A stretch of DNA of 64,000 bases, taken from the NCBI RefSeq assembly GCF_017875315.1, contig NZ_JAGGMM010000001.1, positions 744,001-808,000 of the forward strand. The letters are read 5' to 3'. Source of the DNA: Methanomicrobium sp. W14 (GTDB lineage Archaea > Halobacteriota > Methanomicrobia > Methanomicrobiales > Methanomicrobiaceae). Positions within the stretch are counted from its first letter, which is position 1, and each line of letters opens with the position of its first letter. A model generated the notes under the pieces. It did not search any database. It was given only the letters and a program-made list of their open reading frames with translations, and was not told the DNA's origin. This document shows, piece by piece, positions 1 to 64,000 of the stretch. Both the position numbers and the translations under genes were made by a program.

Positions 1-623
1 TAGGCGTTTATACACGCGTATTCGAGGATTTTGCATTCGTTCCGCTTAATGCTCCCGAAGAATACGTCAAAAGCATTGAAGAGAGATTTGGTATTGAAGT
101 AGTCCAGACTACAATACAGGGAAGCTCGATTATAGGCTCACTTCTTGTCGGGAACAGCAACGGAATAATTGCAAGCGGTCTTGCAACAACCGAAGAATCG
201 GAACTGCTGAAGAAATATGGAAATGTCATGTTTCTTGGCAGAACCATGAACGCTGCAGGAAACATCATTCTTGCAAATGACAGCATAGCAGTTGTCCATC
301 CACGTCTCCCCGACAAGTACGCAGAGAAAATCTCAAAATTTCTTGATGTTCCTGTTGTTATGATGACAATCGGAGGTATCCCCACAGTTGGAATGGCAGC
401 GGTTGCCACCAACAGGGGAATACTCGTAAGTCCCGGTGTAACGGCCCAGGAAATAAGGGAAATTGAAAACATAACAGACCTGCCAGTTGGTACAGGAACT
501 ATAAATATGGGAAGCAGCCTCGTCGGGACAGGGCTTATTGCGAACAGCAGGTCCTATATGGCAGGGATTTCTACAAGCGGATATGAGCTTGGAAGAATAG
601 AAGAAGTATTTGGCTTTGATTAA
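1..623 (+). CDS. eif6: Translation initiation factor aIF6 (5' partial)
   Basis: Archaeal IF6 binds the large ribosomal subunit and stops premature joining to the small one. The frame is open from base 3 and begins GVYTRVFEDFAFVP, the conserved start region of aIF6, so only about a dozen N-terminal residues lie outside the window. About 206 residues are visible, with the glycine-rich pseudo-repeats of the pentein-like fold (GSSIIGSLLVGNSNG, VGTGTINMGSSLVGTG). An internal ATG at 228 is not the start, because homology runs well upstream of it. It heads a co-directional run into rpl LX, a usual archaeal neighbourhood. Confidence 0.95.
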   Translation, partial: GVYTRVFEDFAFVPLNAPEEYVKSIEERFGIEVVQTTIQGSSIIGSLLVGNSNGIIASGLATTEESELLKKYGNVMFLGRTMNAAGNIILANDSIAVVHPRLPDKYAEKISKFLDVPVVMMTIGGIPTVGMAAVATNRGILVSPGVTAQEIREIENITDLPVGTGTINMGSSLVGTGLIANSRSYMAGISTSGYELGRIEEVFGFD

Positions 624-636
624 AGGAGTTATTAAA

Positions 637-828
637 ATGGCAGACCAGAAATTTGAAGTGCAGGGAAACTTTAAAAATGGCTATGACTATCAGCCATTCA
701 AAAAAGTTATCACTGCACCAAACGAAAAACAGGCTTCAGAGAAGATCTACATGATCCTGGGAAGCAAACACCGTTTAAAGAGAAACTACATAAATATTGA
801 CGGAATCAAACTTATCGATGGTGAGTAA
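637..828 (+). CDS. rpl18a: 50S ribosomal protein LX (L18Ae)
   Basis: A 63-residue basic protein of the archaeal L18ae/LX family, a component of the large subunit. It starts MADQKFEVQG and carries KHRLKRNYINI near the C-terminus. The ATG at 637 is chosen because AGGAG (624-628) lies eight bases upstream. A longer frame from 610 would overlap the end of aIF6 and has no ribosome site. Its 3' end overlaps the start of the prefoldin gene, so the two are probably translationally coupled. Confidence 0.92.
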   Translation: MADQKFEVQGNFKNGYDYQPFKKVITAPNEKQASEKIYMILGSKHRLKRNYINIDGIKLIDGE

Positions 829-1252
829 CTTGGAAAAGGTTGACCCTCGTGAAGTACAGATGCTCCAGCAGTACCTAAACGAGTTTGGACAGGAGATAGA
901 GGCATACTCCGCTCAGCTTCAGATGATTGAGCAGCGCAGACTTGAATCCCTGACTGCGGTTGACACAATTAACACAATTAAGGAAAATCCCGAAAACCCT
1001 GTCCTGCTTCAGTTGGGAGGAGGGGCATCGATTAAGGTAAAGCCGGTCGAAAATGATAAAGTCCTTCTCAATATAGGATCTGACATAGTAGTCAAGCATA
1101 CATGCGACTACTCTGCATCCTACCTCAATGACCGCGCTAAGGAAATGGAAGCTCTTGAGAAGAAAATAACAGAATCAATCTCACAGATGCAAAAAAAAGC
1201 AAACGATATCGCAAAAAAGCTTGATGCTGCATACAAGCAGATGAAGGCTTAA
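818..1252 (+). CDS. pfdA: Prefoldin alpha subunit
   Basis: The alpha subunit of the hexameric prefoldin chaperone, which hands unfolded proteins to the thermosome. About 144 residues: an N-terminal helix (MLQQYLNEFGQEIEAYSAQL), a central beta-hairpin segment (LGGGASIKVKPV...NIGSDIVVKHT) and a C-terminal helix rich in Lys/Glu, as expected for the two-helix coiled-coil tentacle. The ATG at 818 overlaps the end of rpl LX by 11 bases; GTG 821 is also possible, and the TTG at 797 looks too far upstream. The LX-pfdA-ftsY order is standard in euryarchaea. Confidence 0.9.
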   Translation: MVSNLEKVDPREVQMLQQYLNEFGQEIEAYSAQLQMIEQRRLESLTAVDTINTIKENPENPVLLQLGGGASIKVKPVENDKVLLNIGSDIVVKHTCDYSASYLNDRAKEMEALEKKITESISQMQKKANDIAKKLDAAYKQMKA

Positions 1253-1284
1253 AAATTGCAGCAGAATATGAGCTCTGATCTGTT

Positions 1285-2394
1285 ATGTTCAAATCTCTTA
1301 AAGATAAACTCAAGGGTGTTTCCAAAAAGTTCGGCTCAAAGATAGACGAAAAAATTGAGAACAGCGATTCTTCGGGGAGTCCTGAAATCAGGTCAACCCC
1401 AAAGAATACAAAAGAGCCCTCAAGTCAGACAAAACCCTCTTCTGAAGTGTTTATACCGGATGAAAAAACCGAATCGCCTGAAACTTTAAATAAACCTAAA
1501 AAGGCATCTTTTGCAGAAAAAGTCCGGGTACTTGTTACTGAAAGAGAAATACTCCTGTCCGAAAAAGACATAAAGGAGCCTCTGGAAGAGCTTGAAATGA
1601 TTCTTCTTGAAAATGATGTCGCTTTTGATGCAGTTGATGAAATCATTTCCCACATGAAAGACGAACTTGTAGGACAGAAGAAAAAAATAAGAACTTCTTC
1701 TGAGGACTTCGTTACAGATGCATTAAAAAATGCCCTTCTGGATGTCCTCGGTGAAGGTTTCTCGCTGACCGGCTATATCCATTCACATGAAAAGCCTGTA
1801 AAAGTCCTTTTTACCGGAGTTAACGGCGCCGGGAAAACCACGACTGTTGCAAAGATTGCCCATTTCCTTAAGAAAAACGGGTACTCGGTGGTAATAGGCT
1901 CAGGTGACACTTTCAGGGCAGGCGCCAACGAGCAGATGAAAACCCATGCCGAAAGGATAGGCGTGAAGGTTATCAGCCACCAGGAGGGAGCCGACCCTTC
2001 AGCAGTCCTCTTTGATGCTGTAAGTTATGCCAAAGCCCACAACATTGACGTTGTCCTCGCGGACACAGCGGGAAGATTTCACAACCGCTCAAACCTGATG
2101 AACCAGCTTGAGAAGATTAAAAGAGTTATGAAACCCGACATTGTTGCCTACGTTGACGAGGCTGTCGCCGGAAACGACGCGGTTATCCGTGCAGAGGAGT
2201 TCAACAATACTGTCGGGACAGATACTGTGGTTCTCACAAAAGCGGATATGGATACGAAAGGCGGCGCTGCAATCTCAATTACCCATACAATCAAAAAACC
2301 TGTCATGTTTCTCGGGGTCGGACAGGGTTACGATGATGTAATACCCTTTGAACCGGAAACTATAGTCAATGAACTTCTTGGAGCTGATGTCTGA
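1285..2394 (+). CDS. ftsY: Signal recognition particle receptor FtsY
   Basis: The membrane-associated SRP receptor GTPase, which docks SRP-ribosome complexes at the translocon. 369 residues: a charged, proline/serine-rich N-terminal A region (about 1-85), then an NG domain. GTPase motifs are clear: G1 [10 protein letters not shown] near residue 178, the insertion-box region GDTFRAGA, G3 DTAGRFHN and G4 TKAD. The C-terminus has [12 protein letters not shown], typical of the FtsY closing motif. Its stop TGA shares a base with the srp54 ATG, so the receptor and its partner GTPase are made from one message. Confidence 0.96.
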
Positions 2395-3722
2395 TGCTTG
2401 ACAGACTCGGGTCAGGACTAAAGGACGCCATGAGAAAGCTTGCCGGTAAAACAGTCATCGACAAAGCTGCAGTGGACGAACTCGTAAAAGACCTCCAGAG
2501 AGTACTCCTACAGTCAGATGTAAATGTAAAGCTTGTAATGGGCCTTTCAAAGTCCATCAAAGAGCGGGCTTTAAACGAAGAACCTCCCAAGGGGATGAGC
2601 GTAAGAGAGCACGTCCTCCGGATAGTCTACCAGGAGCTTGTGCGCCTGATGGGTAATGAGTGCGGGATCACACTCGGCCCGCAGACAATCCTTATGGCAG
2701 GTCTCCAGGGCAGCGGAAAGACAACTACAACCGGAAAACTCGCAAGATATTTCCAGAAGAAAGGTCTGCGTGTAGGTGTCATCTGCGCCGATGTCTTCAG
2801 ACCGGGTGCATATGACCAGTTGAAAACCCTGTGCGACAAAGTAAATGTTCCGTGCTATGGGAAATCCGGTGAAAAGGACGCCGTAAAGATTGTCCGGGAC
2901 GGCCTTAAAGAACTCAAAAATTCTGAAGTTCTTTTAATTGATACACAGGGCCGCCACGCACTTGAAGACGAGCTTATTGACGAGATAATAGCATTAAACC
3001 GGCTCACAAAGGCAACACACAGGTGGCTTGTAATTGACGCCGCACTTGGCCAGCAGGCACGTGAACAGGCGGCAAGGTTTCACGAGGCAATCAGTATTGA
3101 CGGTGTAATAATTACCAAAATGGACGGGACCGCAAAGGGAGGCGGTGCCCTGTCGGCTGTCGCTGAAACAGGTTCGGGTATTGTATTCATAGGAAGCGGA
3201 GAGACAATAGAGGATCTTGAGCGCTTCGATCCTGACAGCTTCATATCCCGTCTTCTCGGAATGGGAGACCTGCACGCATTAATGGAACGTGCGGAAGAGG
3301 CCATGGGTGACCAGGAACTGGATGTAAACTCGATGATGAAGGGTAAATTCACCCTCAGGGACATGTACAAACAGCTTGAGTCACTCAAAAAAATGGGCCC
3401 CCTAAAGCAGGTCATGTCAATGCTTCCTCTCGGTGGAATTGAAATCCCCCAGGACGCATTTGATGTAACCGGAAAAAAGATGGAGCGCTATAAGGTCATA
3501 ATGGACTCAATGACAAACGAAGAGCTTGACAACCCTTCTGTTATAAGCGGCTCAAGAGTGCAGAGAATTTCAACCGGCGCAGGAGCGGCGCCTGAGGAAG
3601 TAAGGGAGCTTCTGAAATATTACAAGACAATGCAGCGTACCCTCAAAGGATTCAGAGGAATGGGCGGCGGTAAATTCAATATGCAGCGCATGCTCAAGAA
3701 ATTCGGCGGGATGAAAAATTGA
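2394..3722 (+). CDS. srp54: Signal recognition particle protein SRP54
   Basis: The SRP GTPase that binds 7S RNA and signal peptides. 442 residues: N domain (1-90), G domain with [15 protein letters not shown] near residue 103, [12 protein letters not shown]4 TKMDG, and a methionine-rich M domain from about 300 ([28 protein letters not shown]-like tail [11 protein letters not shown]). The G3 motif reads DTQGRH rather than the usual DTAGR, a substitution worth noting because the rest is canonical. Starts in a TGATG overlap with ftsY and ends overlapping the trmY start. Confidence 0.96.
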
Positions 3723-4291
3723 TTAAGCGGTTTCTTGTAATCGGGCATAACGCCGTAACAGCAGGTAACTTTTCACTCAATGACATGCCCGGAGGCGCCG
3801 GAAGAATGGACATCCTGTGCAGTTGCATAAACTCCTGCTTTTTTCTGTCTCATTCACTGAGAGATGATGTCGAATGCTACCTTCTCCTTCTTGGAGAGCC
3901 AATGCCTCCAAAAACGATTTTGATTAAGGGCGACGAGGTCAGATATCTCAATCCTGACGAAAGAAGCACCGGATCACTTCTGAAAAAGGCATTAGACCTA
4001 CCTTGCGGGGAAAAATTCCGTGAGTCAACAAAAGGGATATACGTCAAAAGAAGAGGTCTCAAATGCCTTCTGAAAGACTATGAATTCTCGGTTCTCGACG
4101 AAAACGGCAGTGATATAAGAGAGACAGAAAATGCACCCTGCTCGTATATTCTTTCGGATAATCATAATTTTACCGGGGAAGAAGAAGATATGCTAAAAGA
4201 CCTTCCCAGAGTATCGGCAGGTCCCAAAGTCCTGCACGCCGATCACACAATTACAGTAATTCTCAACGAACTTGACAGGAGGGGATTATGA
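3719..4291 (+). CDS. trmY: tRNA (pseudouridine-54 N1) methyltransferase TrmY
   Basis: A SPOUT-class methyltransferase that converts pseudouridine 54 of archaeal tRNA to N1-methylpseudouridine. 190 residues. Family-specific segments: [53 protein letters not shown]. The TTG start at 3719 overlaps the srp54 TGA. The next gene is pus10, the enzyme that makes the pseudouridine 54 substrate, so the two sequential modification steps are encoded side by side with stop and start overlapping (ATGA at 4288). Assignment is by motif recognition. Confidence 0.93.
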
Positions 4292-5541
4292 AAGATATCC
4301 TGGAAGTAACAGAAAAAATCCTTGAATACGGACCAATATGCGATCACTGCCTCGGAAGAATGTACGGGAAAAGCTCGCACGGACTTCTGAACACGCAAAG
4401 AGGCAGTGCAATGAGAATAGCCCTTGCACTGGAAAAAAACGTTCCTTACGAAAAAGAGGAGGATACCTGCTGGATTTGCGGCAACCTCTTCGACAAAACA
4501 GAGAGTTGGGCCGAAAAAATTAAAACCGCTATAGAGCCATACGAGCATGAGACAATCCTTGTAGGGTGCAGGGTCCCTCCGCTTATGTCGGAGAGCGAAG
4601 AGATGATCTGGACGGATCTCTCGCTCACAAATCCCGAACCCCTGAAAGCTGAATTCAACAGGGAAACCGGAAAAGCCGTAAGTGCCCTTACCAAAAGCCA
4701 GGTTGACTTCAAGCGCCCCGATATTGTTATAATCTGCAACCTTTCAACGGAAGAAGTTGAAGTAGAAGTCAATTCACTTTATATCTACGGCAGATATATG
4801 AAGTACGAGCGTGGGATACCACAGACACGCTGGTTCTGCAGGGAATGCAAGGGTAAAGGTTGCGAAAGGTGCAACTTCACGGGCAAAATGTATCAGGACT
4901 CTGTTGAGGAGCTTATAGGGCGCCCGATAATCAAAGCATGCGAAGCTTCCGATGCAATACTTCATGGTGCAGGAAGAGAGGATATAGACGCAAGAATGAT
5001 TGGTACAGGAAGACCGTTTGTTCTTGAAATAGTCAAACCAAGAAAAAGAAGCGTCCCGCTAAATGAACTTGAAGCGCTTGTGAACAAATCCGCAGAAAAC
5101 AGGGTATCTGTAACGTTTGATCACGTAAGTGACAGACATGAGGTGGAAACCCTTAAATCAGGAAAAGCGCATAAAAAGTACAGTATTCTGGTAAAAGTCG
5201 AAGGCGATTTTTCCGTAAATGAGATTAATTCCGCTCTTAACGGCCTGAAAGGAGTGACAATAAACCAGCGCACCCCTGACAGAGTTTCCCACAGAAGAGC
5301 AGATCTTATCAGAAAACGCCAGTGTCTTGATATAGAGTGCAGCGGGATGGAAGACGGTATTTTCCGGATAACAGTTCTCGGGGATGCCGGGCTTTACATC
5401 AAAGAGCTCATATCAGGTGATAACGACAGGACAAAACCGAGTCTGTCAGAGATACTCGGTTGCCCGGCTCAGGTTACCAGTCTTGATGTTATAATGGTTG
5501 AAGGAGTTGTTCCCGAAAACCGGAATGAAATGGAGAGTTAA
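4288..5541 (+). CDS. pus10: tRNA pseudouridine synthase Pus10
   Basis: Makes pseudouridine 54 (and 55 in archaea) in the T-loop of tRNA. 417 residues: an N-terminal zinc-binding part (CDHCLGRMYG and CWICG, paired with CRECKGKGCERC further on), a THUMP-like RNA-binding region, then the catalytic domain. GREDIDARMIGTGRPF carries the expected catalytic aspartate, and HRRADLIRKR is a late conserved motif. ATG at 4288 overlaps the trmY stop by four bases. It supplies the substrate of TrmY upstream and is followed after two bases by rpl21e. Confidence 0.94.
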   Translation: MKDILEVTEKILEYGPICDHCLGRMYGKSSHGLLNTQRGSAMRIALALEKNVPYEKEEDTCWICGNLFDKTESWAEKIKTAIEPYEHETILVGCRVPPLMSESEEMIWTDLSLTNPEPLKAEFNRETGKAVSALTKSQVDFKRPDIVIICNLSTEEVEVEVNSLYIYGRYMKYERGIPQTRWFCRECKGKGCERCNFTGKMYQDSVEELIGRPIIKACEASDAILHGAGREDIDARMIGTGRPFVLEIVKPRKRSVPLNELEALVNKSAENRVSVTFDHVSDRHEVETLKSGKAHKKYSILVKVEGDFSVNEINSALNGLKGVTINQRTPDRVSHRRADLIRKRQCLDIECSGMEDGIFRITVLGDAGLYIKELISGDNDRTKPSLSEILGCPAQVTSLDVIMVEGVVPENRNEMES

Positions 5542-5543
5542 AA

Positions 5544-5837
5544 ATGGCACATCATAATGGTCAGAGAAAAAAAACACGCTATAAATACCAAAAAGATCTC
5601 AGAAAACGTGGCCTCGCACCTGTAACAACTGTTATTCAGCAGTTTGAAGAGGGACAGAAGGTCCATATTGTTGTTGACCCGAGTGTTCAGTGCGGGATGC
5701 CACACAGAAGATTCCACGGGAAAACCGGAACAATTATCGGCAGACAGGGACGCGCATGGATGCTTGAGATTAGAGACGGCAATTCAACAAAAGTTGTTAT
5801 CTCAAGACCGCAACACCTAAAGCCACAGGAAATATAA
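5544..5837 (+). CDS. rpl21e: 50S ribosomal protein L21e
   Basis: A 97-residue basic protein of the archaeal/eukaryotic L21e family, part of the large ribosomal subunit. Diagnostic pieces are the N-terminal GQRKKTRYKYQKDLRKRG, the SH3-like core HIVVDPSVQCGMPHRRFHGKTG, and the C-terminal SRPQHLKP. It begins two bases after the pus10 stop. The L21e-RpoF-DUF655-KsgA order that follows is highly conserved in euryarchaea, which supports the neighbouring small-gene calls. Confidence 0.97.
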   Translation: MAHHNGQRKKTRYKYQKDLRKRGLAPVTTVIQQFEEGQKVHIVVDPSVQCGMPHRRFHGKTGTIIGRQGRAWMLEIRDGNSTKVVISRPQHLKPQEI

Positions 5838-5859
5838 TCATTTTTCAATAGTGATTGGC

Positions 5860-6210
5860 ATGAAAGTAAAAGGAGTATTAGACGAAGAGAGGATTACACT
5901 GCCGGTGTTACGTGAAGAGTTGCTGAAAGTAGAGGCAGCCAGGCTTGAGTCAGGGAAGGAGATGTCTTACGAACTGCGCAGAAGCATTGAACATGCCAAT
6001 CACCTCTCCAAAACAAGCGCTGAAAAATCAAGGGCTCTGGTAGAAAGCCTTCTTGCTCTTGAAAAAATTAAACCCGACATTGCATTTAGAATAGCTACCG
6101 TTATGCCCAAATCAAGGGATGAACTTCGTGCTATATATGCAAAGGAGCGCTTCACTCTTTCAGGTGAGGAACTCGATGAGATTCTCGACCTTGTAATAGC
6201 TCACTTCTAA
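5860..6210 (+). CDS. rpoF: DNA-directed RNA polymerase subunit F (Rpb4-like)
   Basis: The archaeal RpoF subunit, the Rpb4 counterpart, which pairs with RpoE/Rpb7 to form the polymerase stalk. About 116 residues, mostly helical, with the HRDC-like C-terminal helices (KPDIAFRIATVMPKSRDEL, LSGEELDEILDLV). The N-terminus MKVKGVLDEERITLPVLREE is family-typical, so ATG 5860 is preferred to the GTG at 5851, three codons earlier in frame. It sits in its conserved place between L21e and DUF655. Confidence 0.9.
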   Translation: MKVKGVLDEERITLPVLREELLKVEAARLESGKEMSYELRRSIEHANHLSKTSAEKSRALVESLLALEKIKPDIAFRIATVMPKSRDELRAIYAKERFTLSGEELDEILDLVIAHF

Positions 6211-6231
6211 ATCAAAGGGGGGGTTTCTTTG

Positions 6232-6804
6232 ATGAAGACCGATAAAACAGATAAAAAAGAGCTTTATGCAGTTATTATCGATGTCCTTCCAATGACCGGT
6301 ATGAGTGAATCACACCGTCCGCAGTTCAAAAAGGAGCCTATTGTTCAGGCTATGGGCATCGAGCAGTTTAAACTTCTTGAACTTGTCCCAAAGGTTTCAA
6401 CTCTCCAGGCAAACGACAGGGTATACATAGGGGACAAAGAAAGGGATCAGATCGAGAGAGTCAAACGCCGCATCAGCTACAGCGATCTGACACAGACTGC
6501 AAAACTGGAACTTCCATACGCAGTGGAAAGTATAGTTATGGGAAATCAAAAGAAATTTGTTGATTTTTTCAACAAAGCTGTTCCAATTACATCAAAACAG
6601 CATATGCTTCATTTACTGCCAGGTATCGGGAAGAAACTCCTTTGGGAAATTCTGGATGAACGCGGAAAAAAGCCTTTCGAAAGCTTCGAAGACATAAGTG
6701 AACGCATCAAGGCAATCCCGCATCCGGAACAGATGATTATTAAAAGGATTCTGGAAGAGATAGAAGACCCAGGTGTAAAGTATCACCTGTTTACATCAAA
6801 ATGA
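6232..6804 (+). CDS. DUF655 family protein, putative RNA-binding
   Basis: About 190 residues, a family found throughout euryarchaea next to rpl21e, rpoF and ksgA; its biochemical role is not established. The N-terminal half is a small beta-rich domain (LYAVIIDVLPMTG, QANDRVYIGDKERD). The C-terminal half has a helix-hairpin-helix element, LHLLPGIGKKLLWEILDER, which suggests nucleic-acid binding. A purine run GGGGGGG at 6217-6223 acts as the ribosome site and fits ATG 6232 best; TTG 6229 is one codon earlier. Its stop overlaps the ksgA ATG. A role in rRNA handling is inferred from context only. Confidence 0.88.
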   Translation: MKTDKTDKKELYAVIIDVLPMTGMSESHRPQFKKEPIVQAMGIEQFKLLELVPKVSTLQANDRVYIGDKERDQIERVKRRISYSDLTQTAKLELPYAVESIVMGNQKKFVDFFNKAVPITSKQHMLHLLPGIGKKLLWEILDERGKKPFESFEDISERIKAIPHPEQMIIKRILEEIEDPGVKYHLFTSK

Positions 6805-7580
6805 GAGCTCTGCATGACCAGCATTTCCTTTGCGATGATGATGCTGTAAAAAAGATCTCTGAGTTTACTGATGTTAAAGGTGTCAAGGTCCTTGAAATCG
6901 GCCCGGGGAGAGGTGTATTAACAAAGGCTCTTCTTGACAGGGGAGCAGAAGTGACCGCAATAGAGCTTGACGGAACACTGATACCCTGTCTGGAAATTTT
7001 TTTTAAAAAGGAGATTGAGTCCGGCAGACTTAAAATAATTCACGGTGACGCAGCAAAATGCGTACTTCCCGAATTTGATAAAGTCGTCGCAAATCTTCCG
7101 TATTCCGTGTCTTCAAAGATAACATTCAGACTGCTGGGAAAAAAATTTTCAGAAGCGGTTCTTATGTACCAGAAAGAATTTGCGGAAAGAATGATTGCTC
7201 TTCCGGGAACGGCAGACTGCGGAAGGCTTTCCGTAATGGTCCAGACATACGCAAAAGTCATGCCCCTTTTAGAGCTTAAACCCGGTTCTTTTTCGCCGCC
7301 ACCTGAAGTCGATTCGTGGGTTGTAAGGATTACCCCTAAAAAAGAGCTCACCTACCAGATTGATGACAAAGAATTTTATTCAGACCTTGTAAGGGAGCTT
7401 TTTTCACTCAGGAGAAAGACAATACGGAAGGCACTTAAAATATCCTCAAAAAAACTGGGTGAAAAAAATGTCGAAAGGATATTTGAAAACATCCCGGAAG
7501 AACTCCTGCAAAAGCGTCCCGAAGAACTTACGCTGAAGGAATTTTCGTTTATGTCAAACATTGCAAAAATAGCAAAATAA
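6801..7580 (+). CDS. ksgA: rRNA small-subunit dimethyladenosine transferase KsgA/Dim1
   Basis: Transfers four methyl groups from SAM to two adjacent adenines in the 3' terminal hairpin of 16S rRNA, a late check on small-subunit assembly. 259 residues: SAM motif EIGPGRGVLT near residue 33, the acidic ribose-binding position in AIELDG, catalytic motif NLPYSVSS, and the C-terminal helical domain (LFSLRRKTIRKALK) of the Dim1 family. ATG overlaps the DUF655 stop by four bases. It is the last gene of the 1-7580 run; a reversed gene ends 11 bases later. Confidence 0.96.
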   Translation: MRALHDQHFLCDDDAVKKISEFTDVKGVKVLEIGPGRGVLTKALLDRGAEVTAIELDGTLIPCLEIFFKKEIESGRLKIIHGDAAKCVLPEFDKVVANLPYSVSSKITFRLLGKKFSEAVLMYQKEFAERMIALPGTADCGRLSVMVQTYAKVMPLLELKPGSFSPPPEVDSWVVRITPKKELTYQIDDKEFYSDLVRELFSLRRKTIRKALKISSKKLGEKNVERIFENIPEELLQKRPEELTLKEFSFMSNIAKIAK

Positions 7581-7591
7581 AAAGGTGGTTC

Positions 7592-9388
7592 TTAAAATTC
7601 GTCAGGGAAAACTTCTTTTCCTGTAACAGCATCAATGTACACTGTCCTTTCCTCGTATCCGCTTGCAGCGGTCACCCTGAACATGGGGTAATAAAATGTA
7701 TAATAATCCGTAATCTCGGATGTCGGTTCTACAACTTTAAGAACCGTCCTCATGTCACTCTCCTCAACAGTCCTCTTCTCTGTAGTCCCTTCTTCAAGAT
7801 GACCCATCCGAAGGTTCATTTTGACTTCTTTTGGTTTTACCACCGGGAGGGAGTCTGACACAAGAGGCACATATACAGGTTCTTCCGACTCGCCTATAGT
7901 CTCTGAACGGGTAATAAGCCTCTTTTTTTCAAGAGAAGAAATAGATCTTTCAACGGTTTTTTTATCCAGACCGCTTTGCGCTTCAATACCTGCCAAGGTG
8001 TCACCCTTTATCGGCAGAAGGCTTAAAATGACTACAGAGGATTCATCAAGTCCTACATATTCTGAAAAAAAAGACCTGAAACTAAGACCACGGGATAAGT
8101 TAACGCCTGCACCGTTTCTTCCGTCTATTAAAAAAGAAGCTTTTCTGGTTGATTTTTTGAGAATTCCACCGATATATTTTATTGAAACTTTCACAATCGG
8201 GATATAAACCAAATCTGCCGACAACAGCTTTTCACCGGAGCCCAAACCCAATCTGCTTTTTTTAAGCTTTTTAGATGCTGTTTTCAGTGCTTCATCTCTT
8301 TCTACCACAGGAATAACAGCTTCTTTCTTTATTTTTTCAGCAACTAAAGCCTTTTTTTTCTTTGCCTGACTTCCTTTTTGGGATGCTGTTTTTTTTGCAG
8401 GAGACGAAACATGGCCAAGGCTTTTTACGGCGATTGCTTCAGTCACTCTGTCCGTGTCTGTTTCATTTTCAGTAAAGACGTCATTTTCTTTATTACCTGA
8501 GGATACACTATAGTCACCGTCATTTAAATCGTCAATAATATCCACTTCAGGCTCTTCCTGCTCACCAGAATCGTTATCATCAGAGATCTCCCTGTACTCA
8601 AGAACCGGAGTCAGACCACGGTGCTGCGTCTCACGTTTCCCGAACCTCATCTTCGTTTTTTCACGCACGAGATTTCCCATAACAAAGAAATCACCGGGGT
8701 TCAGTGTCGTAAGTTCCTCGACTTCCTGTTTTGAACTGAAAAAAAGACCGACTGCCTTAAGATCATTTTCTATAGAGAGCTTTCCTATTATCTGGTTATT
8801 GCACTGGGAGAGAACATTTTTTGTAACTATAGCAGGCCTCTGAGTTGCAACCATCATTCCAAGACCTCTTTTTCTCCCCCTTCGTGATATTTCCTCTATT
8901 TTTTTTATTGAGTCCTTTGACTGCGGTATAAATTTGTCAGACTCTTCAACGATCAAAAGGTACGGTTTTCTCTGCTCTGTTGCAACGTCATAAAGTGCAT
9001 GGACCATCTTTGTGACACGCGGGATCATTTCAACTTCCGAGACATCGTAAATTACAGGACGGCTCTCCGAAACCGCCCTTTGAAGAATATGCTGGATGTT
9101 GACCTTCTCAATATCATAGTCCATAGTTATTCCGTCACACTCGGAATCCCCGCCTTCCGCACCAATCCACCAGATATTATCGTATTTTTCCTTTAGCGAA
9201 TAATATTCCCCTTCTGTATCGATTAAGCAGAACCCTATATTGTTTCTGCACATTTTTTCACATAAAACTGCAATACTCCAGCTCTTTCCGGCGCCTGACT
9301 GGGCTATTATACAGGTCCTGCCGGTAACAAGCTCCTGGGCATCAATATAAAAATCCCGTCCCCCGGCTTTTCCTATTTTCAATTCCAT
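7592..9388 (-). CDS. HerA-type (DUF87) ATP-binding protein with C-terminal winged helix
   Basis: A 598-residue member of the HerA/FtsK P-loop superfamily. N-terminal ATPase: Walker A AQSGAGKSW near residue 34, Walker B LLIVEESDKF, sensor region RRGRKRGLGMMVATQRP and QCNNQIIGKL. Residues about 260-380 are a low-complexity acidic then lysine-rich linker, followed by a winged-helix-like segment (LAGIEAQSGLDKKTVERSI) and a tail FYYPMFRVTAASGYEERTVY. There is no adjacent nurA, mre11 or rad50, so it is probably not the end-resection HerA but a relative of unknown function. It lies reversed between ksgA and a hemK-like gene, which are often neighbours in other archaea. Confidence 0.85.
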   Translation of the reverse strand: MELKIGKAGGRDFYIDAQELVTGRTCIIAQSGAGKSWSIAVLCEKMCRNNIGFCLIDTEGEYYSLKEKYDNIWWIGAEGGDSECDGITMDYDIEKVNIQHILQRAVSESRPVIYDVSEVEMIPRVTKMVHALYDVATEQRKPYLLIVEESDKFIPQSKDSIKKIEEISRRGRKRGLGMMVATQRPAIVTKNVLSQCNNQIIGKLSIENDLKAVGLFFSSKQEVEELTTLNPGDFFVMGNLVREKTKMRFGKRETQHRGLTPVLEYREISDDNDSGEQEEPEVDIIDDLNDGDYSVSSGNKENDVFTENETDTDRVTEAIAVKSLGHVSSPAKKTASQKGSQAKKKKALVAEKIKKEAVIPVVERDEALKTASKKLKKSRLGLGSGEKLLSADLVYIPIVKVSIKYIGGILKKSTRKASFLIDGRNGAGVNLSRGLSFRSFFSEYVGLDESSVVILSLLPIKGDTLAGIEAQSGLDKKTVERSISSLEKKRLITRSETIGESEEPVYVPLVSDSLPVVKPKEVKMNLRMGHLEEGTTEKRTVEESDMRTVLKVVEPTSEITDYYTFYYPMFRVTAASGYEERTVYIDAVTGKEVFPDEF

Positions 9389-9625
9389 ATATTCTCGTCT
9401 CTCGATAATTAGATTCTAAAGCTTTTAACAATATTTGTTTACATAAACTTTTAGACAATATACACCGACTGACAGAAAATGCATCAAAAACCTTTCCCCC
9501 AAAAGGAAAAATTTCTGTTATGTCTCAGTTATATAATTAAAGACCATAAATGTAAGCATAGTAAAGACCGGCGTTAACCAAAGTAATTCCTGGTGCTTAA
9601 AATAAAGACGATTCAGGATTAAGAG

Positions 9626-10198
9626 ATGACAGATTACAAAGAACAGGTATATCAGCCCGAAGAAGATACTTACCTTCTTCTGGAATGCGCCTTAAAAGAG
9701 GCACGTCCCTGTGAAAATATAATTGAAGTCGGTACCGGAAGCGGCAAAATAGCGGGAGAGATAAAAAAAATCTCAGAGAACACATTTGCTATAGATATAA
9801 ATCCTTATGCATGCACAGCCTCAAAAAAGAAAGGTATAGAGGTCATAAGAGGCGATCTTTTATCCTGCATAAATAAAAGATTTGACCTGATTATCTTCAA
9901 TCCTCCATACCTTCCGACACAGCCCGGTGAGAGAATTGATGACTGGCTGGAATATGCTCTTGACGGAGGAATAAGCGGGCGGAATACTATAGAAAGATTT
10001 GCCGGTATGCTTGAGAAAGCAATGACAGACAACGGAAGGTGCCTTCTTTTGATCTCATCCCTTACGGGGAAAGATGAGGTTCTGGCAGATCTTTCATCAC
10101 TTGAATTAAATGTGTGCGTAATATCAGAGCGGTGCATCGAAGATGAAAAACTCTATGTTTTAAAAATAACACCCGGCGCATCCAGAAAGAAAAAATGA
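9626..10198 (+). CDS. HemK2/PrmC-like N5-glutamine methyltransferase
   Basis: A 190-residue SAM-dependent methyltransferase of the short archaeal HemK2/Mtq2 group, likely to methylate the GGQ glutamine of release factor aRF1. SAM motif EVGTGSGKIA, acidic position FAIDINP, and the defining substrate-binding motif NPPYLPT. It begins YQPEEDTYLLLE, the family's usual opening. ATG 9626 follows AAGAG with short spacing. In many archaea this gene directly follows ksgA; here the reversed HerA-like gene lies between them. Confidence 0.92.
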   Translation: MTDYKEQVYQPEEDTYLLLECALKEARPCENIIEVGTGSGKIAGEIKKISENTFAIDINPYACTASKKKGIEVIRGDLLSCINKRFDLIIFNPPYLPTQPGERIDDWLEYALDGGISGRNTIERFAGMLEKAMTDNGRCLLLISSLTGKDEVLADLSSLELNVCVISERCIEDEKLYVLKITPGASRKKK

Positions 10199-10310
10199 CG
10201 ATCATCTATGCACATCATATATTTTCATGCACTCACAGGATAATAATACATACAAACAGATAATTTCTATAAAAAATCAAAATTAAGACATTTTTTTTCC
10301 AAAAAAAGTT

Positions 10311-10353
10311 AGAAATTTATATATATTATAAATCAGGAATTTAAATTGGAGGT
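10311..10353 (+). promoter_or_regulatory. Archaeal promoter and strong ribosome site for the HdeD-like gene
   Basis: Purine-rich BRE AGAAA (10311-10315) precedes a TATA element TTTATATATA (10316-10325). Expected transcription start is near 10343, giving a short leader that contains GGAGGT (10348-10353) five bases before the ATG at 10359. This is one of the clearest promoters in the window. Confidence 0.6.
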
Positions 10354-10358
10354 CTAAA

Positions 10359-10925
10359 ATGGACGAAGTGGTAGTAATTGACAGTGAATTTTCACCGGTA
10401 AACTGGTGGGTATTCCTGCTTCAGGGACTGATAGCAATTATATTCGGTGCAATTGCGCTTGTATGGGCACCTTACGTTGTGGATCTGTTTGCCTATTTCA
10501 TAGGCGCCCTGATTATTATTTACAGTATTTCTACTATTATCAAAGGTATTGTCAAAAAAGATTCGACTAAATCAAAAGCAGTTCTTGTAATTATAGGGAT
10601 AATAGGTTTAATTATAGGAATACTTGCTGTGCTTAATGTTCTTGTTTTATGGCTTACGATAGCTGTCCTTATTGCAATATGGGCCCTCATCACAGGATTC
10701 GGAGATCTGTGGCTAGGCCTTACTGCGGAAAAGGAAAACGGATGGTATCGTCTGCTCCTTTCAATAACAGGAATTATAGGGATAGCTCTTGGTATAGTTC
10801 TTATAATTTTCCCGCTTCTCGGGACTGTTGTAATTGTTCAGGTCATCGGTGTATTTGCAATAGCAATCGGAATAGTTGACCTGATAACAGGATTCATGGT
10901 GCAGGGAAAACTCAGTTCAAACTAA
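10359..10925 (+). CDS. HdeD-family (DUF308) integral membrane protein
   Basis: 188 residues, almost all hydrophobic, with six predicted membrane spans arranged as three repeated pairs of the DUF308 type (FLLQGLIAIIFGAIALVWAP, VLVIIGIIGLIIGILAVLN, LLLSITGIIGIALGIVLIIF). HdeD relatives in bacteria are linked to acid stress, but in methanogens the function is unknown. Expressed from its own strong promoter and GGAGGT ribosome site. It converges with mutL, 21 bases away. Confidence 0.88.
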   Translation: MDEVVVIDSEFSPVNWWVFLLQGLIAIIFGAIALVWAPYVVDLFAYFIGALIIIYSISTIIKGIVKKDSTKSKAVLVIIGIIGLIIGILAVLNVLVLWLTIAVLIAIWALITGFGDLWLGLTAEKENGWYRLLLSITGIIGIALGIVLIIFPLLGTVVIVQVIGVFAIAIGIVDLITGFMVQGKLSSN

Positions 10926-10946
10926 ATATACCTATTTTTAGAGGCA

Positions 10947-12785
10947 TCAGCTTCTCATAAACAGTGAATCCAGTCTAGTTCTTGTGAAGACGAGCATAGT
11001 AGGTCTTCCATGGGGGCATGTATAAGGAAGCTCGGTTTTCGAAAGCTGGTTCAAAAGGCGGTTCATCTGTTCTTTGGTCAGTACAGAACCGGCCTTTATT
11101 GCCGCACGACATGCTATTGTCGAAGTAATTTTTTCTTTCTTGGAATCCAGAGATTTAAGATTTTCATCCAGAAGATCAGAAATGATATCCTTAAGAATCT
11201 CTGTACCTATCCGTTTTCCAAGGACCATAGGGACTGTCCTGACAGCAAACGTGTTTTTGCCAAACTCTTCAATAACAAACCCTTCCTCTGCAAGAAGTGA
11301 AAGATTGGAGCTCAGTGTTTCAGCTTCTTTTTCCTTAAAGGTCATTATAACCGGTACTAAAAGCTCCTGGGACTTATTTCCTGAATCACGGATTTTTATA
11401 ACCTGATCATAAAGAATTCTTTCATGAGCTGCATGCTGGTCGACTACGACTAGCTCATCACCCTTTGAATTCCTCATATTCGCAATAATATAAGACGCAT
11501 CATACTGTCCTATAACCTCCATTGCCGGAAGTTTCGATTCATTTTCTGATTCATCAAAATTTTCGGTGAGTCTCAACTGACTGTCGGTCGCACTAAATCT
11601 CGGATGATAACCAAAGTCCGGTTTTCCAGAAAGCTCCGGTTCACTGTCCCCTAAGTCATATGTGCCAGCTGGAGATTCAACCTTAAACAAAGGTTTTTGC
11701 AGGCTTTCTTCGGCAGATATTTCTTTAAAAGTATTTTTTTCACCTGATGAAAAGTCCAGCTGAACATTCCCTGATTTCAGTGCCTTTTTAACTGCAGATG
11801 AAATTTCCTCAAATATCTCCTTTTCGCGTGACAGTCTTACTTCCCTCTTTGTAGGGTGGACATTTACATCTACTATACTTCTGTCAATTATAATGTTTAG
11901 AAAAACGGCAGGATAGCGGTCTTTTGCCAGAAGAGTTCCGTAACCACTTTTTATTGCCTTCATCAGAACAGGAGAGGCAACTACACGGTTATTTATTGAC
12001 AATAAAACATGTTTCGAGTCCGGGTAATTGAGATTCTGAACTGAACAGAACCCCTCTGTTCTCATAAATGAATTCACTGACTCTACATCAAACATTTTAT
12101 CCGAAATATCTTTCCCGTAAATATATGATATAGTTTCGATGAGAGAATCCGTCTTCAGTGTGGATATTTTTTCCTTTCCGTTGTGAACCAGCCTGAATGA
12201 GACCGAAGGATTCGCTATTGCAATACGTTCGATTACGGTGTAGATATGATTGAATTCAGTCTGCCTGGACTTGAGGAATTTTTTCCTTGCCGGTGTATTG
12301 AAAAAAAGATTTTCCACTATTACAGTTGTCCCGTCAGGAGAGCCTGTCTCTCCTATATCAATTACATTTCCCCCCTCGGCGATAATCTTTGTTCCAGATA
12401 ATACCTTCGATGAATGCGTCTTTGTTATAACTGTCAGCCTTGAAACCCCGGAGATACTTGCGAGGGCCTCACCTCTGAACCCCATAGTCTCAATATTTGA
12501 AATGTCTGACACATCTTCTATTTTGCTTGTTGCATGGCGCTTTAAAGAAAGCAGGGCCGAATCCCGGTTCATGCCGCATCCGTTGTCCACAACCATCATC
12601 CTGAAAATTCCGCCTGAATCAGAACCTATATCAACAGTCACTGAATCCGCGCCTGAATCAAGAGAATTTTCTACAAGCTCTTTTACCACCGACGCTGGCC
12701 GCTCTACGACCTCTCCGGCAGCAATTTTATTGACTGTAGCCTCGTCAAGTACATGTATAGTGCGTGTGTTTTCAGAATCGTTCAA
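10947..12785 (-). CDS. mutL: DNA mismatch repair protein MutL
   Basis: 612 residues. The N-terminal GHKL ATPase has the expected order: ELVENSLDSGAD (motif I), DNGCGM (motif II), GFRGEALASI (motif III). A linker of low conservation follows, then a C-terminal dimerisation/endonuclease domain with DQHAAHERILYD, ACRAAIKAG and CPHGRP. The metal motif is normally DQHA-x2-E-x4-E; here the last position is Asp. Overlaps the mutS stop by four bases (ATGA), so MutS and MutL are made together. MutS/MutL in methanogens are usually considered of bacterial origin. Confidence 0.96.
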   Translation of the reverse strand: MNDSENTRTIHVLDEATVNKIAAGEVVERPASVVKELVENSLDSGADSVTVDIGSDSGGIFRMMVVDNGCGMNRDSALLSLKRHATSKIEDVSDISNIETMGFRGEALASISGVSRLTVITKTHSSKVLSGTKIIAEGGNVIDIGETGSPDGTTVIVENLFFNTPARKKFLKSRQTEFNHIYTVIERIAIANPSVSFRLVHNGKEKISTLKTDSLIETISYIYGKDISDKMFDVESVNSFMRTEGFCSVQNLNYPDSKHVLLSINNRVVASPVLMKAIKSGYGTLLAKDRYPAVFLNIIIDRSIVDVNVHPTKREVRLSREKEIFEEISSAVKKALKSGNVQLDFSSGEKNTFKEISAEESLQKPLFKVESPAGTYDLGDSEPELSGKPDFGYHPRFSATDSQLRLTENFDESENESKLPAMEVIGQYDASYIIANMRNSKGDELVVVDQHAAHERILYDQVIKIRDSGNKSQELLVPVIMTFKEKEAETLSSNLSLLAEEGFVIEEFGKNTFAVRTVPMVLGKRIGTEILKDIISDLLDENLKSLDSKKEKITSTIACRAAIKAGSVLTKEQMNRLLNQLSKTELPYTCPHGRPTMLVFTRTRLDSLFMRS

Positions 12786-15424
12786 TTATTATCATCTCCG
12801 GCCTCTTTTTTCAGTTCATACAGCAGTGCAAGTGCTTCTCTAGGATTAACAGAGTTTGGATCGATGCTTTTCAGTTTTTTCAGGACTGGGTCTTCCTTTC
12901 GCGGTGAAGATACAGGTTCGGGGTTGTCAATCAGCAGAAGCTGTGTATACCGTGGCATTTTTCTGCCGCTTTTTGGATCATACTGTTTCTCCTGTTCTTC
13001 CTTTAGAATAATTTCTGACCTTTTAATTACTTTGGACGGTATTCCGGCAAGTTTTGCCACGTGAATACCATAGCTCCTGTCGGTTGCACCGGGAATCAGT
13101 TTTCTCAAAAACACCACATCGTCCCCTGTCTCCCTGACAGCAAAATGGTAATTCCTTACTCTTTTCAAATCGGCCTCTATTTCTACCATTTCATGGAAAT
13201 GTGTTGCAAACAGAGTCCTGGGCCCCTCCTGTTTAGTCCCGTGAAGAAACTCAAGGACTGCCTTTGCAATGGAAAAACCGTCCAGGGTACTTGTCCCCCT
13301 GCCAATTTCATCAAGAATGACAAGACTTTCAGGTGTTACATTATTCAGTATATTGGCAAGTTCAAGCATTTCCACCATAAATGTACTCTGCCCGCTTGCC
13401 AGGTCATCAAAAGCTCCGACTCTTGTAAAAATCCTGTCTACAATTCCGATGACAGCAGTATCTGCAGGAACAAAACACCCCGTCTGGGCCATTATGCATA
13501 TAAGTGCAACCTCACGCATATACGTGGATTTTCCAGCCATATTCGCCCCTGTAATTATCAGTATCTGGTTGTCTGATGAATCAAGATCAGCATCATTGGG
13601 GACAAAGTTCTGGATGTTTCTTTCTACGACCGGATGCCTCCCGTTGTTTATCAGAAGGCGCTTTGAATCTTCTATAACCGGCCGGATGTAATTTCTTGAA
13701 TGGGATATTGCGGCAAGGTTTGCATATACATCCAGAAGACCGATATTTCTTGCAGTTGTCTGTATTGTTTCAACGTATGGCTTTATCTTTTCAATTAATT
13801 CCTGATATATTTCATATTCAAGTGCAGACACCTTCTCCTCCGCATTTGCAATAAGCGATTCTTTCTCCTGCAGGACCGGAAGAGTATACCTTTCGCCGTT
13901 TACTGTGGTCTGCTTTCTGACATATTCAGGCGGAACGTTTTTTGAATTTGATTTTGTAACCTCAATAAAATATCCAAAAACCTTGTTGTACCCCACTTTC
14001 AGTGACTTTATGCCTGTCCTTTCACGTTCGGACTGCTGAAAGGAGGCTATCCAGTCTTTGCCGGATACTGAGATATCTCTCAGCTCGTCAAGAGAGAGAG
14101 CATAACCTTCACGGATAACTCCTCCCACACGGGCATTGACAGGAGGTTCGTCGCACACTGCTTTTGCAATAAGCTTTCTGATATCCTCCATATCACTGAT
14201 TTTTCTAAGTGACTCTGTAACAAGATATGGAATTTCAGACGGTGAGGAGTCAAAATCACTTTTTATATCCGTTATTTTTTCAAGTGAGTCTTTTAATGCG
14301 TTTAAATCACGGGGACCTGCATTTCCGTATGATATACGACTTGCTATTCTTTCTATATCATAGAATTTGTGAAGGTGTTCCCTGAGAGATGAGCGTATCA
14401 TAGGTAGATCATAAAAATACCCTACTGAGTCCAGACGCCTGTCAATTTCAGCCTTGCTGACAAGTGGTGAGGTGATGAATTTTTTAAGTATTCTGCTGCC
14501 CATGGGAGTTTTTGTCTCATTCAGAATACCAAAAAGCGATGAGTCCGGACCGCCGGATTTAATATTCTCAAGAATTTCAAGATTTCTGAGTGTGACGGCA
14601 TCAAGGATCATATTATTTGAAGAGATTTTTGTCGAAAAATTTCTGATGTAATTAAGATCTGTCATCTGCGTCTCGCACGCATAGGAAAGACATGCACCGG
14701 CGGCACAGATAGATGAATCCATACCAAGGCACCCGTAACCCTCAAGCGAGGAGACATGGAAATGATTTTTCAGGTAATCACCGGCAAACTTCAAATCGAA
14801 TGCAGAATCACTGTAGGAAGTTACAATTACACCGAGTTTTTTTAGATTTTCAGAGAGACCTGAAGATGACGAAACAGGTATTATGCATTCGGCAGGCTGG
14901 TATTTTGATATTTCGGAATTCAGGTCCGAAAAGCCTGATGAGGCATTACACGAAGATATAAAGAATTCTCCAGTTGAGATATCCAGAAATGCAATTCCGT
15001 ATTCCTTATTTTTTTTATCCGGAAAAACCGACATAAGATATGAAGACCCGGAGTTTCCAAGCATTTCGGAGTCGATTATAGTCCCGGGTGTGATTATTCT
15101 GACAACATCGCGCTTTACGATGCCCTTCGCTTTTTTCGGGTCTTCTACCTGATCGCATATGGCTACCCTGTAGCCTTTGCGGACAAGGCGTGCAATATAC
15201 ATCTCCCCTGCATGTATAGGTACTCCGGCCAGAGGCATTTTTTCGCCGTTGACGTCTCTGCCCCTGGATGTGAGCGTTATTTCAAGTTCCCGTGATACTA
15301 CTTCTGCATCTTCACCGAAAGTTTCATAGAAATCACCCATCTGGAAAAAAAGAACTGTATCCGGGTATTTCTTCTTCATCTCGTAAAACTGCCTCATTGC
15401 CGGTGTTGGTCCTTCTTTGCTCAT
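12782..15424 (-). CDS. mutS: DNA mismatch repair protein MutS
   Basis: About 880 residues, full length for bacterial-type MutS1. N-terminal mismatch-binding motif FFQMGDFYETFGEDA with the stacking Phe and Glu, a central lever/clamp region, and a C-terminal ABC ATPase with Walker A GANMAGKST, GAFDDLASGQSTFMVEM, Walker B LVILDEIGRGTSTLDG and the late ATHFHEM. ATG at 15424 (MSKEGPTPAMRQFYEMK) is chosen because homology starts there. A TTG 16 codons earlier is in frame, but the added residues do not look like MutS. Upstream lie two oppositely oriented copies of a 21-bp repeat. Confidence 0.95.
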   Translation of the reverse strand: MSKEGPTPAMRQFYEMKKKYPDTVLFFQMGDFYETFGEDAEVVSRELEITLTSRGRDVNGEKMPLAGVPIHAGEMYIARLVRKGYRVAICDQVEDPKKAKGIVKRDVVRIITPGTIIDSEMLGNSGSSYLMSVFPDKKNKEYGIAFLDISTGEFFISSCNASSGFSDLNSEISKYQPAECIIPVSSSSGLSENLKKLGVIVTSYSDSAFDLKFAGDYLKNHFHVSSLEGYGCLGMDSSICAAGACLSYACETQMTDLNYIRNFSTKISSNNMILDAVTLRNLEILENIKSGGPDSSLFGILNETKTPMGSRILKKFITSPLVSKAEIDRRLDSVGYFYDLPMIRSSLREHLHKFYDIERIASRISYGNAGPRDLNALKDSLEKITDIKSDFDSSPSEIPYLVTESLRKISDMEDIRKLIAKAVCDEPPVNARVGGVIREGYALSLDELRDISVSGKDWIASFQQSERERTGIKSLKVGYNKVFGYFIEVTKSNSKNVPPEYVRKQTTVNGERYTLPVLQEKESLIANAEEKVSALEYEIYQELIEKIKPYVETIQTTARNIGLLDVYANLAAISHSRNYIRPVIEDSKRLLINNGRHPVVERNIQNFVPNDADLDSSDNQILIITGANMAGKSTYMREVALICIMAQTGCFVPADTAVIGIVDRIFTRVGAFDDLASGQSTFMVEMLELANILNNVTPESLVILDEIGRGTSTLDGFSIAKAVLEFLHGTKQEGPRTLFATHFHEMVEIEADLKRVRNYHFAVRETGDDVVFLRKLIPGATDRSYGIHVAKLAGIPSKVIKRSEIILKEEQEKQYDPKSGRKMPRYTQLLLIDNPEPVSSPRKEDPVLKKLKSIDPNSVNPREALALLYELKKEAGDDNN

Positions 15425-15490
15425 CCGTGTATTATCTTTGTTTTCGTAGGGATATGATTGTTTTGAGAACAAATACGATCAATTTACCCG

Positions 15491-15511
15491 ATAAACCATA
15501 TGTTGCTAAAC
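15491..15511 (+). repeat. 21-bp repeat, copy A (two mismatches to copies B and C)
   Basis: Begins ATAAACCATATG and ends TTGCTAAAC. It matches copies B and C at 19 of 21 positions. It lies 67 bases upstream of the mutS ATG, inverted relative to copy B, so A and B could pair as a long hairpin with a 71-base loop. Confidence 0.7.
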
Positions 15512-15577
15512 AATTTTCTCAAAGGTGTAAAGTCCAACATCAATATCATTATATTTTTTGATTTCCCTAACACATAG

Positions 15578-15603
15578 GTAAAGTATAGCATCATATGGTT
15601 TAT
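15578..15603 (-). repeat. 26-bp repeat, copy B
   Basis: Read on the minus strand it starts ATAAACCATATG, continues ATGCTATAC and ends TTTAC. It is identical to copy C (18102-18127) at 25 of 26 positions and is inverted relative to it. The B-C pair brackets the xerA island. Confidence 0.85.
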
Positions 15604-15816
15604 TGAATATATGTTTCAAGTATCAAGAAAACGAAAAAGGTGAAATTCAGTGAATAAATTAATAAAACCAGAATATATAACAGATTCAAAAGGAATTTCT
15701 TAAAAAACTACCAGGCAGGACAACATTAGTTAATCTAAAAGAAACAAAAGCCTCAGTTCATAAAGCAGTAACCAACATATTAATCTGATTTAACGGATGC
15801 TCCCGCGTAGGAAAAC

Positions 15817-15884
15817 CATCCCCACGATGTAACACCTATTGAAACCAACTGTTTAATCCGGTAAAGCAGGCACCTCCTGCCTGA
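15817..15884 (+). pseudogene. Probable remnant of a TnpB (IS200/IS605-type) 3' end with terminal hairpin
   Basis: One frame reads HPHDVTPIETNCL (15817-15855); a second, shifted frame reads VKQAPPA then stop (15861-15884). DVTPxET and KQEAPPx are typical of the last residues of archaeal TnpB proteins, so a frameshift and loss of one codon would explain what is seen. A hairpin CAGGC/GCCTG (15867-15871, 15879-15883) sits where IS605-type elements carry their right-end structure. No upstream RuvC or zinc-finger part is left. Judged by eye, not by alignment. Confidence 0.35.
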
Positions 15885-16388
15885 GCTCTGAATAATCATA
15901 AATAATCTTAGATATACTTTGAATAAACAGTTTTTTTGGTATTTCTTACGAAATCTCCACGTACCACGGATTACAATTCCAAAAAAAGTATGAGAGGGTC
16001 ACTAAAACTAAAACAAAAATAGATTGGCCTTAAAAAGTTGCAACTTGAATTGGTGCAGGTCTGGTTTTTGCCAAAATCAGTTATACGAAATTTTAGTGCA
16101 GACCAAAATAACGTTTAAACCTTATTTATCAGGACTAATATCCTTTCCAAAACCTTCCAATTTCCTAAACATGGTTTTTAAGACACTCTTGATGAGTCAT
16201 TATTCAATTCGCTATTTCTGAGCGATTAGCATAGAATAATCATCCTCTTAAGACCCATAGAAAACAACTTACAACAAGGGGTTACTATGAATCCAGGAAT
16301 TTTTTTTGACCAGCCGCCAGACTGCAGGGACACTATAACTTGAACACATTATTATTGTGTAATGAAGAAAACCTGTGTGACATATATT

Positions 16389-16416
16389 TTTGCGCAGAAT
16401 GTATATTCTACGCAAA
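16389..16416 (+). other. dif: dif-like Xer recombination site
   Basis: A 28-bp site with the 11-6-11 layout of Xer sites. Left arm TTTGCGCAGAA (16389-16399), spacer TGTATA (16400-16405), right arm TTCTACGCAAA (16406-16416). The arms are inverted copies with one mismatch, and symmetry extends one base further on each side. The spacer is the same as in the E. coli dif site, and the stretch GCGCA-x-AATGTATATT also matches it. It lies 33 bases before the ATG of the only tyrosine recombinase in the window. It could instead be an autoregulatory operator of xerA. Confidence 0.6.
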
Positions 16417-16449
16417 ACTTATTTACATAGAGTTATCAATAAAATAGCA

Positions 16450-17364
16450 ATGAAAAAGGATTCTTTTTCTGAATGGATAAAACGCTTCAGTTATCACCTG
16501 AAAATGAGGAATTATTCGCCCCGGACAATCAAAAGTTATGAAGACGGCATAAAGAGATTCGGGCATTATATGTGGATAAGACGAAACAAAGGCGAGGACG
16601 ACATTGAAGCATACTGGACTGACCGGAAAAATGCAGAAAATGACACAAAAATAGAGGTATCTCCTGTATTTGTAAATGATTTCCTGCTTTTTATTTCGCT
16701 ACAGAACAATTACAAACCGGCAACGCTGCAGAGAATAATATCCTCATTAAGTTCATTCTACAGGTTCTGCTATGCACAGGGTGCAGTTGAGGCAAACCCC
16801 ATGATCGGAATAGACAGGCCGAAAATCAAGGAAAAGGAGATTAGGTACCTCAAACATAACCAAGTCTTAAAGCTCCTGGAATCTATTCAGGATGAAAGAG
16901 ACCGCCTTATAATCAGGACGATATACGCAACAGGAGTACGTGTGTCCGAACTCTGCGGAATTGATATTGAAAATATAGATTTTGAAGACCATACAATCAG
17001 AGTTAAGGGAAAAGGAGGAAAAATAAGAACTGTTTTTATCGACGATGAAACACTTGATGAAATAGAAAAATACTCCGGCGGAAAGATTGAGGGGCCATTG
17101 TTTACAGGTCAGCTCGGAAAGAACATCTCTCCAAGAACGGTTCAGTACATATTTAATAAATACGCTCCGAAAGGGATTACACCGCATAAAATAAGACACA
17201 GCTACGCCAGTGAACTGTACAAAAGGTCCAAAAACCTTAGGGTTGTACAGGAAAATCTGGGCCACAGTTCAATTCAGACAACTGAAATCTACCTGCATAC
17301 TGATGTCGACGAAAGAAAAGAAGTCTACAATAGATTTTTCCCGCTCTCAGAATCAGGGAAATAA
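16450..17364 (+). CDS. xerA: XerA-type tyrosine recombinase
   Basis: 304 residues from ATG 16450. N-terminal SAM-like core-binding domain (MRNYSPRTIKSYEDGIKRFG; LQRIISSLSSFYRF) and C-terminal catalytic domain with all expected residues: Arg164 in ATGVRVSELCG, the Lys hairpin KGKGGKIRTVFI, His246 and Arg249 in HKIRH, His272 in LGHSS, and nucleophile Tyr281 in TTEIYLH. The frame is open 20 codons further up, but that part covers a dif-like palindrome and TATA-like CTTATTTACA, so ATG 16450 is the likelier start. Probable role: chromosome dimer resolution, or integration/excision. It stands alone in an AT-rich island. Confidence 0.9.
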   Translation: MKKDSFSEWIKRFSYHLKMRNYSPRTIKSYEDGIKRFGHYMWIRRNKGEDDIEAYWTDRKNAENDTKIEVSPVFVNDFLLFISLQNNYKPATLQRIISSLSSFYRFCYAQGAVEANPMIGIDRPKIKEKEIRYLKHNQVLKLLESIQDERDRLIIRTIYATGVRVSELCGIDIENIDFEDHTIRVKGKGGKIRTVFIDDETLDEIEKYSGGKIEGPLFTGQLGKNISPRTVQYIFNKYAPKGITPHKIRHSYASELYKRSKNLRVVQENLGHSSIQTTEIYLHTDVDERKEVYNRFFPLSESGK

Positions 17365-17552
17365 GCAGAAAAATAACCCGTTCTTTATTTTTTTCAATTT
17401 AATCAGTCCATATCAAGGCCTTCTGTGAAGATAAGGGTAAGGGCCCGGCAAAAAGACTTATTTTCCATTTATATGAAACTGCGAAACTGCCTCCCTGTAA
17501 CAAAAAAACGTTTGAATAAATCAGAAGGTAATTTTAAGAAACTTTTAACTTA

Positions 17553-17599
17553 TAAACCCGTCACCTGCCCGAGGTCTAAAATGCTTTTTAGCGGGTTTA
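17553..17599 (+). other. Long-loop inverted repeat, possible structured RNA
   Basis: Perfect eight-base arms TAAACCCG and CGGGTTTA separated by 31 bases, in otherwise A/T-rich DNA. The loop contains a GC-rich segment CACCTGCCCGAGG. No matching RNA family is recognised. Confidence 0.3.
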
Positions 17600-18097
17600 G
17601 AAAAATCAAAAGCCTGTTTACTTCTTAAACAAATCTTACCAAGACTAAAATACCAATATTAACAAATTTCTGTTTAAATTAAAAGGGCATACACGCAGGA
17701 TTTACTATTAAAGAAAATTATAAGAAATTTTATTTTCTGTCCAGGGATAACATTTTTCTTCATAAATTATAGGCTATATCTGGATTTTTCATTATTTAAA
17801 CGATTTTTAAAAAATAACGGACTCTCTTTTATTAATTTTAAAGCATAATCAGATTCTTTACAGGACAATAAACCGCAGAAAAACCATAGATTTAATGAAA
17901 ATTTAACGAATATATCTTTGCCTTTTTTTAGGAAATTTTTAGAGGAAGACCTGACTTTTTTGTGGAAAAACGCTCAAGAGAATATCACACCGCAACATCC
18001 AGAAAATCAGGGATATCCAATGTCAATAGGACCCTGAATAAACAAACAGAGGTATAATCTGGCTTAGTTTAAGTGTACATTCACATGAGAACACCAA

Positions 18098-18210
18098 TTA
18101 TATAAACCATATGATGCTATACATTACTGGGCTATAATATCATGATACTAAAATCCTCTAAAATCTCGAAAGAATTATCTAGAAATATCAGAAAACCTGC
18201 TTTGAGGAGG
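18098..18210 (+). promoter_or_regulatory. Promoter, repeat-overlapped leader and ribosome site of the DUF5806 gene
   Basis: TATA element TTATATAA (18098-18105) should give a start near 18130 and an 85-base leader. GAGGAGG (18204-18210) lies five bases before the ATG at 18216. Repeat copy C overlaps the downstream half of the TATA box, so a protein binding it would block transcription. Confidence 0.45.
18102..18127 (+). repeat. 26-bp repeat, copy C
   Basis: Starts ATAAACCATATG, continues ATGCTATAC, ends ATTAC. It matches copy B (15578-15603, opposite strand) at 25 of 26 positions and copy A at 19 of 21. It lies in the promoter of the DUF5806 gene, about 90 bases before the ATG. Confidence 0.85.
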
Positions 18211-18215
18211 GAATA

Positions 18216-18959
18216 ATGACTGAACAGGAAATTGACGAAAGTTTTACGGATGAAAATAAATTATCAGAGGTAATTTCCAAATCCGGTGATAATTACAGTG
18301 ACACAGAACCCGGACCTGATGACGCAGACACAACAACGACTGATAATGAAATTAATAACGAAAATAATAGCCAGATAAACACTTCCGGACCTAAGGAGCA
18401 TAAACTGACAACCGAAGACAAGGAAAGAATAAACAAATACAAAAAGTTCAAAAAAGTTGACGGGTCAGCATACAGGCGTGTAAATACATTCCTGAGAAAA
18501 CACACATATATTACTGCAAGAGAATGGGCCATCGCAAGACTCTGCGCTGATTTCACAACAAGAGGGGGAGCAGAAATGACATTTATAGGAGAAAATCTTC
18601 CCGAACTTGTGCCCTTCATGACAGACACATATACTCCACAGGCAGTAAACCAGGCAAGAAGCTCATTCAAGAAAAAAGTCAAAAAATCCGGTGCAACTTT
18701 TTTTTACGGAGCACTATGCGGTTTTTTTACAGCAGATGAACTTGACGACATACTCTTTGAATCCAGTGAAGTTGCAAGGTTTTTGCTTGAAATCGAAGGC
18801 ACCTCTGTTGACATCGACGACGAAATTGAGACTGAAGACCAGATATCAGACGTTATGAGAAGCGTAGCCGAAGCAGCGTCAATGATCAGAAAACCGAAGA
18901 ATGACAAAGAACAGGATACCGGCAACAAGGAAAATGAAACTTTCAATGAAGGAGATTAA
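18216..18959 (+). CDS. DUF5806 family protein
   Basis: 247 residues. An acidic, low-complexity N-terminus (about 1-70) leads into a well conserved core: YRRVNTFLRKHTYITAREWA, ARLCADF, MTFIGENLPELVPFM, YTPQAVNQARSSFKKKV, GATFFYGALCGFFTADELDD. I recognise this core from haloarchaeal DUF5806 proteins; the function is unknown. It has its own promoter with a GAGGAGG ribosome site. mobB starts six bases after its stop, so the two are probably co-transcribed. The conserved core looks like a compact helical regulator or RNA/DNA-binding protein, but that is a guess. Confidence 0.75.
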   Translation: MTEQEIDESFTDENKLSEVISKSGDNYSDTEPGPDDADTTTTDNEINNENNSQINTSGPKEHKLTTEDKERINKYKKFKKVDGSAYRRVNTFLRKHTYITAREWAIARLCADFTTRGGAEMTFIGENLPELVPFMTDTYTPQAVNQARSSFKKKVKKSGATFFYGALCGFFTADELDDILFESSEVARFLLEIEGTSVDIDDEIETEDQISDVMRSVAEAASMIRKPKNDKEQDTGNKENETFNEGD

Positions 18960-18965
18960 TTAAAA

Positions 18966-19736
18966 ATGAAAATCATTCACATTGTCGGACACTCAAATTC
19001 CGGCAAGACGACATTTATTCATAAGCTCCTTGACACCATGGTTCCAATGTTTCCCCAAAGAGTGGGAGTCATCAAACACATGGGCCACCACAATTTCATG
19101 ATGGAAGAAGGAAAAGATACAACGACACATTTTGAGCATGGTGCCTATTATGTCGCAGGTCTGGACTGCAATAAAGCAATGGTTGCTATACATAGCAACG
19201 AACTGTTCGAAGTCCTCGACCTCCTTTCAGATGCAGGAATCGGTTATGCAATTATTGAAGGATTCAAAGACGAAGGCTTCAAAAAAATTGTAAAAGGGGA
19301 CCTTGAGATTGAAAATGCTCTAATGCATGACCCGTCGGTAGACGATGTAATAAACTCCCTTGACCTTTTTGACGACTACTACACCCTTCAGGGTATAATC
19401 AAAGGACTGGACAAAAATAAAAATTCAGACAGTACACAAAAAATTCTCTCATTCAAAGGATCCGTAAAAGATACCGGCGAAAAAAATAAAGAGAACAGGC
19501 ATAACAACAGGTGCCTGGAAATAAAAGAACTCTTAAACAAGACTGAAGAAAAAGCAAAGGGTTCACCTGGAATTGTTAATGCCAAATTCTTTTACAACCC
19601 CAGATACAATGAAAAAAACGGGACAGTATTTCTTGTTATTGCATATGAAAATCATGAAAATGCTTTTACTATGATGTCGGAATCAATAAAAAACTTCAAA
19701 GAAGAACTCACAGGTCTGGATAATACGCTGCAATAA
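18966..19736 (+). CDS. mobB: MobB-like molybdopterin-guanine dinucleotide protein with MoaE-like tail
   Basis: 256 residues. Residues 1-145 are a MobB-type P-loop GTPase: Walker A GHSNSGKTT (7-15), GVIKHMGHHNF, then YAIIEGFKDEGFKK. MobB helps attach GMP to molybdopterin for Mo/W enzymes such as formylmethanofuran dehydrogenase. The C-terminal segment (about 190-250; GTVFLVIAYENHENAF) resembles the end of MoaE, the large molybdopterin synthase subunit. MobB-MoaE fusions are known in archaea. Here the first part of MoaE seems to be missing, so the tail may be a degenerate domain. Co-transcribed with DUF5806. Confidence 0.8.
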   Translation: MKIIHIVGHSNSGKTTFIHKLLDTMVPMFPQRVGVIKHMGHHNFMMEEGKDTTTHFEHGAYYVAGLDCNKAMVAIHSNELFEVLDLLSDAGIGYAIIEGFKDEGFKKIVKGDLEIENALMHDPSVDDVINSLDLFDDYYTLQGIIKGLDKNKNSDSTQKILSFKGSVKDTGEKNKENRHNNRCLEIKELLNKTEEKAKGSPGIVNAKFFYNPRYNEKNGTVFLVIAYENHENAFTMMSESIKNFKEELTGLDNTLQ

Positions 19737-19881
19737 TGTAATTTTTCAACAAAATTTTTCCCAGGATAAAACCATTTTCTCATGAAAAACTCTTATAATC
19801 ACCATATTATTTCTTTTGATTTATTAATTCTGGTAAAATTACCTGGCAACAAGACTGATAAGACTGCAACGTTTAAAGCCT

Positions 19882-19902
19882 GTAAACCATATAGTGCAAT
19901 AT
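19882..19902 (+). repeat. Degenerate copy D of the 21-bp repeat
   Basis: Contains TAAACCATAT, then TGC and ATA at the expected spacing; 16 of 21 positions agree with copy C. It is enclosed by a perfect stem GCCTGT (19878-19883) / ACAGGC (19908-19913). It lies in the 283-base gap between mobB and glmM, 118 bases before the glmM ATG. It may be coincidental. Confidence 0.3.
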
Positions 19903-20019
19903 ATAACACAGGCAAATTTAACCAGGTTCAAAGTCCTGATTTTAACGTTAAAAAACAGCAAAAAAAATAATATCATCCTGTAAATCAAAGAATATCTAAA
20001 TAAAAAACAGGTATATGAA

Positions 20020-21369
20020 ATGTCGGATAATAAATCAAAAAAACAGCTTTTCGGAACAAACGGTGTACGCGGAGTCATCGGGGAGTCCATGAAACCTGAA
20101 CTTGCCATGAAAATAGGACTCTCCCTTGGAACAGCAAGGAAAGGCAAAATTGCAGTCGGAATGGATACAAGGACATCAGGTCCAGCACTTATTAACGCTC
20201 TTAAAGCAGGACTTCTTTGTGCAGGATGCAACGTAATTGACACCGGAATTCTGCCAACGCCTGCACTTCAGTACTTGGTAAAAAAGCACTATAACGCAGG
20301 AGCAATGGTCACGGCCTCGCACAATCCACCCGAATATAACGGAATTAAACTGATTGAGGCAGACGGAACCGAGATGGATGACACGGAAACGATTAAAGTA
20401 GAAAATATACTGCTGTCAGAATCATTCAAATGCGGGGACTGGAAAAATGTCGGCAGTGAAACACATGCCGATGATGCTAACAACGAATATATAAACGGGG
20501 TTTTATCGCATTTTCCCGGCCTTTCCGCAAATATGACAATAGCAGTAGACCCGGGTAGCGGGCCTGCATGCCTTACAACGCCTGTGATATTATCAAGACT
20601 CGGGTGCACGGTTCATACAATAAACGGCTCCTGTGACGGAATGTTTCCCGGCAGACTTCCTGAACCCTCTGTTGAAGGTCTAAAAGGCCTGTCTGAGCTT
20701 GTAAGGTCTACAGGTGCAGCTTTTGGGGTTGCACATGACGGGGACGCCGACAGGGCCGTTTTTGTTGACGAAAATGGAGATTATGTCGAGGAAAACGAGG
20801 AATTTGCACTAATGCAGAGATATTTCTCAAAAGGAACAAAGAATGGAATCGTCGTTACACCCGTAAGCACTTCAAGGATTGTCGAAGACATTGCAAAAGA
20901 TACAAACTGCAGAGTGGTTTATACAAAGGTCGGAAGTATTTACGTTGCAAGGAAAATGCTTGAGCTCAAGAAGAATGGTGAAAACGTTGTATTCGGCGGA
21001 GAGGGAAACGGTGGTCTGATATTCCCAGAACACCAGCACTGCCGCGACGGTGGGATGTCAGCTGCCGCGATGGTCGCACTCCTTTCATCAGAGAAGAAAA
21101 AACTTTCAGAACTAAGAAAAGAGCTCCCTGAAAGGGTAATGCTGAGAGATAAAATCTATACAGAAAAACCCGGAGAAGTTATAGAGAAAATAAAAGACAT
21201 GTTTTCAAATGAAAATCTGGATTTAACAGACGGGATACGCATAAACAGAAAAGATTCATGGACTCTTCTGAGACCTTCAGGAACAGAACCCTTCATGAGA
21301 CTTTTTGTCGAGGCAAAAAACAGGAAAACAGCCGAAAATTTCAGCGAAGAAATTAAAAATTCAATTTAA
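20020..21369 (+). CDS. glmM: Phosphoglucosamine mutase / phosphohexomutase
   Basis: 449 residues of the alpha-D-phosphohexomutase family, converting glucosamine-6-phosphate to glucosamine-1-phosphate for UDP-GlcNAc synthesis (or acting on other hexose phosphates). N-terminal FGTNGVRGVIGE, active-site phosphoserine loop TASHNPPEYNG, metal-binding DGDADRAVF, sugar-binding GGEGNGG, and phosphate-binding RPSGTEPFMR. Four-domain length is normal. ATG 20020 follows AGGTATATGAA; the ribosome site is weak. A T-rich stretch after the stop probably terminates it before the convergent ogg gene. Confidence 0.93.
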   Translation: MSDNKSKKQLFGTNGVRGVIGESMKPELAMKIGLSLGTARKGKIAVGMDTRTSGPALINALKAGLLCAGCNVIDTGILPTPALQYLVKKHYNAGAMVTASHNPPEYNGIKLIEADGTEMDDTETIKVENILLSESFKCGDWKNVGSETHADDANNEYINGVLSHFPGLSANMTIAVDPGSGPACLTTPVILSRLGCTVHTINGSCDGMFPGRLPEPSVEGLKGLSELVRSTGAAFGVAHDGDADRAVFVDENGDYVEENEEFALMQRYFSKGTKNGIVVTPVSTSRIVEDIAKDTNCRVVYTKVGSIYVARKMLELKKNGENVVFGGEGNGGLIFPEHQHCRDGGMSAAAMVALLSSEKKKLSELRKELPERVMLRDKIYTEKPGEVIEKIKDMFSNENLDLTDGIRINRKDSWTLLRPSGTEPFMRLFVEAKNRKTAENFSEEIKNSI

Positions 21370-21370
21370 A

Positions 21371-21389
21371 TTTTAATTTTTTATATTTT
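21371..21389 (+). terminator. T-rich terminator after glmM
   Basis: TTTTAATTTTTT immediately after the glmM stop, in keeping with archaeal T-run termination between convergent genes. Confidence 0.45.
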
Positions 21390-21443
21390 CTGACAGTTTT
21401 TCTGCAGGAATACCGGGGTATTCACTTTAACTATTCATATTTT

Positions 21444-22301
21444 TTACTGGGACCTGTATGTATTAAACAGGTATTCAAGGGCGTAACCGCGGTAGTCACC
21501 GAACTTACGTGATGCGGCATCTTTTACTGCCTCATCAAATTTATCATCTGTATCTGTTCCAAAATAATGACCCTTAAGATAATTTTCTTCAAAGATCTTT
21601 CTGATATGGGCATCAACAGGAAATGCCTCATACCTTTTAAATGCAAAAAGGAGAATCCACTCGGCAACCCTGTGCTTAATACCCTTAAAACCAGACAGAA
21701 TTGATACCGCCGCATCGTAATCCGCATTATTCACTTCATTTTCCCACAAAGGATTTTCCAGAACCTTATTTGCTGCAATCATAATATTATCTGCAAAATA
21801 ACTTATATTACAGGACTTCAGAGCAGGAAGGCCTGCATTTACTATATCAGCAGGTTTTGGAAAGGTGAAGTATTCTTTGCCGTCTATATTCAGCTTTTTT
21901 CCAAGACGTGAAGAAATTCTTGTGATGCGATCGGTAGATGACTTTGTCCGGATACGGTTTACAGTCATCTGGAATACCATACACTCCCATGCATCCTGAT
22001 TGAGAATTCTCAGACCGTAATTCTCCTGCATCGCTCTTTTTGCATAAACATCGTCCTTCAGCCTGTCATACACCTTCCACAAATCAAAGTCCAGACAAAA
22101 ATATCTGCTGATAAAATCACTGCCCACACCATCGTAATGCAATTTATCCCCGTCCTGACGTACTTTAAACGCAGAATCCGCTACCACCCCGTACCACCAT
22201 CCGTTTTCCTGATGCCACCGCGGTGCCTGTCCGCAGGAAAGTGTTTTATCAAGGCAGAATGGCTGATCTGAATCCAGCTCAATCACATCAAACTCCACCA
22301 T
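21444..22301 (-). CDS. ogg: 8-oxoguanine DNA glycosylase (Ogg1-type), divergent active site
   Basis: 285 residues of the HhH-GPD glycosylase superfamily; excises oxidised guanine from DNA. The N-terminal Ogg domain (DKTLSCGQAPRWH, WWYGVVADSAF) and HhH-GPD element with PVDAHIRK, containing the catalytic Asp230, are present. In the hairpin the usual G-V-G-T-K-V-A-D is replaced by G-I-K-H-R-V-A-E: the position of the catalytic lysine is Arg211, with a lysine two residues earlier (Lys209). The NNN strand-separating motif also differs (QMTVNRIRTKS). It may have altered activity. Single gene, convergent with glmM. Confidence 0.85.
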   Translation of the reverse strand: MVEFDVIELDSDQPFCLDKTLSCGQAPRWHQENGWWYGVVADSAFKVRQDGDKLHYDGVGSDFISRYFCLDFDLWKVYDRLKDDVYAKRAMQENYGLRILNQDAWECMVFQMTVNRIRTKSSTDRITRISSRLGKKLNIDGKEYFTFPKPADIVNAGLPALKSCNISYFADNIMIAANKVLENPLWENEVNNADYDAAVSILSGFKGIKHRVAEWILLFAFKRYEAFPVDAHIRKIFEENYLKGHYFGTDTDDKFDEAVKDAASRKFGDYRGYALEYLFNTYRSQ

Positions 22302-22486
22302 GACTGATAAATTATGCTGTTATTATCAAAAAAGATATTCTGAAAATTTTTTGATTAAAAACAAAGACTTTTTATTTTATAATATACCGGATGAAATAAA
22401 ATTCATATCAATATTCATGCGATTTGCCTTTAATAATAGATATTATACAATTTACCAGACATTTTTATTTGTTCAATTATCCAATT

Positions 22487-22540
22487 AACACATAGTAATA
22501 CTTATATCATAACACATCACATTCTCATGCGAGTTGAGGG
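22487..22540 (+). promoter_or_regulatory. Promoter region of the cbiM operon with direct repeat
   Basis: TATA-like ACTTATATCA around 22499-22508, flanked by two copies of AACACAT (22487-22493 and 22511-22517), 24 bases apart. GAGGG at 22536-22540 is a close ribosome site for ATG 22544. A nearby A/T palindrome ATAATA-GA-TATTAT lies at 22433-22446. The repeats could be a metal-regulator site, but no known operator is recognised. Confidence 0.35.
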
Positions 22541-22543
22541 AAC

Positions 22544-23191
22544 ATGCACATACCTGACGCTTTTATACCATTGCCTCAGGCGGCGGTATATTGGGTTATT
22601 GCGATAATTTTTATCGCGCTTGCACTTAAGTGGGCAAGAAGCGAACTGAATGAGGAGAAAATGCCTTTAATAGCTGTTCTTGCAGCGGGAATTTTTGCTA
22701 TACAGGCATTCAACCTGCCGGTTGGAATGGGGACATCCGGACACCTTGTAGGCGGTGCTCTGGCCGCAATTGTACTGGGATCCCCTTATGCGGCAGTATT
22801 CATACTAACGATTGTTCTCATAATTCAGGGAGTTATATTCGGTGACGGAGGGATCACAACAATGGGCGCCAATATCATCAATATGGGTGTTATCGGGGGA
22901 TTTGTCGGATACTATTCTTTCACCGGAATCAGAAAGATAATCGGCAACTGCTATGTCTCAGCAGGAATAGCTGCATGGTGGGCATGCTTTATCCCTGCAC
23001 TTGCATGTGCCGTAGAGATGTACATAGCTGGAACTTTCCCGCTTGTGCCCGGCCTTATAGCAATGGGGACTTACCACGCCGCAATAGGAATAATAGAAGG
23101 AGTCATTACAGCAGTTGCAATTTACCTGATTCATTCGACAAGACCTGACCTGATTAATATAGAAACGCCTTCAGGGGGTGCTCCGGCTTGA
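22544..23191 (+). CDS. cbiM: Nickel/cobalt ECF transporter substrate-binding membrane subunit CbiM
   Basis: 215 residues, about seven membrane spans. It begins MHIPDAF; the N-terminal Met-His pair ligates the metal in CbiM/NikM proteins. Conserved NLPVGMGTSGHLVGGALA and a GDGGITTMGANIINMG segment are family hallmarks. It forms the S component of an energy-coupling-factor importer with the three genes that follow. Ni2+ or Co2+ cannot be told apart from sequence, but a methanogen needs both (F430, hydrogenases, corrinoids), and a larC nickel gene lies 22 kb away. Overlaps cbiN by four bases. Confidence 0.94.
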   Translation: MHIPDAFIPLPQAAVYWVIAIIFIALALKWARSELNEEKMPLIAVLAAGIFAIQAFNLPVGMGTSGHLVGGALAAIVLGSPYAAVFILTIVLIIQGVIFGDGGITTMGANIINMGVIGGFVGYYSFTGIRKIIGNCYVSAGIAAWWACFIPALACAVEMYIAGTFPLVPGLIAMGTYHAAIGIIEGVITAVAIYLIHSTRPDLINIETPSGGAPA

Positions 23192-23526
23192 TTGACAACA
23201 AGACCTTCATGATTGCCGGACTTATTGTGGCACTTATAATCGGAGTCATAGCAGTATTTGCTGCATCAGGTGACCCTGACGGACTTGAGAGCACGGCTTT
23301 TGTTGTGCAGGGAGAAAAAACCCTTACAGGTGCTTCCCCGGAAGACGGTGACGCAGAAGTTATAGGGCTGGGAACATTTGAATACAGTTCTCCGCTTCCG
23401 GATTATGCACTGGAGGGATCAGGTACTGCCGGACAGATATTTGCACTGATTGTTGGTATACTTATAACCTTTGCACTGATTCTTGGCGTTACTTGGGCAG
23501 TCACATCAAAAACATCAAAATCTTAA
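23188..23526 (+). CDS. cbiN: PDGLE-domain small membrane subunit (CbiN/NikN-like)
   Basis: 112 residues with one N-terminal and one C-terminal membrane span around an extracytoplasmic loop. DPDGLESTAF is the PDGLE signature found in accessory subunits of Ni/Co ECF transporters. TTG start at 23188 overlaps the cbiM stop. It probably stabilises or gates the CbiM subunit during metal capture; the exact role varies between systems. Confidence 0.88.
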   Translation: MIDNKTFMIAGLIVALIIGVIAVFAASGDPDGLESTAFVVQGEKTLTGASPEDGDAEVIGLGTFEYSSPLPDYALEGSGTAGQIFALIVGILITFALILGVTWAVTSKTSKS

Positions 23527-23544
23527 AGAACCTATTTTTTTGCT

Positions 23545-24378
23545 ATGCACCTTATCGAAACCCGCAGTCTCACATACCGGTACAATAACTCAATTACTGC
23601 ATTGAAAGATGTGAATTTTATAGCAGGGCGTAAACAGCGTATAGCTGTTATTGGTGCAAACGGTGCCGGAAAAAGTACTTTATTCAAGCACTTGAACGGT
23701 ATATTAAAACCAACATCAGGAGAAGTTTTAATCCACGGAGAACCGGTATCGAAGTCAAATATAAAGGAAATCAGAAAACTTGTGGGAATAGTCTTCCAGA
23801 ACTCAGATGACCAGATATTTTCTCCAACAGTGGAACAGGACATTGCTTTCGGACCCACAAATCTTGGTCTTGATGATAAAACAATAGAACACAGGGTAAG
23901 TGAAGTTCTCAGAATCCTTGATATCGAAAACCTAAGGGACAGACCTCCCCATCACCTGAGCGGAGGAGAAAAGAAAAGAGTTGCAATTGCAGGAATTCTT
24001 GCAATGGAACCCCAGATACTTATTCTTGACGAACCCACGGCGGGTCTTGATCCAAAAGGTGTCTCTGATCTTGTAAGTTTCATAAACCGTCTCCCTGATG
24101 ATTACGGAATAACTGTTATATTCTCCACGCACCACGTTGACCTTGTATCAGAAATCGCCGATTACATCTACGTGATGGACAAAGGACAAATTGTGGCGCA
24201 GGGCAAAACTCATGAAATCTTCATGCAGCAGGACCTCCTGTCCGAACTCAGGCTTGACGTGCCTGTACTGCCAAAACTTATAAGAATGCTCCAAAAAAAC
24301 GGGATTGACATTGACATGGCTTATAATTTTGAGGACTCTGAAAAAGCGTTTCTGAAAGCTTTTGGTAAGATTCCATGA
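23545..24378 (+). CDS. cbiO: Nickel/cobalt ECF transporter ATPase CbiO
   Basis: 277-residue ABC ATPase. Walker A GANGAGKSTL near residue 34, Q-loop VFQNSDDQIFSPTV (the ECF-type motif after the Q), signature LSGGEKKRV, Walker B ILILDEPTAGLDP and switch His in STHHVDL. The C-terminal tail (about 220-277) is longer than the core domain. It powers uptake through CbiQ, and its stop overlaps the cbiQ start by four bases. Confidence 0.95.
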   Translation: MHLIETRSLTYRYNNSITALKDVNFIAGRKQRIAVIGANGAGKSTLFKHLNGILKPTSGEVLIHGEPVSKSNIKEIRKLVGIVFQNSDDQIFSPTVEQDIAFGPTNLGLDDKTIEHRVSEVLRILDIENLRDRPPHHLSGGEKKRVAIAGILAMEPQILILDEPTAGLDPKGVSDLVSFINRLPDDYGITVIFSTHHVDLVSEIADYIYVMDKGQIVAQGKTHEIFMQQDLLSELRLDVPVLPKLIRMLQKNGIDIDMAYNFEDSEKAFLKAFGKIP

Positions 24379-25217
24379 TTGAAGAGATTTATTCCATTGA
24401 AAGACAGGCAATGGGAAAAAGCCCTGTACACAGCCTTGATGCAAGAATTAAGATTATACTGGCGTTTTCGGCAATAATTGCAATGGTCGCCTACCCCTAT
24501 ACGACCGACGTCATAATACCAGGAGTCTTGTTTTTAATTTTTTTTACAGTTCTTTGGCTTTTTTCCGGTATTTCAATATCTTCTTACCTGAAAAGAGTTG
24601 TGTTAATTCTTCCATTCGGATTTTTTATTATCTTTTTCCAGATTTTCTTTGAAAACAGCCACTACACAACGTTTACCCCGCTGGTTACCCTGCCGCTCAA
24701 TATTCATATCTATGCTGAATCTGTTGAATTTGCATATATATTATTTATAAAGTTCATAGTATGCATATCCTTCATAATACTTTTGTCCTCAACAACGACA
24801 ATGCAGGACCTCCTTACAGGAGCAAGAAGACTCGGACTTCCGTCAGAGTTTGCACTGGTAATCGGCCTTATGATTCGCTATCTGTTTGTATTTGCTGACA
24901 TCCTCGGAAAAATGAAAAATGTTTTCGACACAAGATTTTTCAACGCCTTCGACAGGAACCTTCCCTATAAATACAGGCTTAAAACCATTGCATATGCTGT
25001 CGGAACAATGTTTATAAGATCATATGAACAGGGCGAAAGGACATACCTGAGTATGCTTTGCCGTGGTTACAGCAAGGACTCATATCTTCATGTAGGGACA
25101 AAAAAACTAACCAATAAAGAAATTTTCTTTTTGTCATTTTCACTCGCTTTTATAGTAGCAGTACCTGTACTATCATACATCTACTCAAACGCATTCACAA
25201 CAGTTTTGGGCATATAA
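24375..25217 (+). CDS. cbiQ: ECF transporter transmembrane coupling protein CbiQ
   Basis: 280 residues with four to six membrane spans. The T component that links CbiO to CbiM. Typical N-terminus SIERQAMGKSPVHSLDARIK, and cytoplasmic coupling helices with Ala-Arg-Gly-like motifs (LLTGARRLGLP; SMLCRGYSKD). It is the last gene of the cbiMNOQ unit and converges with mntP. Confidence 0.94.
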   Translation: MIEEIYSIERQAMGKSPVHSLDARIKIILAFSAIIAMVAYPYTTDVIIPGVLFLIFFTVLWLFSGISISSYLKRVVLILPFGFFIIFFQIFFENSHYTTFTPLVTLPLNIHIYAESVEFAYILFIKFIVCISFIILLSSTTTMQDLLTGARRLGLPSEFALVIGLMIRYLFVFADILGKMKNVFDTRFFNAFDRNLPYKYRLKTIAYAVGTMFIRSYEQGERTYLSMLCRGYSKDSYLHVGTKKLTNKEIFFLSFSLAFIVAVPVLSYIYSNAFTTVLGI

Positions 25218-25230
25218 AAGAAAAAGTGAA

Positions 25231-25239
25231 ATAAAAAAA
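25231..25239 (-). terminator. T-run terminator of mntP
   Basis: Immediately after the mntP stop, seven consecutive T on the minus strand (A-run on the plus strand), fitting archaeal intrinsic termination. Confidence 0.4.
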
Positions 25240-25803
25240 TCAGATAAAAACAGCTTCAATCAAAAATTTGAACCCCATAGCAATCAATATTATACCTCCG
25301 GCGATTTCTGCATATTTCCCGGCAAAAGAACCTAATTTATCCCCCGTGAAGAACCCGAAAAAAGACAAAACAAAAGTGAACAGGCCTATTACTATTGCCG
25401 GAACTAATATAGACTCCTCCAAAAAAGCCAGAGATACACCCACTGCAAGTGCATCGATACTTGTTGCAATTCCAAGCATAATCAGGAGAGACATTTTTTT
25501 GTCAAGTCCTGTGACTCTTTTTTCTTCTTTTCCTGAAAATCCCTCTTCAATCATTTTTATTCCAATGATACATAAAATGACAAAAGCGATATACGGTGCA
25601 TAGGCGTTTACCAGTCCTGCAAAATAAATCCCGGATAACCATCCCAAAACCGGCATAAATCCCTGAAAAAAACCAAAAACCGCCCCGACAAGGGCAGCCG
25701 GTTTATACTTGCCGTATGTACAGGCAGTACCTGCGGAAAGTGATACTGCAAAAGAGTCCATTGCAAGACTGGCCGCGACAGACAAAACAGAGAGAAAATT
25801 CAT
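25240..25803 (-). CDS. mntP: MntP-type manganese efflux pump (DUF204)
   Basis: 187 residues, six membrane spans. Two homologous halves each carry the membrane-embedded Asp motif: AASLAMDSFAVSLSAG near the N-terminus and GIATSIDALAVGVSLA in the second half, the hallmark of MntP. Exports Mn2+ when it is in excess. Its ATG overlaps the stop of the DUF1894 gene by four bases, so it is translated together with two methanogen-specific proteins, an unusual partnership. Confidence 0.9.
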   Translation of the reverse strand: MNFLSVLSVAASLAMDSFAVSLSAGTACTYGKYKPAALVGAVFGFFQGFMPVLGWLSGIYFAGLVNAYAPYIAFVILCIIGIKMIEEGFSGKEEKRVTGLDKKMSLLIMLGIATSIDALAVGVSLAFLEESILVPAIVIGLFTFVLSFFGFFTGDKLGSFAGKYAEIAGGIILIAMGFKFLIEAVFI

Positions 25804-26093
25804 TTTTTCTGTGATTTTTTATAAGAGTTCTGGCGGATTTTTAACGCCTCATCAGCACTTTTTACCTTCACAAGAAAAGTACCATGACAGGGTTTTGTAT
25901 ATGGAAAAACAATTGTATCTCCTTCAACACCAATTGTTACAGGGGGGACTCCTATTATATGCACATCAAAGATTTTGTACCCAGGTGGCACAGTATAAAT
26001 TTCCCTGAAGTTTTCCTTCACATAATCCCTGCACTCTGAAAAACTTGAGTTTCTCAGTATTACTTCATATGGAAGTTTCTCTAGGCATCCCAT
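25800..26093 (-). CDS. DUF1894 protein (methanogen-specific)
   Basis: 97 residues. Recognised as the DUF1894 family by MGCLEKLPYEVILRNSSF, VPPGYKIFDVHIIGVPP and FPYTKPCHGTF. The family is confined to methanogens and almost always sits next to DUF1890, as here, where the two frames overlap by 13 bases. Function unknown. Cys3 and a CHG motif are conserved in what can be seen. Confidence 0.88.
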   Translation of the reverse strand: MGCLEKLPYEVILRNSSFSECRDYVKENFREIYTVPPGYKIFDVHIIGVPPVTIGVEGDTIVFPYTKPCHGTFLVKVKSADEALKIRQNSYKKSQKK

Positions 26094-26548
26094 TTTATCA
26101 CCCTGTTAACAGCATTTATTAATGGTTTGGGGTTATGAACAGCTACAGCAGATATTTTCTCGCATTCAAAATCAATCTGTCCAGACAATTCCTCGGCATT
26201 TTTTCCGAAAATGACCGGATAGATTACAGACTTCATTACTGAATTCATCGTTGCGGCATAGGATATACCTGCATCATTATGGATAAATACAAAGCACAAA
26301 GGATATGAAACATCCTTCTCCGTAATCAGATCGATAATCGCATCAAGATCCTTTACCTCGTCTACATAGTATCCGTCATAATCCGCGTATTTTATAAGCA
26401 TTCCTGCAGAAGGTGTCCCCGCAATTACTGTTTTTATTCCTGCCTTCTTCAGTCTGGATGCAATATAAAGAACCACCGTAGTCTGAACAGGAACCTGAGG
26501 ACAGCCCAGAACAAGAAGAGCCGAGTCCGCATTTTTGTCTATTCCCAC
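26081..26548 (-). CDS. DUF1890 protein (methanogen-specific)
   Basis: 155 residues with a Rossmann-like alpha/beta pattern (ALLVLGCPQVPVQTT, IKTVIAGTPSAGMLIKYAD, YPLCFVFIHNDAG). It matches the DUF1890 family, found only in methanogens and paired with DUF1894. LGCPQVPVQT and AVAVHNPKPLINAV are the most recognisable parts. Function unknown; the fold suggests nucleotide or cofactor handling. First gene of the DUF1890-DUF1894-mntP unit. Confidence 0.88.
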   Translation of the reverse strand: MGIDKNADSALLVLGCPQVPVQTTVVLYIASRLKKAGIKTVIAGTPSAGMLIKYADYDGYYVDEVKDLDAIIDLITEKDVSYPLCFVFIHNDAGISYAATMNSVMKSVIYPVIFGKNAEELSGQIDFECEKISAVAVHNPKPLINAVNRVIKWDA

Positions 26549-26647
26549 ATTATCACTGCCTGAACTGTTTTATGTACTCCAGAATAAATTATCCCGCATA
26601 ATAATTATTTCTGGCTGTTCAAATGAACGTTTAGAGTCAGTCAGGTA

Positions 26648-26662
26648 TAACAATTGTTGTTA
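26648..26662. promoter_or_regulatory. 15-bp palindrome between divergent genes
   Basis: TAACAA-TTG-TTGTTA, perfect arms with a three-base centre, in the gap between DUF1890 (-) and the GNAT gene (+). A second short palindrome GTTCA-AA-TGAAC lies at 26617-26628. Both could be regulator sites; no known operator matches. Confidence 0.3.
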
Positions 26663-26734
26663 CAAAGGCAGGCTTCATTTAATGCAATTATTATAACAAT
26701 AGCAAAAAACAGAATAACTGCTGGCACTGATAAA

Positions 26735-27157
26735 ATGAGTGATATTTGCGAGATAGAAGTCCGGTTTGTAAAAGACTGGCCCGAAGATGAGATCGTAAAT
26801 CTTTACAGGGAAGGAAAATGGTGGGATGAGTCTTGGAAATCTGACGGCATCAGCGATTTAATCAAAGGCAGTTTCATATTTGCCATCGCCATTGACATGA
26901 AAACTAAAACTGCCGTGGGGATGGGCAGGATCATCTCAGACGGAGTCTCAGACGGTTATATCCAGGATCTTGTCATAAAAAAAGATTTTCGCTCAAAGGG
27001 CATAGGCAGAAAACTTCTGAATTCACTGGTTGAAGAGGCCAGATCCGGGGGCCTCACATGGATAGGGCTTATAGCAGAACCTGATACCGAGAATTTTTAT
27101 AAATCTGAAGGTTTTTCTGTTATGAAAGATCATACTCCAATGATTTACGGGAACTGA
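26735..27157 (+). CDS. GNAT-family N-acetyltransferase
   Basis: About 140 residues from ATG 26735 (MSDICEIEVRFV). The frame is open 27 codons upstream, but those residues do not look like a GNAT domain. The core has the acetyl-CoA pyrophosphate-binding motif, here KKDFRSKGIGRKLL (R/Q-x-x-G-x-G/A), and the C-terminal ENFYKSEGF motif. The substrate is unknown; similar small GNATs in methanogens are uncharacterised. Directly followed, after six bases, by a DUF2156 gene, whose product also has a GNAT-like fold, so the two may act together. Confidence 0.85.
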   Translation: MSDICEIEVRFVKDWPEDEIVNLYREGKWWDESWKSDGISDLIKGSFIFAIAIDMKTKTAVGMGRIISDGVSDGYIQDLVIKKDFRSKGIGRKLLNSLVEEARSGGLTWIGLIAEPDTENFYKSEGFSVMKDHTPMIYGN

Positions 27158-27163
27158 AATTTT

Positions 27164-28069
27164 ATGCTCGATATAAATGATTTTAAGCCGGTTACGCTTA
27201 AAGACCATGATTTTTTTAAGTCCTTCTATTCAAAGTATCCGACATGTCACAGTGACAACACATTTACAAATATGGTCTGCTGGAATGATTACGCCGAATA
27301 TGAATATTGCAAAATAAACGGGGCGGTTATCATCTCCAGTACTATTGAGAACGAAATATCTTTCAGAGGTCCCTTCGGGACATATGACAGTAAACTTTTA
27401 AAAGATACACTAAGCCTTGCAAAAAAGCACGGAGACAGACTTGCCTACCAGATATTCGATGAAAAAATGAAAAATGACATTCTTGAAATTTCACCGGACA
27501 TCAGAATGTCTCCTGACAGGGACTACTATGAATATGTTTATGATACCGAAACACTGTCAAAACTGCCTGGAAAAAAATTTCTCAGCATAAGAAAGCAGAT
27601 AAACCACTTCAAAAAGAACTGCAACTACACGGTTGAAAAAATAACGGAAGAGTCGATTGATGACATAAACGAATTTCTGGTTAAATGGTGCGAATGGAAA
27701 CAGTGCAAAAAAAACCCTATCCTAAACCATGAAAAAGATGCAACAGTATATGCGGTAAATCATTTTGCAGAACTAAAACTTTCTGGACTTATGCTTGTTG
27801 TGGACGGAAATATCAGCGCAATATCAGTATATGAAGAACTAAATCCTGAAACAATTGTAGTCCACTACGAAAAAGGTCTGCCTGACTGCGAGGGAAACTA
27901 TAAGGTTATTACTAATGAGACTGCAAAAACAGCACTTGGAAAATACAAATACATAAACAGGGAATCAGACCTCGGAGTGGACGGCCTGAGGATCGCAAAG
28001 ATGAGATATTACCCGGATCACTTTGCAAAAGTATACAATATTAATTCGGAAGATATACCCGATTATTAA
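27164..28069 (+). CDS. DUF2156 domain protein
   Basis: 301 residues. Conserved pattern of the DUF2156 family (related to the C-terminal domain of phosphatidylglycerol lysyltransferase, a tandem-GNAT fold): FKPVTLKDHDFFKSFYSKYP, SDNTFTNMVCW, HFKKNC, EKGLPDCEGNYKVITNETA and YINRESDLGVDGLRIAK. In bacteria such domains transfer amino acids from aminoacyl-tRNA to lipids or peptides. The substrate here is unknown. Soluble: no membrane spans are seen, unlike MprF. Probably co-transcribed with the GNAT gene upstream. Confidence 0.82.
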   Translation: MLDINDFKPVTLKDHDFFKSFYSKYPTCHSDNTFTNMVCWNDYAEYEYCKINGAVIISSTIENEISFRGPFGTYDSKLLKDTLSLAKKHGDRLAYQIFDEKMKNDILEISPDIRMSPDRDYYEYVYDTETLSKLPGKKFLSIRKQINHFKKNCNYTVEKITEESIDDINEFLVKWCEWKQCKKNPILNHEKDATVYAVNHFAELKLSGLMLVVDGNISAISVYEELNPETIVVHYEKGLPDCEGNYKVITNETAKTALGKYKYINRESDLGVDGLRIAKMRYYPDHFAKVYNINSEDIPDY

Positions 28070-28082
28070 AAAAATACCCTCT

Positions 28083-29243
28083 TTATGAGGTAGCTTCTCT
28101 AACGCACTCCTCAAGGGTCCCTATACGGACATTGCACCCGCACATATTCGGAACATATGCAAAGGCTTTGCCCGAATCAACCATCACGGTCTCAAATTTG
28201 TCCATTGCTGGAGAAACAACTATACAGGTATCCTCAACAACCTTTGCACCGCTTTTTTCTATTTTACTTACATATTCCGGATTTGAACTTTTAACACCCT
28301 TTGAAACAAAGACATAGAAAGTTTTACTTGTTTTTCTTCCTTCAAGAAGAGAGGCGACTTTTGCAAGTTCATCAGGGGAGCAGTGCGGACAGCCTATTGC
28401 AACCGCGTCCACATCAATGTCACTGAAAAGCTCTTTTATTTCCGACTGCTCTATAACGATTTTTTCGGAGCCCTTTACAGAAAATGCAGGAAGCTTTGTT
28501 TCCGGGGTTATCCCCCCGACATGATACAGTGCCACTGCCCCCGAAGCCGCCATCGCAGCGCCAAGGGCTTTCAGCTGGTCTCTCGAGGGTCTTATATTGG
28601 TAACCAAAGGAATTTTGTTTCCTACGGCTTTTCCTGCAAGATAGCCTATAGCACCATAATGGGACGAATATTCCCCGTCTCCTTTCTCCACCTCAACCGT
28701 TATTTCAGGCATCCTGTTTTTGAAGAGATGAAGACCGTAGTTAGGTGTCTTTCCTATCATTGCAGCGGCGAGGGCAGACGGCCCTCCCTCCCTGTTGGTT
28801 CTTGCACCGATTACGGAATTTGCGTAAGACACGGCTGATGACTCTGACCATGCAACGTGATCACCGTAATTTGTAATATTCAGGTAATACGGGGTGCATG
28901 TGCACTCCATTTTTATTCCAAGTCTTTTGTAGGCTTTTATAACGGCGTTCTGCTTTTCCGCAAATTCAACTGAAATACCAATGTCACGCCAGTTCTCCCG
29001 GGGCATCCCAATTGGGTTTAAAACAGAAGGGACAACAACCCGTGCATCAAGATTGTTCAGCCATTCAAGGCCCCATTCACCTATTGTCTTGTATGAAGCG
29101 CCGCTGACCTGTGCGCTTGAAACCGGTACAAGGTCTTCTGCACCGAAAACTTTTCCCAGTGCGACAAGTATCTCCATCATCTTCTGGCGTGTCTGCCCGT
29201 ATTCACCGTTGAGAACTTTTTCATCCTCGCTGTCAAGATACAT
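28083..29243 (-). CDS. Phosphomevalonate dehydratase large subunit (aconitase X type)
   Basis: 386 residues of the aconitase-X catalytic family. With its small subunit (DUF126) it dehydrates 5-phosphomevalonate to trans-anhydromevalonate 5-phosphate in the archaeal mevalonate pathway. Candidate iron-sulfur ligands are visible in CTCTPYYL, GCPHCSPDEL and MCGCNVRIG; substrate-region motif GARTNREGGPSALAAAMIGKTP. It ends the ubiX-ubiD-acnX unit, whose other two products carry out and support the next decarboxylation. The small subunit is not in the window, so it must be encoded elsewhere. Confidence 0.88.
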   Translation of the reverse strand: MYLDSEDEKVLNGEYGQTRQKMMEILVALGKVFGAEDLVPVSSAQVSGASYKTIGEWGLEWLNNLDARVVVPSVLNPIGMPRENWRDIGISVEFAEKQNAVIKAYKRLGIKMECTCTPYYLNITNYGDHVAWSESSAVSYANSVIGARTNREGGPSALAAAMIGKTPNYGLHLFKNRMPEITVEVEKGDGEYSSHYGAIGYLAGKAVGNKIPLVTNIRPSRDQLKALGAAMAASGAVALYHVGGITPETKLPAFSVKGSEKIVIEQSEIKELFSDIDVDAVAIGCPHCSPDELAKVASLLEGRKTSKTFYVFVSKGVKSSNPEYVSKIEKSGAKVVEDTCIVVSPAMDKFETVMVDSGKAFAYVPNMCGCNVRIGTLEECVREATS

Positions 29244-29245
29244 CC

Positions 29246-30490
29246 TCAGTCATCCCATTCCGCTCTTTTAAACTCGTCTTCCCTTCCCATTACCATAGTG
29301 GCATCTACGCCTACCTTGACATTCATCCCGTCACCTATCCGGCACGGATCCAGGGAAGAGCCCCTCACTCCCTTTATCACCATTATGTCCTCGTCGCCGC
29401 GTACCCTCGTTGCAATGGCATATTCCACATCCTCCATGTCGTATATATCGATGTCATCGTCCACGATAACAACGTGTTTAAGAGATGTATGCGCTGCAAA
29501 AGCGGCCATTATAGCATTTTTGGGATCTCCCTGCGTATTTTTCCTAATCTGGATGACAGCATGAAGGTAGCCGCACCCGCCTGTTGTAAGTGAGACATTT
29601 TTTACTGTCGTAACCCCGGCTACATACCTGTATATCTTGGGCTCATAAGGCATGCCCATAAGAAGCCTGTGCTCTTTTCCTCCGGGCAGAATACCATGGA
29701 AGATTGGATCGTTTTTCATATGCATTCCGGTAATTTCTATTACCGGCGCAGGTCTTACAGGGTCATATGTTCCCGTTATGTCAACAAACGGCCCCTCATC
29801 CGTTTTTTCTGATGAAATATATCCCTCAAGCACAATTTCTGCATCAGGAACCTTTACGCCGTTAGAGCATTCATATACGGAAAGATTTTCTCCCATAAGC
29901 TCGGCTGCAAATGAAAGCTCCTTTCCTTCAGGAACTCTTGTGCATGCTGCAAAAGTTACAAGGGGATGGGTCCCTATCGTAATTGCAACAGGAAGCCTCT
30001 CTCCTTTAGAGAGTGCGGCCTTCAAGAGAGTATGTGTATGCCTTCCTTCAACAAGCCTTGCCGCAAGGTGATTTCTGTCAAGTACAAGCATCCTGTGTAT
30101 TGATGCGTTTGAAACACCCCCGTACTCTGAAAACACAATAGCTGACGTCAGGTATCTTCCTGCATCCTTCGGGAAGTGCTTCATTACCGGAAGAGAGAAC
30201 AGGTCAGGCGGGTGCATACTGATATCTCCCTTCTTTTCGCAGACACCGTTGTACTGAGCTTCAGAAAGTTTTCTTACTATATCCCTTTCGTCGTAGCCAA
30301 ATGCCACTGAAAGCGCCTTTCTGCTCGCAGTGACATTCATGACACCGCGTTTATCACCGTCAAGCTTGTGAAAAAATACAAGCTTGCCTGTCTTAGAGGC
30401 AATCTTCGGCGCTTCGTATAAAGAGGATACCTCATATTCTATATCTTCAACCAGCCCGGCATCTCTCATCTTCTGAATAAATTCACGCAT
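29246..30490 (-). CDS. UbiD-family decarboxylase, probable anhydromevalonate phosphate decarboxylase
   Basis: 414 residues from ATG 30490, which overlaps the ubiX stop (ATGA). UbiD-type enzymes use prenylated FMN made by UbiX. In archaea the homologue beside aconitase X decarboxylates trans-anhydromevalonate phosphate to isopentenyl phosphate. Family features include TVVIVDDDIDIYDMEDVEYA-like acidic strand (HVVIVDDDIDIYD), EYGGVSNASIHRM and GILPGGKEHRLLMG. An ATG five codons earlier (30505) lies inside ubiX and is less likely. Confidence 0.9.
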   Translation of the reverse strand: MREFIQKMRDAGLVEDIEYEVSSLYEAPKIASKTGKLVFFHKLDGDKRGVMNVTASRKALSVAFGYDERDIVRKLSEAQYNGVCEKKGDISMHPPDLFSLPVMKHFPKDAGRYLTSAIVFSEYGGVSNASIHRMLVLDRNHLAARLVEGRHTHTLLKAALSKGERLPVAITIGTHPLVTFAACTRVPEGKELSFAAELMGENLSVYECSNGVKVPDAEIVLEGYISSEKTDEGPFVDITGTYDPVRPAPVIEITGMHMKNDPIFHGILPGGKEHRLLMGMPYEPKIYRYVAGVTTVKNVSLTTGGCGYLHAVIQIRKNTQGDPKNAIMAAFAAHTSLKHVVIVDDDIDIYDMEDVEYAIATRVRGDEDIMVIKGVRGSSLDPCRIGDGMNVKVGVDATMVMGREDEFKRAEWDD

Positions 30491-31035
30491 CAGTAACCAC
30501 TCCACCTGTTTCCAAGATCATTCTCCTCTCCAAGGTGATCAAGGACTCTTGCAACAACCATATCAACAAGATCATCTATAGTCTTCGGTCTGTTGTAAAA
30601 TCCGGGGCACATCATCATAATAGTTGCACCCGCTTCGTTTAAAGAAAGCATGTTTTTAAGATGAATTCTTGAAAGGGGCATTTCCCGCGGCATCAGGATG
30701 CATTTTCTTCCCTCTTTCAGGCATACGTCGGCAGCTCTTGTTATAAGATTATCGGAAAAACCTGCATTAACCGCCGCAAGCGTTTTCATGCTGCACGGAA
30801 TTACAACCATGCCGTCATAGAGAAAAGACCCGCTTGCAATGTCGGCAAAAAGATTGTCTTCATCTACATAAACAGCATTAAAGCCGTTAAGATTCACCTG
30901 TTCATATTCTGCTATCTCTTTTGCTATTCTGGAGATTATTACATGCAATTCGGCTTTTCCTGACAATATTTCAAGTAGCCGTCTTGCATATATCATCCCG
31001 CTTGCACCTGTTACGGCAATAACATATCTTTTCAT
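30490..31035 (-). CDS. ubiX: UbiX flavin prenyltransferase
   Basis: 181 residues. Joins dimethylallyl phosphate to FMN to make the prenyl-FMN cofactor needed by UbiD enzymes. N-terminal flavin-binding VTGASGMIYARRLLE, the PCSMKTLAAVNAGFSDNLITRAADV segment with the family PCSMxTLA motif, and MPREMPLSRIHLKNML. First gene of the three-gene unit; overlaps ubiD. A TATA-like TAAATAT lies on the minus strand at 31061-31067. Confidence 0.95.
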   Translation of the reverse strand: MKRYVIAVTGASGMIYARRLLEILSGKAELHVIISRIAKEIAEYEQVNLNGFNAVYVDEDNLFADIASGSFLYDGMVVIPCSMKTLAAVNAGFSDNLITRAADVCLKEGRKCILMPREMPLSRIHLKNMLSLNEAGATIMMMCPGFYNRPKTIDDLVDMVVARVLDHLGEENDLGNRWSGY

Positions 31036-31162
31036 TTAATAGTCCTCAGAGAAAATTGTTATATTTAACATCTCTGTTTCTCAAAACAGGATGATAATAT
31101 TCTCCACGCATAACAAACCTGCAAATTGCCCGCCAACTCCAAATAAACTTATGCATAAAAGC

Positions 31163-32368
31163 TCACAGCACCAGTTTATCCTGCTTTGTCAGCTTTTCGA
31201 TGTTAAGCACATCATATGCAGCCTGTTCGACGGCTTTTCTGTATTCTGGTTTAGTATATATTCCAAGCCTCCACTGGCTTTTTCGGGTCTCGTTTAAAGT
31301 TGCCATAAGAGGTGACAGCTTTTCAAGTGAGACGAGGTTGTTGTGGTTTCTGACCGAAACCTCAATTGATATAGGGGACGGAATAGGCGGAATATCTACA
31401 AGAACATCGGATTCACCGGTCCCGGCAGCTTCGCAAACGGATTTGGCTATGCTTTTTTCGTCCTTAAGGTCTATCAGTCTCTGTATGGAGGAAAACCTGA
31501 CCTGATCCATTCCGGTATACAAAGCCCTTTTGTACAGTTTCCGGCTGTAAAGGTCTTTTATCATCTCTGAAGTAAGCCTGCAAGGGGACTTTAAAAGCTC
31601 CATATAGAACTCACTGTCATTCATGCGAAGAAGTTCGTTCAGTTTTTCCGTAGAAGTCGCCTCAATGTGCTTTTGTGCAGCAAATTTCACCATGGCCTCC
31701 GCAATCCTGCTTACATGGTGGAAATAAACCGCAGGACGCATCAGAGTCCTTGCAATCAAAAGAGATTCGGCGGCATGGATTCCGTTTTCCTTTAAAACCA
31801 GACCGTTTTCAGTCAGAGTGGTGCTTCTTATGAGCCTGTGGGCATCAACCGTTCCGAAAGGAACTCCTGTGTAATGCGCATCCCTTAAGAGATAATCCAT
31901 CCTGTCTACATCCAGGTCCCCGTGAATTATTCCTGACAGTGGATGCTGCCCGGTAACCATTGAACATACGTCGTCAGGGGAAAGACCAAGAAGTGAAAGT
32001 TCCCCGGATATGGAACTTTTTTTTATAATATCCCCTATTTCCTGGTGACTCCTCCCGAGATATTTCTGCATCAGTGATTCCGTTGCATGAGAATACGGCC
32101 CGTGACCGATATCATGAAGAAGTGCGGAAACTGTAACAAGCAGGACGTCATCAGGAGAAAGACCGAGACTCATACTCATTAAACGGGCGAGGTGCATAGT
32201 CCCGAGTGAATGTTCAAAACGCGTATGATTCGCGCCCGGATAGACAAGACTTGAAAAACCCAGCTGTTTTACGTATCTCAGCCTCTGCACAGGCTGCGAG
32301 TCAAGAAGCGGAATAATACTCTCATCAACTTCAACGTAACCGTGTACCGGGTCTTTAATTATCTTCAT
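31163..32368 (-). CDS. HD-domain phosphohydrolase (SAMHD1/dGTPase-like)
   Basis: 401 residues with a complete HD metal site: NHTRFEHSLGTMHLA (first His) and LLHDIGHGPYSHATE (HD pair), and the later HGDLDVDRMDYLLRDAHYTG, all typical of the SAMHD1/YdhJ group of dNTP triphosphohydrolases. It begins IKDPVHGYVEV, the family start. Nucleotide specificity cannot be read from the sequence. Divergent from cofD; the 246-base gap between them holds a structured element. Confidence 0.9.
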   Translation of the reverse strand: MKIIKDPVHGYVEVDESIIPLLDSQPVQRLRYVKQLGFSSLVYPGANHTRFEHSLGTMHLARLMSMSLGLSPDDVLLVTVSALLHDIGHGPYSHATESLMQKYLGRSHQEIGDIIKKSSISGELSLLGLSPDDVCSMVTGQHPLSGIIHGDLDVDRMDYLLRDAHYTGVPFGTVDAHRLIRSTTLTENGLVLKENGIHAAESLLIARTLMRPAVYFHHVSRIAEAMVKFAAQKHIEATSTEKLNELLRMNDSEFYMELLKSPCRLTSEMIKDLYSRKLYKRALYTGMDQVRFSSIQRLIDLKDEKSIAKSVCEAAGTGESDVLVDIPPIPSPISIEVSVRNHNNLVSLEKLSPLMATLNETRKSQWRLGIYTKPEYRKAVEQAAYDVLNIEKLTKQDKLVL

Positions 32369-32509
32369 TAGGTATTGCCCCTGCCATTTTATGGTTCAGT
32401 CACTGAAATCATGACTTCATTACGGCTGTTTATTACAAGAATTTGTCACTATAAGCCAAAAATTTATTCTATAACTAACTATCAGACAAGACACCAGCAA
32501 AAAATATGT

Positions 32510-32563
32510 CCATTCTGTCCGGTCCCTTGTTCCGGTAATGGCAGAAGGCCTTTTTTGTTTTTT
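32510..32563 (+). promoter_or_regulatory. Hairpin plus T-run in the cofD leader
   Basis: Stem 1 CCATT (32510-32514) pairs with AATGG (32537-32541), and an inner stem CCGG/CCGG (32519-32522, 32532-32535) lies within it. T6-G-T6 (32551-32563) follows. The layout resembles a terminator or attenuator upstream of cofD (ATG 32615). It could also be the end of a short transcript from the divergent region. Confidence 0.35.
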
Positions 32564-32614
32564 ATACCTTCATTTCTGATGGATATATCTATTATAAGCT
32601 TTAAAAAAAAGACA

Positions 32615-33523
32615 ATGAAGATTACATTTCTTTCCGGAGGTACCGGGACTCCCAAACTTATCAGGGGATTCAGGAAAATCCTAAATGATGAGGATATTTC
32701 CGTCATAGTCAATACGGCAGAGGATATGTGGATTTACGGCAGCCACCTTTCTCCCGACATAGATACTTTGATGTACCTTTTCTCGGGAATGCTTGACACC
32801 GACAGATGGTGGGGCATTAAAGGCGATACCACAGTCACAAACGACTTTCTTAAAAGTCTAGGCGAAGATGTATACTTAACGCTTGGAGACAAAGACAGGG
32901 CAGTGAATATTGCAAGAGGGAGGCTTTTGAGGGAAGGAAAGACTCTTACAGAAGCAACCAGTGAACTGTGCAGACGTCTGGGAGTTTCCGCAAACATACT
33001 TCCAATGTGCGATACTGAAATAACGACAAATATTCTGACCGAAAAAGGTCTGATTCACTTCCAGGAGTACTGGGTGAAACACAGGGCCAATATCGGGATT
33101 AGGAAAATAAAAAGAACTTTTAAAATCAGTCCGATAGCTACAAATGATGCATTAAGTTCCTTAAAACAGTCCGACCTGATTATCGTAGGCCCTTCAAATC
33201 CTGTTACAAGTATATCACCTATTCTTGAATGCAGTGGAATAATCCAAAGTCTTAAGGAAAAGCCTGTAGTTGCGGTAAGCCCGTTTATAGGGGACAAACC
33301 TGTAAGCGGTCCTGCGAAGGAACTGATGGACGCATGGAATATTCCTTCTAACTCGAAAGGTGCATATTCACTTTACAGGGATTTTACAGACCTGTTCATA
33401 CAGGACATAAGAGACAGCGAGACAATAGAAGGTGCAGTCAAATTTGATACCCTTATGCTAAATGAAAATATAAGCAAAAGTCTTGCGGAGAATATTATTA
33501 AAGAAGTCAGGGAATTAATCTGA
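32615..33523 (+). CDS. cofD: 2-phospho-L-lactate transferase CofD
   Basis: 302 residues from ATG 32615. Transfers a phospholactyl (or phosphoenolpyruvyl) group to the deazaflavin Fo in coenzyme F420 synthesis. Signature SGGTGTPKLIRGF (7-19), NTAEDMWIYG, SPDIDTLMYLFSG with acidic ligands, GLIHFQEYWV and GPSNPVTSISPIL. The frame extends 80 codons upstream, but that part covers a hairpin/T-run and has no protein similarity. A divergent paralogue lies 1.1 kb downstream. Confidence 0.93.
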   Translation: MKITFLSGGTGTPKLIRGFRKILNDEDISVIVNTAEDMWIYGSHLSPDIDTLMYLFSGMLDTDRWWGIKGDTTVTNDFLKSLGEDVYLTLGDKDRAVNIARGRLLREGKTLTEATSELCRRLGVSANILPMCDTEITTNILTEKGLIHFQEYWVKHRANIGIRKIKRTFKISPIATNDALSSLKQSDLIIVGPSNPVTSISPILECSGIIQSLKEKPVVAVSPFIGDKPVSGPAKELMDAWNIPSNSKGAYSLYRDFTDLFIQDIRDSETIEGAVKFDTLMLNENISKSLAENIIKEVRELI

Positions 33524-33564
33524 CCTCTATATTTATATTATACATATTTGCAGGTTACTATTAC

Positions 33565-34506
33565 ATGTCAGACTATTATGCATTCAGCAGCATTGATACG
33601 GCTATTGACAGGACAAAATCACTGCTCTGGCCTTTCAAAAAGGGCATCTGGCTCCGGATTGCACTAATATCACTATTTACAGGGGGGTTTTTCTCCTTCA
33701 ACCCTTTTACAACGGGGACCGAAAATTTCCCTTTTCAGGCAACAACCGGAGCAAATACTTTCATGGATCATCTCCCTGTAATTCTGGCAATAGTTGCTGC
33801 AATTATAATATTTGCCCTGATAATAGCATATATATCAAGTGTCTTCCAGTTTTTGTTTGTGGATTGCCTTTCAAGTAAGGAGTTTGCAATAAGAAAATAT
33901 TTTAAGTCAAACCTCGGGAGAGGAGCCAGGCTGTTTGGATTTCAGATTGCAATGGGTGTAATACTGGTTTTAATAATTATTGCAGCAGTTGTTTCACTCT
34001 TCGCAGGAGTAGTAACAGAGCTTTCATTTACAAGTCTGACTGCTATTATTATGTTCTTTTTGGCATTGTTTTTGATCTGCATTCCCTTTATGATAATTAT
34101 GCTTTTTACCATCGATTTCGTTGTGCCTATAATGCTTAAGGACAAATGCGGCGTCATAGATGGATGGAAAAGATGCTGGACTATAATGAAATCAGGCTGG
34201 GGACAGACTATAGTATACCTTATAATGAGGGTTATTCTTGCGGTTATTGTTTCAATACTCATGCTGATAGCCATTATGATAGCCGCTGTTGTATTAGCAA
34301 TCCCCTTCTTTGTCATAGCACTGTTTACAATCGGATTTTCATCAGAATTTTTTGCAACTTCAGCGCTTATTACCCTGCTTATAATTTTCATAATATGCCT
34401 TATCCCGGTCGCCCTTTTAATAAGTGTCCCGTTTGTAACTTTCATCAGGTATTACTCACTAAATACACTCGGATGCATGGACGAAAATTACAGGATGACT
34501 GAATAA
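33565..34506 (+). CDS. Multi-pass membrane protein of unknown function
   Basis: 313 residues with about six membrane spans (for example LIMRVILAVIVSILMLIAIMI written in part as VILAVIVSILMLIAIM, and FFVIALFTIGF). The N-terminus DYYAFSSIDTAIDRTKSLLWPF resembles DUF4013/DUF7544-like archaeal membrane proteins, an uncertain match. A central GVIDGWKRCW segment lies in a cytoplasmic loop. It lies between two cofD-family genes, all on the same strand with short gaps, so co-expression is possible but no functional link is known. Confidence 0.7.
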   Translation: MSDYYAFSSIDTAIDRTKSLLWPFKKGIWLRIALISLFTGGFFSFNPFTTGTENFPFQATTGANTFMDHLPVILAIVAAIIIFALIIAYISSVFQFLFVDCLSSKEFAIRKYFKSNLGRGARLFGFQIAMGVILVLIIIAAVVSLFAGVVTELSFTSLTAIIMFFLALFLICIPFMIIMLFTIDFVVPIMLKDKCGVIDGWKRCWTIMKSGWGQTIVYLIMRVILAVIVSILMLIAIMIAAVVLAIPFFVIALFTIGFSSEFFATSALITLLIIFIICLIPVALLISVPFVTFIRYYSLNTLGCMDENYRMTE

Positions 34507-34597
34507 AATAAATTACAATACTTTTTATAGAAACACTGATTTTTAAGCTATATTGGTATTTTATCAGAACCGCTTTAATGTTTAAAAGACAGATTTA

Positions 34598-35488
34598 ATG
34601 CTGCAAATGATTACCTTCATACCCGGAGGAAAAGGTTCACTAAAACTTATCAGGGCGTTCAGAAATCTTCTGTATGACAACGAGATTACTGTTATAGCCG
34701 GTACTTCGGACAGTGTATGGACAGAAGGAAACCTGTTTTGTCCGTCTCTGGATAATATAATACATCTTTTTTCAGGAAACCTGAATACAGGTCAGTGGGA
34801 AGGCATAAAGGGGGATACTTATTCCACATCAAATTTAATCAAAAAGATATCAGGAGACTGCAACGTCTTACCTGTCGGTGACAAGGAGCGTGCAATGTGC
34901 ATTGTAAGGAGCAACATTCTCAGAAACGGCGGAAGTATTACGCAGTCAACAGAACAGATATGTAAGTATTTTAATATCACATCCTCCATTCTTCCTGCAA
35001 CAGACAGCAGATATTCAGCATATGCCGAAATTGATCGTGAACTGCTCACAATGACTGAATTCAGGCGGTTATACGATGACGATTGCGATTCAGACCTCAG
35101 GTCCTCAGTTAAAATTGACTGTAAAAAAACTCCTGTACTTTCAGATTCAGCCGAAGATGCAATAAATTCCAGCGAAGCTGTTATTATAGGTCCCGGAAGA
35201 ATGAACACAACTGTTTTTCCGGTTCTTGCATGCAGAAACCTTACAAAATTACTGGACAAAATGTTTGTCGTTTCTTTACTGCCAAAAGTTCCTGCAGACT
35301 ACTCTCCCGAAAAATATCCTTCATATATGAAAACAGTCTCAAATTTAAGATCTTTTTCAGATATCCTCATCCAGGACATAAGAGAGGCTGATGAAATCCC
35401 CGGGTCAGTGCGTCTCAACACAAGCCTTGACTCTGCAGCAGGTGCTGAATCACTGGCATGGGAGATTATGTCATGCATCAGGAATTAG
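34598..35488 (+). CDS. Divergent CofD paralogue
   Basis: 296 residues aligning end to end with the cofD product upstream: PGGKGSLKLIRAF against SGGTGTPKLIRGF, NLFCPSLDNIIHLFSG against HLSPDIDTLMYLFSG, IKGDT in both, and DILIQDIREADEIPGSVR against DLFIQDIRDSETIEGAVK. Several active-site features are changed: the loop Thr-Gly-Thr-Pro becomes Lys-Gly-Ser-Leu, NTAED becomes GTSDS, and PDID becomes PSLD. It may use a different acceptor or have a regulatory role. ATG 34598; an alternative Met is three codons on. Confidence 0.8.
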   Translation: MLQMITFIPGGKGSLKLIRAFRNLLYDNEITVIAGTSDSVWTEGNLFCPSLDNIIHLFSGNLNTGQWEGIKGDTYSTSNLIKKISGDCNVLPVGDKERAMCIVRSNILRNGGSITQSTEQICKYFNITSSILPATDSRYSAYAEIDRELLTMTEFRRLYDDDCDSDLRSSVKIDCKKTPVLSDSAEDAINSSEAVIIGPGRMNTTVFPVLACRNLTKLLDKMFVVSLLPKVPADYSPEKYPSYMKTVSNLRSFSDILIQDIREADEIPGSVRLNTSLDSAAGAESLAWEIMSCIRN

Positions 35489-36764
35489 AAACAGATGATA
35501 TTAGGCCGCTGATGTAATCGAACGCTTCAACCAGAAGATCATACACTTTATCGATAATTTTTAAAAAACTGCCCAGATTTACCTCTGAATGCAGCAGGGA
35601 ATCCAGATCGTCAGAGTCCCCGGTACCAATACCAACGTCAGAAAGATTAACTGAAGACAATATTCCTGATGAAGAGGTTGCAGTTGCTGTAACTGTTACA
35701 GATGGTGAAACTGAAGGTGACGGCATAGATGTACCGGGAGAGGACTTCCAGATATCATCATCAACAGGCGCATTAAGGCCAAGGTCATCATTAATTTCAA
35801 CCGCATAGCTGTATGCCTCATTCGCCTTGCTTTCGGACTGATCTGCGTAATCACGTGCAGAAGAGTTGTCTGAATCAGAAGACTTCTCCCGCGCAAGGAC
35901 AAGGAGAGTCTTTGCGTTATCGTTGCATGACTTAACGACAACAAGACGCGAATCACCGGATACACTACTCTGTGAATCAAAATAGGTGATTATTGAATCC
36001 AGAGAACCTGTCTTTATTTGCGCAGTATTAAGTGATGATTCTGTCCAGAAGATATCAAGAAGAGTTTCAGCTTCAGTTATATATGACGCAGCAGAGGACA
36101 GCAGATCATTTTGCTTCGACAAGGAAGAATTCTTTGCAGTTTTTACCATCGTACGGGCTTTGGAATACAGTTCTTCTGCGGATGAAGTATATACACCGTT
36201 ACTTTCCAGATTGTCTATTTCTGCCTTCAGGCTGGAAAGCTTTGTTTCAGTTTCGGACTGAATAGAAGACAGGTCAGACGGATTCAAAAAGATCTTATGT
36301 ATTTCAGCCGACGACTCAAGTTCACCAATTCCGTTATACTGCGAGACTTCCAGAACATTATAGGTTGCCGTCGAGGCAACAGACGGAACAGTTCCCTTTA
36401 GTATGACCCTTACATAAGTATTGTAGGCCTTCGGGTAATAAAGTTCAAATCCACTGATTGTTTCATAACGGCCCGTAAGCTTTGATTTTTCCTGCTCTGT
36501 GCCGTCTATTGATATAATAAACTTCCACGTAGGATCAATAAGATCAGTATAAAATTCAAGATAGTCATCATCAGATTCAAAATCATAGTCCACAGTGTAA
36601 TTGCACGAAACAATGTCTCCTGATACAAGACTTCCTTCAGGGCTTGCGGAACCTGATACGCTTAAATTATCAGCTGCATCTGCCGTGAAAACTGCAGAGA
36701 TAAAAAAAAGGACTATAACTGCCGCAAAACCGGCCTGCCTGAACAAATTCGTATTCGATGACAT
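35478..36764 (-). CDS. Secreted or membrane-attached protein of unknown function
   Basis: 428 residues. N-terminal signal peptide (AGFAAVIVLFFISAVFTADA), then a beta-rich domain (about 35-160), a long helical region rich in Ser/Asp (about 170-320), a Thr/Ser/Val stretch (SVSPSVTVTATATSSSG) that could be glycosylated, and an amphipathic C-terminus. No transmembrane anchor is clear at the C-terminus. Similar low-complexity secreted proteins are common in Methanomicrobiales; no family is recognised. Its 3' end overlaps the convergent CofD paralogue by 11 bases. Confidence 0.75.
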   Translation of the reverse strand: MSSNTNLFRQAGFAAVIVLFFISAVFTADAADNLSVSGSASPEGSLVSGDIVSCNYTVDYDFESDDDYLEFYTDLIDPTWKFIISIDGTEQEKSKLTGRYETISGFELYYPKAYNTYVRVILKGTVPSVASTATYNVLEVSQYNGIGELESSAEIHKIFLNPSDLSSIQSETETKLSSLKAEIDNLESNGVYTSSAEELYSKARTMVKTAKNSSLSKQNDLLSSAASYITEAETLLDIFWTESSLNTAQIKTGSLDSIITYFDSQSSVSGDSRLVVVKSCNDNAKTLLVLAREKSSDSDNSSARDYADQSESKANEAYSYAVEINDDLGLNAPVDDDIWKSSPGTSMPSPSVSPSVTVTATATSSSGILSSVNLSDVGIGTGDSDDLDSLLHSEVNLGSFLKIIDKVYDLLVEAFDYISGLISSVSNS

Positions 36765-37120
36765 AACCTTATAACATGAGTTATTACTTTTCCATACAAA
36801 TATAATGTTATTACAAAAACATTTTACTGAGAAGAGACCTTTAAGTAGGTCTTAGCAACTCCAAAAAATAATTAAAACCAGAACTTTTTTCCGTTGAAAA
36901 TAAGGATTCCCCTGTTTAACTACCAGATTTTTCTTTTATCCTGGATAACCCTTTCAAAAAGGCCACTAATCAGATGACCAGTCCAAAAATTTTACCTACT
37001 GCCTAAATACATCCATTTTTTGATGCTGACGCGATTCCGGCGGAATGTTTTTTGTTCATTTTTTAATATCATATACAAAAAAAAATAAGAGTTAAGGACA
37101 CACTCTATTGCAGATATTTT
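36765..37120. other. Intergenic region between a secreted-protein gene (-) and aspS (+)
   Basis: 356 bases, no gene supported. Contains inverted pairs AGACCT (36835-36840) / AGGTCT (36847-36852) and a perfect ATTCCG-G-CGGAAT (37034-37046) followed by T-runs. A TATA-like AATATCATATAC precedes aspS by about 55 bases. Confidence 0.5.
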
Positions 37121-38410
37121 ATGAGAATACCACTGAAAGAAGTAACACCTGAATTGCAGAGTGCAGAAGTAATAGGATGGATTCACGAGATAAGAAACCT
37201 TGGAGGACTGTCATTTTTTATTTTAAGAGACAGAACCGGATTTTTACAGGCAACAATTATAAAAAAGAAAGCTCCTGAAGCTGTACTTGAGGCCGCAAAA
37301 GATGTCTCACGTGAATCAGTCGTAAAAATTGTCGGAACAGTCAAGGAATCCGACAAAGCTCCGGGCGGACGCGAAATAATCCCCGAGCAGTTTGAAATCA
37401 TAAGTAAAGCCGAAACTCCGCTGCCTCTGGACGTATCAGAGAAAGTTCTTGCCGAAGTGGATACACGCCTGGACAACAGGTACCTTGATGCCAGACGACC
37501 GAAGGTTTCAGCTGTCTTCCAGGTGAGAAGCGCAGTTACACGCGCTGTTTCGGAATACTTCTACAAAGAAGGATATATAAATATCACAACATCAAAAATT
37601 GTGGCAGCTGCAACAGAAGGCGGAACAGAACTTTTCCCTATTGCATATTTTGAAAAAGAGGCATTTTTAAACCAGAGTCCTCAGCTTTACAAGCAGATGA
37701 TGATGGCCGCAGGTTTCGAGAAAGTTTTTGAAATCGGACCTATTTTCAGGGCTGAAGAGCACAACACCACAAGACACCTCAACGAGGCTACATCAATAGA
37801 TGCGGAAATCTCTTTTGCAGACCACAATGACGTAATGAAAATTCTTGAAGATGTCATTATTGCTGCATACGAATATGTAGATAAGAACTGCACCGATGCA
37901 ATCGAAACTTTGGGCGTTGACTTAAAGGTACCGGGCAAAAACTTCCCGAAGATAACATATGCCGAAGCAATAGACATGGCAGCAGTATCAACTAATGAGG
38001 ACATAAAATACGGTGATGACCTTTCCACTTCCGCAGAGCGCGCAATAGGAGAAGAGATGGGTGAACATTACTTCATTACGGACTGGCCCACCTCAATAAA
38101 ACCATATTACGCCATGCCATACGAGGACGACCCGAAAATCTGTAAGGCCTTTGATATGATGCACCCGAGAATGGAGCTTTCAAGCGGGGCACAGCGTATT
38201 CACCAGTATGACCTCCTCGTAGAGCAGATTAAGCAAAAAGGCTTATCACCTGAGAGCTTTGAATTCTACCTAAAGCCTTTCAGGTATGGGATGCCGCCTC
38301 ATGCAGGATGGGGAGTAGGTATGGACCGTCTTATCATGACGATGCTTGACCTGCCAAACATCAGAGAAGCGGTACTCTTCCCGCGCGACAGGCACAGAGT
38401 CACACCATGA
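37121..38410 (+). CDS. aspS: Aspartyl-tRNA synthetase (archaeal type)
   Basis: 429 residues, the length of archaeal AspRS. N-terminal OB-fold anticodon-binding domain ([23 protein letters not shown]), class II motif 1 region [15 protein letters not shown], motif 2 [19 protein letters not shown], and motif 3 [14 protein letters not shown]. Charges tRNA-Asp; whether it also charges tRNA-Asn (non-discriminating) cannot be judged without aligning the anticodon-binding residues. Its stop overlaps the metE-like start by four bases. Confidence 0.96.
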
Positions 38411-39309
38411 AACTCATAAATAAGATTATTCCCACAACAGTCGTAGGCAGTTATCCTGCCGTAAAATCAAAGGGGCTGAAGTCATTTCTGGACCCATACA
38501 GGCAGGCGCTTGAAACCGCCGTAGGCGACCAGATAAAATCCGGGATAGACATAATTTCCACAGGACAGGTAAGAGGTGACATGATAACCACTCTTACATC
38601 CCAGATCCCCGGAATCCGCGACCAGAAGGTAAAAGGGGTAATTCAGCCACCCCTAAAGCCTATGACCGCTGAAGACACAAAATACGCTGTCTCCAGGCAC
38701 AACAAAGTCAAGGCTATGCTTGCAGGCCCGTCCACAATATCCCATGCGCTTAAGATAGACACTCCGCTTTACAGGAGCAGGGATGAACTTATTCTTGATC
38801 TTGCACAGATTATTGCAAAGGAAGCTTTGAATCTGGAGTCTCTCGGAATTGCAATCTTCCAGATTGACGAACCCATACTTTCAACAGGTATCGCCGACAT
38901 GGGAACAGCATACCAGGCTGTCAGCGCAATAACAGGCGCCCTGAGAGTTCCTACATGCATTCATGTATGCGGTGACATAGGAAAAGTCATTGACAGCATA
39001 ATCAAAATGCCGGTTGACATAATAGATCTGGAATTTTCATGCAACCCGGAAAACCTGGAGACAGTCTCCAAAAAAGAGTTTTCAGGGAAACAGATAGGTT
39101 TCGGCGCTGTTGACTCTACATCTCCTGAAATAGACACTGTTGATGAGATAAAAGCAAGAATCGAAAAGGGAATTGAAATTTTCGGGCCTGAAAAACTTCT
39201 TATCGACCCGGACTGCGGTCTCAGGATGCATAAAAGAGACGTTGCGTTCAAAAAACTGAAGAATATGGTGGAAGCAGCCGGAGAAGTCCGCCGAAATCTA
39301 AACGAATAA
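38407..39309 (+). CDS. Core MetE-type methionine synthase
   Basis: 300 residues, corresponding only to the C-terminal catalytic half of bacterial MetE. The zinc ligands are visible: HVCGD (His and Cys), a Glu in DLEFSC, and the Cys of DPDCGLRMHK. Such core MetE proteins in methanogens take the methyl group from a corrinoid protein rather than from methyltetrahydrofolate. N-terminal TTVVGSYPAVK is family-typical. ATG overlaps the aspS stop, linking methionine synthesis with aspartyl-tRNA charging in one message. Confidence 0.9.
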   Translation: MKLINKIIPTTVVGSYPAVKSKGLKSFLDPYRQALETAVGDQIKSGIDIISTGQVRGDMITTLTSQIPGIRDQKVKGVIQPPLKPMTAEDTKYAVSRHNKVKAMLAGPSTISHALKIDTPLYRSRDELILDLAQIIAKEALNLESLGIAIFQIDEPILSTGIADMGTAYQAVSAITGALRVPTCIHVCGDIGKVIDSIIKMPVDIIDLEFSCNPENLETVSKKEFSGKQIGFGAVDSTSPEIDTVDEIKARIEKGIEIFGPEKLLIDPDCGLRMHKRDVAFKKLKNMVEAAGEVRRNLNE

Positions 39310-39350
39310 TTTTTGAATAATCAAAGTGCAAATAAACCAGAGTTTTCTGC

Positions 39351-40346
39351 ATGAATGCAAGATTTACAAACAACTTTGATTTTTTAAGGTTTTTTGCCGC
39401 ATCTCTTATAATATTTTCACACTCTTTTGCACTGATTCTGGGGTATGCCAATATATTCATCTTCGACTGGCACCTCCTAGTAGGTCAGCTTGGTCTTGCG
39501 GTCCTTCTTGCAATAAGCGGATACCTTATTCCAGGGAGCTGGGAAAGAAAACCCGATTTGAAGATATTCTTTAAAAAACGCGGATTAAGAATATTTCCAG
39601 GTCTTATAGCATCCATAGTGTTCATAATATTTTTCATCGGGCCGGTTGTAACCAGTTTAAGTCTTCATGAGTACTTCTCAAGGCTTCTAAGTCCCCTGAC
39701 ATGGCTGTCGGTTCCATTTTATATCAACGGCTCTGTGCTCGGGCTGTTCCCCGAAAACCCTGTAACATACGTAAACGCTCCCCTCTGGGCAATACCCTTT
39801 GAATTCTTCCTTTATGCAGTTGTTGCAGTGGCGGGAATTTTTGGGATTCTTTCAAAAAAAAGGTCTATGATACCGTTTATGGCGATAACGTTTCTGTTAT
39901 GGGTATTATGGTATGACAATCCTGCATTAAACAAAATACGCTTTGCTATGTATTTTTTTACAGGCGCGTACCTCTACATGAACAGGAATAAAATCAGGTA
40001 TCACCCGGCTTTTGTATTTATCCTGTGGGTTTTTGTAATACTGTCGTACGGCTCACCGTTTATGTTTGCATTTGCGTTCATCGCTGTACCATACACCGTA
40101 ATCTGGTTCGCCCAGCTTCCGACAAAAAGACTGAACCGTTTCGGAAAATACGGGGATTTTTCCTTTGGCCTTTTCATCTATGCATACCCGATTCAGCAGA
40201 CAATTATCCACTTTTTACCTGACATAGAAATACCCTCAATGATAATACTGTCATATACATTTTCGATACCGGCTGCAGTTGCATCATGGTACCTGATAGA
40301 AAGACATGCACTGTCTCTCAAAGATCCACACCGGAAGTCAAACTAA
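39351..40346 (+). CDS. Acyltransferase 3 family membrane protein
   Basis: 331 residues with about ten membrane spans. Family features: FDFLRFFAASLIIFSHSFAL at the N-terminus with the catalytic-region His, LLAISGYLIPGSWERK, KRGLRIFPGL with the conserved basic residues, and APLWAIPFEFFLY. Enzymes of this family O-acetylate or acylate exported glycans and lipids, so modification of surface sugars is plausible. Terminated by a T-run shared with the opposing gene. Confidence 0.9.
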   Translation: MNARFTNNFDFLRFFAASLIIFSHSFALILGYANIFIFDWHLLVGQLGLAVLLAISGYLIPGSWERKPDLKIFFKKRGLRIFPGLIASIVFIIFFIGPVVTSLSLHEYFSRLLSPLTWLSVPFYINGSVLGLFPENPVTYVNAPLWAIPFEFFLYAVVAVAGIFGILSKKRSMIPFMAITFLLWVLWYDNPALNKIRFAMYFFTGAYLYMNRNKIRYHPAFVFILWVFVILSYGSPFMFAFAFIAVPYTVIWFAQLPTKRLNRFGKYGDFSFGLFIYAYPIQQTIIHFLPDIEIPSMIILSYTFSIPAAVASWYLIERHALSLKDPHRKSN

Positions 40347-40379
40347 AAAAAATAGAAGATAAAAAAAGATTATTTTTTT
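40345..40379. terminator. Bidirectional T-run terminator
   Basis: An A8 run near 40347-40354 (T-run on the minus strand, overlapping the end region of the reversed gene) and a T7 run at 40373-40379 (plus strand, after the acyltransferase) provide termination in both directions. Confidence 0.45.
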
Positions 40380-40992
40380 AAATGACTCTTCCTGTTGTCG
40401 AAAGTTCTATTCCCCACGACATAATGTCGTAAGGATATGCTCTTTTCGGGACGTCCTGCCCTGAAATTTTATTCACGGTAAGATTTCTTTCTATTTCATT
40501 CCCATGAAAGGAACCTGACAATGTAATAAAAATATCAGAGCGCCGTATTACCTTCATCACCTCTTCAGGAGTGTGAATACCACTGTACAGGACAAAGAGC
40601 ACATTTCCGTTTTTTTCGGTTATACTCTTTATGCCATGGTCAATAAAAGAAACTGCAGCTTCAATACCATATTTTAAAATTATTGTGGAGAGGGAATCAA
40701 CAACAACCCATTCCCCTTTAATTTCAGCTGCCATATCATCAGGGTTCATAACAGAAGAACCGGTCATCCCTTCCTTCGGCGTACTGTCAATCATCAGGTA
40801 TGTACTTTTTTTTGACTTGTCGGCAAGCCAGAACTGTTCGGCAAACAGTTCGCATCCCGAAAGAGGACTGCCGAATACAATTAAGGATTTCCCCACTGGT
40901 ATACCGCCTCCGAGCTGAAAATCAAGACCGACAATCCCGGTAGACCTCATTCCGGCGGAGACAGAAGCGGTATGCTCAATTTCTGATGGCAT
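40378..40992 (-). CDS. RecA/KaiC-fold protein without a functional Walker A lysine
   Basis: 204 residues. The opening TGIVGLDFQLGGGIPVGKSLIVFG is the standard KaiC/RadA-like entry strand, and GEWVVVDSLSTII sits where Walker B should be. The P-loop itself reads GSPLSGCE in place of GxxGSGKT, so the nucleotide-binding lysine is missing. The remaining fold pattern (VLFVLYSGIHTPEEV, IFITLSGS) is kept. Probably a non-hydrolysing regulator or partner of another ATPase, as seen for other archaeal KaiC-like proteins. It lies 40 bases after an acyl-CoA ligase gene on the same strand. Confidence 0.7.
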   Translation of the reverse strand: MPSEIEHTASVSAGMRSTGIVGLDFQLGGGIPVGKSLIVFGSPLSGCELFAEQFWLADKSKKSTYLMIDSTPKEGMTGSSVMNPDDMAAEIKGEWVVVDSLSTIILKYGIEAAVSFIDHGIKSITEKNGNVLFVLYSGIHTPEEVMKVIRRSDIFITLSGSFHGNEIERNLTVNKISGQDVPKRAYPYDIMSWGIELSTTGRVI

Positions 40993-41032
40993 TATTGATA
41001 TTATATCCTGTTTTTATAAAAGAATATACGAA

Positions 41033-42601
41033 CTATAAGGAAGTTATGCCTGACAAAGCTTTTTTGAACTCTTTTTCTTCTTCACTGCAGAAACTGTCCC
41101 TTAATTCACGCCTTAACAGCTTCCAGCCGTTTACCCGCGGCAACCTGTCAAGAAATATATATGAACGCGGGACTTTGTACCTTGCAAGTCTTTCCATACC
41201 GAAATTAATAAGGTCCTCTTCACTCAGTTTCTTTCCGGATACCGTAACTACTGCAGCAACAGGTACTTCACCGCGGTGTATATCAGGGCACCCGAATATC
41301 GCGATATCGTCTATGTCAGGGTGCTCTATATACACTTTCTCCACTTCTGTAGGATAAATTTTCCAGCCTGACATTACAATCATATCCTTCTTTCTGTCGG
41401 TAATCGCAAGCATACCGTCTTCATCTATAAAACCGATATCGCCTGTCAGAAACCACCCGTCAGGCAGAAACACTTTCTTAGTTTCGGCTTCCATTCTCCA
41501 GTAGCCCTTTGCAACGGCGGGTCCCCTGAGCGCTATCTCACCCATTTTTGTGTTTTCAAGCTCTTTTGAAGAATCGTTTGTATCCACAATCTTCATTTCA
41601 GTATAACCTACAGGATAGCCGACGCTTTTGAATTCATCCGCATATTTGTAGTCTTCAGGCCGGATTGCCGTACCGGTCCCGACGACAATAGTCTCCGAAA
41701 GCCCGTATGCATTCACAACCGGGGTATGAAAACGCGTATAAAATTCTTTCCAGACACTGGGATGAAGCGGGCCGCCGCCGCTTATCATCTCCCGTACAGT
41801 TGAAAAACTCTTCTCACTACCTTTGTCCGTATTCAGAAGTGAGTGAATCACAGGGGGCATCCCGGCGATTACCGTAACTTTGAACTGTTCTGAATAACGA
41901 ATATAACGGTCGAGGTCAAATTTCTCCATTATGACCCATGTGGCACCCGCTTTTAGCGCTGAAATTCCCCATGATACACCTACGTGCGCCATAGGATATA
42001 TTCCCAGGTAAACATCGTCCTGGCAGTAATTCAAAAGGCCGCATTCCGACTCCATTGCCGCCATCCAGTTTCCGTGGGTAAGCATTGCGCCTTTCTGCTT
42101 TCCGGTTGTGCCTGATGTGTACTGAAGCTGGCACAGGTCATCTGCAAGACAGTTTACCGGTGGTATATATGAGGGCATGTCCGACAATGCATCATCCCAT
42201 TTTTCATCCCCGGTGATAAACAAAAGAGGTTTTGAAGACATCATTGAGCAGGCTTCTTCTGCATTTTTTCTGCCCTCTGCGCCTGAAATAATTGCCGATG
42301 CACCTGAATTTTCAAGCATATACTTAATTTCCAACTCGCAAAGAACTATATTCAGAGGTACTGCAACCGCTCCTATTCTCCACAGCGCCAGATATGAAAA
42401 AAGATATTCAGGAACCGAAGGCAGGTATATGCAGACTCTGTCCCCGCGTGATATGCCTGATTTCAGAAACAGAGACGAGCGCCTGCATACAGTCTCAAGC
42501 ATTTCCTCATATGTGCATTTAAAGTCCCCGGACGGAAAAATTACAGCATTCTTCCTGCCCAGTCTTTTATTCACGTCAAGAAAGGCAGTAAAATTTGACA
42601 A
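41033..42601 (-). CDS. AMP-forming acyl-CoA synthetase (ligase family)
   Basis: 522 residues, full length for ANL-superfamily ligases. AMP-binding motif QYTSGTTGKQKGAMLTHGN, NAYGLSETIV (substrate/ATP region), GWFLTGDIGFIDEDG (hinge region) and the C-terminal GRD-like segment DRKKDMIVMSGWKIYPTEVE, then RVNGWKLLRREL with the catalytic lysine position. Activates a fatty or other carboxylic acid to its CoA thioester; substrate unknown. In a hydrogenotrophic methanogen this may serve acetate, propionate or lipid salvage. Single gene followed by the KaiC-like gene. Confidence 0.92.
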   Translation of the reverse strand: MSNFTAFLDVNKRLGRKNAVIFPSGDFKCTYEEMLETVCRRSSLFLKSGISRGDRVCIYLPSVPEYLFSYLALWRIGAVAVPLNIVLCELEIKYMLENSGASAIISGAEGRKNAEEACSMMSSKPLLFITGDEKWDDALSDMPSYIPPVNCLADDLCQLQYTSGTTGKQKGAMLTHGNWMAAMESECGLLNYCQDDVYLGIYPMAHVGVSWGISALKAGATWVIMEKFDLDRYIRYSEQFKVTVIAGMPPVIHSLLNTDKGSEKSFSTVREMISGGGPLHPSVWKEFYTRFHTPVVNAYGLSETIVVGTGTAIRPEDYKYADEFKSVGYPVGYTEMKIVDTNDSSKELENTKMGEIALRGPAVAKGYWRMEAETKKVFLPDGWFLTGDIGFIDEDGMLAITDRKKDMIVMSGWKIYPTEVEKVYIEHPDIDDIAIFGCPDIHRGEVPVAAVVTVSGKKLSEEDLINFGMERLARYKVPRSYIFLDRLPRVNGWKLLRRELRDSFCSEEEKEFKKALSGITSL

Positions 42602-42693
42602 TATTATATCCTCCTTTGCAGAAGATGCCTGTAAATCACACCACTGCGATGTATACTTATGTACAGCATAGTATAAATAACAATCAAAAAAAG

Positions 42694-45234
42694 TTATTGG
42701 TATTCAACAGGCTGAACCTGTTGGGGCAGACCACCTTTAAAGTGCTGCTCTATCTTTGAATACTGCTCTCTTAACCTGTCGTTCATCATCGGGTGTATCT
42801 TTTCAAGAGCCATTTTGAAATGAGACTCCAAAACTTCGGATTTTCCCTCGCGCATCGCAAACATGGCTGATTCCCTGCACAAAAGCTCCAGGTCTGATCC
42901 AACGTAACCAAACGTTTTTGCAGCAACTTTTTTTATCAGACTGTCTCTTACGGGGTCTTCCATGTAAAGACCGTTTTTGATAAGCTGCGCGACGATTATC
43001 CTTCTCCTGTTCCCTTTAGACAAAACAGGCGAATCACGGGGGTCAATACCTTCAAAGCCAGCCTTAAGTTCATCCACTGTTAATTTCCTGTTCAGAGAGA
43101 AGTCTCTTTTTTTACTTATCTCAGAGAATGCCTCTTCAATACTGCTTTCATCATAATTCTGCGTAAAATCAACAGCCTCCTCAATATTCGAATCCTCTAA
43201 AGGCAGATATTTGGAATGAATCTGAATAATTTTCACCCGTGATTTTTCATCAGGTTCACCTATGTAGACAAGACGGTCAAATCTTCCTGCCCTAAGCAGT
43301 GCCGGGTCTATGATATCAGGGCGGTTTGTCGCACCCATTACAACGACGCCATTTAATTCCTCAATACCGTCAAATTCTGTAAGTATCTGGTTCAAAACAC
43401 TTTCAACAACTCTTGACTCGGGACCCGACCCCCTTGCAGGAGCAAGGGCATCAAGCTCATCAAAGAATATTATGGACGGTGCAACCTGGCGTGCTTTCCT
43501 GAAGATTTCCCTTACGGCACGTTCACTCTCGCCGACCCATTTCGACAGAAGCTGCGGTCCGCGTACAGGAATAAAGTTTGCACCGCTCTCGTTTGCCACA
43601 GCCTTTGCAATCAGTGTCTTTCCTGTACCGGGAGGACCATAAAGAAGGACACCTTTAGGAGACTTTATTCCAAAGTTTTCAAACTTTTCACGCCTTGTAA
43701 GTGGATATTCGACAGTTTCACGTATTTCCTCCTTTTCCCTGGAAAGGCCGCCCACATCAGACCAGTTGACATGAGACACCTCAAGAAATACCTCTCTCAT
43801 AGCGCTCGGATTTATCTCCTTTAATGCATCCCTGAAATCGCTTATCCTGATCTCCATGGACTCAAGAACCTCCTGAGGAATTTCATCGGAATCAAGGTCT
43901 ATATCAGGAAGATACCGCCTAAGCGCCCTCATTGCGGCTTCCCTTGCAAGAGAAGCAAGATCTGCTCCTACAAAACCGTTAGTCTTAGATGCAAACTCCT
44001 CAAGCATCGTTTCACGGTTCTTGTGGACCTCATCGGCAATGATTTTGAACTCCTCTTCAAGTTTTTCTCTGGCTTCCCCCTCGGAAGAGTCGCATTCCTT
44101 CTTTTTCTCGAGAATAAGATTTTCTCCTTCTATAGGCATACCGCGTGTATGTATCCTAAGAATCTCAAGACGATCATCTTCTCCCGGAACGCCTATTTCA
44201 ATCTCCCTGTCAAATCTTCCGGGTCTCCTGAGTGCCTGATCTATTGCATCTAGCCGGTTGGTCGCACCTATAACGACCACCTGACCTCTCTCCTCAAGTC
44301 CGTCCATCATAGTAAGAAGCTGCGCAACGACTCTCCTTTCAACCTCTCCCGTGACATCCTCACGCTTCGGGGCAATTGAGTCTAGCTCATCTATAAAAAC
44401 TATTGAAGGAGCGTTTTCTTCAGCCTCATCGAAGATTTCCCTTAAACGCTGCTCGCTCTCACCGTAATATTTGGATATTATTTCAGGCCCTGCAATGGAG
44501 ATGAAATGCGCACCACTTTCATTTGCCACAGCCTTCGCAATCAGTGTCTTTCCTGTACCCGGAGGCCCGTAAAGAAGAACACCTTTCGGAGGCTCGATTC
44601 CAAGTTTTCTGAAAAGCTCAGGGTGACGCATGGGAAGTTCAATTGTCTCCCTGACGTTCTGAAGCTCTCCCTTCAGACCTCCTATATCCTCATAGGATAT
44701 GGTTTTCAGGCCTTCAAAGCCTGCTGCAGGCTTGTCCGAGAATTCGATCTCAGTATCGCGGTTTATTATAACAGCATTCTCGGGTTCTATATACACTACC
44801 TTAAAAGAGACAGTCTGGGGCTGCATGAAAGGAAGACCTGCTATTACAGGCACACTGTCATTTTTTAAAATCGGAAAATCAATAAGCCTTGCAATTGCGC
44901 TGTTGTAGTTTATCGGAAGCTGTTTTGGAAGGTCTTCTGGGGGAGCCAGAATTACGCTTTCAGCGGCGACAATATTTTCCACGGGAGTTATATCCACTTT
45001 ATCACCAATGCTTACGCCCGCGTTCATTCTTGTAAAGTTATCAATACGGACCTTTTCCTGGTTCCAGTCATTGACCATCATACGCCAGACTTTGGCAACC
45101 GTGCGATTTTTCCCGTCTATATATATAAGGTCCCCGGGAGAGAGATGAAGATGAAGCATCGTCTCAGGATCAAGTCTTGCCCTGCCGCCCCCCTGGTCTT
45201 CGGGATAGGCGCTGTCAACTTTTAAGCTTATCAT
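42694..45234 (-). CDS. cdc48: CDC48/VAT-type AAA ATPase with enlarged lid insertions
   Basis: 846 residues: N domain (1-180), D1 with GPPGTGKT (223-230) and [11 protein letters not shown] (280-290), D2 with GPPGTGKT (533-540) and [11 protein letters not shown] (590-600), and arginine-finger motifs RPGRFDR/RAGRFDR. An unfoldase that prepares proteins for the proteasome. Compared with normal CDC48, the helical lid after IHTRGMP in D1 carries about 40 extra residues (about 372-411), and that of D2 about 80 (about 682-765). The C-terminus ends PVEYQ; no clear HbYX proteasome-docking motif. Confidence 0.95.
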
Positions 45235-45285
45235 ACAATTTCCTTAACACTCATATATACAATCGTTTATAAGTAATTGTTAGTT

Positions 45286-46467
45286 ATGAGAATCCTTCTA
45301 TTTGATCCGTTTCACGGCGCAGCAGGCGACATGATAACAGGTTCACTTTTAAGTCTCGGTGCAGACAGAAAATTAGTAACCAGTGCAATGGCATCAGTTG
45401 TGAACGAACCGGATTTATCGGTTGTAAACAGGTGTGGAATATCCGCACTAAAAGTCGAAACAAATGCAAAAACCGAACACAGGACACTGGAACAGGTCAG
45501 GAATATCGTAAAGGGATCTTTTGCACAGAAAGAGGCAATTGCCATGGCGCTCAGGGTCTTTGAGCGCATAGCCAGAGGAGAGACCACCGTTCACGGAAAA
45601 CTTACTCATTTTCATGAAGTCGGAGCAGATGATGCTATAGCAGACGTACTCGGGGCATGCACAGCATTTCTCTCGCTTAAACCGGACTGTGTATATATAA
45701 AACCTCTAAGTCTTGGCGCAGGTTTTGTTATGACGGAACACGGAAGACTCCCTGTTCCCGCGCCTGCAACAGCTGAAATCCTCAGGGAATCCGGACTTGA
45801 GACGGTAGCAGGAAACAACCCGGATGACGGCGAACTTTGCACTCCCACAGGAGCTGCGCTGTTATCTGAATTTTATACAGGCAATCTTGTAAAACCTGCA
45901 GGAAAAATTGTTGCAACAGGATATGGTGCAGGAACAAAAAACCCGCTGGATTCACCTAATGTTCTCAGGACCGCAATAATTGAGAATACAAAAAAGGATA
46001 CAGATTCAGTTGAAATCCTTGAAACTAACGTGGACGACGTCACAGGAGAAGTTCTGGCATATACAATGCAGAGAATCATGAACGAAGGCGCAGGAGACGT
46101 CTCTTCAATACCAACCGTTATGAAAAAAGGCAGAAACGGCTTTCTTATAAGAGTCATCTGCTCCCCAAAAGACTCAGAAAAATATGTCAGAATACTTTCT
46201 GAAGAGCTTGGAACACTCGGAATAAGACACCTGTATGCATACCACAGCTCTGTCATCAACAGGACATTTGAAAAGGCGGAATTGTTGATTAACGGGGATA
46301 AATACACTGTAAACGTCAAAGTAGGATGGATTGACAAAAAACCGGTCAGTATAAAATCCGAATACGGCGATGCGGAAATCTGCGCACAAAACACGAAACT
46401 GCCGGTAAAACAGATTACGCTTATGGCTGAAGATATAATATATAGGAATTTAAAAAATAAAGACTGA
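45286..46467 (+). CDS. larC: LarC-type nickel insertion protein
   Basis: 393 residues from ATG 45286. LarC inserts nickel into the pyridinium-bis(thiocarboxylate) mononucleotide, making the nickel-pincer cofactor of lactate racemase and related enzymes. N-terminal ILLFDPFHGAAGDMITGSLL, THFHEVGADDAIADVLGAC with metal-binding His/Glu/Asp, and LETNVDDVTGEVL. One uninterrupted frame, whereas some bacteria need a frameshift to make it. LarB/LarE partners are not in the window. TTG 45277 is three codons earlier. Confidence 0.93.
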   Translation: MRILLFDPFHGAAGDMITGSLLSLGADRKLVTSAMASVVNEPDLSVVNRCGISALKVETNAKTEHRTLEQVRNIVKGSFAQKEAIAMALRVFERIARGETTVHGKLTHFHEVGADDAIADVLGACTAFLSLKPDCVYIKPLSLGAGFVMTEHGRLPVPAPATAEILRESGLETVAGNNPDDGELCTPTGAALLSEFYTGNLVKPAGKIVATGYGAGTKNPLDSPNVLRTAIIENTKKDTDSVEILETNVDDVTGEVLAYTMQRIMNEGAGDVSSIPTVMKKGRNGFLIRVICSPKDSEKYVRILSEELGTLGIRHLYAYHSSVINRTFEKAELLINGDKYTVNVKVGWIDKKPVSIKSEYGDAEICAQNTKLPVKQITLMAEDIIYRNLKNKD

Positions 46468-46474
46468 GTGATTT

Positions 46475-47146
46475 ATGACGGATTCTTCCAAAATAGAGAC
46501 AGGATGCAGGGCTTTTGATGAACTTATAGGTGGAGGTCTTGAAAGAAAGGTCATAACACAAATCTATGGCGAACCGGCGGCGGGGAAAAGCACAATTACG
46601 ATGATGAGCATTACAAATGTCCTCAAAGACGGAAAATACGTCATCGCAATAGACAGCGAAGGATTTTCGATTGAAAGGTTCAGGCAGGTCTGCGGAGATG
46701 ACGCAGTGAAACTGGCAGAGAAACTTTTCATATTCGAGCCTCTCGACTTCACAGAGCAGGGTCTTATGATATCCGAATGCGACCCACTTTTAAGGGAAAA
46801 CGATGTAGGGCTTATAGTCCTTGACTCTGCCACAGCTCTTTACAGGACAGAACTAGGAAGCAACGGAGAAGGTCAGAAAAAGCTCGGCAGGCAGGTGATA
46901 AGACTCCTCGGGTATGCAAAAAGGTATAGTATCCCTGTAATAATAACGAATCAGGTATATATGGACATAAAAAACGAAAAATTATCAGGCCTCGGCGGAA
47001 CATCCCTGCGGCATATATCAAAGATTATCATAAGACTTGAGAAGGATTTAGGGTACAGAAAGGCAGTACTTGAAAAACACAGGTCCATGGAAGAGGGGGG
47101 GTGCATCAGGTTTAAAATAGTGAATGACGGGATTATACAGATATAA
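46475..47146 (+). CDS. radB: DNA repair and recombination protein RadB
   Basis: 223 residues, the archaeal RadA paralogue lacking the N-terminal domain. Walker A GEPAAGKST near residue 32, Walker B VGLIVLDSAT, and the C-terminal L2 region GLGGTSLRHISKIIIRLEK. Thought to help RadA loading in homologous recombination. ATG 46475 follows a GTGATTT spacer seven bases after larC. Overlaps the end of the convergent dapF by 14 bases. Confidence 0.95.
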   Translation: MTDSSKIETGCRAFDELIGGGLERKVITQIYGEPAAGKSTITMMSITNVLKDGKYVIAIDSEGFSIERFRQVCGDDAVKLAEKLFIFEPLDFTEQGLMISECDPLLRENDVGLIVLDSATALYRTELGSNGEGQKKLGRQVIRLLGYAKRYSIPVIITNQVYMDIKNEKLSGLGGTSLRHISKIIIRLEKDLGYRKAVLEKHRSMEEGGCIRFKIVNDGIIQI

Positions 47147-47966
47147 TGCCAGAAAAGACTGTTTCCGCAGGGCCCTTCATCTTCGCAGTATTATCATCCG
47201 ATATCGTAATCGTAAGAGGGCCTCCCTTCGTATGAACGAGAACTTTATTTCCTGTTTTTCCTGTTTTGCAGGCTATTGCCGCAGATGCCGTAGAACCTGT
47301 GCCGCAGCTGCAGGTCTCGCCTTCGACTCCTCTTTCATAAGTTCTTATGTCTATCTCGCCCGGATTTTCAACATGTACGAAATTGACGTTTGTGCCCTGC
47401 AAAAACAATTTATGATGCCTTATTTTCGGGGCAATGCTGCAGATGTCCAGATCATCAAGTGAACCGGTGAATATTACCGCATGCGGCACACCCGTATTTA
47501 CTGCGTAGACCGTAAATCCGTCAATCTCCTCCACAAAGTCACCAGAACCTGAGGCAGGAATGTCAGGACGATCAAAATTTATTTTGCCCATATCAATTTC
47601 TGCTGTAAAATCTCCGTCCTTGCTGTATGACATCTCAACATCAAGAACACCAGCTTTGGTCTCAACCCTGCACCTGTGTTCAACATAGTCCATATCAAGT
47701 GCATATTTGGCAAGACAGCGTATTCCGTTGCCGCACATTTCAGCTTCGCTTCCGTCAGGCTGAAAAAGCCTCATTCCGGCGTTCGCCCTGTTCGAACGTG
47801 ATATAAACAGAATGCCATCTGCACCGATACCAAAACGCCTGTCGCAATAAAGTGATGAAAAATCGCTCTTCATTTCGTCAGGTATGACAGTCCCGGCACC
47901 GTCGGTCTCATCAATAAGGACAAAATCGTTGCCGTTGCCCTGAAGTTTTACAAAATTAATGTCCAT
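47133..47966 (-). CDS. dapF: Diaminopimelate epimerase DapF
   Basis: 277 residues. Converts LL- to meso-diaminopimelate for lysine synthesis. The two catalytic cysteines are visible in the standard motifs EMCGNGIRCLAK and CSCGTGSTASA; N-terminal LQGNGNDFVLID is the family start. Two homologous half-domains and normal length. Convergent with radB, with a short overlap at the 3' ends. Confidence 0.96.
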   Translation of the reverse strand: MDINFVKLQGNGNDFVLIDETDGAGTVIPDEMKSDFSSLYCDRRFGIGADGILFISRSNRANAGMRLFQPDGSEAEMCGNGIRCLAKYALDMDYVEHRCRVETKAGVLDVEMSYSKDGDFTAEIDMGKINFDRPDIPASGSGDFVEEIDGFTVYAVNTGVPHAVIFTGSLDDLDICSIAPKIRHHKLFLQGTNVNFVHVENPGEIDIRTYERGVEGETCSCGTGSTASAAIACKTGKTGNKVLVHTKGGPLTITISDDNTAKMKGPAETVFSGIISV

Positions 47967-48082
47967 ATATAAATATTCTCCTGCAATTAAGAAATCTTAT
48001 GCTGAAAACATTTTCAGCCTGCCTGAAACCAGACCATCAGATAACATCCGCATTAAAAAAGGGGAGGGCTGAATTTTTCAGA

Positions 48083-49285
48083 TTATTTTCCCCATTTTTC
48101 AAGTGCGAGCCTTAATTCCCGGTGATTTTTGGCGTATTCCTCTGCCGTAACACCCTCCATAAAAGCGTCAACAGCCTGCCTCATTGCCATAGCACCTGCC
48201 TTAGTCCCTTCGGGGTGACCGTGAATTCCGCCGCCTGCCTGAAGTATTATGTCGTTACCAAGTCTGGAAAGTTCTGCATTTACCTTTCCGGGGTGCAGTC
48301 CTCCGCTTGCAACAGGAAAAACAGGCTTCATTGAATACCATTTTTCCTTAAGTATATTGTTGTCTTCCAGGAGTTCAGCAGGGTCATGGCCCATTTTCCC
48401 ACTTACGGTCCCCGTATGAAGCTGATCTCCGCCTGCCATTCTGACAAGTCTTGCAATAGGCCTCATTGCTATTCCATGCTTCTTGTTCCTCGTCATAGCT
48501 GCATGCATGGTCCTGTGGACATGAACGGGAACCTTAATTGATGGTTCCTCCGCAAGCGCCTGAACAGCCGAAAAGCCGCAGGTTATGACATCGACCATTA
48601 TCGCATTTGCACCGCATTCAATGACTTTTTCTGCACGCTCCACAATTTTGTCGGCCCGTGTCGATACGTTTGCCGCGTAAAGTATGGTCCTGCCCGTCTC
48701 TGCCATCGCTTTGTCAAGGCCCGCCATTACAGCCTCGACTCTGTCGTTAAGCGGACAAAAAGCCTGATCTGTAAGGGTTTCGTCGTCTTTTATGAAATCG
48801 ACTCCGCCTGTTGCGGCAAGGTACGCAACTTCAGCAGTATCTTTCGGGTTCAGCCCGACCTTTGGCTTTATAATGGTTCCGACGTGCGGACGCCGGCTTT
48901 TATCCGTCCCTATTAATTTTCTTACCCCCTCGATTCCGAACTTCGGCCCCTTAAAACGGACAAGTTCTTCAGGAAGAAAAATATCAAGAAGCCTTACTGA
49001 ATTAAGCCTGCCAAGCCCGAACAGGTTCCCGGCAACAACAGAGAGGTACTGGGGTATATTCCCGGGCTCAAAAATTTCGGCCGGGTAGGCAATCTTTGTC
49101 AGGTAGCCTGACCCCTCGGGCTCAACGCTTTCAACCCTGCCGTCAAGCCTTTTGGTATAGTCTGTCCTCGTGGTAAGGTCTGTCCATGTCCCCGTTGTTT
49201 CCTCATCCGCTATCGCCTGTGCAGCAAACTTTGGAGTTGTATCACTTCTCGGCTCAAAATAATACAGTGCTGTAACATCAGACAT
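48083..49285 (-). CDS. rbcL: Ribulose-1,5-bisphosphate carboxylase, form III
   Basis: 400 residues. Active-site motifs are intact: GTIIKPKVGL, GGVDFIKDDE with the carbamylated lysine and metal ligands, HVHRTMHAA, SGGLHPG and GGGIHGHPEG. This is archaeal form III, which fixes CO2 onto ribulose bisphosphate from nucleotide breakdown (AMP pathway) or, in some Methanomicrobiales, with phosphoribulokinase in a reductive hexulose-phosphate route. The N-terminus (MSDVTALYYFEP) is about 20 residues shorter than in Methanosarcina. Nearly leaderless from the TATA box upstream. Confidence 0.96.
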   Translation of the reverse strand: MSDVTALYYFEPRSDTTPKFAAQAIADEETTGTWTDLTTRTDYTKRLDGRVESVEPEGSGYLTKIAYPAEIFEPGNIPQYLSVVAGNLFGLGRLNSVRLLDIFLPEELVRFKGPKFGIEGVRKLIGTDKSRRPHVGTIIKPKVGLNPKDTAEVAYLAATGGVDFIKDDETLTDQAFCPLNDRVEAVMAGLDKAMAETGRTILYAANVSTRADKIVERAEKVIECGANAIMVDVITCGFSAVQALAEEPSIKVPVHVHRTMHAAMTRNKKHGIAMRPIARLVRMAGGDQLHTGTVSGKMGHDPAELLEDNNILKEKWYSMKPVFPVASGGLHPGKVNAELSRLGNDIILQAGGGIHGHPEGTKAGAMAMRQAVDAFMEGVTAEEYAKNHRELRLALEKWGK

Positions 49286-49310
49286 AATTATTCAGTTTCT
49301 TAATACTGCC

Positions 49311-49342
49311 TTATACATATTGTAGTTATTGCTTTTTATATC
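49311..49342. promoter_or_regulatory. Divergent promoters for rbcL (-) and the HAD phosphatase (+)
   Basis: Minus-strand TATA ATATGTATAA (49311-49320) lies 26 bases before the rbcL ATG, so that message is nearly leaderless. Plus-strand TATA TTTTTATATC (49333-49342) lies about 40 bases before ATG 49381. Confidence 0.45.
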
Positions 49343-49380
49343 AAAAAAATCAAAAGAAAACAAATAGGGATAACCAAAAG

Positions 49381-50190
49381 ATGAAAGCAGCCATCGTTTT
49401 TGACAGTGCAGGGACACTCCTTCGTACGTACAGGATAGCAAGAAACGTCTCCGAAAAAAACATCGTCAAGGGTGTCGAGACGACAACACTTACGTGCTCT
49501 GAAAAAGGCAGAGCCCTGATTCTTCTTTACGCGCATTCAAAAAGTATAATAGACGCCCCTGAAAACGAACTGCTGTCATCATTTCTAAAGTCAAATAAAA
49601 TTCATTTCGGGGTGGCATGCTCATGCGGCGTTGTCACAATGACTGAAATATCGGAAATACTGGATTCGGACAGCACAGCAACAACCGGAGACCTTCAGGC
49701 ATGCATAAGAAAAGTATGGAACAGCTGCAAAAAACTGCCTGTCGTTGCAATGAGCAGCGGCGTTATCGTCAATAAAAACCTGAAAAACATTGAGTATACA
49801 ATCACATCCGGAGGAAGACCCTTTTCAGGCGCAAAAAAAACCATTCAGACCCTCCAGGAGATGAACATAGCAACCTATGTGGCATCAGGGGACAGAACTG
49901 ACAAGCTCCTGAAAATGGCTGACTACCTTGGAATTCCTCACGGAAACGTGCACGGCATCTCAACACCGTCTGTAAAGGCCCAGGTAGTAAAGGACCTTAA
50001 AAAAGAGTACGATACGGTCTTTATGGTCGGAGACGGGGTAAACGACATTGCAGCGATGAAAGAGGCTGACGTTTCGGTTCTGACAGAACAGCAGAACAGC
50101 AGAAAACCGAAAGTGCTCGTCGAGTCAGCGGATCATATAATAAAAGAGGTATCCGAAGTCATAGGAATAGCAGAAAAATACATTAAATAA
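49381..50190 (+). CDS. HAD-superfamily phosphatase (P-type ATPase-like, soluble)
   Basis: 269 residues. HAD motif I appears as FDSAGTLLRT; Ser replaces the usual second residue but the first Asp is kept, as in DSAGT variants. Motif II is in VASGDRTDK, and motif III/IV is VGDGVNDIAAM, the P-type-ATPase form. No membrane spans. Similar stand-alone proteins occur in methanogens; the substrate is unknown. It is divergent from rbcL and might serve sugar-phosphate metabolism, but context alone is weak evidence. A Cys-rich patch (ACSCG) is seen mid-sequence. Confidence 0.8.
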   Translation: MKAAIVFDSAGTLLRTYRIARNVSEKNIVKGVETTTLTCSEKGRALILLYAHSKSIIDAPENELLSSFLKSNKIHFGVACSCGVVTMTEISEILDSDSTATTGDLQACIRKVWNSCKKLPVVAMSSGVIVNKNLKNIEYTITSGGRPFSGAKKTIQTLQEMNIATYVASGDRTDKLLKMADYLGIPHGNVHGISTPSVKAQVVKDLKKEYDTVFMVGDGVNDIAAMKEADVSVLTEQQNSRKPKVLVESADHIIKEVSEVIGIAEKYIK

Positions 50191-50584
50191 ATCACTTATA
50201 TTTTACAGAATTCCGGAAAACAAAGATGCTGCCAAATTACAACAAGACGCTCTAACACTTATAACTTAACTGCTTTGGATAGTCTTTACTCCTTAATCCC
50301 GTTAACACGGACTTTTGCAGGCACATTTCAAAATTTAGCATATTATGCTGCAGACAGGTCATCCGGGACCGGAGATAATTATGAAAATTTATATGTTGTC
50401 CTATAAAAGATAAAAGTGCATACATTAAACTGGTTTAAAGAAAGGGAAAATTTTTAGCTGAAATAAAGAGCAAAGTTAACTGAAAATTAATTATTATAAT
50501 CTGAATTGTTGAACTGCCTGAATACGAAAAAAAACGAATCATATATTATAAAACACTACATTTAGTTATCGAGGATAAAGTCTT
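50191..50584. other. Leader region upstream of the McrA-activation operon
   Basis: 394 bases, no gene supported. Short palindrome TCCGG-GA-CCGGA near 50358. The rest is A/T-rich; the operon promoter lies at the right end. Confidence 0.5.
50535..50574 (+). promoter_or_regulatory. Promoter and ribosome site of the atwA-mmp operon
   Basis: BRE-like CGAATC followed by TATA ATATATTATA (50541-50550). Expected start near 50570, so the leader is short. GAGG (50571-50574) lies ten bases before ATG 50585. Confidence 0.5.
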
Positions 50585-52195
50585 ATGGCCCCATTAATCA
50601 CGGTTGAAAAAATATGTAAGGAGTTTGACGGTACCCCTGTATTAAAGGACATCAGTTTTGTCCTGGAAGAAGGAGAAATTCTGGGAATTATAGGAAGAAG
50701 CGGTGCAGGAAAAACAGTCCTTATGCACCTGATACGCGGAGTGGACGAAGCACCTACATCAGGGAAAATAATTTATCATATCTCCGCATGCAACAAATGC
50801 AGTCACATTGAACCGCAAAGTATGGCCGGGCACAAATGCCCGAAATGCGGCGGGGAACTCGTTTCACAGGACGTTGACTTCTGGAACGAAGACAACGCCC
50901 AGATGAAGCGAAGGATTATGATGCGTACTGCAATAATGTTCCAGAGAACATTTGCACTTTACGGCGATGACCGTGTTATTGAAAACGTAATGCATGCATT
51001 AAGCGACATAAACTATCCTTCAGAAAAACAGGTTTCAAGAGCTGCCGACCTTCTTGACGAAGTAAGACTTTCTCACAGAATGATGCATATAGCACGTGAT
51101 CTTTCAGGTGGTGAAAAACAGAGGGTCGTTCTTGCAAGACAGCTTGCAAAAGAGCCTTTTATGCTGTGCGCCGACGAGCCGACAGGGACTCTTGACCCAC
51201 GTACTGCAAATATTGTGCATGAAATGCTAAAAGATGCGTCTTCAGAAAACGATATGGCAATGCTTGTCTCATCTCACTTTTCGCAGATAATAGAGGAAAT
51301 CTGCCACCGTGCGATTCTTCTTGAAAACGGGGAGATCAAAAATATAGGAGAGCCACATGAGATAGTAGAGTCCTTTATGAAGGACGCCTCTGACAGTGAG
51401 ACATTTGAGACATGTGATATCGGTGAAGATATTCTTCAGGCAAGGGACGTAGTCAAACGCTACATAACCGTTGACAGGGGTATGATCAAGGCCGTGGACG
51501 GGGTCTCTTTTAATGTCTCGGAAAGAGAAATATTTGGAATAATAGGTACAAGCGGTGCAGGAAAGACTACACTTTCACGAATAGTTTCCGGAATTATCGA
51601 GCCTACATCAGGTGAAATGAATATTCGCATCGGCGATAAATGGATAGATATGACAAAGCCGGGAATTGAGTTCCGCGGGCGTGCAAAGGGCTACATCGGC
51701 CTTCTTCACCAGGAGTATGACCTTTACCCGCACAGGACTGTCCTTGACAATCTCACGGACTCAATCGGCCTTGAATTTCCTAAAGAGCTTGCAATAAGAA
51801 AAGCAATCATAACTCTTAAAATGGCTGGATTTTCAGAGGAGAAGAGCAGAAAAATACTTAACAGACTTCCTGACCAGTTAAGCGAGGGAGAAAAGCACAG
51901 GGTTGCCCTTGCCCAGGTCCTAATAAGAGAGCCAAGGATTATTCTTCTTGACGAGCCGACAGGAACGATGGACCCGATTACAAAAATTGATGTCAAACAC
52001 TCGATTCTTCATTCAAGGGAAGACATGGATGAGACATTTATAGTAGTCTCACACGACATGGACTTTGTAAGAGACATCTGCGACAGGTCGGCACTTATGC
52101 GCAACGGGAAAATAGTCAAAATAGGCCCGACTAATGAAGTCCTGGAATACCTGACACAGGAAGAAAAAGAAATTATGTCAAAACCTGAGCCATGA
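50585..52195 (+). CDS. atwA: Methyl-coenzyme M reductase activation component A2 (AtwA)
   Basis: 536 residues with two ABC ATPase domains. NBD1: Walker [11 protein letters not shown], an inserted four-Cys zinc ribbon (CNKC...CPKC, about 60-90), signature [12 protein letters not shown]2 (from about 285): [10 protein letters not shown], signature [18 protein letters not shown]. Component A2 supplies ATP hydrolysis for reducing Ni(II) to Ni(I) in F430 of methyl-CoM reductase. It heads a tight operon of methanogenesis marker genes, several of whose products copurify with the activation complex. Confidence 0.96.
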
Positions 52196-52206
52196 GGTGA
52201 AAAGAA

Positions 52207-53763
52207 TTGATCAAAGTCCATGTGGACGGGCAGACAAAAGAGATACAGGAAGGGGCAACTCTAAAAGAGATTATCCCGGATATTCCTGAAAAATATTCCG
52301 TTGCCATAATCAAATCCTCTAAATCAAGTGAATACAAAACAAAGAATATCCGCTTTTTTACATCATCCGGTGAAGTGGTTATTGAACTGAACACCCGGGG
52401 CATAAAACTGTTTTCAGACGATTACTTCAGGAAACTGTTCGACAAAAAAGGCAAATCCTCTGCGTCTGATGTTCTATCCGTAAAATGGTCGGACAGGCAG
52501 GCCACAACATTCGGACCTTTTAAATCCGCCATAGTCCCCGACAGAAAACAGCACAGGTATAACAAGGGCGACGTAATACTCGGTTGCGGAGGGTACGACC
52601 CTGAAAATTCCTATCTGATATTCTCCAGAATGCCACACGTAGCCGATCATGGCGCAGACAAATCCGGAGGAGTCATAGGAAGCGTTGTTTCCGGCAAAAA
52701 CTCAGTACATACATGGAAACCTGGGGACATTGTAAAAAACGCGGAAAGAATCGTCAGTACAGAAAATACAAGCGATTCGTTTGCAACAACTGACAGAAGC
52801 CTTCAGCTAGAAGACGGGATGGAAATTATTACGCATGTAACTATTTCCGCATACGGCTACGACAAAGACAAAATCTCCATAGACGCCTCAAACAGCGTTG
52901 AACATATGCTGATAACACTAAAGGGCGGTGAGTTTCAGGCAGACCTTAACTCATCTGGATTTGTCCGTGACGAAAAGATGAAAAAATCAACTGTTCCCCA
53001 GGAGATTAAAAAATCCCGTCTTGAAGGGACAGTAACCGTAAGGACTTCCGGAAGACTTGAAGGAAGCCTTTACATATACACAAAAGACATCCCCGGAAGC
53101 CCCAACCATACTGTGGTCGGTGAAATAAAACACGGGATCGAACTGGTAAAGCTCATCAGAAAAGGAGATGCGATATCAGTCAAAACAATTCCTGGGCAGA
53201 TAGATTTAAGGGGCCTTTCCCTTAAAGAGTCTCTTAAAATATTAAATAAAAACGGTATAAAACCTTCCATTGACGACAACTCAGGAGAACGCGTCGTTAT
53301 CGACCAGAAGCCCCCAAACACTATGGAGGTTCTTGAAGAAAAAAAGGTTTCACTTAAAACCGTCCCGCTTTCTAATGTCATAGGGATAAGGCTCAACGAC
53401 ACCGACGCACCAAGGACATGTGGCATATTCAGGGAAGTCACAGGACTTCGGTGGTACAATATCGGCAAAATGCCTCTTCTCTTCAAATACGACGATGTGA
53501 CGCTTTTTCAGCCTAAGGTCCCGAGAAAAATAACTATTAATATTGAAAATACACCCAGAGACACGGTGCCTGCAAATATGCTTGCAATGACGAATGATTC
53601 CAGAAGAGGAGTCGGACTTGTCGGTGTAAGGACATCTTCAAACAACGAGTTCGGACCGACATCAGAACCTTTTTCAGCGACAAACATTATCGGCGAGGTT
53701 ATAGAAACCGACAAACTTTCCTCTCTGAAGGAAGGGGAAACTGTTTACATCAGGGAGATCTGA
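52207..53763 (+). CDS. mmp3: Methanogenesis marker protein 3
   Basis: 518 residues; TTG start preceded by GAGGTGA (52194-52200). N-terminal ubiquitin-like strand (IKVHVDGQTKEIQEGATLKE), then two domains with GGYDPENSYLIFSRMPHVADHG and GSPNHTVVGEIKHGIELVKL that resemble peptidyl-prolyl isomerase-like (CYTH/cyclophilin-type) folds. Known only in methanogens and relatives, it is part of the MCR activation assembly with component A2, Mmp7 and Mmp17. Starts 11 bases after atwA. Confidence 0.92.
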   Translation: MIKVHVDGQTKEIQEGATLKEIIPDIPEKYSVAIIKSSKSSEYKTKNIRFFTSSGEVVIELNTRGIKLFSDDYFRKLFDKKGKSSASDVLSVKWSDRQATTFGPFKSAIVPDRKQHRYNKGDVILGCGGYDPENSYLIFSRMPHVADHGADKSGGVIGSVVSGKNSVHTWKPGDIVKNAERIVSTENTSDSFATTDRSLQLEDGMEIITHVTISAYGYDKDKISIDASNSVEHMLITLKGGEFQADLNSSGFVRDEKMKKSTVPQEIKKSRLEGTVTVRTSGRLEGSLYIYTKDIPGSPNHTVVGEIKHGIELVKLIRKGDAISVKTIPGQIDLRGLSLKESLKILNKNGIKPSIDDNSGERVVIDQKPPNTMEVLEEKKVSLKTVPLSNVIGIRLNDTDAPRTCGIFREVTGLRWYNIGKMPLLFKYDDVTLFQPKVPRKITINIENTPRDTVPANMLAMTNDSRRGVGLVGVRTSSNNEFGPTSEPFSATNIIGEVIETDKLSSLKEGETVYIREI

Positions 53764-53765
53764 AA

Positions 53766-54236
53766 ATGCCGGCAAAAGAGTACCACCCTGACTTTGTAGG
53801 AACGGTAACAAAATATGTGTTTATCGAATCACCTGACATTACACCGCAGCATCTTGCAATAAAAGCTTATGAAATATCAAGCGGAGTTATGATTAAGGAG
53901 ACCTGTTTCGGGCTTCAGGTTACAGGAAAACCACAGGAAGTCGACGAAATCATAAAAGAGCTGAGAAAAACGGACCCTGCCCATATATTCGTAAAAGACA
54001 GGGGATTTCCTCCCGGAGATACGAGAAGATGCCGTGCCAATCTCGGCGGTGCACGTCCCGGGTATTACGGACATGAGTTCGAGATGGGGCTTATAAGGTT
54101 CGTCTCAAAAGGCCTTTTAAATGATGAAAATGGTGAAAAAGCATCTGATGCAGAATTAAAAGATATCGAAGAGAAAAAATCCGAAAAACTTCCGGTTGAA
54201 GAGCTCTTAAAAATAGTGAATTCAGAGGAGAACTAA
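53766..54236 (+). CDS. mmp6: Methanogenesis marker protein 6
   Basis: 156 residues. Family pattern EYHPDFVGTVTKYVFIESP, SGVMIKETCFGLQVTG, and KDRGFPPGDTRRCRANLGGARPGYYGHEFEMG. Restricted to methanogens; function not established. A basic, glycine-rich centre with one Cys (RRCRANLGG) is conserved. Two bases separate it from mmp3, and four bases from mmp5. Confidence 0.92.
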   Translation: MPAKEYHPDFVGTVTKYVFIESPDITPQHLAIKAYEISSGVMIKETCFGLQVTGKPQEVDEIIKELRKTDPAHIFVKDRGFPPGDTRRCRANLGGARPGYYGHEFEMGLIRFVSKGLLNDENGEKASDAELKDIEEKKSEKLPVEELLKIVNSEEN

Positions 54237-54240
54237 AGAT

Positions 54241-54720
54241 ATGTCTAAAGTTTTCATATATCCGTCAACAAGCCTGATATTATCCGATATGGTTGAAAGA
54301 TTCGGGCATGAGCCGCTCGGTGTGGCTATTGCAATCCGCGAGAGGATACAGACACCCGGACTGGACTCACCCCCACTTCAGATGACGCCCGAAGACCCTA
54401 AAAAGGGACTTAAATATGCAGCTGTTGAAGTTCCTTCAGGGGTAAGAGGAAGAATGGCCCTTTTCGGCCCCCTCATCGAAGAAGCTGAGGCCGCCATTAT
54501 CATAAATGACGCTGACCTTGCTTTCGGATGCATGGGCTGTGCAAGGACAAATGAACTGGTAAAATTTTCTGTCAGGCAGAGAAAGGACATTCCAGTTCTT
54601 GATATCAGGTACCCGTCAAACGAAGATGAAGGGCTTGCATTTGTCCAGAAAATAAAGGAGTTTCTGTCAGGGCTTCCAGAGAAAAATGATCCGGGCAAAA
54701 AGAAAGGGGGCAAAAAATGA
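54241..54720 (+). CDS. mmp5: Methanogenesis marker protein 5
   Basis: 159 residues. Recognised from [24 protein letters not shown], and [19 protein letters not shown] with a CxxC pair that could bind metal or a cluster. Confined to methanogens, function unknown. It ends with a Lys/Gly tail and overlaps the mmp15 start by four bases. Confidence 0.92.
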
Positions 54721-55961
54721 CAGAACACCAGCCTGTAAGAGTGGCGCAGCTTTCATGCGGACCTGAACACAGTGGTGTGCAGAAAGAGATTTACGACGCA
54801 GCCGCAATGGTCAATGCCGAGATGTTCTTCCCTGACGTCGCCCTTGCAGACATAAAAAAAGCTTATGAGGAATTTGGACTGGAAGCTAAATCAGCTGACC
54901 TCAAACTGGCAATAGCAAGGGCGAAAGCGCTTGTGGATGGTGCTGTTGATGCCGATGCTGTATTTATTGCGACATGTTTCAGGTGCTCTGAGGCTGCGAT
55001 TGTCAGAAACGAACTGAGAAGGTACATTCACAGCAACTCGACACTTCCCGTGGTAAGCTATTCCTTTACGGAAAGGACGACATCAGGAACCCTACTTACC
55101 AGAATGGAGGCGTTGACAACAATCGCAAGAAGAAGAGCGCTTCTGGCAAGGGAAAAGCAGGTCGGAATAACTCTCGGGATTGATTCCGGATCATCAACCA
55201 CAAAAGCCGTCGTAATGAAAGACAACGAGATTATAGGGACAGGATGGACTCCCACAACAGGTGTTGTTGAAAGCGCCGAGTCTGTCGTAAAATCCGCACT
55301 TGAAGAAGCCGGACTGAATATCTCTGATATTGAGGCAATAGGAACGACAGGATACGGCAGATATCTTATAGGCGACAAATTCAAAGCAGACCTAATCCAG
55401 GAAGAGCTTACCGTCAACTCCAAAGGTGCCGTATATCTTGCAGACAAACAGCACGGGGAAGCGACTGTTATAGATATAGGCGGCATGGACAACAAGGCCA
55501 TATCAGTTCAGGACGGTATCCCCGGAACCTTTACGATGGGCGGCATCTGCGCCGGAGCCTCAGGCCGTTTTCTTGAGATGACTGCAAAGCGTCTGGGTAT
55601 AAATATCACCGAACTAGGCCCGCTTGCAATGAAAGGCCTGTCTAAAAATGTCCCTATGAACAGCTACTGCATAGTATTCGGAACGCAGAGCCTTGTCAAT
55701 GCCCTTGCCGAAGGACATTCAAAGGAGGATGTCGCAGCAGCCGCATGCAGGAGCGTCGCCGAACAGGTATTCGAGCAGCAGCTGCAGGAAGTCGACATAA
55801 AAGAGCCGGTCATAATGGTCGGTGGGACCTCTCTTATAGAGGGACTTGTAAACGAAATGGGAAGGCTTCTTCAGACCGAGATAGTGGTCCCACCGTATTC
55901 GCAGTATATCGGCTCAGTCGGATCAGCTCTCCTTTCATCAGGGTTTATCGGAGAAAAGTAA
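54717..55961 (+). CDS. mmp15: Methanogenesis marker protein 15 (activase-like ATPase)
   Basis: 414 residues. The N-terminal 150 include [17 protein letters not shown]. The remainder is an ASKHA ATPase of the BadF/HgdC activase type: [14 protein letters not shown] (phosphate 1), [12 protein letters not shown] (phosphate 2), and [14 protein letters not shown], where the Cys is the ligand of the subunit-bridging [4Fe-4S] cluster in HgdC relatives. HgdC proteins drive low-potential electron transfer with ATP, so a part in MCR reductive activation is plausible. Starts within mmp5. Confidence 0.93.
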
Positions 55962-55963
55962 CC

Positions 55964-56542
55964 ATGGCAATTGATTATTTTGAGGTTGAATGCACCGAGG
56001 AATCAGGCAGGGAGTCATACAAAAGAATAGCATCAGATGTCCTCCAGGACCTTGACCTCATAAAAATAGTCAGTAAAATACACATCCTAATCGACCTTGA
56101 ATTTCCGTTCTTTCTGGCTGTAGGAAAGACAAGAAAACTTCCCCCCCCTGTAAAGATAAGGGATTTTTCCAATGTCATGGAATCTGAAGGAAATATTGTC
56201 CTCGATATTGCAGAGGAAACGTATCTTTCCCAGATGCTCACAATATTGTGGGACAAATACGGGCGTGATTTTGTTGTTCAGCCTGACAGGTTTACAGTTA
56301 CAATAAATGCAGACCTTGCAGGGGTGGAAGAGATAGAAAACATCACGGTTTTTGATCCGAGCAACACTATGTACAAAGACCTTGTATATGCGCTCCAGTG
56401 GATAGCACCCGAAGGGTTCAGGGTGAGAAGGGAAAGCATAGAAAAAGATAGGTTCTGCTACCTTGCAAGTGAAAATACACTTGTTCCCGGCACTCTGGAC
56501 AAAGTTATTGCAGACCGGGAAAAACTTCTTGAGGAGACATGA
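55964..56542 (+). CDS. mmp17: Methanogenesis marker protein 17
   Basis: 192 residues from ATG 55964, two bases after mmp15; the frame continues upstream inside mmp15 but that is a shadow. Begins AIDYFEVECTEESGRESYKR; also HILIDLEFPFFLAVGKTRK and FRVRRESIEKDRFCYLASENT. Mmp17 is part of the MCR activation complex with component A2, Mmp3 and Mmp7. Overlaps the mmp7 start by four bases. Confidence 0.92.
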   Translation: MAIDYFEVECTEESGRESYKRIASDVLQDLDLIKIVSKIHILIDLEFPFFLAVGKTRKLPPPVKIRDFSNVMESEGNIVLDIAEETYLSQMLTILWDKYGRDFVVQPDRFTVTINADLAGVEEIENITVFDPSNTMYKDLVYALQWIAPEGFRVRRESIEKDRFCYLASENTLVPGTLDKVIADREKLLEET

Positions 56543-57486
56543 AAATGACCCTTGTACCTGTAACCTACAAAGGAGGAGTCTACAAACATGACATAATAGT
56601 TGACCTTATCGACGACCTCGGCGGGTATATCATACAGAAGCATATGATTGCCCAGGATGTCATTTTGCAGTCCCTTGTACCTAAAGACGATATAGACCTC
56701 CTTACTAAAACAGGCAGACCACTTGGAGGTGAAATTTTTGAATCCCCGCTTGTAGGGACCGAAATCGCTGTCGTCTCCCCGAGCCTTGACATCCATCACC
56801 TCCCGCATACCTCCTGCGATGTCGCCGAATACCTGAGAAGGTCGGGCGCCAAAACCAATATGGTAGGCCTCTCAAGAGGTTTTGGAAAGCGCATCGCAAA
56901 TCTCAACATTGAAGAAAGGGATGTCATAAACGAACATGACTGTGCAGTTTATCTTCTCGGAAATTTTGAGGAATGCATAAAGCACAAGCTTCCTGCACTG
57001 AGACGCGGCATAAACGTACCAATTATTCTTACAGGCGGCCCTGACAAAAAGGCCCTTGAAAAGATAACCGACCCTCCTGTTGACGGGTATGTGGGAGGTA
57101 TAGGAAGAGTAGGCCACAGGATGAACAAACAGGAAGGTGAGATAGAATACCTTGACGAACTGGTCGGTGAAATCTCAGTTGTTCTCGGGAGATTACGCGA
57201 GGAAATTGCAAAAGACCCGCTATCGGTTTCTCCGGCAAGACTTATGGGCGTAATCGATGAAGATATGGAAATCACAAAGGGGTCGACGCACCCAACCCCG
57301 ATAACCGTCCAGACAGCAGGTCTCAGGATAAAAATACCATATGATGATTACGCGGAATATATGCGCAGTATAGTAATAGAAGGCGGCATCAAAGTGGGTG
57401 ATGTTGCACGCATTCTTCCTTCGAGAATGCGTAATTACATATGGCTTAGAATTAAACCATTCTCTGAGACAAATATAATGGTATGA
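56539..57486 (+). CDS. mmp7: Methanogenesis marker protein 7
   Basis: 315 residues. Opens LVPVTYKGGVYKHDIIVDLIDD; conserved SCDVAEYLRRSGAKTNMVGLSRG, DCAVYLLGNFEECIKHKLPALR and ITKGSTHPTPITVQTAGLRIKIP. It has Cys residues in positions suited to cluster binding (SCDV, HDCAV, EECIKH). Copurifies with the MCR activation machinery. Last gene of the seven-gene operon, followed by TTCTTTTTT (57487-57495), a probable terminator. The mcrC partner is not in the window. Confidence 0.93.
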   Translation: MKMTLVPVTYKGGVYKHDIIVDLIDDLGGYIIQKHMIAQDVILQSLVPKDDIDLLTKTGRPLGGEIFESPLVGTEIAVVSPSLDIHHLPHTSCDVAEYLRRSGAKTNMVGLSRGFGKRIANLNIEERDVINEHDCAVYLLGNFEECIKHKLPALRRGINVPIILTGGPDKKALEKITDPPVDGYVGGIGRVGHRMNKQEGEIEYLDELVGEISVVLGRLREEIAKDPLSVSPARLMGVIDEDMEITKGSTHPTPITVQTAGLRIKIPYDDYAEYMRSIVIEGGIKVGDVARILPSRMRNYIWLRIKPFSETNIMV

Positions 57487-57495
57487 TTCTTTTTT
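57487..57495 (+). terminator. T-rich terminator after mmp7
   Basis: TTCTTTTTT right after the mmp7 stop. It marks the likely end of the activation operon; the next gene has its own AAGGTG ribosome site. Confidence 0.35.
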
Positions 57496-57541
57496 ATGAT
57501 AACTCTGCCATTATTCATACCAGATAAAAAGGTGTCTTCTT

Positions 57542-57982
57542 ATGGATTATGAAAAACTGCTATGTGAGATTGCAGATAAGGGCAAAACCAAAAGCTGTGA
57601 GGAGTGGCTTGAAAAAGTAAAACAACAGGACGGATCAGTGCCTCTAATATTTCAGAGAATGGCAGAAAGACCTGAAGTTCTGCTATCGCATCTATTGTAT
57701 AAATCTTCAATAACCGAAACAAGCACGCTTGACCCGAAATACGTTGAACTAATAAGCCTTGCAGTCGGCGCTGCCCTTAACTGCCGCCACTGCACAGAAT
57801 ATCACATGAGGGCTGCTCTTAAGAGAGGTGCTACAAAGGATGAGATTCTTGAGGTGGTTCTCCTTGCAGGAACACTTGCACAGTCATCAGTACTTGCAGA
57901 TGCATACCGCGTTATTGATACGGATGAAGATGCCTGCAACGCTTCATGTGACATAAACGGATTTTCATACAAAAAAGAATAA
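57542..57982 (+). CDS. Carboxymuconolactone decarboxylase / AhpD-like protein
   Basis: 146 residues of the AhpD/CMD superfamily. The defining CxxC is seen in NCRHCTEYHMRAALKRGAT (Cys pair plus downstream His), with the following helix DEILEVVLLAGTLAQSS. The C-terminus has two more cysteines (DACNASCDING). AhpD-type proteins are thiol-disulfide relays or peroxidases. AAGGTG at 57529-57534 is the ribosome site. No peroxiredoxin partner is adjacent. Confidence 0.88.
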   Translation: MDYEKLLCEIADKGKTKSCEEWLEKVKQQDGSVPLIFQRMAERPEVLLSHLLYKSSITETSTLDPKYVELISLAVGAALNCRHCTEYHMRAALKRGATKDEILEVVLLAGTLAQSSVLADAYRVIDTDEDACNASCDINGFSYKKE

Positions 57983-58013
57983 AAAATAAAATATCAGGAT
58001 GTATTAATCTGAA

Positions 58014-58057
58014 CAAAAAAAGGCATGCTTTTATTTACACACGCAATTCTCTTTTTT
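58014..58057. terminator. Bidirectional T-runs between convergent genes
   Basis: A7-8 at 58014-58021 (T-run for the minus-strand gene) and T7 at 58051-58057 (T-run for the plus-strand AhpD-like gene). Confidence 0.4.
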
Positions 58058-58392
58058 TAAATCATATCACAGGACGAAAGCTCATATATTGTTTCAATTC
58101 TTCTGGCATCATCAGCTGATACATTTTTCTGTACGCATTCTATAACAGAGCAAAGAGTCTCTCTTGAAAGACAGCTTATGTTTTCATCACCTTTTAAAAT
58201 CAGTTCTGTCAGGTATTTCCAGTCTTTCTCTGATAATTTAAGAATCCTTTCCCTGAAATCCTCATCATCTTTTGATATGTGATTTGCAAGCGGGGGAAGA
58301 ACAGACCTGAAATCAACACCTGAAGAAGGACATAAATCAATATTATATTCAGGTGCTGCTTTTCTAAAGATCTCAAGGTCTTTTTCAGACAT
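58057..58392 (-). CDS. Small helical protein of unknown function
   Basis: 111 residues, acidic, predicted almost all helical (LEIFRKAAPEYNI, RERILKLSEKDWKYLTELILKG, RETLCSVIECVQKNVS). Four cysteines are spread through it with no obvious metal motif. ATG 58392; no clear ribosome site. Gene-like composition and position between two terminator signals support it as real; no family recognised. Confidence 0.6.
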   Translation of the reverse strand: MSEKDLEIFRKAAPEYNIDLCPSSGVDFRSVLPPLANHISKDDEDFRERILKLSEKDWKYLTELILKGDENISCLSRETLCSVIECVQKNVSADDARRIETIYELSSCDMI

Positions 58393-58445
58393 TACTCTTG
58401 GAATGATTATTCTTATTGTTTTTTACCGGAAGGATAAATGCATAT

Positions 58446-59153
58446 TTATCTTCGCCCGTTTTTTACCACAACAATTAAACACACGGCAAAAACCGCCGAA
58501 ATTATTACAGATACAGGAACCGGAGACTTTTCTGTCTGCTCTGGCAGAGGAACTGTATCCGGATTCACTGTTTCACCTGCAGCTTCAGTTCTAGTCTGAT
58601 CCGTTTCATATTCATAACCCTGTTCCCCTGATGAAACAGCCACCTGTGTTTCGGAAGGTATCTCGGTTGAATAATTTGTCAGTGTCCAGGTAGTCTCTGT
58701 TACGGTTGTGATCCCCTGACTGCCTGCTGAGGCGCTGAGAGAAGGATTTACTATTTTCACCTGTATATATGAATATTCTTCATCTGAAAGGTCTCCTCTC
58801 CCTGTGGGGTTATTAACAGCATATACTATGTAGTTTCCGGGATCAGGTACTCCTCCGGCCGTACTCGTATCCCAGTCATAACTCCACCTGTAATTTCTAA
58901 CGTTAACACGTGTAAATGTCGAGGAGTCGCCGGTCTGCACAGAAGATGATATATCATCAAGAGAGACTCCTGAATAAGGCAGATTAGGGCCTGTCAGAAA
59001 CAGGTAAACATAATCCGTTCCGGACGCCGCACCGGACAATGGAGCTGTGTCTCCTGAATATACGGTTATCGCACAGACTGGTGCGGTAAAAAGTGAGAAT
59101 ACAGTTAAAGCGAGAAAAATAAGTCCCCCGCAGAAATAAATTTTGAATCCCAT
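58446..59153 (-). CDS. Secreted, membrane-anchored surface protein
   Basis: 235 residues. N-terminal signal peptide (FCGGLIFLALTVFSLFTAPVCA), an extracellular beta-rich domain (about 28-140; YSGDTAPLSGAASGTDYVYLF, YRWSYDWDTS, PDPGNYIVYAVN), a Thr/Ser/Glu-rich linker and a C-terminal membrane span ending KNGRR. The domain resembles the DUF3821/S-layer-associated proteins common in Methanomicrobiales, an uncertain match. A 22-bp palindrome lies ten bases upstream of its ATG. Confidence 0.75.
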   Translation of the reverse strand: MGFKIYFCGGLIFLALTVFSLFTAPVCAITVYSGDTAPLSGAASGTDYVYLFLTGPNLPYSGVSLDDISSSVQTGDSSTFTRVNVRNYRWSYDWDTSTAGGVPDPGNYIVYAVNNPTGRGDLSDEEYSYIQVKIVNPSLSASAGSQGITTVTETTWTLTNYSTEIPSETQVAVSSGEQGYEYETDQTRTEAAGETVNPDTVPLPEQTEKSPVPVSVIISAVFAVCLIVVVKNGRR

Positions 59154-59163
59154 AATCTTTTAT

Positions 59164-59185
59164 TATATACTGCGTACAGTATATA
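59164..59185. promoter_or_regulatory. 22-bp palindromic operator-like site
   Basis: TATATACTG-CGTA-CAGTATATA: nine-base perfect arms around a four-base centre. It lies between the divergent surface-protein gene (ATG 59153, -) and the flavodoxin gene (ATG 59272, +), probably overlapping the promoter of one or both. Confidence 0.5.
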
Positions 59186-59271
59186 TTTAGTCACAGCATT
59201 AATAAATATCAGAAAATTTTAACCTAAATAACAATTCGTAGAAAAAACGATTTATTTTACATGGGTGCACA

Positions 59272-59781
59272 ATGGCAAAAAAAATACTGGTGATATACGC
59301 AACCCGTTACGGTTCAACAAAGGATATTGCAGAAAAAATTGCAGGATATCTTAATGAAAAAGGGTACCAGGCCGACTCTGAGAACTTCTCTGCCATAAAA
59401 AGTACTGAGGGTTATGACGCTGTAATAGCAGGAAGCGCAATCCAGATGGGAAAATGGCTTCCCGAGGCAAGAGAATTTATTCAGGCACACAATGCAGACC
59501 TCAATAAAGTTCCGCTTTTCGTATTCTCATGCGGCATAACTCTTCATGAACCTGACGAGAACGAAGTAAGAAAAGCACTCTTTGCAACTGATGAAATCAA
59601 ACTCTATGTTGACCCGAAAGAGACCGGACTTTTCGCAGGAAAACTTGACACAGGTATCCTGACGGACCCTGACAGGCAGATAATCACCCTTGCAAAACCG
59701 GAGTGCGGGGACTTCAGGAATTACCGGAAAATTTCCAAATGGGTTGACAAACTGGACAGCGATTACCTTAAAAAACTATAA
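59272..59781 (+). CDS. Flavodoxin-domain protein
   Basis: 169 residues. FMN phosphate-binding loop YATRYGSTKDIA near residue 9, and IAGSAIQMGKWLPEA in the second flavin-contact loop, the form seen in protoporphyrinogen oxidase (HemG)-like flavodoxins. No iron-sulfur cysteines. Possibly an electron carrier between the reduced ferredoxin pool and an unknown partner. A related protein with an extra domain is encoded 1 kb downstream. Confidence 0.88.
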   Translation: MAKKILVIYATRYGSTKDIAEKIAGYLNEKGYQADSENFSAIKSTEGYDAVIAGSAIQMGKWLPEAREFIQAHNADLNKVPLFVFSCGITLHEPDENEVRKALFATDEIKLYVDPKETGLFAGKLDTGILTDPDRQIITLAKPECGDFRNYRKISKWVDKLDSDYLKKL

Positions 59782-59855
59782 ATATTTATATCATTTTTAT
59801 TAAAAAAGGTTTAAACCGGAAATACTTAAATTAAATACCCCGGGGGTGAGAGGCA

Positions 59856-60596
59856 GTGGAGGACAAAAAATGGCTAATTATGATTGCGTCCCTTCTGATA
59901 ATAGCCTCGGCATTTTTGTATTTCATTCATTACCTCATATTCGGAGACCTGCACCATATAGGCATCTTCGCACTTCACGAACTTGCATTTCTTCCAATAG
60001 AAGTGCTCCTTGTAACTCTTGTAATTCACAGAATGCTTGAAACACGCGAAAAGAAAAAACGCCTCGAAAAGATGAATATGGTAATAGGGACATTTTTTAG
60101 TGTTCTGGGCACTTCTCTTCTAAGATGCTTCTCAAACCATAACCCGCATATAAAAAAAATAAGGGAAGAACTCCTTGTAAAAAAAGACTGGAAACCTGAA
60201 AATTTTGACAATGCCGAAAAAAAGCTTCATGACCAAAAATTTGAGGTTGATATAAATTCTCTTGATATAGGCTCCCTGAAAAAATTTATGATGGAAAAGG
60301 AAGACTTTTTGGTAAGACTTCTTGAAAACCCCGTACTTCTCGAACATGAGAAGTTTACCGAACTTTTGAGGGCTACTTTTCATCTTGCAGAAGAACTACA
60401 TAACAGGAAAAATATTCTTGCGTGCCCGGATTCAGACAAATCCCACCTTGAAGGAGATATAAACAGGGTTTACAATATCCTTGTCGAGGAATGGATTGAG
60501 TACATGAAATATTTAAGGTCCGGCTACCCCTACCTGTTCTCGCTTGCTCTAAGAATAAACCCATTCAACGAGAACGCCGAAGCCACAGTCATATAA
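59856..60596 (+). CDS. Membrane protein of unknown function
   Basis: 246 residues. GTG start after GGGGGTGAGAGG. Two N-terminal membrane spans (LIMIASLLIIASAFLYFIHY and FALHELAFLPIEVLLVTLVI) followed by a long cytoplasmic helical domain (about 65-240) with many Lys/Glu, ending INPFNENAEATVI. The same general layout appears in signalling anchor proteins. No family recognised. It lies between the two flavodoxin genes, all in one direction, which hints that they work together. Confidence 0.7.
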   Translation: MEDKKWLIMIASLLIIASAFLYFIHYLIFGDLHHIGIFALHELAFLPIEVLLVTLVIHRMLETREKKKRLEKMNMVIGTFFSVLGTSLLRCFSNHNPHIKKIREELLVKKDWKPENFDNAEKKLHDQKFEVDINSLDIGSLKKFMMEKEDFLVRLLENPVLLEHEKFTELLRATFHLAEELHNRKNILACPDSDKSHLEGDINRVYNILVEEWIEYMKYLRSGYPYLFSLALRINPFNENAEATVI

Positions 60597-60762
60597 ACTG
60601 CTTTATAAATCAAGCATAAAAAAATTATCTGGCAAAAACGTGGGTTCTTTAAATTTCTGTAAATAATTCCATGATATTCAGGATATCATACATTTTTTGT
60701 TAAACGAATAAATAATCTTTAAGCTATATCTACATATAATTAAAAGAGGATGAACCGCAAAT

Positions 60763-61833
60763 ATGAGCACTAACTTCAAAAATGTTTTGGATTTTATAAT
60801 TCAGAATGAAAACGAGATTTTTTCATCCCCCAGGGCGCTTTTCGGGACAGGAGAGGAAGAGCTGTTTACAATCCTCAAAATTAACGGGGAAACAAATGAA
60901 ATAAACCTGAAAACTGAGGACAACAGAAATATTGCAATAAAATGTGAACTCTTAAAAGAAGCCGTCAGGCTTCTCGAAGACAAACATATGGTCCCGATAT
61001 CAGTAGCAAAATACCATACACTGTCAATGGAGGAGCACCTTTCGCTCTGGCAGTCCGGGACAGACAACACAACTCTAAATAAAAAAACTGTTCCGTATAT
61101 AACCGATATTATAGTTCTGTCAGGATTTGCGGCATACGGGTGGGCTAAATCCGGAAATGACGAGAAGTTTGCGGCAGTCGCCGTAAAAGAAAAACAGCAG
61201 AAAAAAAACGCACCCAAAGATACGAATATAGTTAAAAAAGAGAATAAAGAAGCCCTCGGGAAAAATGTCAATACTGTAAAATCCGAAAAAAACGTGCAGA
61301 AAAAAACGGATTTAAACGACAAAAAGGTTCTGATTACTTATTCCACGAAGTACGGCTCTACAGCCGACATTGCATGGTCAATAAAAAACTCATTTCAGGA
61401 TGACGGAATCACGGCAGATGTAAAGCATATCCAGGACGTTGATGACGTAAGGGAATATTCTTTTGTAATAATCGGATCACCGATATATGACGGTAAAATG
61501 CTTCCCGAAGTTATCGAATTTGTCGAGCTTCACAAAAACTGGCTCTCAAAAAGAATGACTGCACTTTTTATTTCAGGTATGTCACTGAATGATAAAACTG
61601 ATGAGGCAGTTCTTGAAGCGAAGAAAATTGCGGATGACATTGAAAAAAGAATAGAGCTTATTGATACCGGCATGTTTCCGGGAAAACTCTCACCTGAAAA
61701 CCTCCCGGTAAAAAAGAGAATCAATGCGATATTCAATAAGAGAAAAACAGGAGACTTCAGGGACTGGCGCGATATCGGGGAATGGGCTGATAAAATAAAA
61801 AAAATATACCTGAATAAAATTAAACAGGATTAA
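60763..61833 (+). CDS. Flavodoxin with unrecognised N-terminal domain
   Basis: 356 residues. Residues about 1-130 form a compact domain I do not recognise (LDFIIQNENEIFSSPRALFG, CELLKEAVRLLEDKHMVPISVAKY, YITDIIVLSGFAAYGWAK). A Lys/Asn-rich linker (about 140-185) leads to a flavodoxin domain (about 187-350) with TYSTKYGSTADIAWSIKN and IGSPIYDGKMLPEV. The flavodoxin part is similar to the 169-residue protein upstream. Extra domains on flavodoxins usually set the partner or location. AT-rich promoter-like sequence precedes it. Confidence 0.8.
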   Translation: MSTNFKNVLDFIIQNENEIFSSPRALFGTGEEELFTILKINGETNEINLKTEDNRNIAIKCELLKEAVRLLEDKHMVPISVAKYHTLSMEEHLSLWQSGTDNTTLNKKTVPYITDIIVLSGFAAYGWAKSGNDEKFAAVAVKEKQQKKNAPKDTNIVKKENKEALGKNVNTVKSEKNVQKKTDLNDKKVLITYSTKYGSTADIAWSIKNSFQDDGITADVKHIQDVDDVREYSFVIIGSPIYDGKMLPEVIEFVELHKNWLSKRMTALFISGMSLNDKTDEAVLEAKKIADDIEKRIELIDTGMFPGKLSPENLPVKKRINAIFNKRKTGDFRDWRDIGEWADKIKKIYLNKIKQD

Positions 61834-61843
61834 TCAAACGGAA

Positions 61844-63184
61844 TCAGGCTGTCACAGGACGCAGTTTTTCAATGAGATTGTCCACCTGCCACTCGGCAGT
61901 CCCTATATAGTTGTCAGGCAGAAGAAGGGACTCGATTTCATCTTTTTTCAGGTATTTTGAAACATCGGTGTTCTGAGAGAGGATTTCTGATACTGATGTT
62001 TTTGTTTCAAGAGCGGTCATACTTGAAACCCTTACTATCTCATGGGCGACCTGTCTTTCCATACCCTTTTTGGTAAGTTCTATCATCACCGATTCTGCCA
62101 TGTTAACCCCGTGAAGCATATTCAGGTTGCGCCTGATATTTTCCTTGTTAAGCTTTAATCCCTCAATCACTTTTATCATGACGTTAAGAATATGATCCGC
62201 AAGAATCGACGATTCAGGAAATATAACCCTTTCAGTAGATGAATTTGTCAGATCCCTTTCATCCCACAAAGTATTGTTCAGAAGTGCAGGCTCTACAAAA
62301 GACCTGACGATTCTTGCGAGTCCGCATACCTGTTCTGATTTGATAGGATTTCTTTTGTGCGGCATTGTCGAAGACCCGACCTGATTTTTGCCGAAGGCCT
62401 CTTCCATCTCGCCTATCTCAGACCTCTGCATCATCCTTATCTCAACACCCATCTTATCAAGAGTCGTCGCGATATTTGCAAGGAGCATAAAATATTCTGC
62501 ATATCTGTCGCGCTGAATGAGCTGGTTTGATACGTCAACAGGCCTTAAGTCAAGATAGTTCATCATTGTAATCATAACGTCGTGGCCCTTCTTTCCAAGA
62601 GAAGCCTGCGTTCCGACGGCTCCGGTCATCTGGCCTACAGCCACTCTGGGGCGGACTTCCCCTAACCTTTCTATATGACGGGCAACTTCTGCCGCCCATA
62701 TCGCAAATCTCAGACCGTAAGTTGTAGGGACACCAATCTGACCGTGCGTCCTTCCGGCGCAGACAAGCTTCTTGTTTTCTTCAGCCCTTTTCAGGAGAAG
62801 AGAAAGAAGTTTTTTTAGTTTTTCCTCTATTAAAGAAAGGCTTTCCTTTACCTGAAGGCCTGTCGCCGTATCAAGAATATCATTTGAGGTTGCCCCGTAA
62901 TGGATCCACCTCCCTGACTCCCCCGTAACTTCGGTAACAGACTTAACTATTGCCATCATGTCATGGTTAATTTCGGCTTCAATTTCTTTTGCACGTTCAA
63001 GTGAAGCGTATCCAGCCTTTTCGGATATTTCTTTCGCCGCTTTTTCAGGAATTAAACCGTTGTCAGCCTCTGCTTTTGCCAAAGCGACCTCTGCCCGGAC
63101 AATTGCTTCAAATCTGCTCTTTTCCTCCCAGATATTGCGCATCTCAGCCGTTCCGTAACGATAGTCAATGGGATGAACTGCCAT
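61844..63184 (-). CDS. purB: Adenylosuccinate lyase
   Basis: 446 residues of the fumarase/aspartase superfamily. Cleaves SAICAR and adenylosuccinate in purine synthesis. Signature GSSTMPHKRNPIKSEQ, GRTHGQIGVPTTYGLR with the catalytic His, and N-terminal YRYGTAEMRNIWEE. Normal length. ATG 63184; no strong ribosome site. Converges with the flavodoxin-fusion gene, 10 bases apart. Confidence 0.96.
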   Translation of the reverse strand: MAVHPIDYRYGTAEMRNIWEEKSRFEAIVRAEVALAKAEADNGLIPEKAAKEISEKAGYASLERAKEIEAEINHDMMAIVKSVTEVTGESGRWIHYGATSNDILDTATGLQVKESLSLIEEKLKKLLSLLLKRAEENKKLVCAGRTHGQIGVPTTYGLRFAIWAAEVARHIERLGEVRPRVAVGQMTGAVGTQASLGKKGHDVMITMMNYLDLRPVDVSNQLIQRDRYAEYFMLLANIATTLDKMGVEIRMMQRSEIGEMEEAFGKNQVGSSTMPHKRNPIKSEQVCGLARIVRSFVEPALLNNTLWDERDLTNSSTERVIFPESSILADHILNVMIKVIEGLKLNKENIRRNLNMLHGVNMAESVMIELTKKGMERQVAHEIVRVSSMTALETKTSVSEILSQNTDVSKYLKKDEIESLLLPDNYIGTAEWQVDNLIEKLRPVTA

Positions 63185-63325
63185 AGTGTGTATTTATATG
63201 TCATCTTTAATCTAAAACAATACTGTTTGGCTTTATAGGGCCACAGAAAAACTGACGTAAAAAATATACTGTTTTTCACATAACGGACAAATATAATCTA
63301 ATTCCAGTGTTTATTGTCTTATAGT

Positions 63326-63556
63326 TTATTCTTCTTTGTCCTTTATCACATACTCGGCGTCAATGACCCCGGCCTCTTCCTCTTCAGGCAAAAAAACCCA
63401 CGAGACGATATAAGCAATAATTCCCAGTCCATATGCAAAACAGAACAAAACCCATAATATTCTCAGAATATTCGGATCAACATCCAGTGATCTACCCAGA
63501 CCTCCGCAGATTCCTGCTATCACGCGGTCGTCCTTTGATCTGTATAATTTCTTCAT
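63326..63556 (-). CDS. PspC-domain small membrane protein
   Basis: 76 residues. KKLYRSKDDRVIAGICGGLG is the PspC start; then one long membrane segment (ILRILWVLFCFAYGLGIIAY, followed by IVSWVFLP) and an acidic tail. PspC proteins sense membrane stress in bacteria; in archaea the role is unknown. Stand-alone gene between purB and a helicase gene. Confidence 0.9.
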   Translation of the reverse strand: MKKLYRSKDDRVIAGICGGLGRSLDVDPNILRILWVLFCFAYGLGIIAYIVSWVFLPEEEEAGVIDAEYVIKDKEE

Positions 63557-63637
63557 GATATTTCACCCGGGAATTTCGATTTATAAATCTGTATACGTAC
63601 GATATTACAAAATGCAACCACATACAATATGTAAGTA

Positions 63638-64000
63638 ATGGATTGCTCTGATGACTGGTTTCCTTACGAAACATACAGGCCCCACCAAAGGGAAATGCTT
63701 AATCTGGCAGAAGATGCCGCAAGAAATCATGATATCTGCATGATAGACGCCCCGACCGGCAGTGGTAAATCCAGTGTCCTGTCAGCGCTTTTATCAGCTG
63801 CGAACGGCAGAAAAATAATCGTTGCCGTAAGAACAGTCAGCCAGCTGAATACATTTATCAGGGAACTTGAATTAATCAAACGGAAAAAAGGGCACCTTAA
63901 GGTTGCATACCTCGTCGGAAAACGCAGGATGTGCATGATGGGGGCGGACGGCGACATTTACAGGATGTGTGAAGGATTAAAGGCCTTCTCAACGTCACTT
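63638..64000 (+). CDS. XPD/Rad3-like superfamily 2 DNA helicase (3' partial)
   Basis: The first 121 residues are visible; the gene runs off the window. YRPHQREMLNLA (Q-motif-like start), Walker A DAPTGSGKSS near residue 40, motif Ia-like VAVRTVSQLNTFIREL, then GKRRMCMMG and YRMCEG, where the cysteines fit the first two ligands of the XPD [4Fe-4S] cluster. Archaeal XPD proteins unwind DNA 5' to 3' in repair. Homology covers the whole visible part, so ATG 63638 is supported. Confidence 0.88.
   Translation, partial: MDCSDDWFPYETYRPHQREMLNLAEDAARNHDICMIDAPTGSGKSSVLSALLSAANGRKIIVAVRTVSQLNTFIRELELIKRKKGHLKVAYLVGKRRMCMMGADGDIYRMCEGLKAFSTSL

Follow-up and report, generated by a model that had tools for sequence, protein, structure and literature searches.

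The 28-base inverted site that stands immediately before xerA in Methanomicrobium sp. W14 is quite probably the dif site of XerA, that is, a predicted recombination site embedded in the promoter of the gene that codes for its own recombinase. The site occupies the same position before xerA across nearly the whole order Methanomicrobiales, and an additional autoregulation of xerA through its right arm is probable. The features involved are given below, with positions counted from the first base of the window (the whole 64-kb stretch of DNA that was analysed).

16389..16416, strand (.): dif-like XerA site, 28 bp, 11-6-11, recognized by its sequence, its uniqueness and its conservation at -61
16389..16399, strand (.): left arm TTTGCGCAGAA, on the side away from the promoter; it varies more than the right arm and changes in concert with it
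16400..16405, strand (.): spacer TGTATA, 6 bp, presumed strand-exchange region, the same as the spacer of E. coli dif
16406..16416, strand (.): right arm TTCTACGCAAA, promoter-proximal, the more conserved arm; its outer CGCAAA may also serve as BRE
16417..16428, + strand: A/T-rich element adjoining the site, ACTTATTTACAT, probable TATA box of xerA (presumed promoter role)
16450..17364, + strand: xerA, tyrosine recombinase of 304 aa (NF040815, alignment with 4a8e, catalytic residues)
18216..19736, + strand: downstream neighbours, a 247-aa gene followed by a MobB-like 256-aa gene, which mark the ancestral place of xerA

The site and the recombinase gene

The 28-mer reads TTTGCGCAGAA-TGTATA-TTCTACGCAAA, with arms complementary at 10/11 positions, and is separated by 33 nt (16417-16449) from the ATG of xerA at 16450. 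Two inverted 11-bp arms around a 6-bp spacer, as in a dif site, are found here and also in the orthologous loci. The original prediction had described a near-symmetric 11-6-11 site 33 bases before a complete xerA, and this was exact (16389-16416, 10/11 arms). The similarity to E. coli dif that it gave (19/28 identical bases and identical spacers) is also correct when the sequence tabulated in PMC2731167 is taken as the reference. Only two 11-6-11 dyads with at least 10/11 paired positions exist in the 64-kb window, the other one being an A/T-rich sequence, so that the dyad by itself is not extraordinary. It is the placement and the conservation that are.

The product of xerA belongs to the NCBIfam family NF040815 (recomb_XerA_Arch, E 1.2e-83, score 280.7 bits, cut-off 220) and aligns with the XerA of Pyrococcus abyssi (4a8e, E 1.2e-31). 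The catalytic set R-K-H-R-[H/W]-Y is complete (R164, K191, H246, R249, H272, Y281). A XerA match was found in all of the good genomes of the order (46/46), and a close relative of the same genus is available as a Methanomicrobiaceae metagenome assembly (locus L053, contig G003:C47). The window also carries bacterial-type mutS and mutL, and there is a stretch of ~0.9 kb without a convincing gene (15473-16388) between mutS, which is on the minus strand, and the site.

Number of sites per genome

The assembly of W14 (2.54 Mb, 6 contigs, 99% complete) contains the 28-mer only once when up to 3 mismatches are allowed in a pattern search. A degenerate pattern of the arms agrees with this, matching with one mismatch or less only at the xerA copy, and the uniqueness that the original prediction had proposed as a check is therefore borne out. 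The weaker matches to this pattern were considered as a possible second dif and rejected, their number being that of the reversed-pattern control (10 vs 8). Among 60 relatives, the consensus-arm pattern matched in 36 genomes with exactly one site in each, and the reversed control in none. In many of the genomes without a match the arms have diverged beyond the consensus pattern, yet the site is visible when the xerA loci are read, and no second site stood out among the matches listed for the relatives. The exceptions to the single copy are second copies in genomes of genus g20 and sites in two proviruses. An apparent second copy in genome G200 (contig C77) was discarded as an assembly fork, positions 1-810 of C77 being the reverse complement of positions 1-810 of C32 (96%).

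Conservation upstream of xerA in Methanomicrobiales

Every readable xerA locus of families f1-f5 has the site (72/72). It starts 61 bases upstream of the ATG, except in two g20 genomes, where the distance is 60. Such conservation in related xerA loci excludes chance. In family f6, genus g21 has the site at about -68, with arms that pair perfectly or almost perfectly (10-11 of 11). Related 10/11 dyads were also seen ~110-170 bases upstream of xerA in 2/4 genomes of the sister family f14, whose XerA is about 40% identical. Alignment of the orthologous upstream regions had been suggested as a way to discriminate this site from a short operator, and what is kept in all the examined families of the order is the full 28 bp.

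The distribution of the information along these 72 loci is very uneven. The 50 columns to the left of the site carry 0.2 bit or less each and the arm columns mostly 0.8-2 bits, so the conserved upstream block starts at the left arm. When the column values are summed, the right arm amounts to 16.6 bits vs 13.4 bits for the left arm. Between families the two arms drift jointly, as can be seen in f3 (CTGTCGCAGAAT....ATTCTGCGACAA) and g21 (ATTGCGCATAAT....ATTATGCGCAAT), and mutual information is highest between mirrored arm positions at 3 and 6-9. In a shuffle test the observed pairing and pair types were reached by 8 and 5 of 1000 shuffles, respectively, although shared ancestry inflates these figures. 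The spacer behaves differently, with 28 different sequences in 59 distinct sites and not a single palindromic one (0/59). Spacers that are free and never palindromic are what would be expected of a strand-exchange region that requires direction.

Additional XerA-type sites in proviruses and in genus g20

The proviruses that carry XerA-type sites belong to two genera (L106:11158-11185 in G169 and L105:782-809 in G139). In both of them the site has the large terminase gene on one side and a putative small terminase gene on the other. The arms are nearly the same as those of the host, and arms and flanks (AGTATAA-AAGGGGTCAGATTGCGCAGAACANANATTCTGCGCAAAGTTGTGTAA) agree between the two proviruses. 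The spacers do not: those of the viruses (CAGAAA/CATATA) differ from those of the hosts (GAGTGA/TAGGTG) and also from each other. Since the viral spacers are unlike the host dif, these sites would more likely serve the resolution of virus multimers by the XerA of the host than an integration at dif. Scans of viral contigs with the arms gave no match, and two terminase queries retrieved no virus with the site, the best site-like match being 15/24 (L233).

Some genomes of genus g20 have a second XerA-type site (TTTGCGCAgAATAATAATTCTGCGATAg; L107:3876-4000, L104, L108, L109, L110), located near tRNA-Leu and trkH. It stands directly before a TATA-like box, which is followed by a ~100-nt stretch conserved at 92-98%. 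A long hairpin can form in this stretch (ATGCCATA...TATGGCAT, z -1.78; no supporting covariation), which had no match in Rfam. It is possibly a small RNA gene.

Recombination site or operator

An aspect that the original prediction had missed is that the site adjoins the core promoter of xerA at a constant distance. It is found at -60/-61 to the ATG and right after it comes an A/T-rich box, seen at the equivalent place in nearly all the orthologous loci, where the TATA element is expected. This constant distance points to a second, regulatory role. One could go further and propose that XerA binds the palindrome just to repress its own gene, and that the true dif is elsewhere and has diverged arms. 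The invariable spacing of the 72 loci would fit such a pure operator, and so would the better conservation of the arm that adjoins the TATA region; both exceed the needs of recombination and count against a dif. The second copy of g20, likewise placed before a TATA-like box, goes in the same direction.

A way to separate the two roles is provided by the lineages in which site and gene have parted. Recombinase gene and site are adjacent across the lineage with the exceptions of genus g14 (0.5-1.3 kb apart) and genome G018 (separated). In g14 the full site is found upstream of xerA at the distance mentioned, and in the loci compared it forms a conserved island of 26-35 bases within DNA that otherwise aligns poorly between most species. 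At the gene the right-arm TTCTGCGCAA alone remains, ~33 bases before the ATG, in 7/7 genomes. The case of G018 depends on an assembly from a metagenome (89% complete, with 2% contamination). Its ancestral place (L052:2947-3730) preserves an intact 10/11 site and, at exactly 61 bases, a relic of xerA interrupted by many stops. The functional xerA is found on a different contig (L112:2105-3077), behind a copy of the site with a left arm short of 2 bases. The 247-aa and MobB-like genes that follow xerA in W14 also follow the site and the relic in G018 (L052), and xerA in G023 (L021), with 78.7% DNA identity over about 1.08 kb.

The lone right half-site that g14, and also G018, keep at the promoter of xerA would fit a pure operator. 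The full site, however, has survived in g14 at a distance from this promoter and in G018 in front of a dead xerA, and the proviruses have the arms without any xerA. These three cases are hard to reconcile with a site that serves the xerA promoter alone. Furthermore, no second site rises above the reversed-pattern background in the genome of W14, nor does one stand out among the listed matches of the relatives, and this counts against the operator because a protein that binds these arms should have a similar dif. Altogether we consider a pure operator unlikely. The half-site of g14 and the fixed -61 spacing rather suggest that the right arm serves the promoter in addition.

The site could also be a recombination site with a use other than dimer resolution, for instance as the att of an integrated element, or for resolution in a mobile element whose integrase became xerA. 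The same arms are present in two proviruses, site and recombinase travel jointly like an att-int module, and the location is off the skew maximum in the two genomes sampled. Nevertheless, XerA is a chromosomal gene throughout the order with conserved neighbours, the genome of W14 has no element bordered by repeats of the site, and the dissimilar spacers of viruses and hosts disfavour integration at the host site. We regard this reading as very improbable. The action of an unrelated transcription factor on xerA would explain a palindrome at a fixed distance beside the promoter, but we give it hardly any credit given the single site per genome (with no regulon), the Xer geometry and the similarity to dif, and the joint change of the two arms between families.

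Position on the chromosome

The dif site of XerA, our preferred reading, had originally been expected near the terminus of replication as defined by GC skew. We have calculated the skew by sampling in two genomes (G004 and G041) and in neither of them is the site at the maximum, so that a place strictly at the terminus was discarded for both; the off-maximum position counts against a dif. The skew of G004 is lowest near 2.2 Mb, where the orc genes lie, and highest near 1.17 Mb; the site (0.805 Mb) is about 150 degrees from the minimum and about 54 from the maximum. The skew of G041 is weak, with a broad peak at 1.1-1.8 Mb, and the site (0.69 Mb) is 98 degrees from orc1. The distance between the site and the main orc1 ranged from 43 (G016) to 173 degrees in 18 genomes, which are not independent, with a median of 111. 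If the main orc1 marks the origin, the site falls in the origin-distal half in 16/18 (beyond 90 degrees), and origin-distal is a fair description of its location, while terminus is not. Many genomes (G008, G010, G021, G036, G039, G041, G044, G054, G055 and others) have a second orc1/cdc6 at a distance of about 40-110 kb from xerA. It looks like old synteny, since the skew of G041 has no origin there.

Proposed function

We propose that XerA produced from the adjacent gene would bind the arms of the site, with two monomers on each site and a total of four in the synapse. Upon formation of a chromosome dimer two sites would synapse, the strands would be cleaved at the edges of the spacer, and their exchange across its 6 bp would restore the monomers. 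This mechanism follows what has been established for XerA and for other members of the tyrosine recombinases (PMC2958812, PMC5357621). The site would at the same time delimit the xerA core promoter on its upstream side, with the right arm adjoining the BRE/TATA region, and bound XerA may be expected to lower its own transcription because this arm borders the core promoter.

A more specific possibility, which we put forward tentatively, is that there are two separable jobs, the full dyad acting as dif and the right half as an operator through which XerA limits its own synthesis. The two jobs would part in evolution, as illustrated by g14, with a half-site at the gene and the dif ~1 kb off, and by G018, where the dif stays and the gene moves. 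Were this dual role true, XerA would be a recombinase and a transcription regulator, perhaps also of the putative small RNA gene of g20, and the cases with full and half sites represent a natural experiment that parts recombination from regulation.

Comparison with known Xer systems

The closest parallels are other archaeal XerA/dif pairs and the linked modules of bacteria. Like W14, Thermococcales (Pyrococcus abyssi; PMC2958812; 4a8e) have a single XerA and one 28-bp 11-6-11 site per chromosome. Their dif matches the bacterial consensus at 14-18 of 28 positions (PMC2958812); the 19/28 of W14 refers to E. coli dif. In Thermococcales the dif is away from xerA, at 122-142 degrees from oriC and at the skew optimum (PMC2958812, Cortez et al. 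2010), whereas the site of Methanomicrobiales is within the xerA promoter and away from that optimum in the two genomes for which the skew was sampled. More similar in this respect are the Sulfolobales. According to the cited text, their predicted dif is near xerA and far from the termination zones (PMC2958812; PMC7776575, citing Duggin et al. 2011). The Sulfolobales differ in being crenarchaeal, and the same text describes a short conserved flank on one side of dif; we found in it no fixed promoter-embedded position.

Among bacteria, the XerS/difSL of streptococci and lactococci and the XerH/difH of epsilon-proteobacteria also have a single recombinase linked to its site (PMC2731167, PMC5357621). 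XerS is reported to be under KOPS-oriented FtsK control (PMC2958812), and difSL is an atypical site of 31 bp, unlike the canonical 28-bp dif of W14. The site of E. coli XerCD shares with that of W14 the 28 bp, the 11-6-11 geometry, the spacer TGTATA and the GCGCA-AAT core. It has, however, dissimilar arms for two recombinases and is distant from both xerC and xerD, in contrast to the nearly symmetric arms and the one recombinase of W14.

Linked xerA/dif pairs had already been described in archaea (Sulfolobales; PMC2958812, PMC5357621), a precedent absent from the original prediction, and a 2017 review already mentions that some archaea have an individual xerA/dif module. The arrangement is akin to known XerA/dif pairs and linked modules, as far as can be judged from sequence, and its unusual part is the embedding in the promoter. 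The site provides a predicted dif for an entire order of methanogens, for which the literature searched contained no paper naming both Methanomicrobiales and XerA, and with it the linked arrangement known from Sulfolobales would also exist in an order of euryarchaea. That the site seems to lie away from the terminus, as the dif of Sulfolobales is reported to do, has a bearing on the timing of dimer resolution in archaea, which are not known to have FtsK.

Other dif-like elements

A 29-bp dif-like element is shared by genomes G006 (L156:2054-2078) and G003 (L157:1972-2000). We considered that it could be a mobile module and dropped the idea, as the element was found nowhere else among 231 genomes. 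The two copies are 90% identical and their contexts are unrelated, both beside restriction-type genes, at an hsdM-like end and after an mcrC-like gene.
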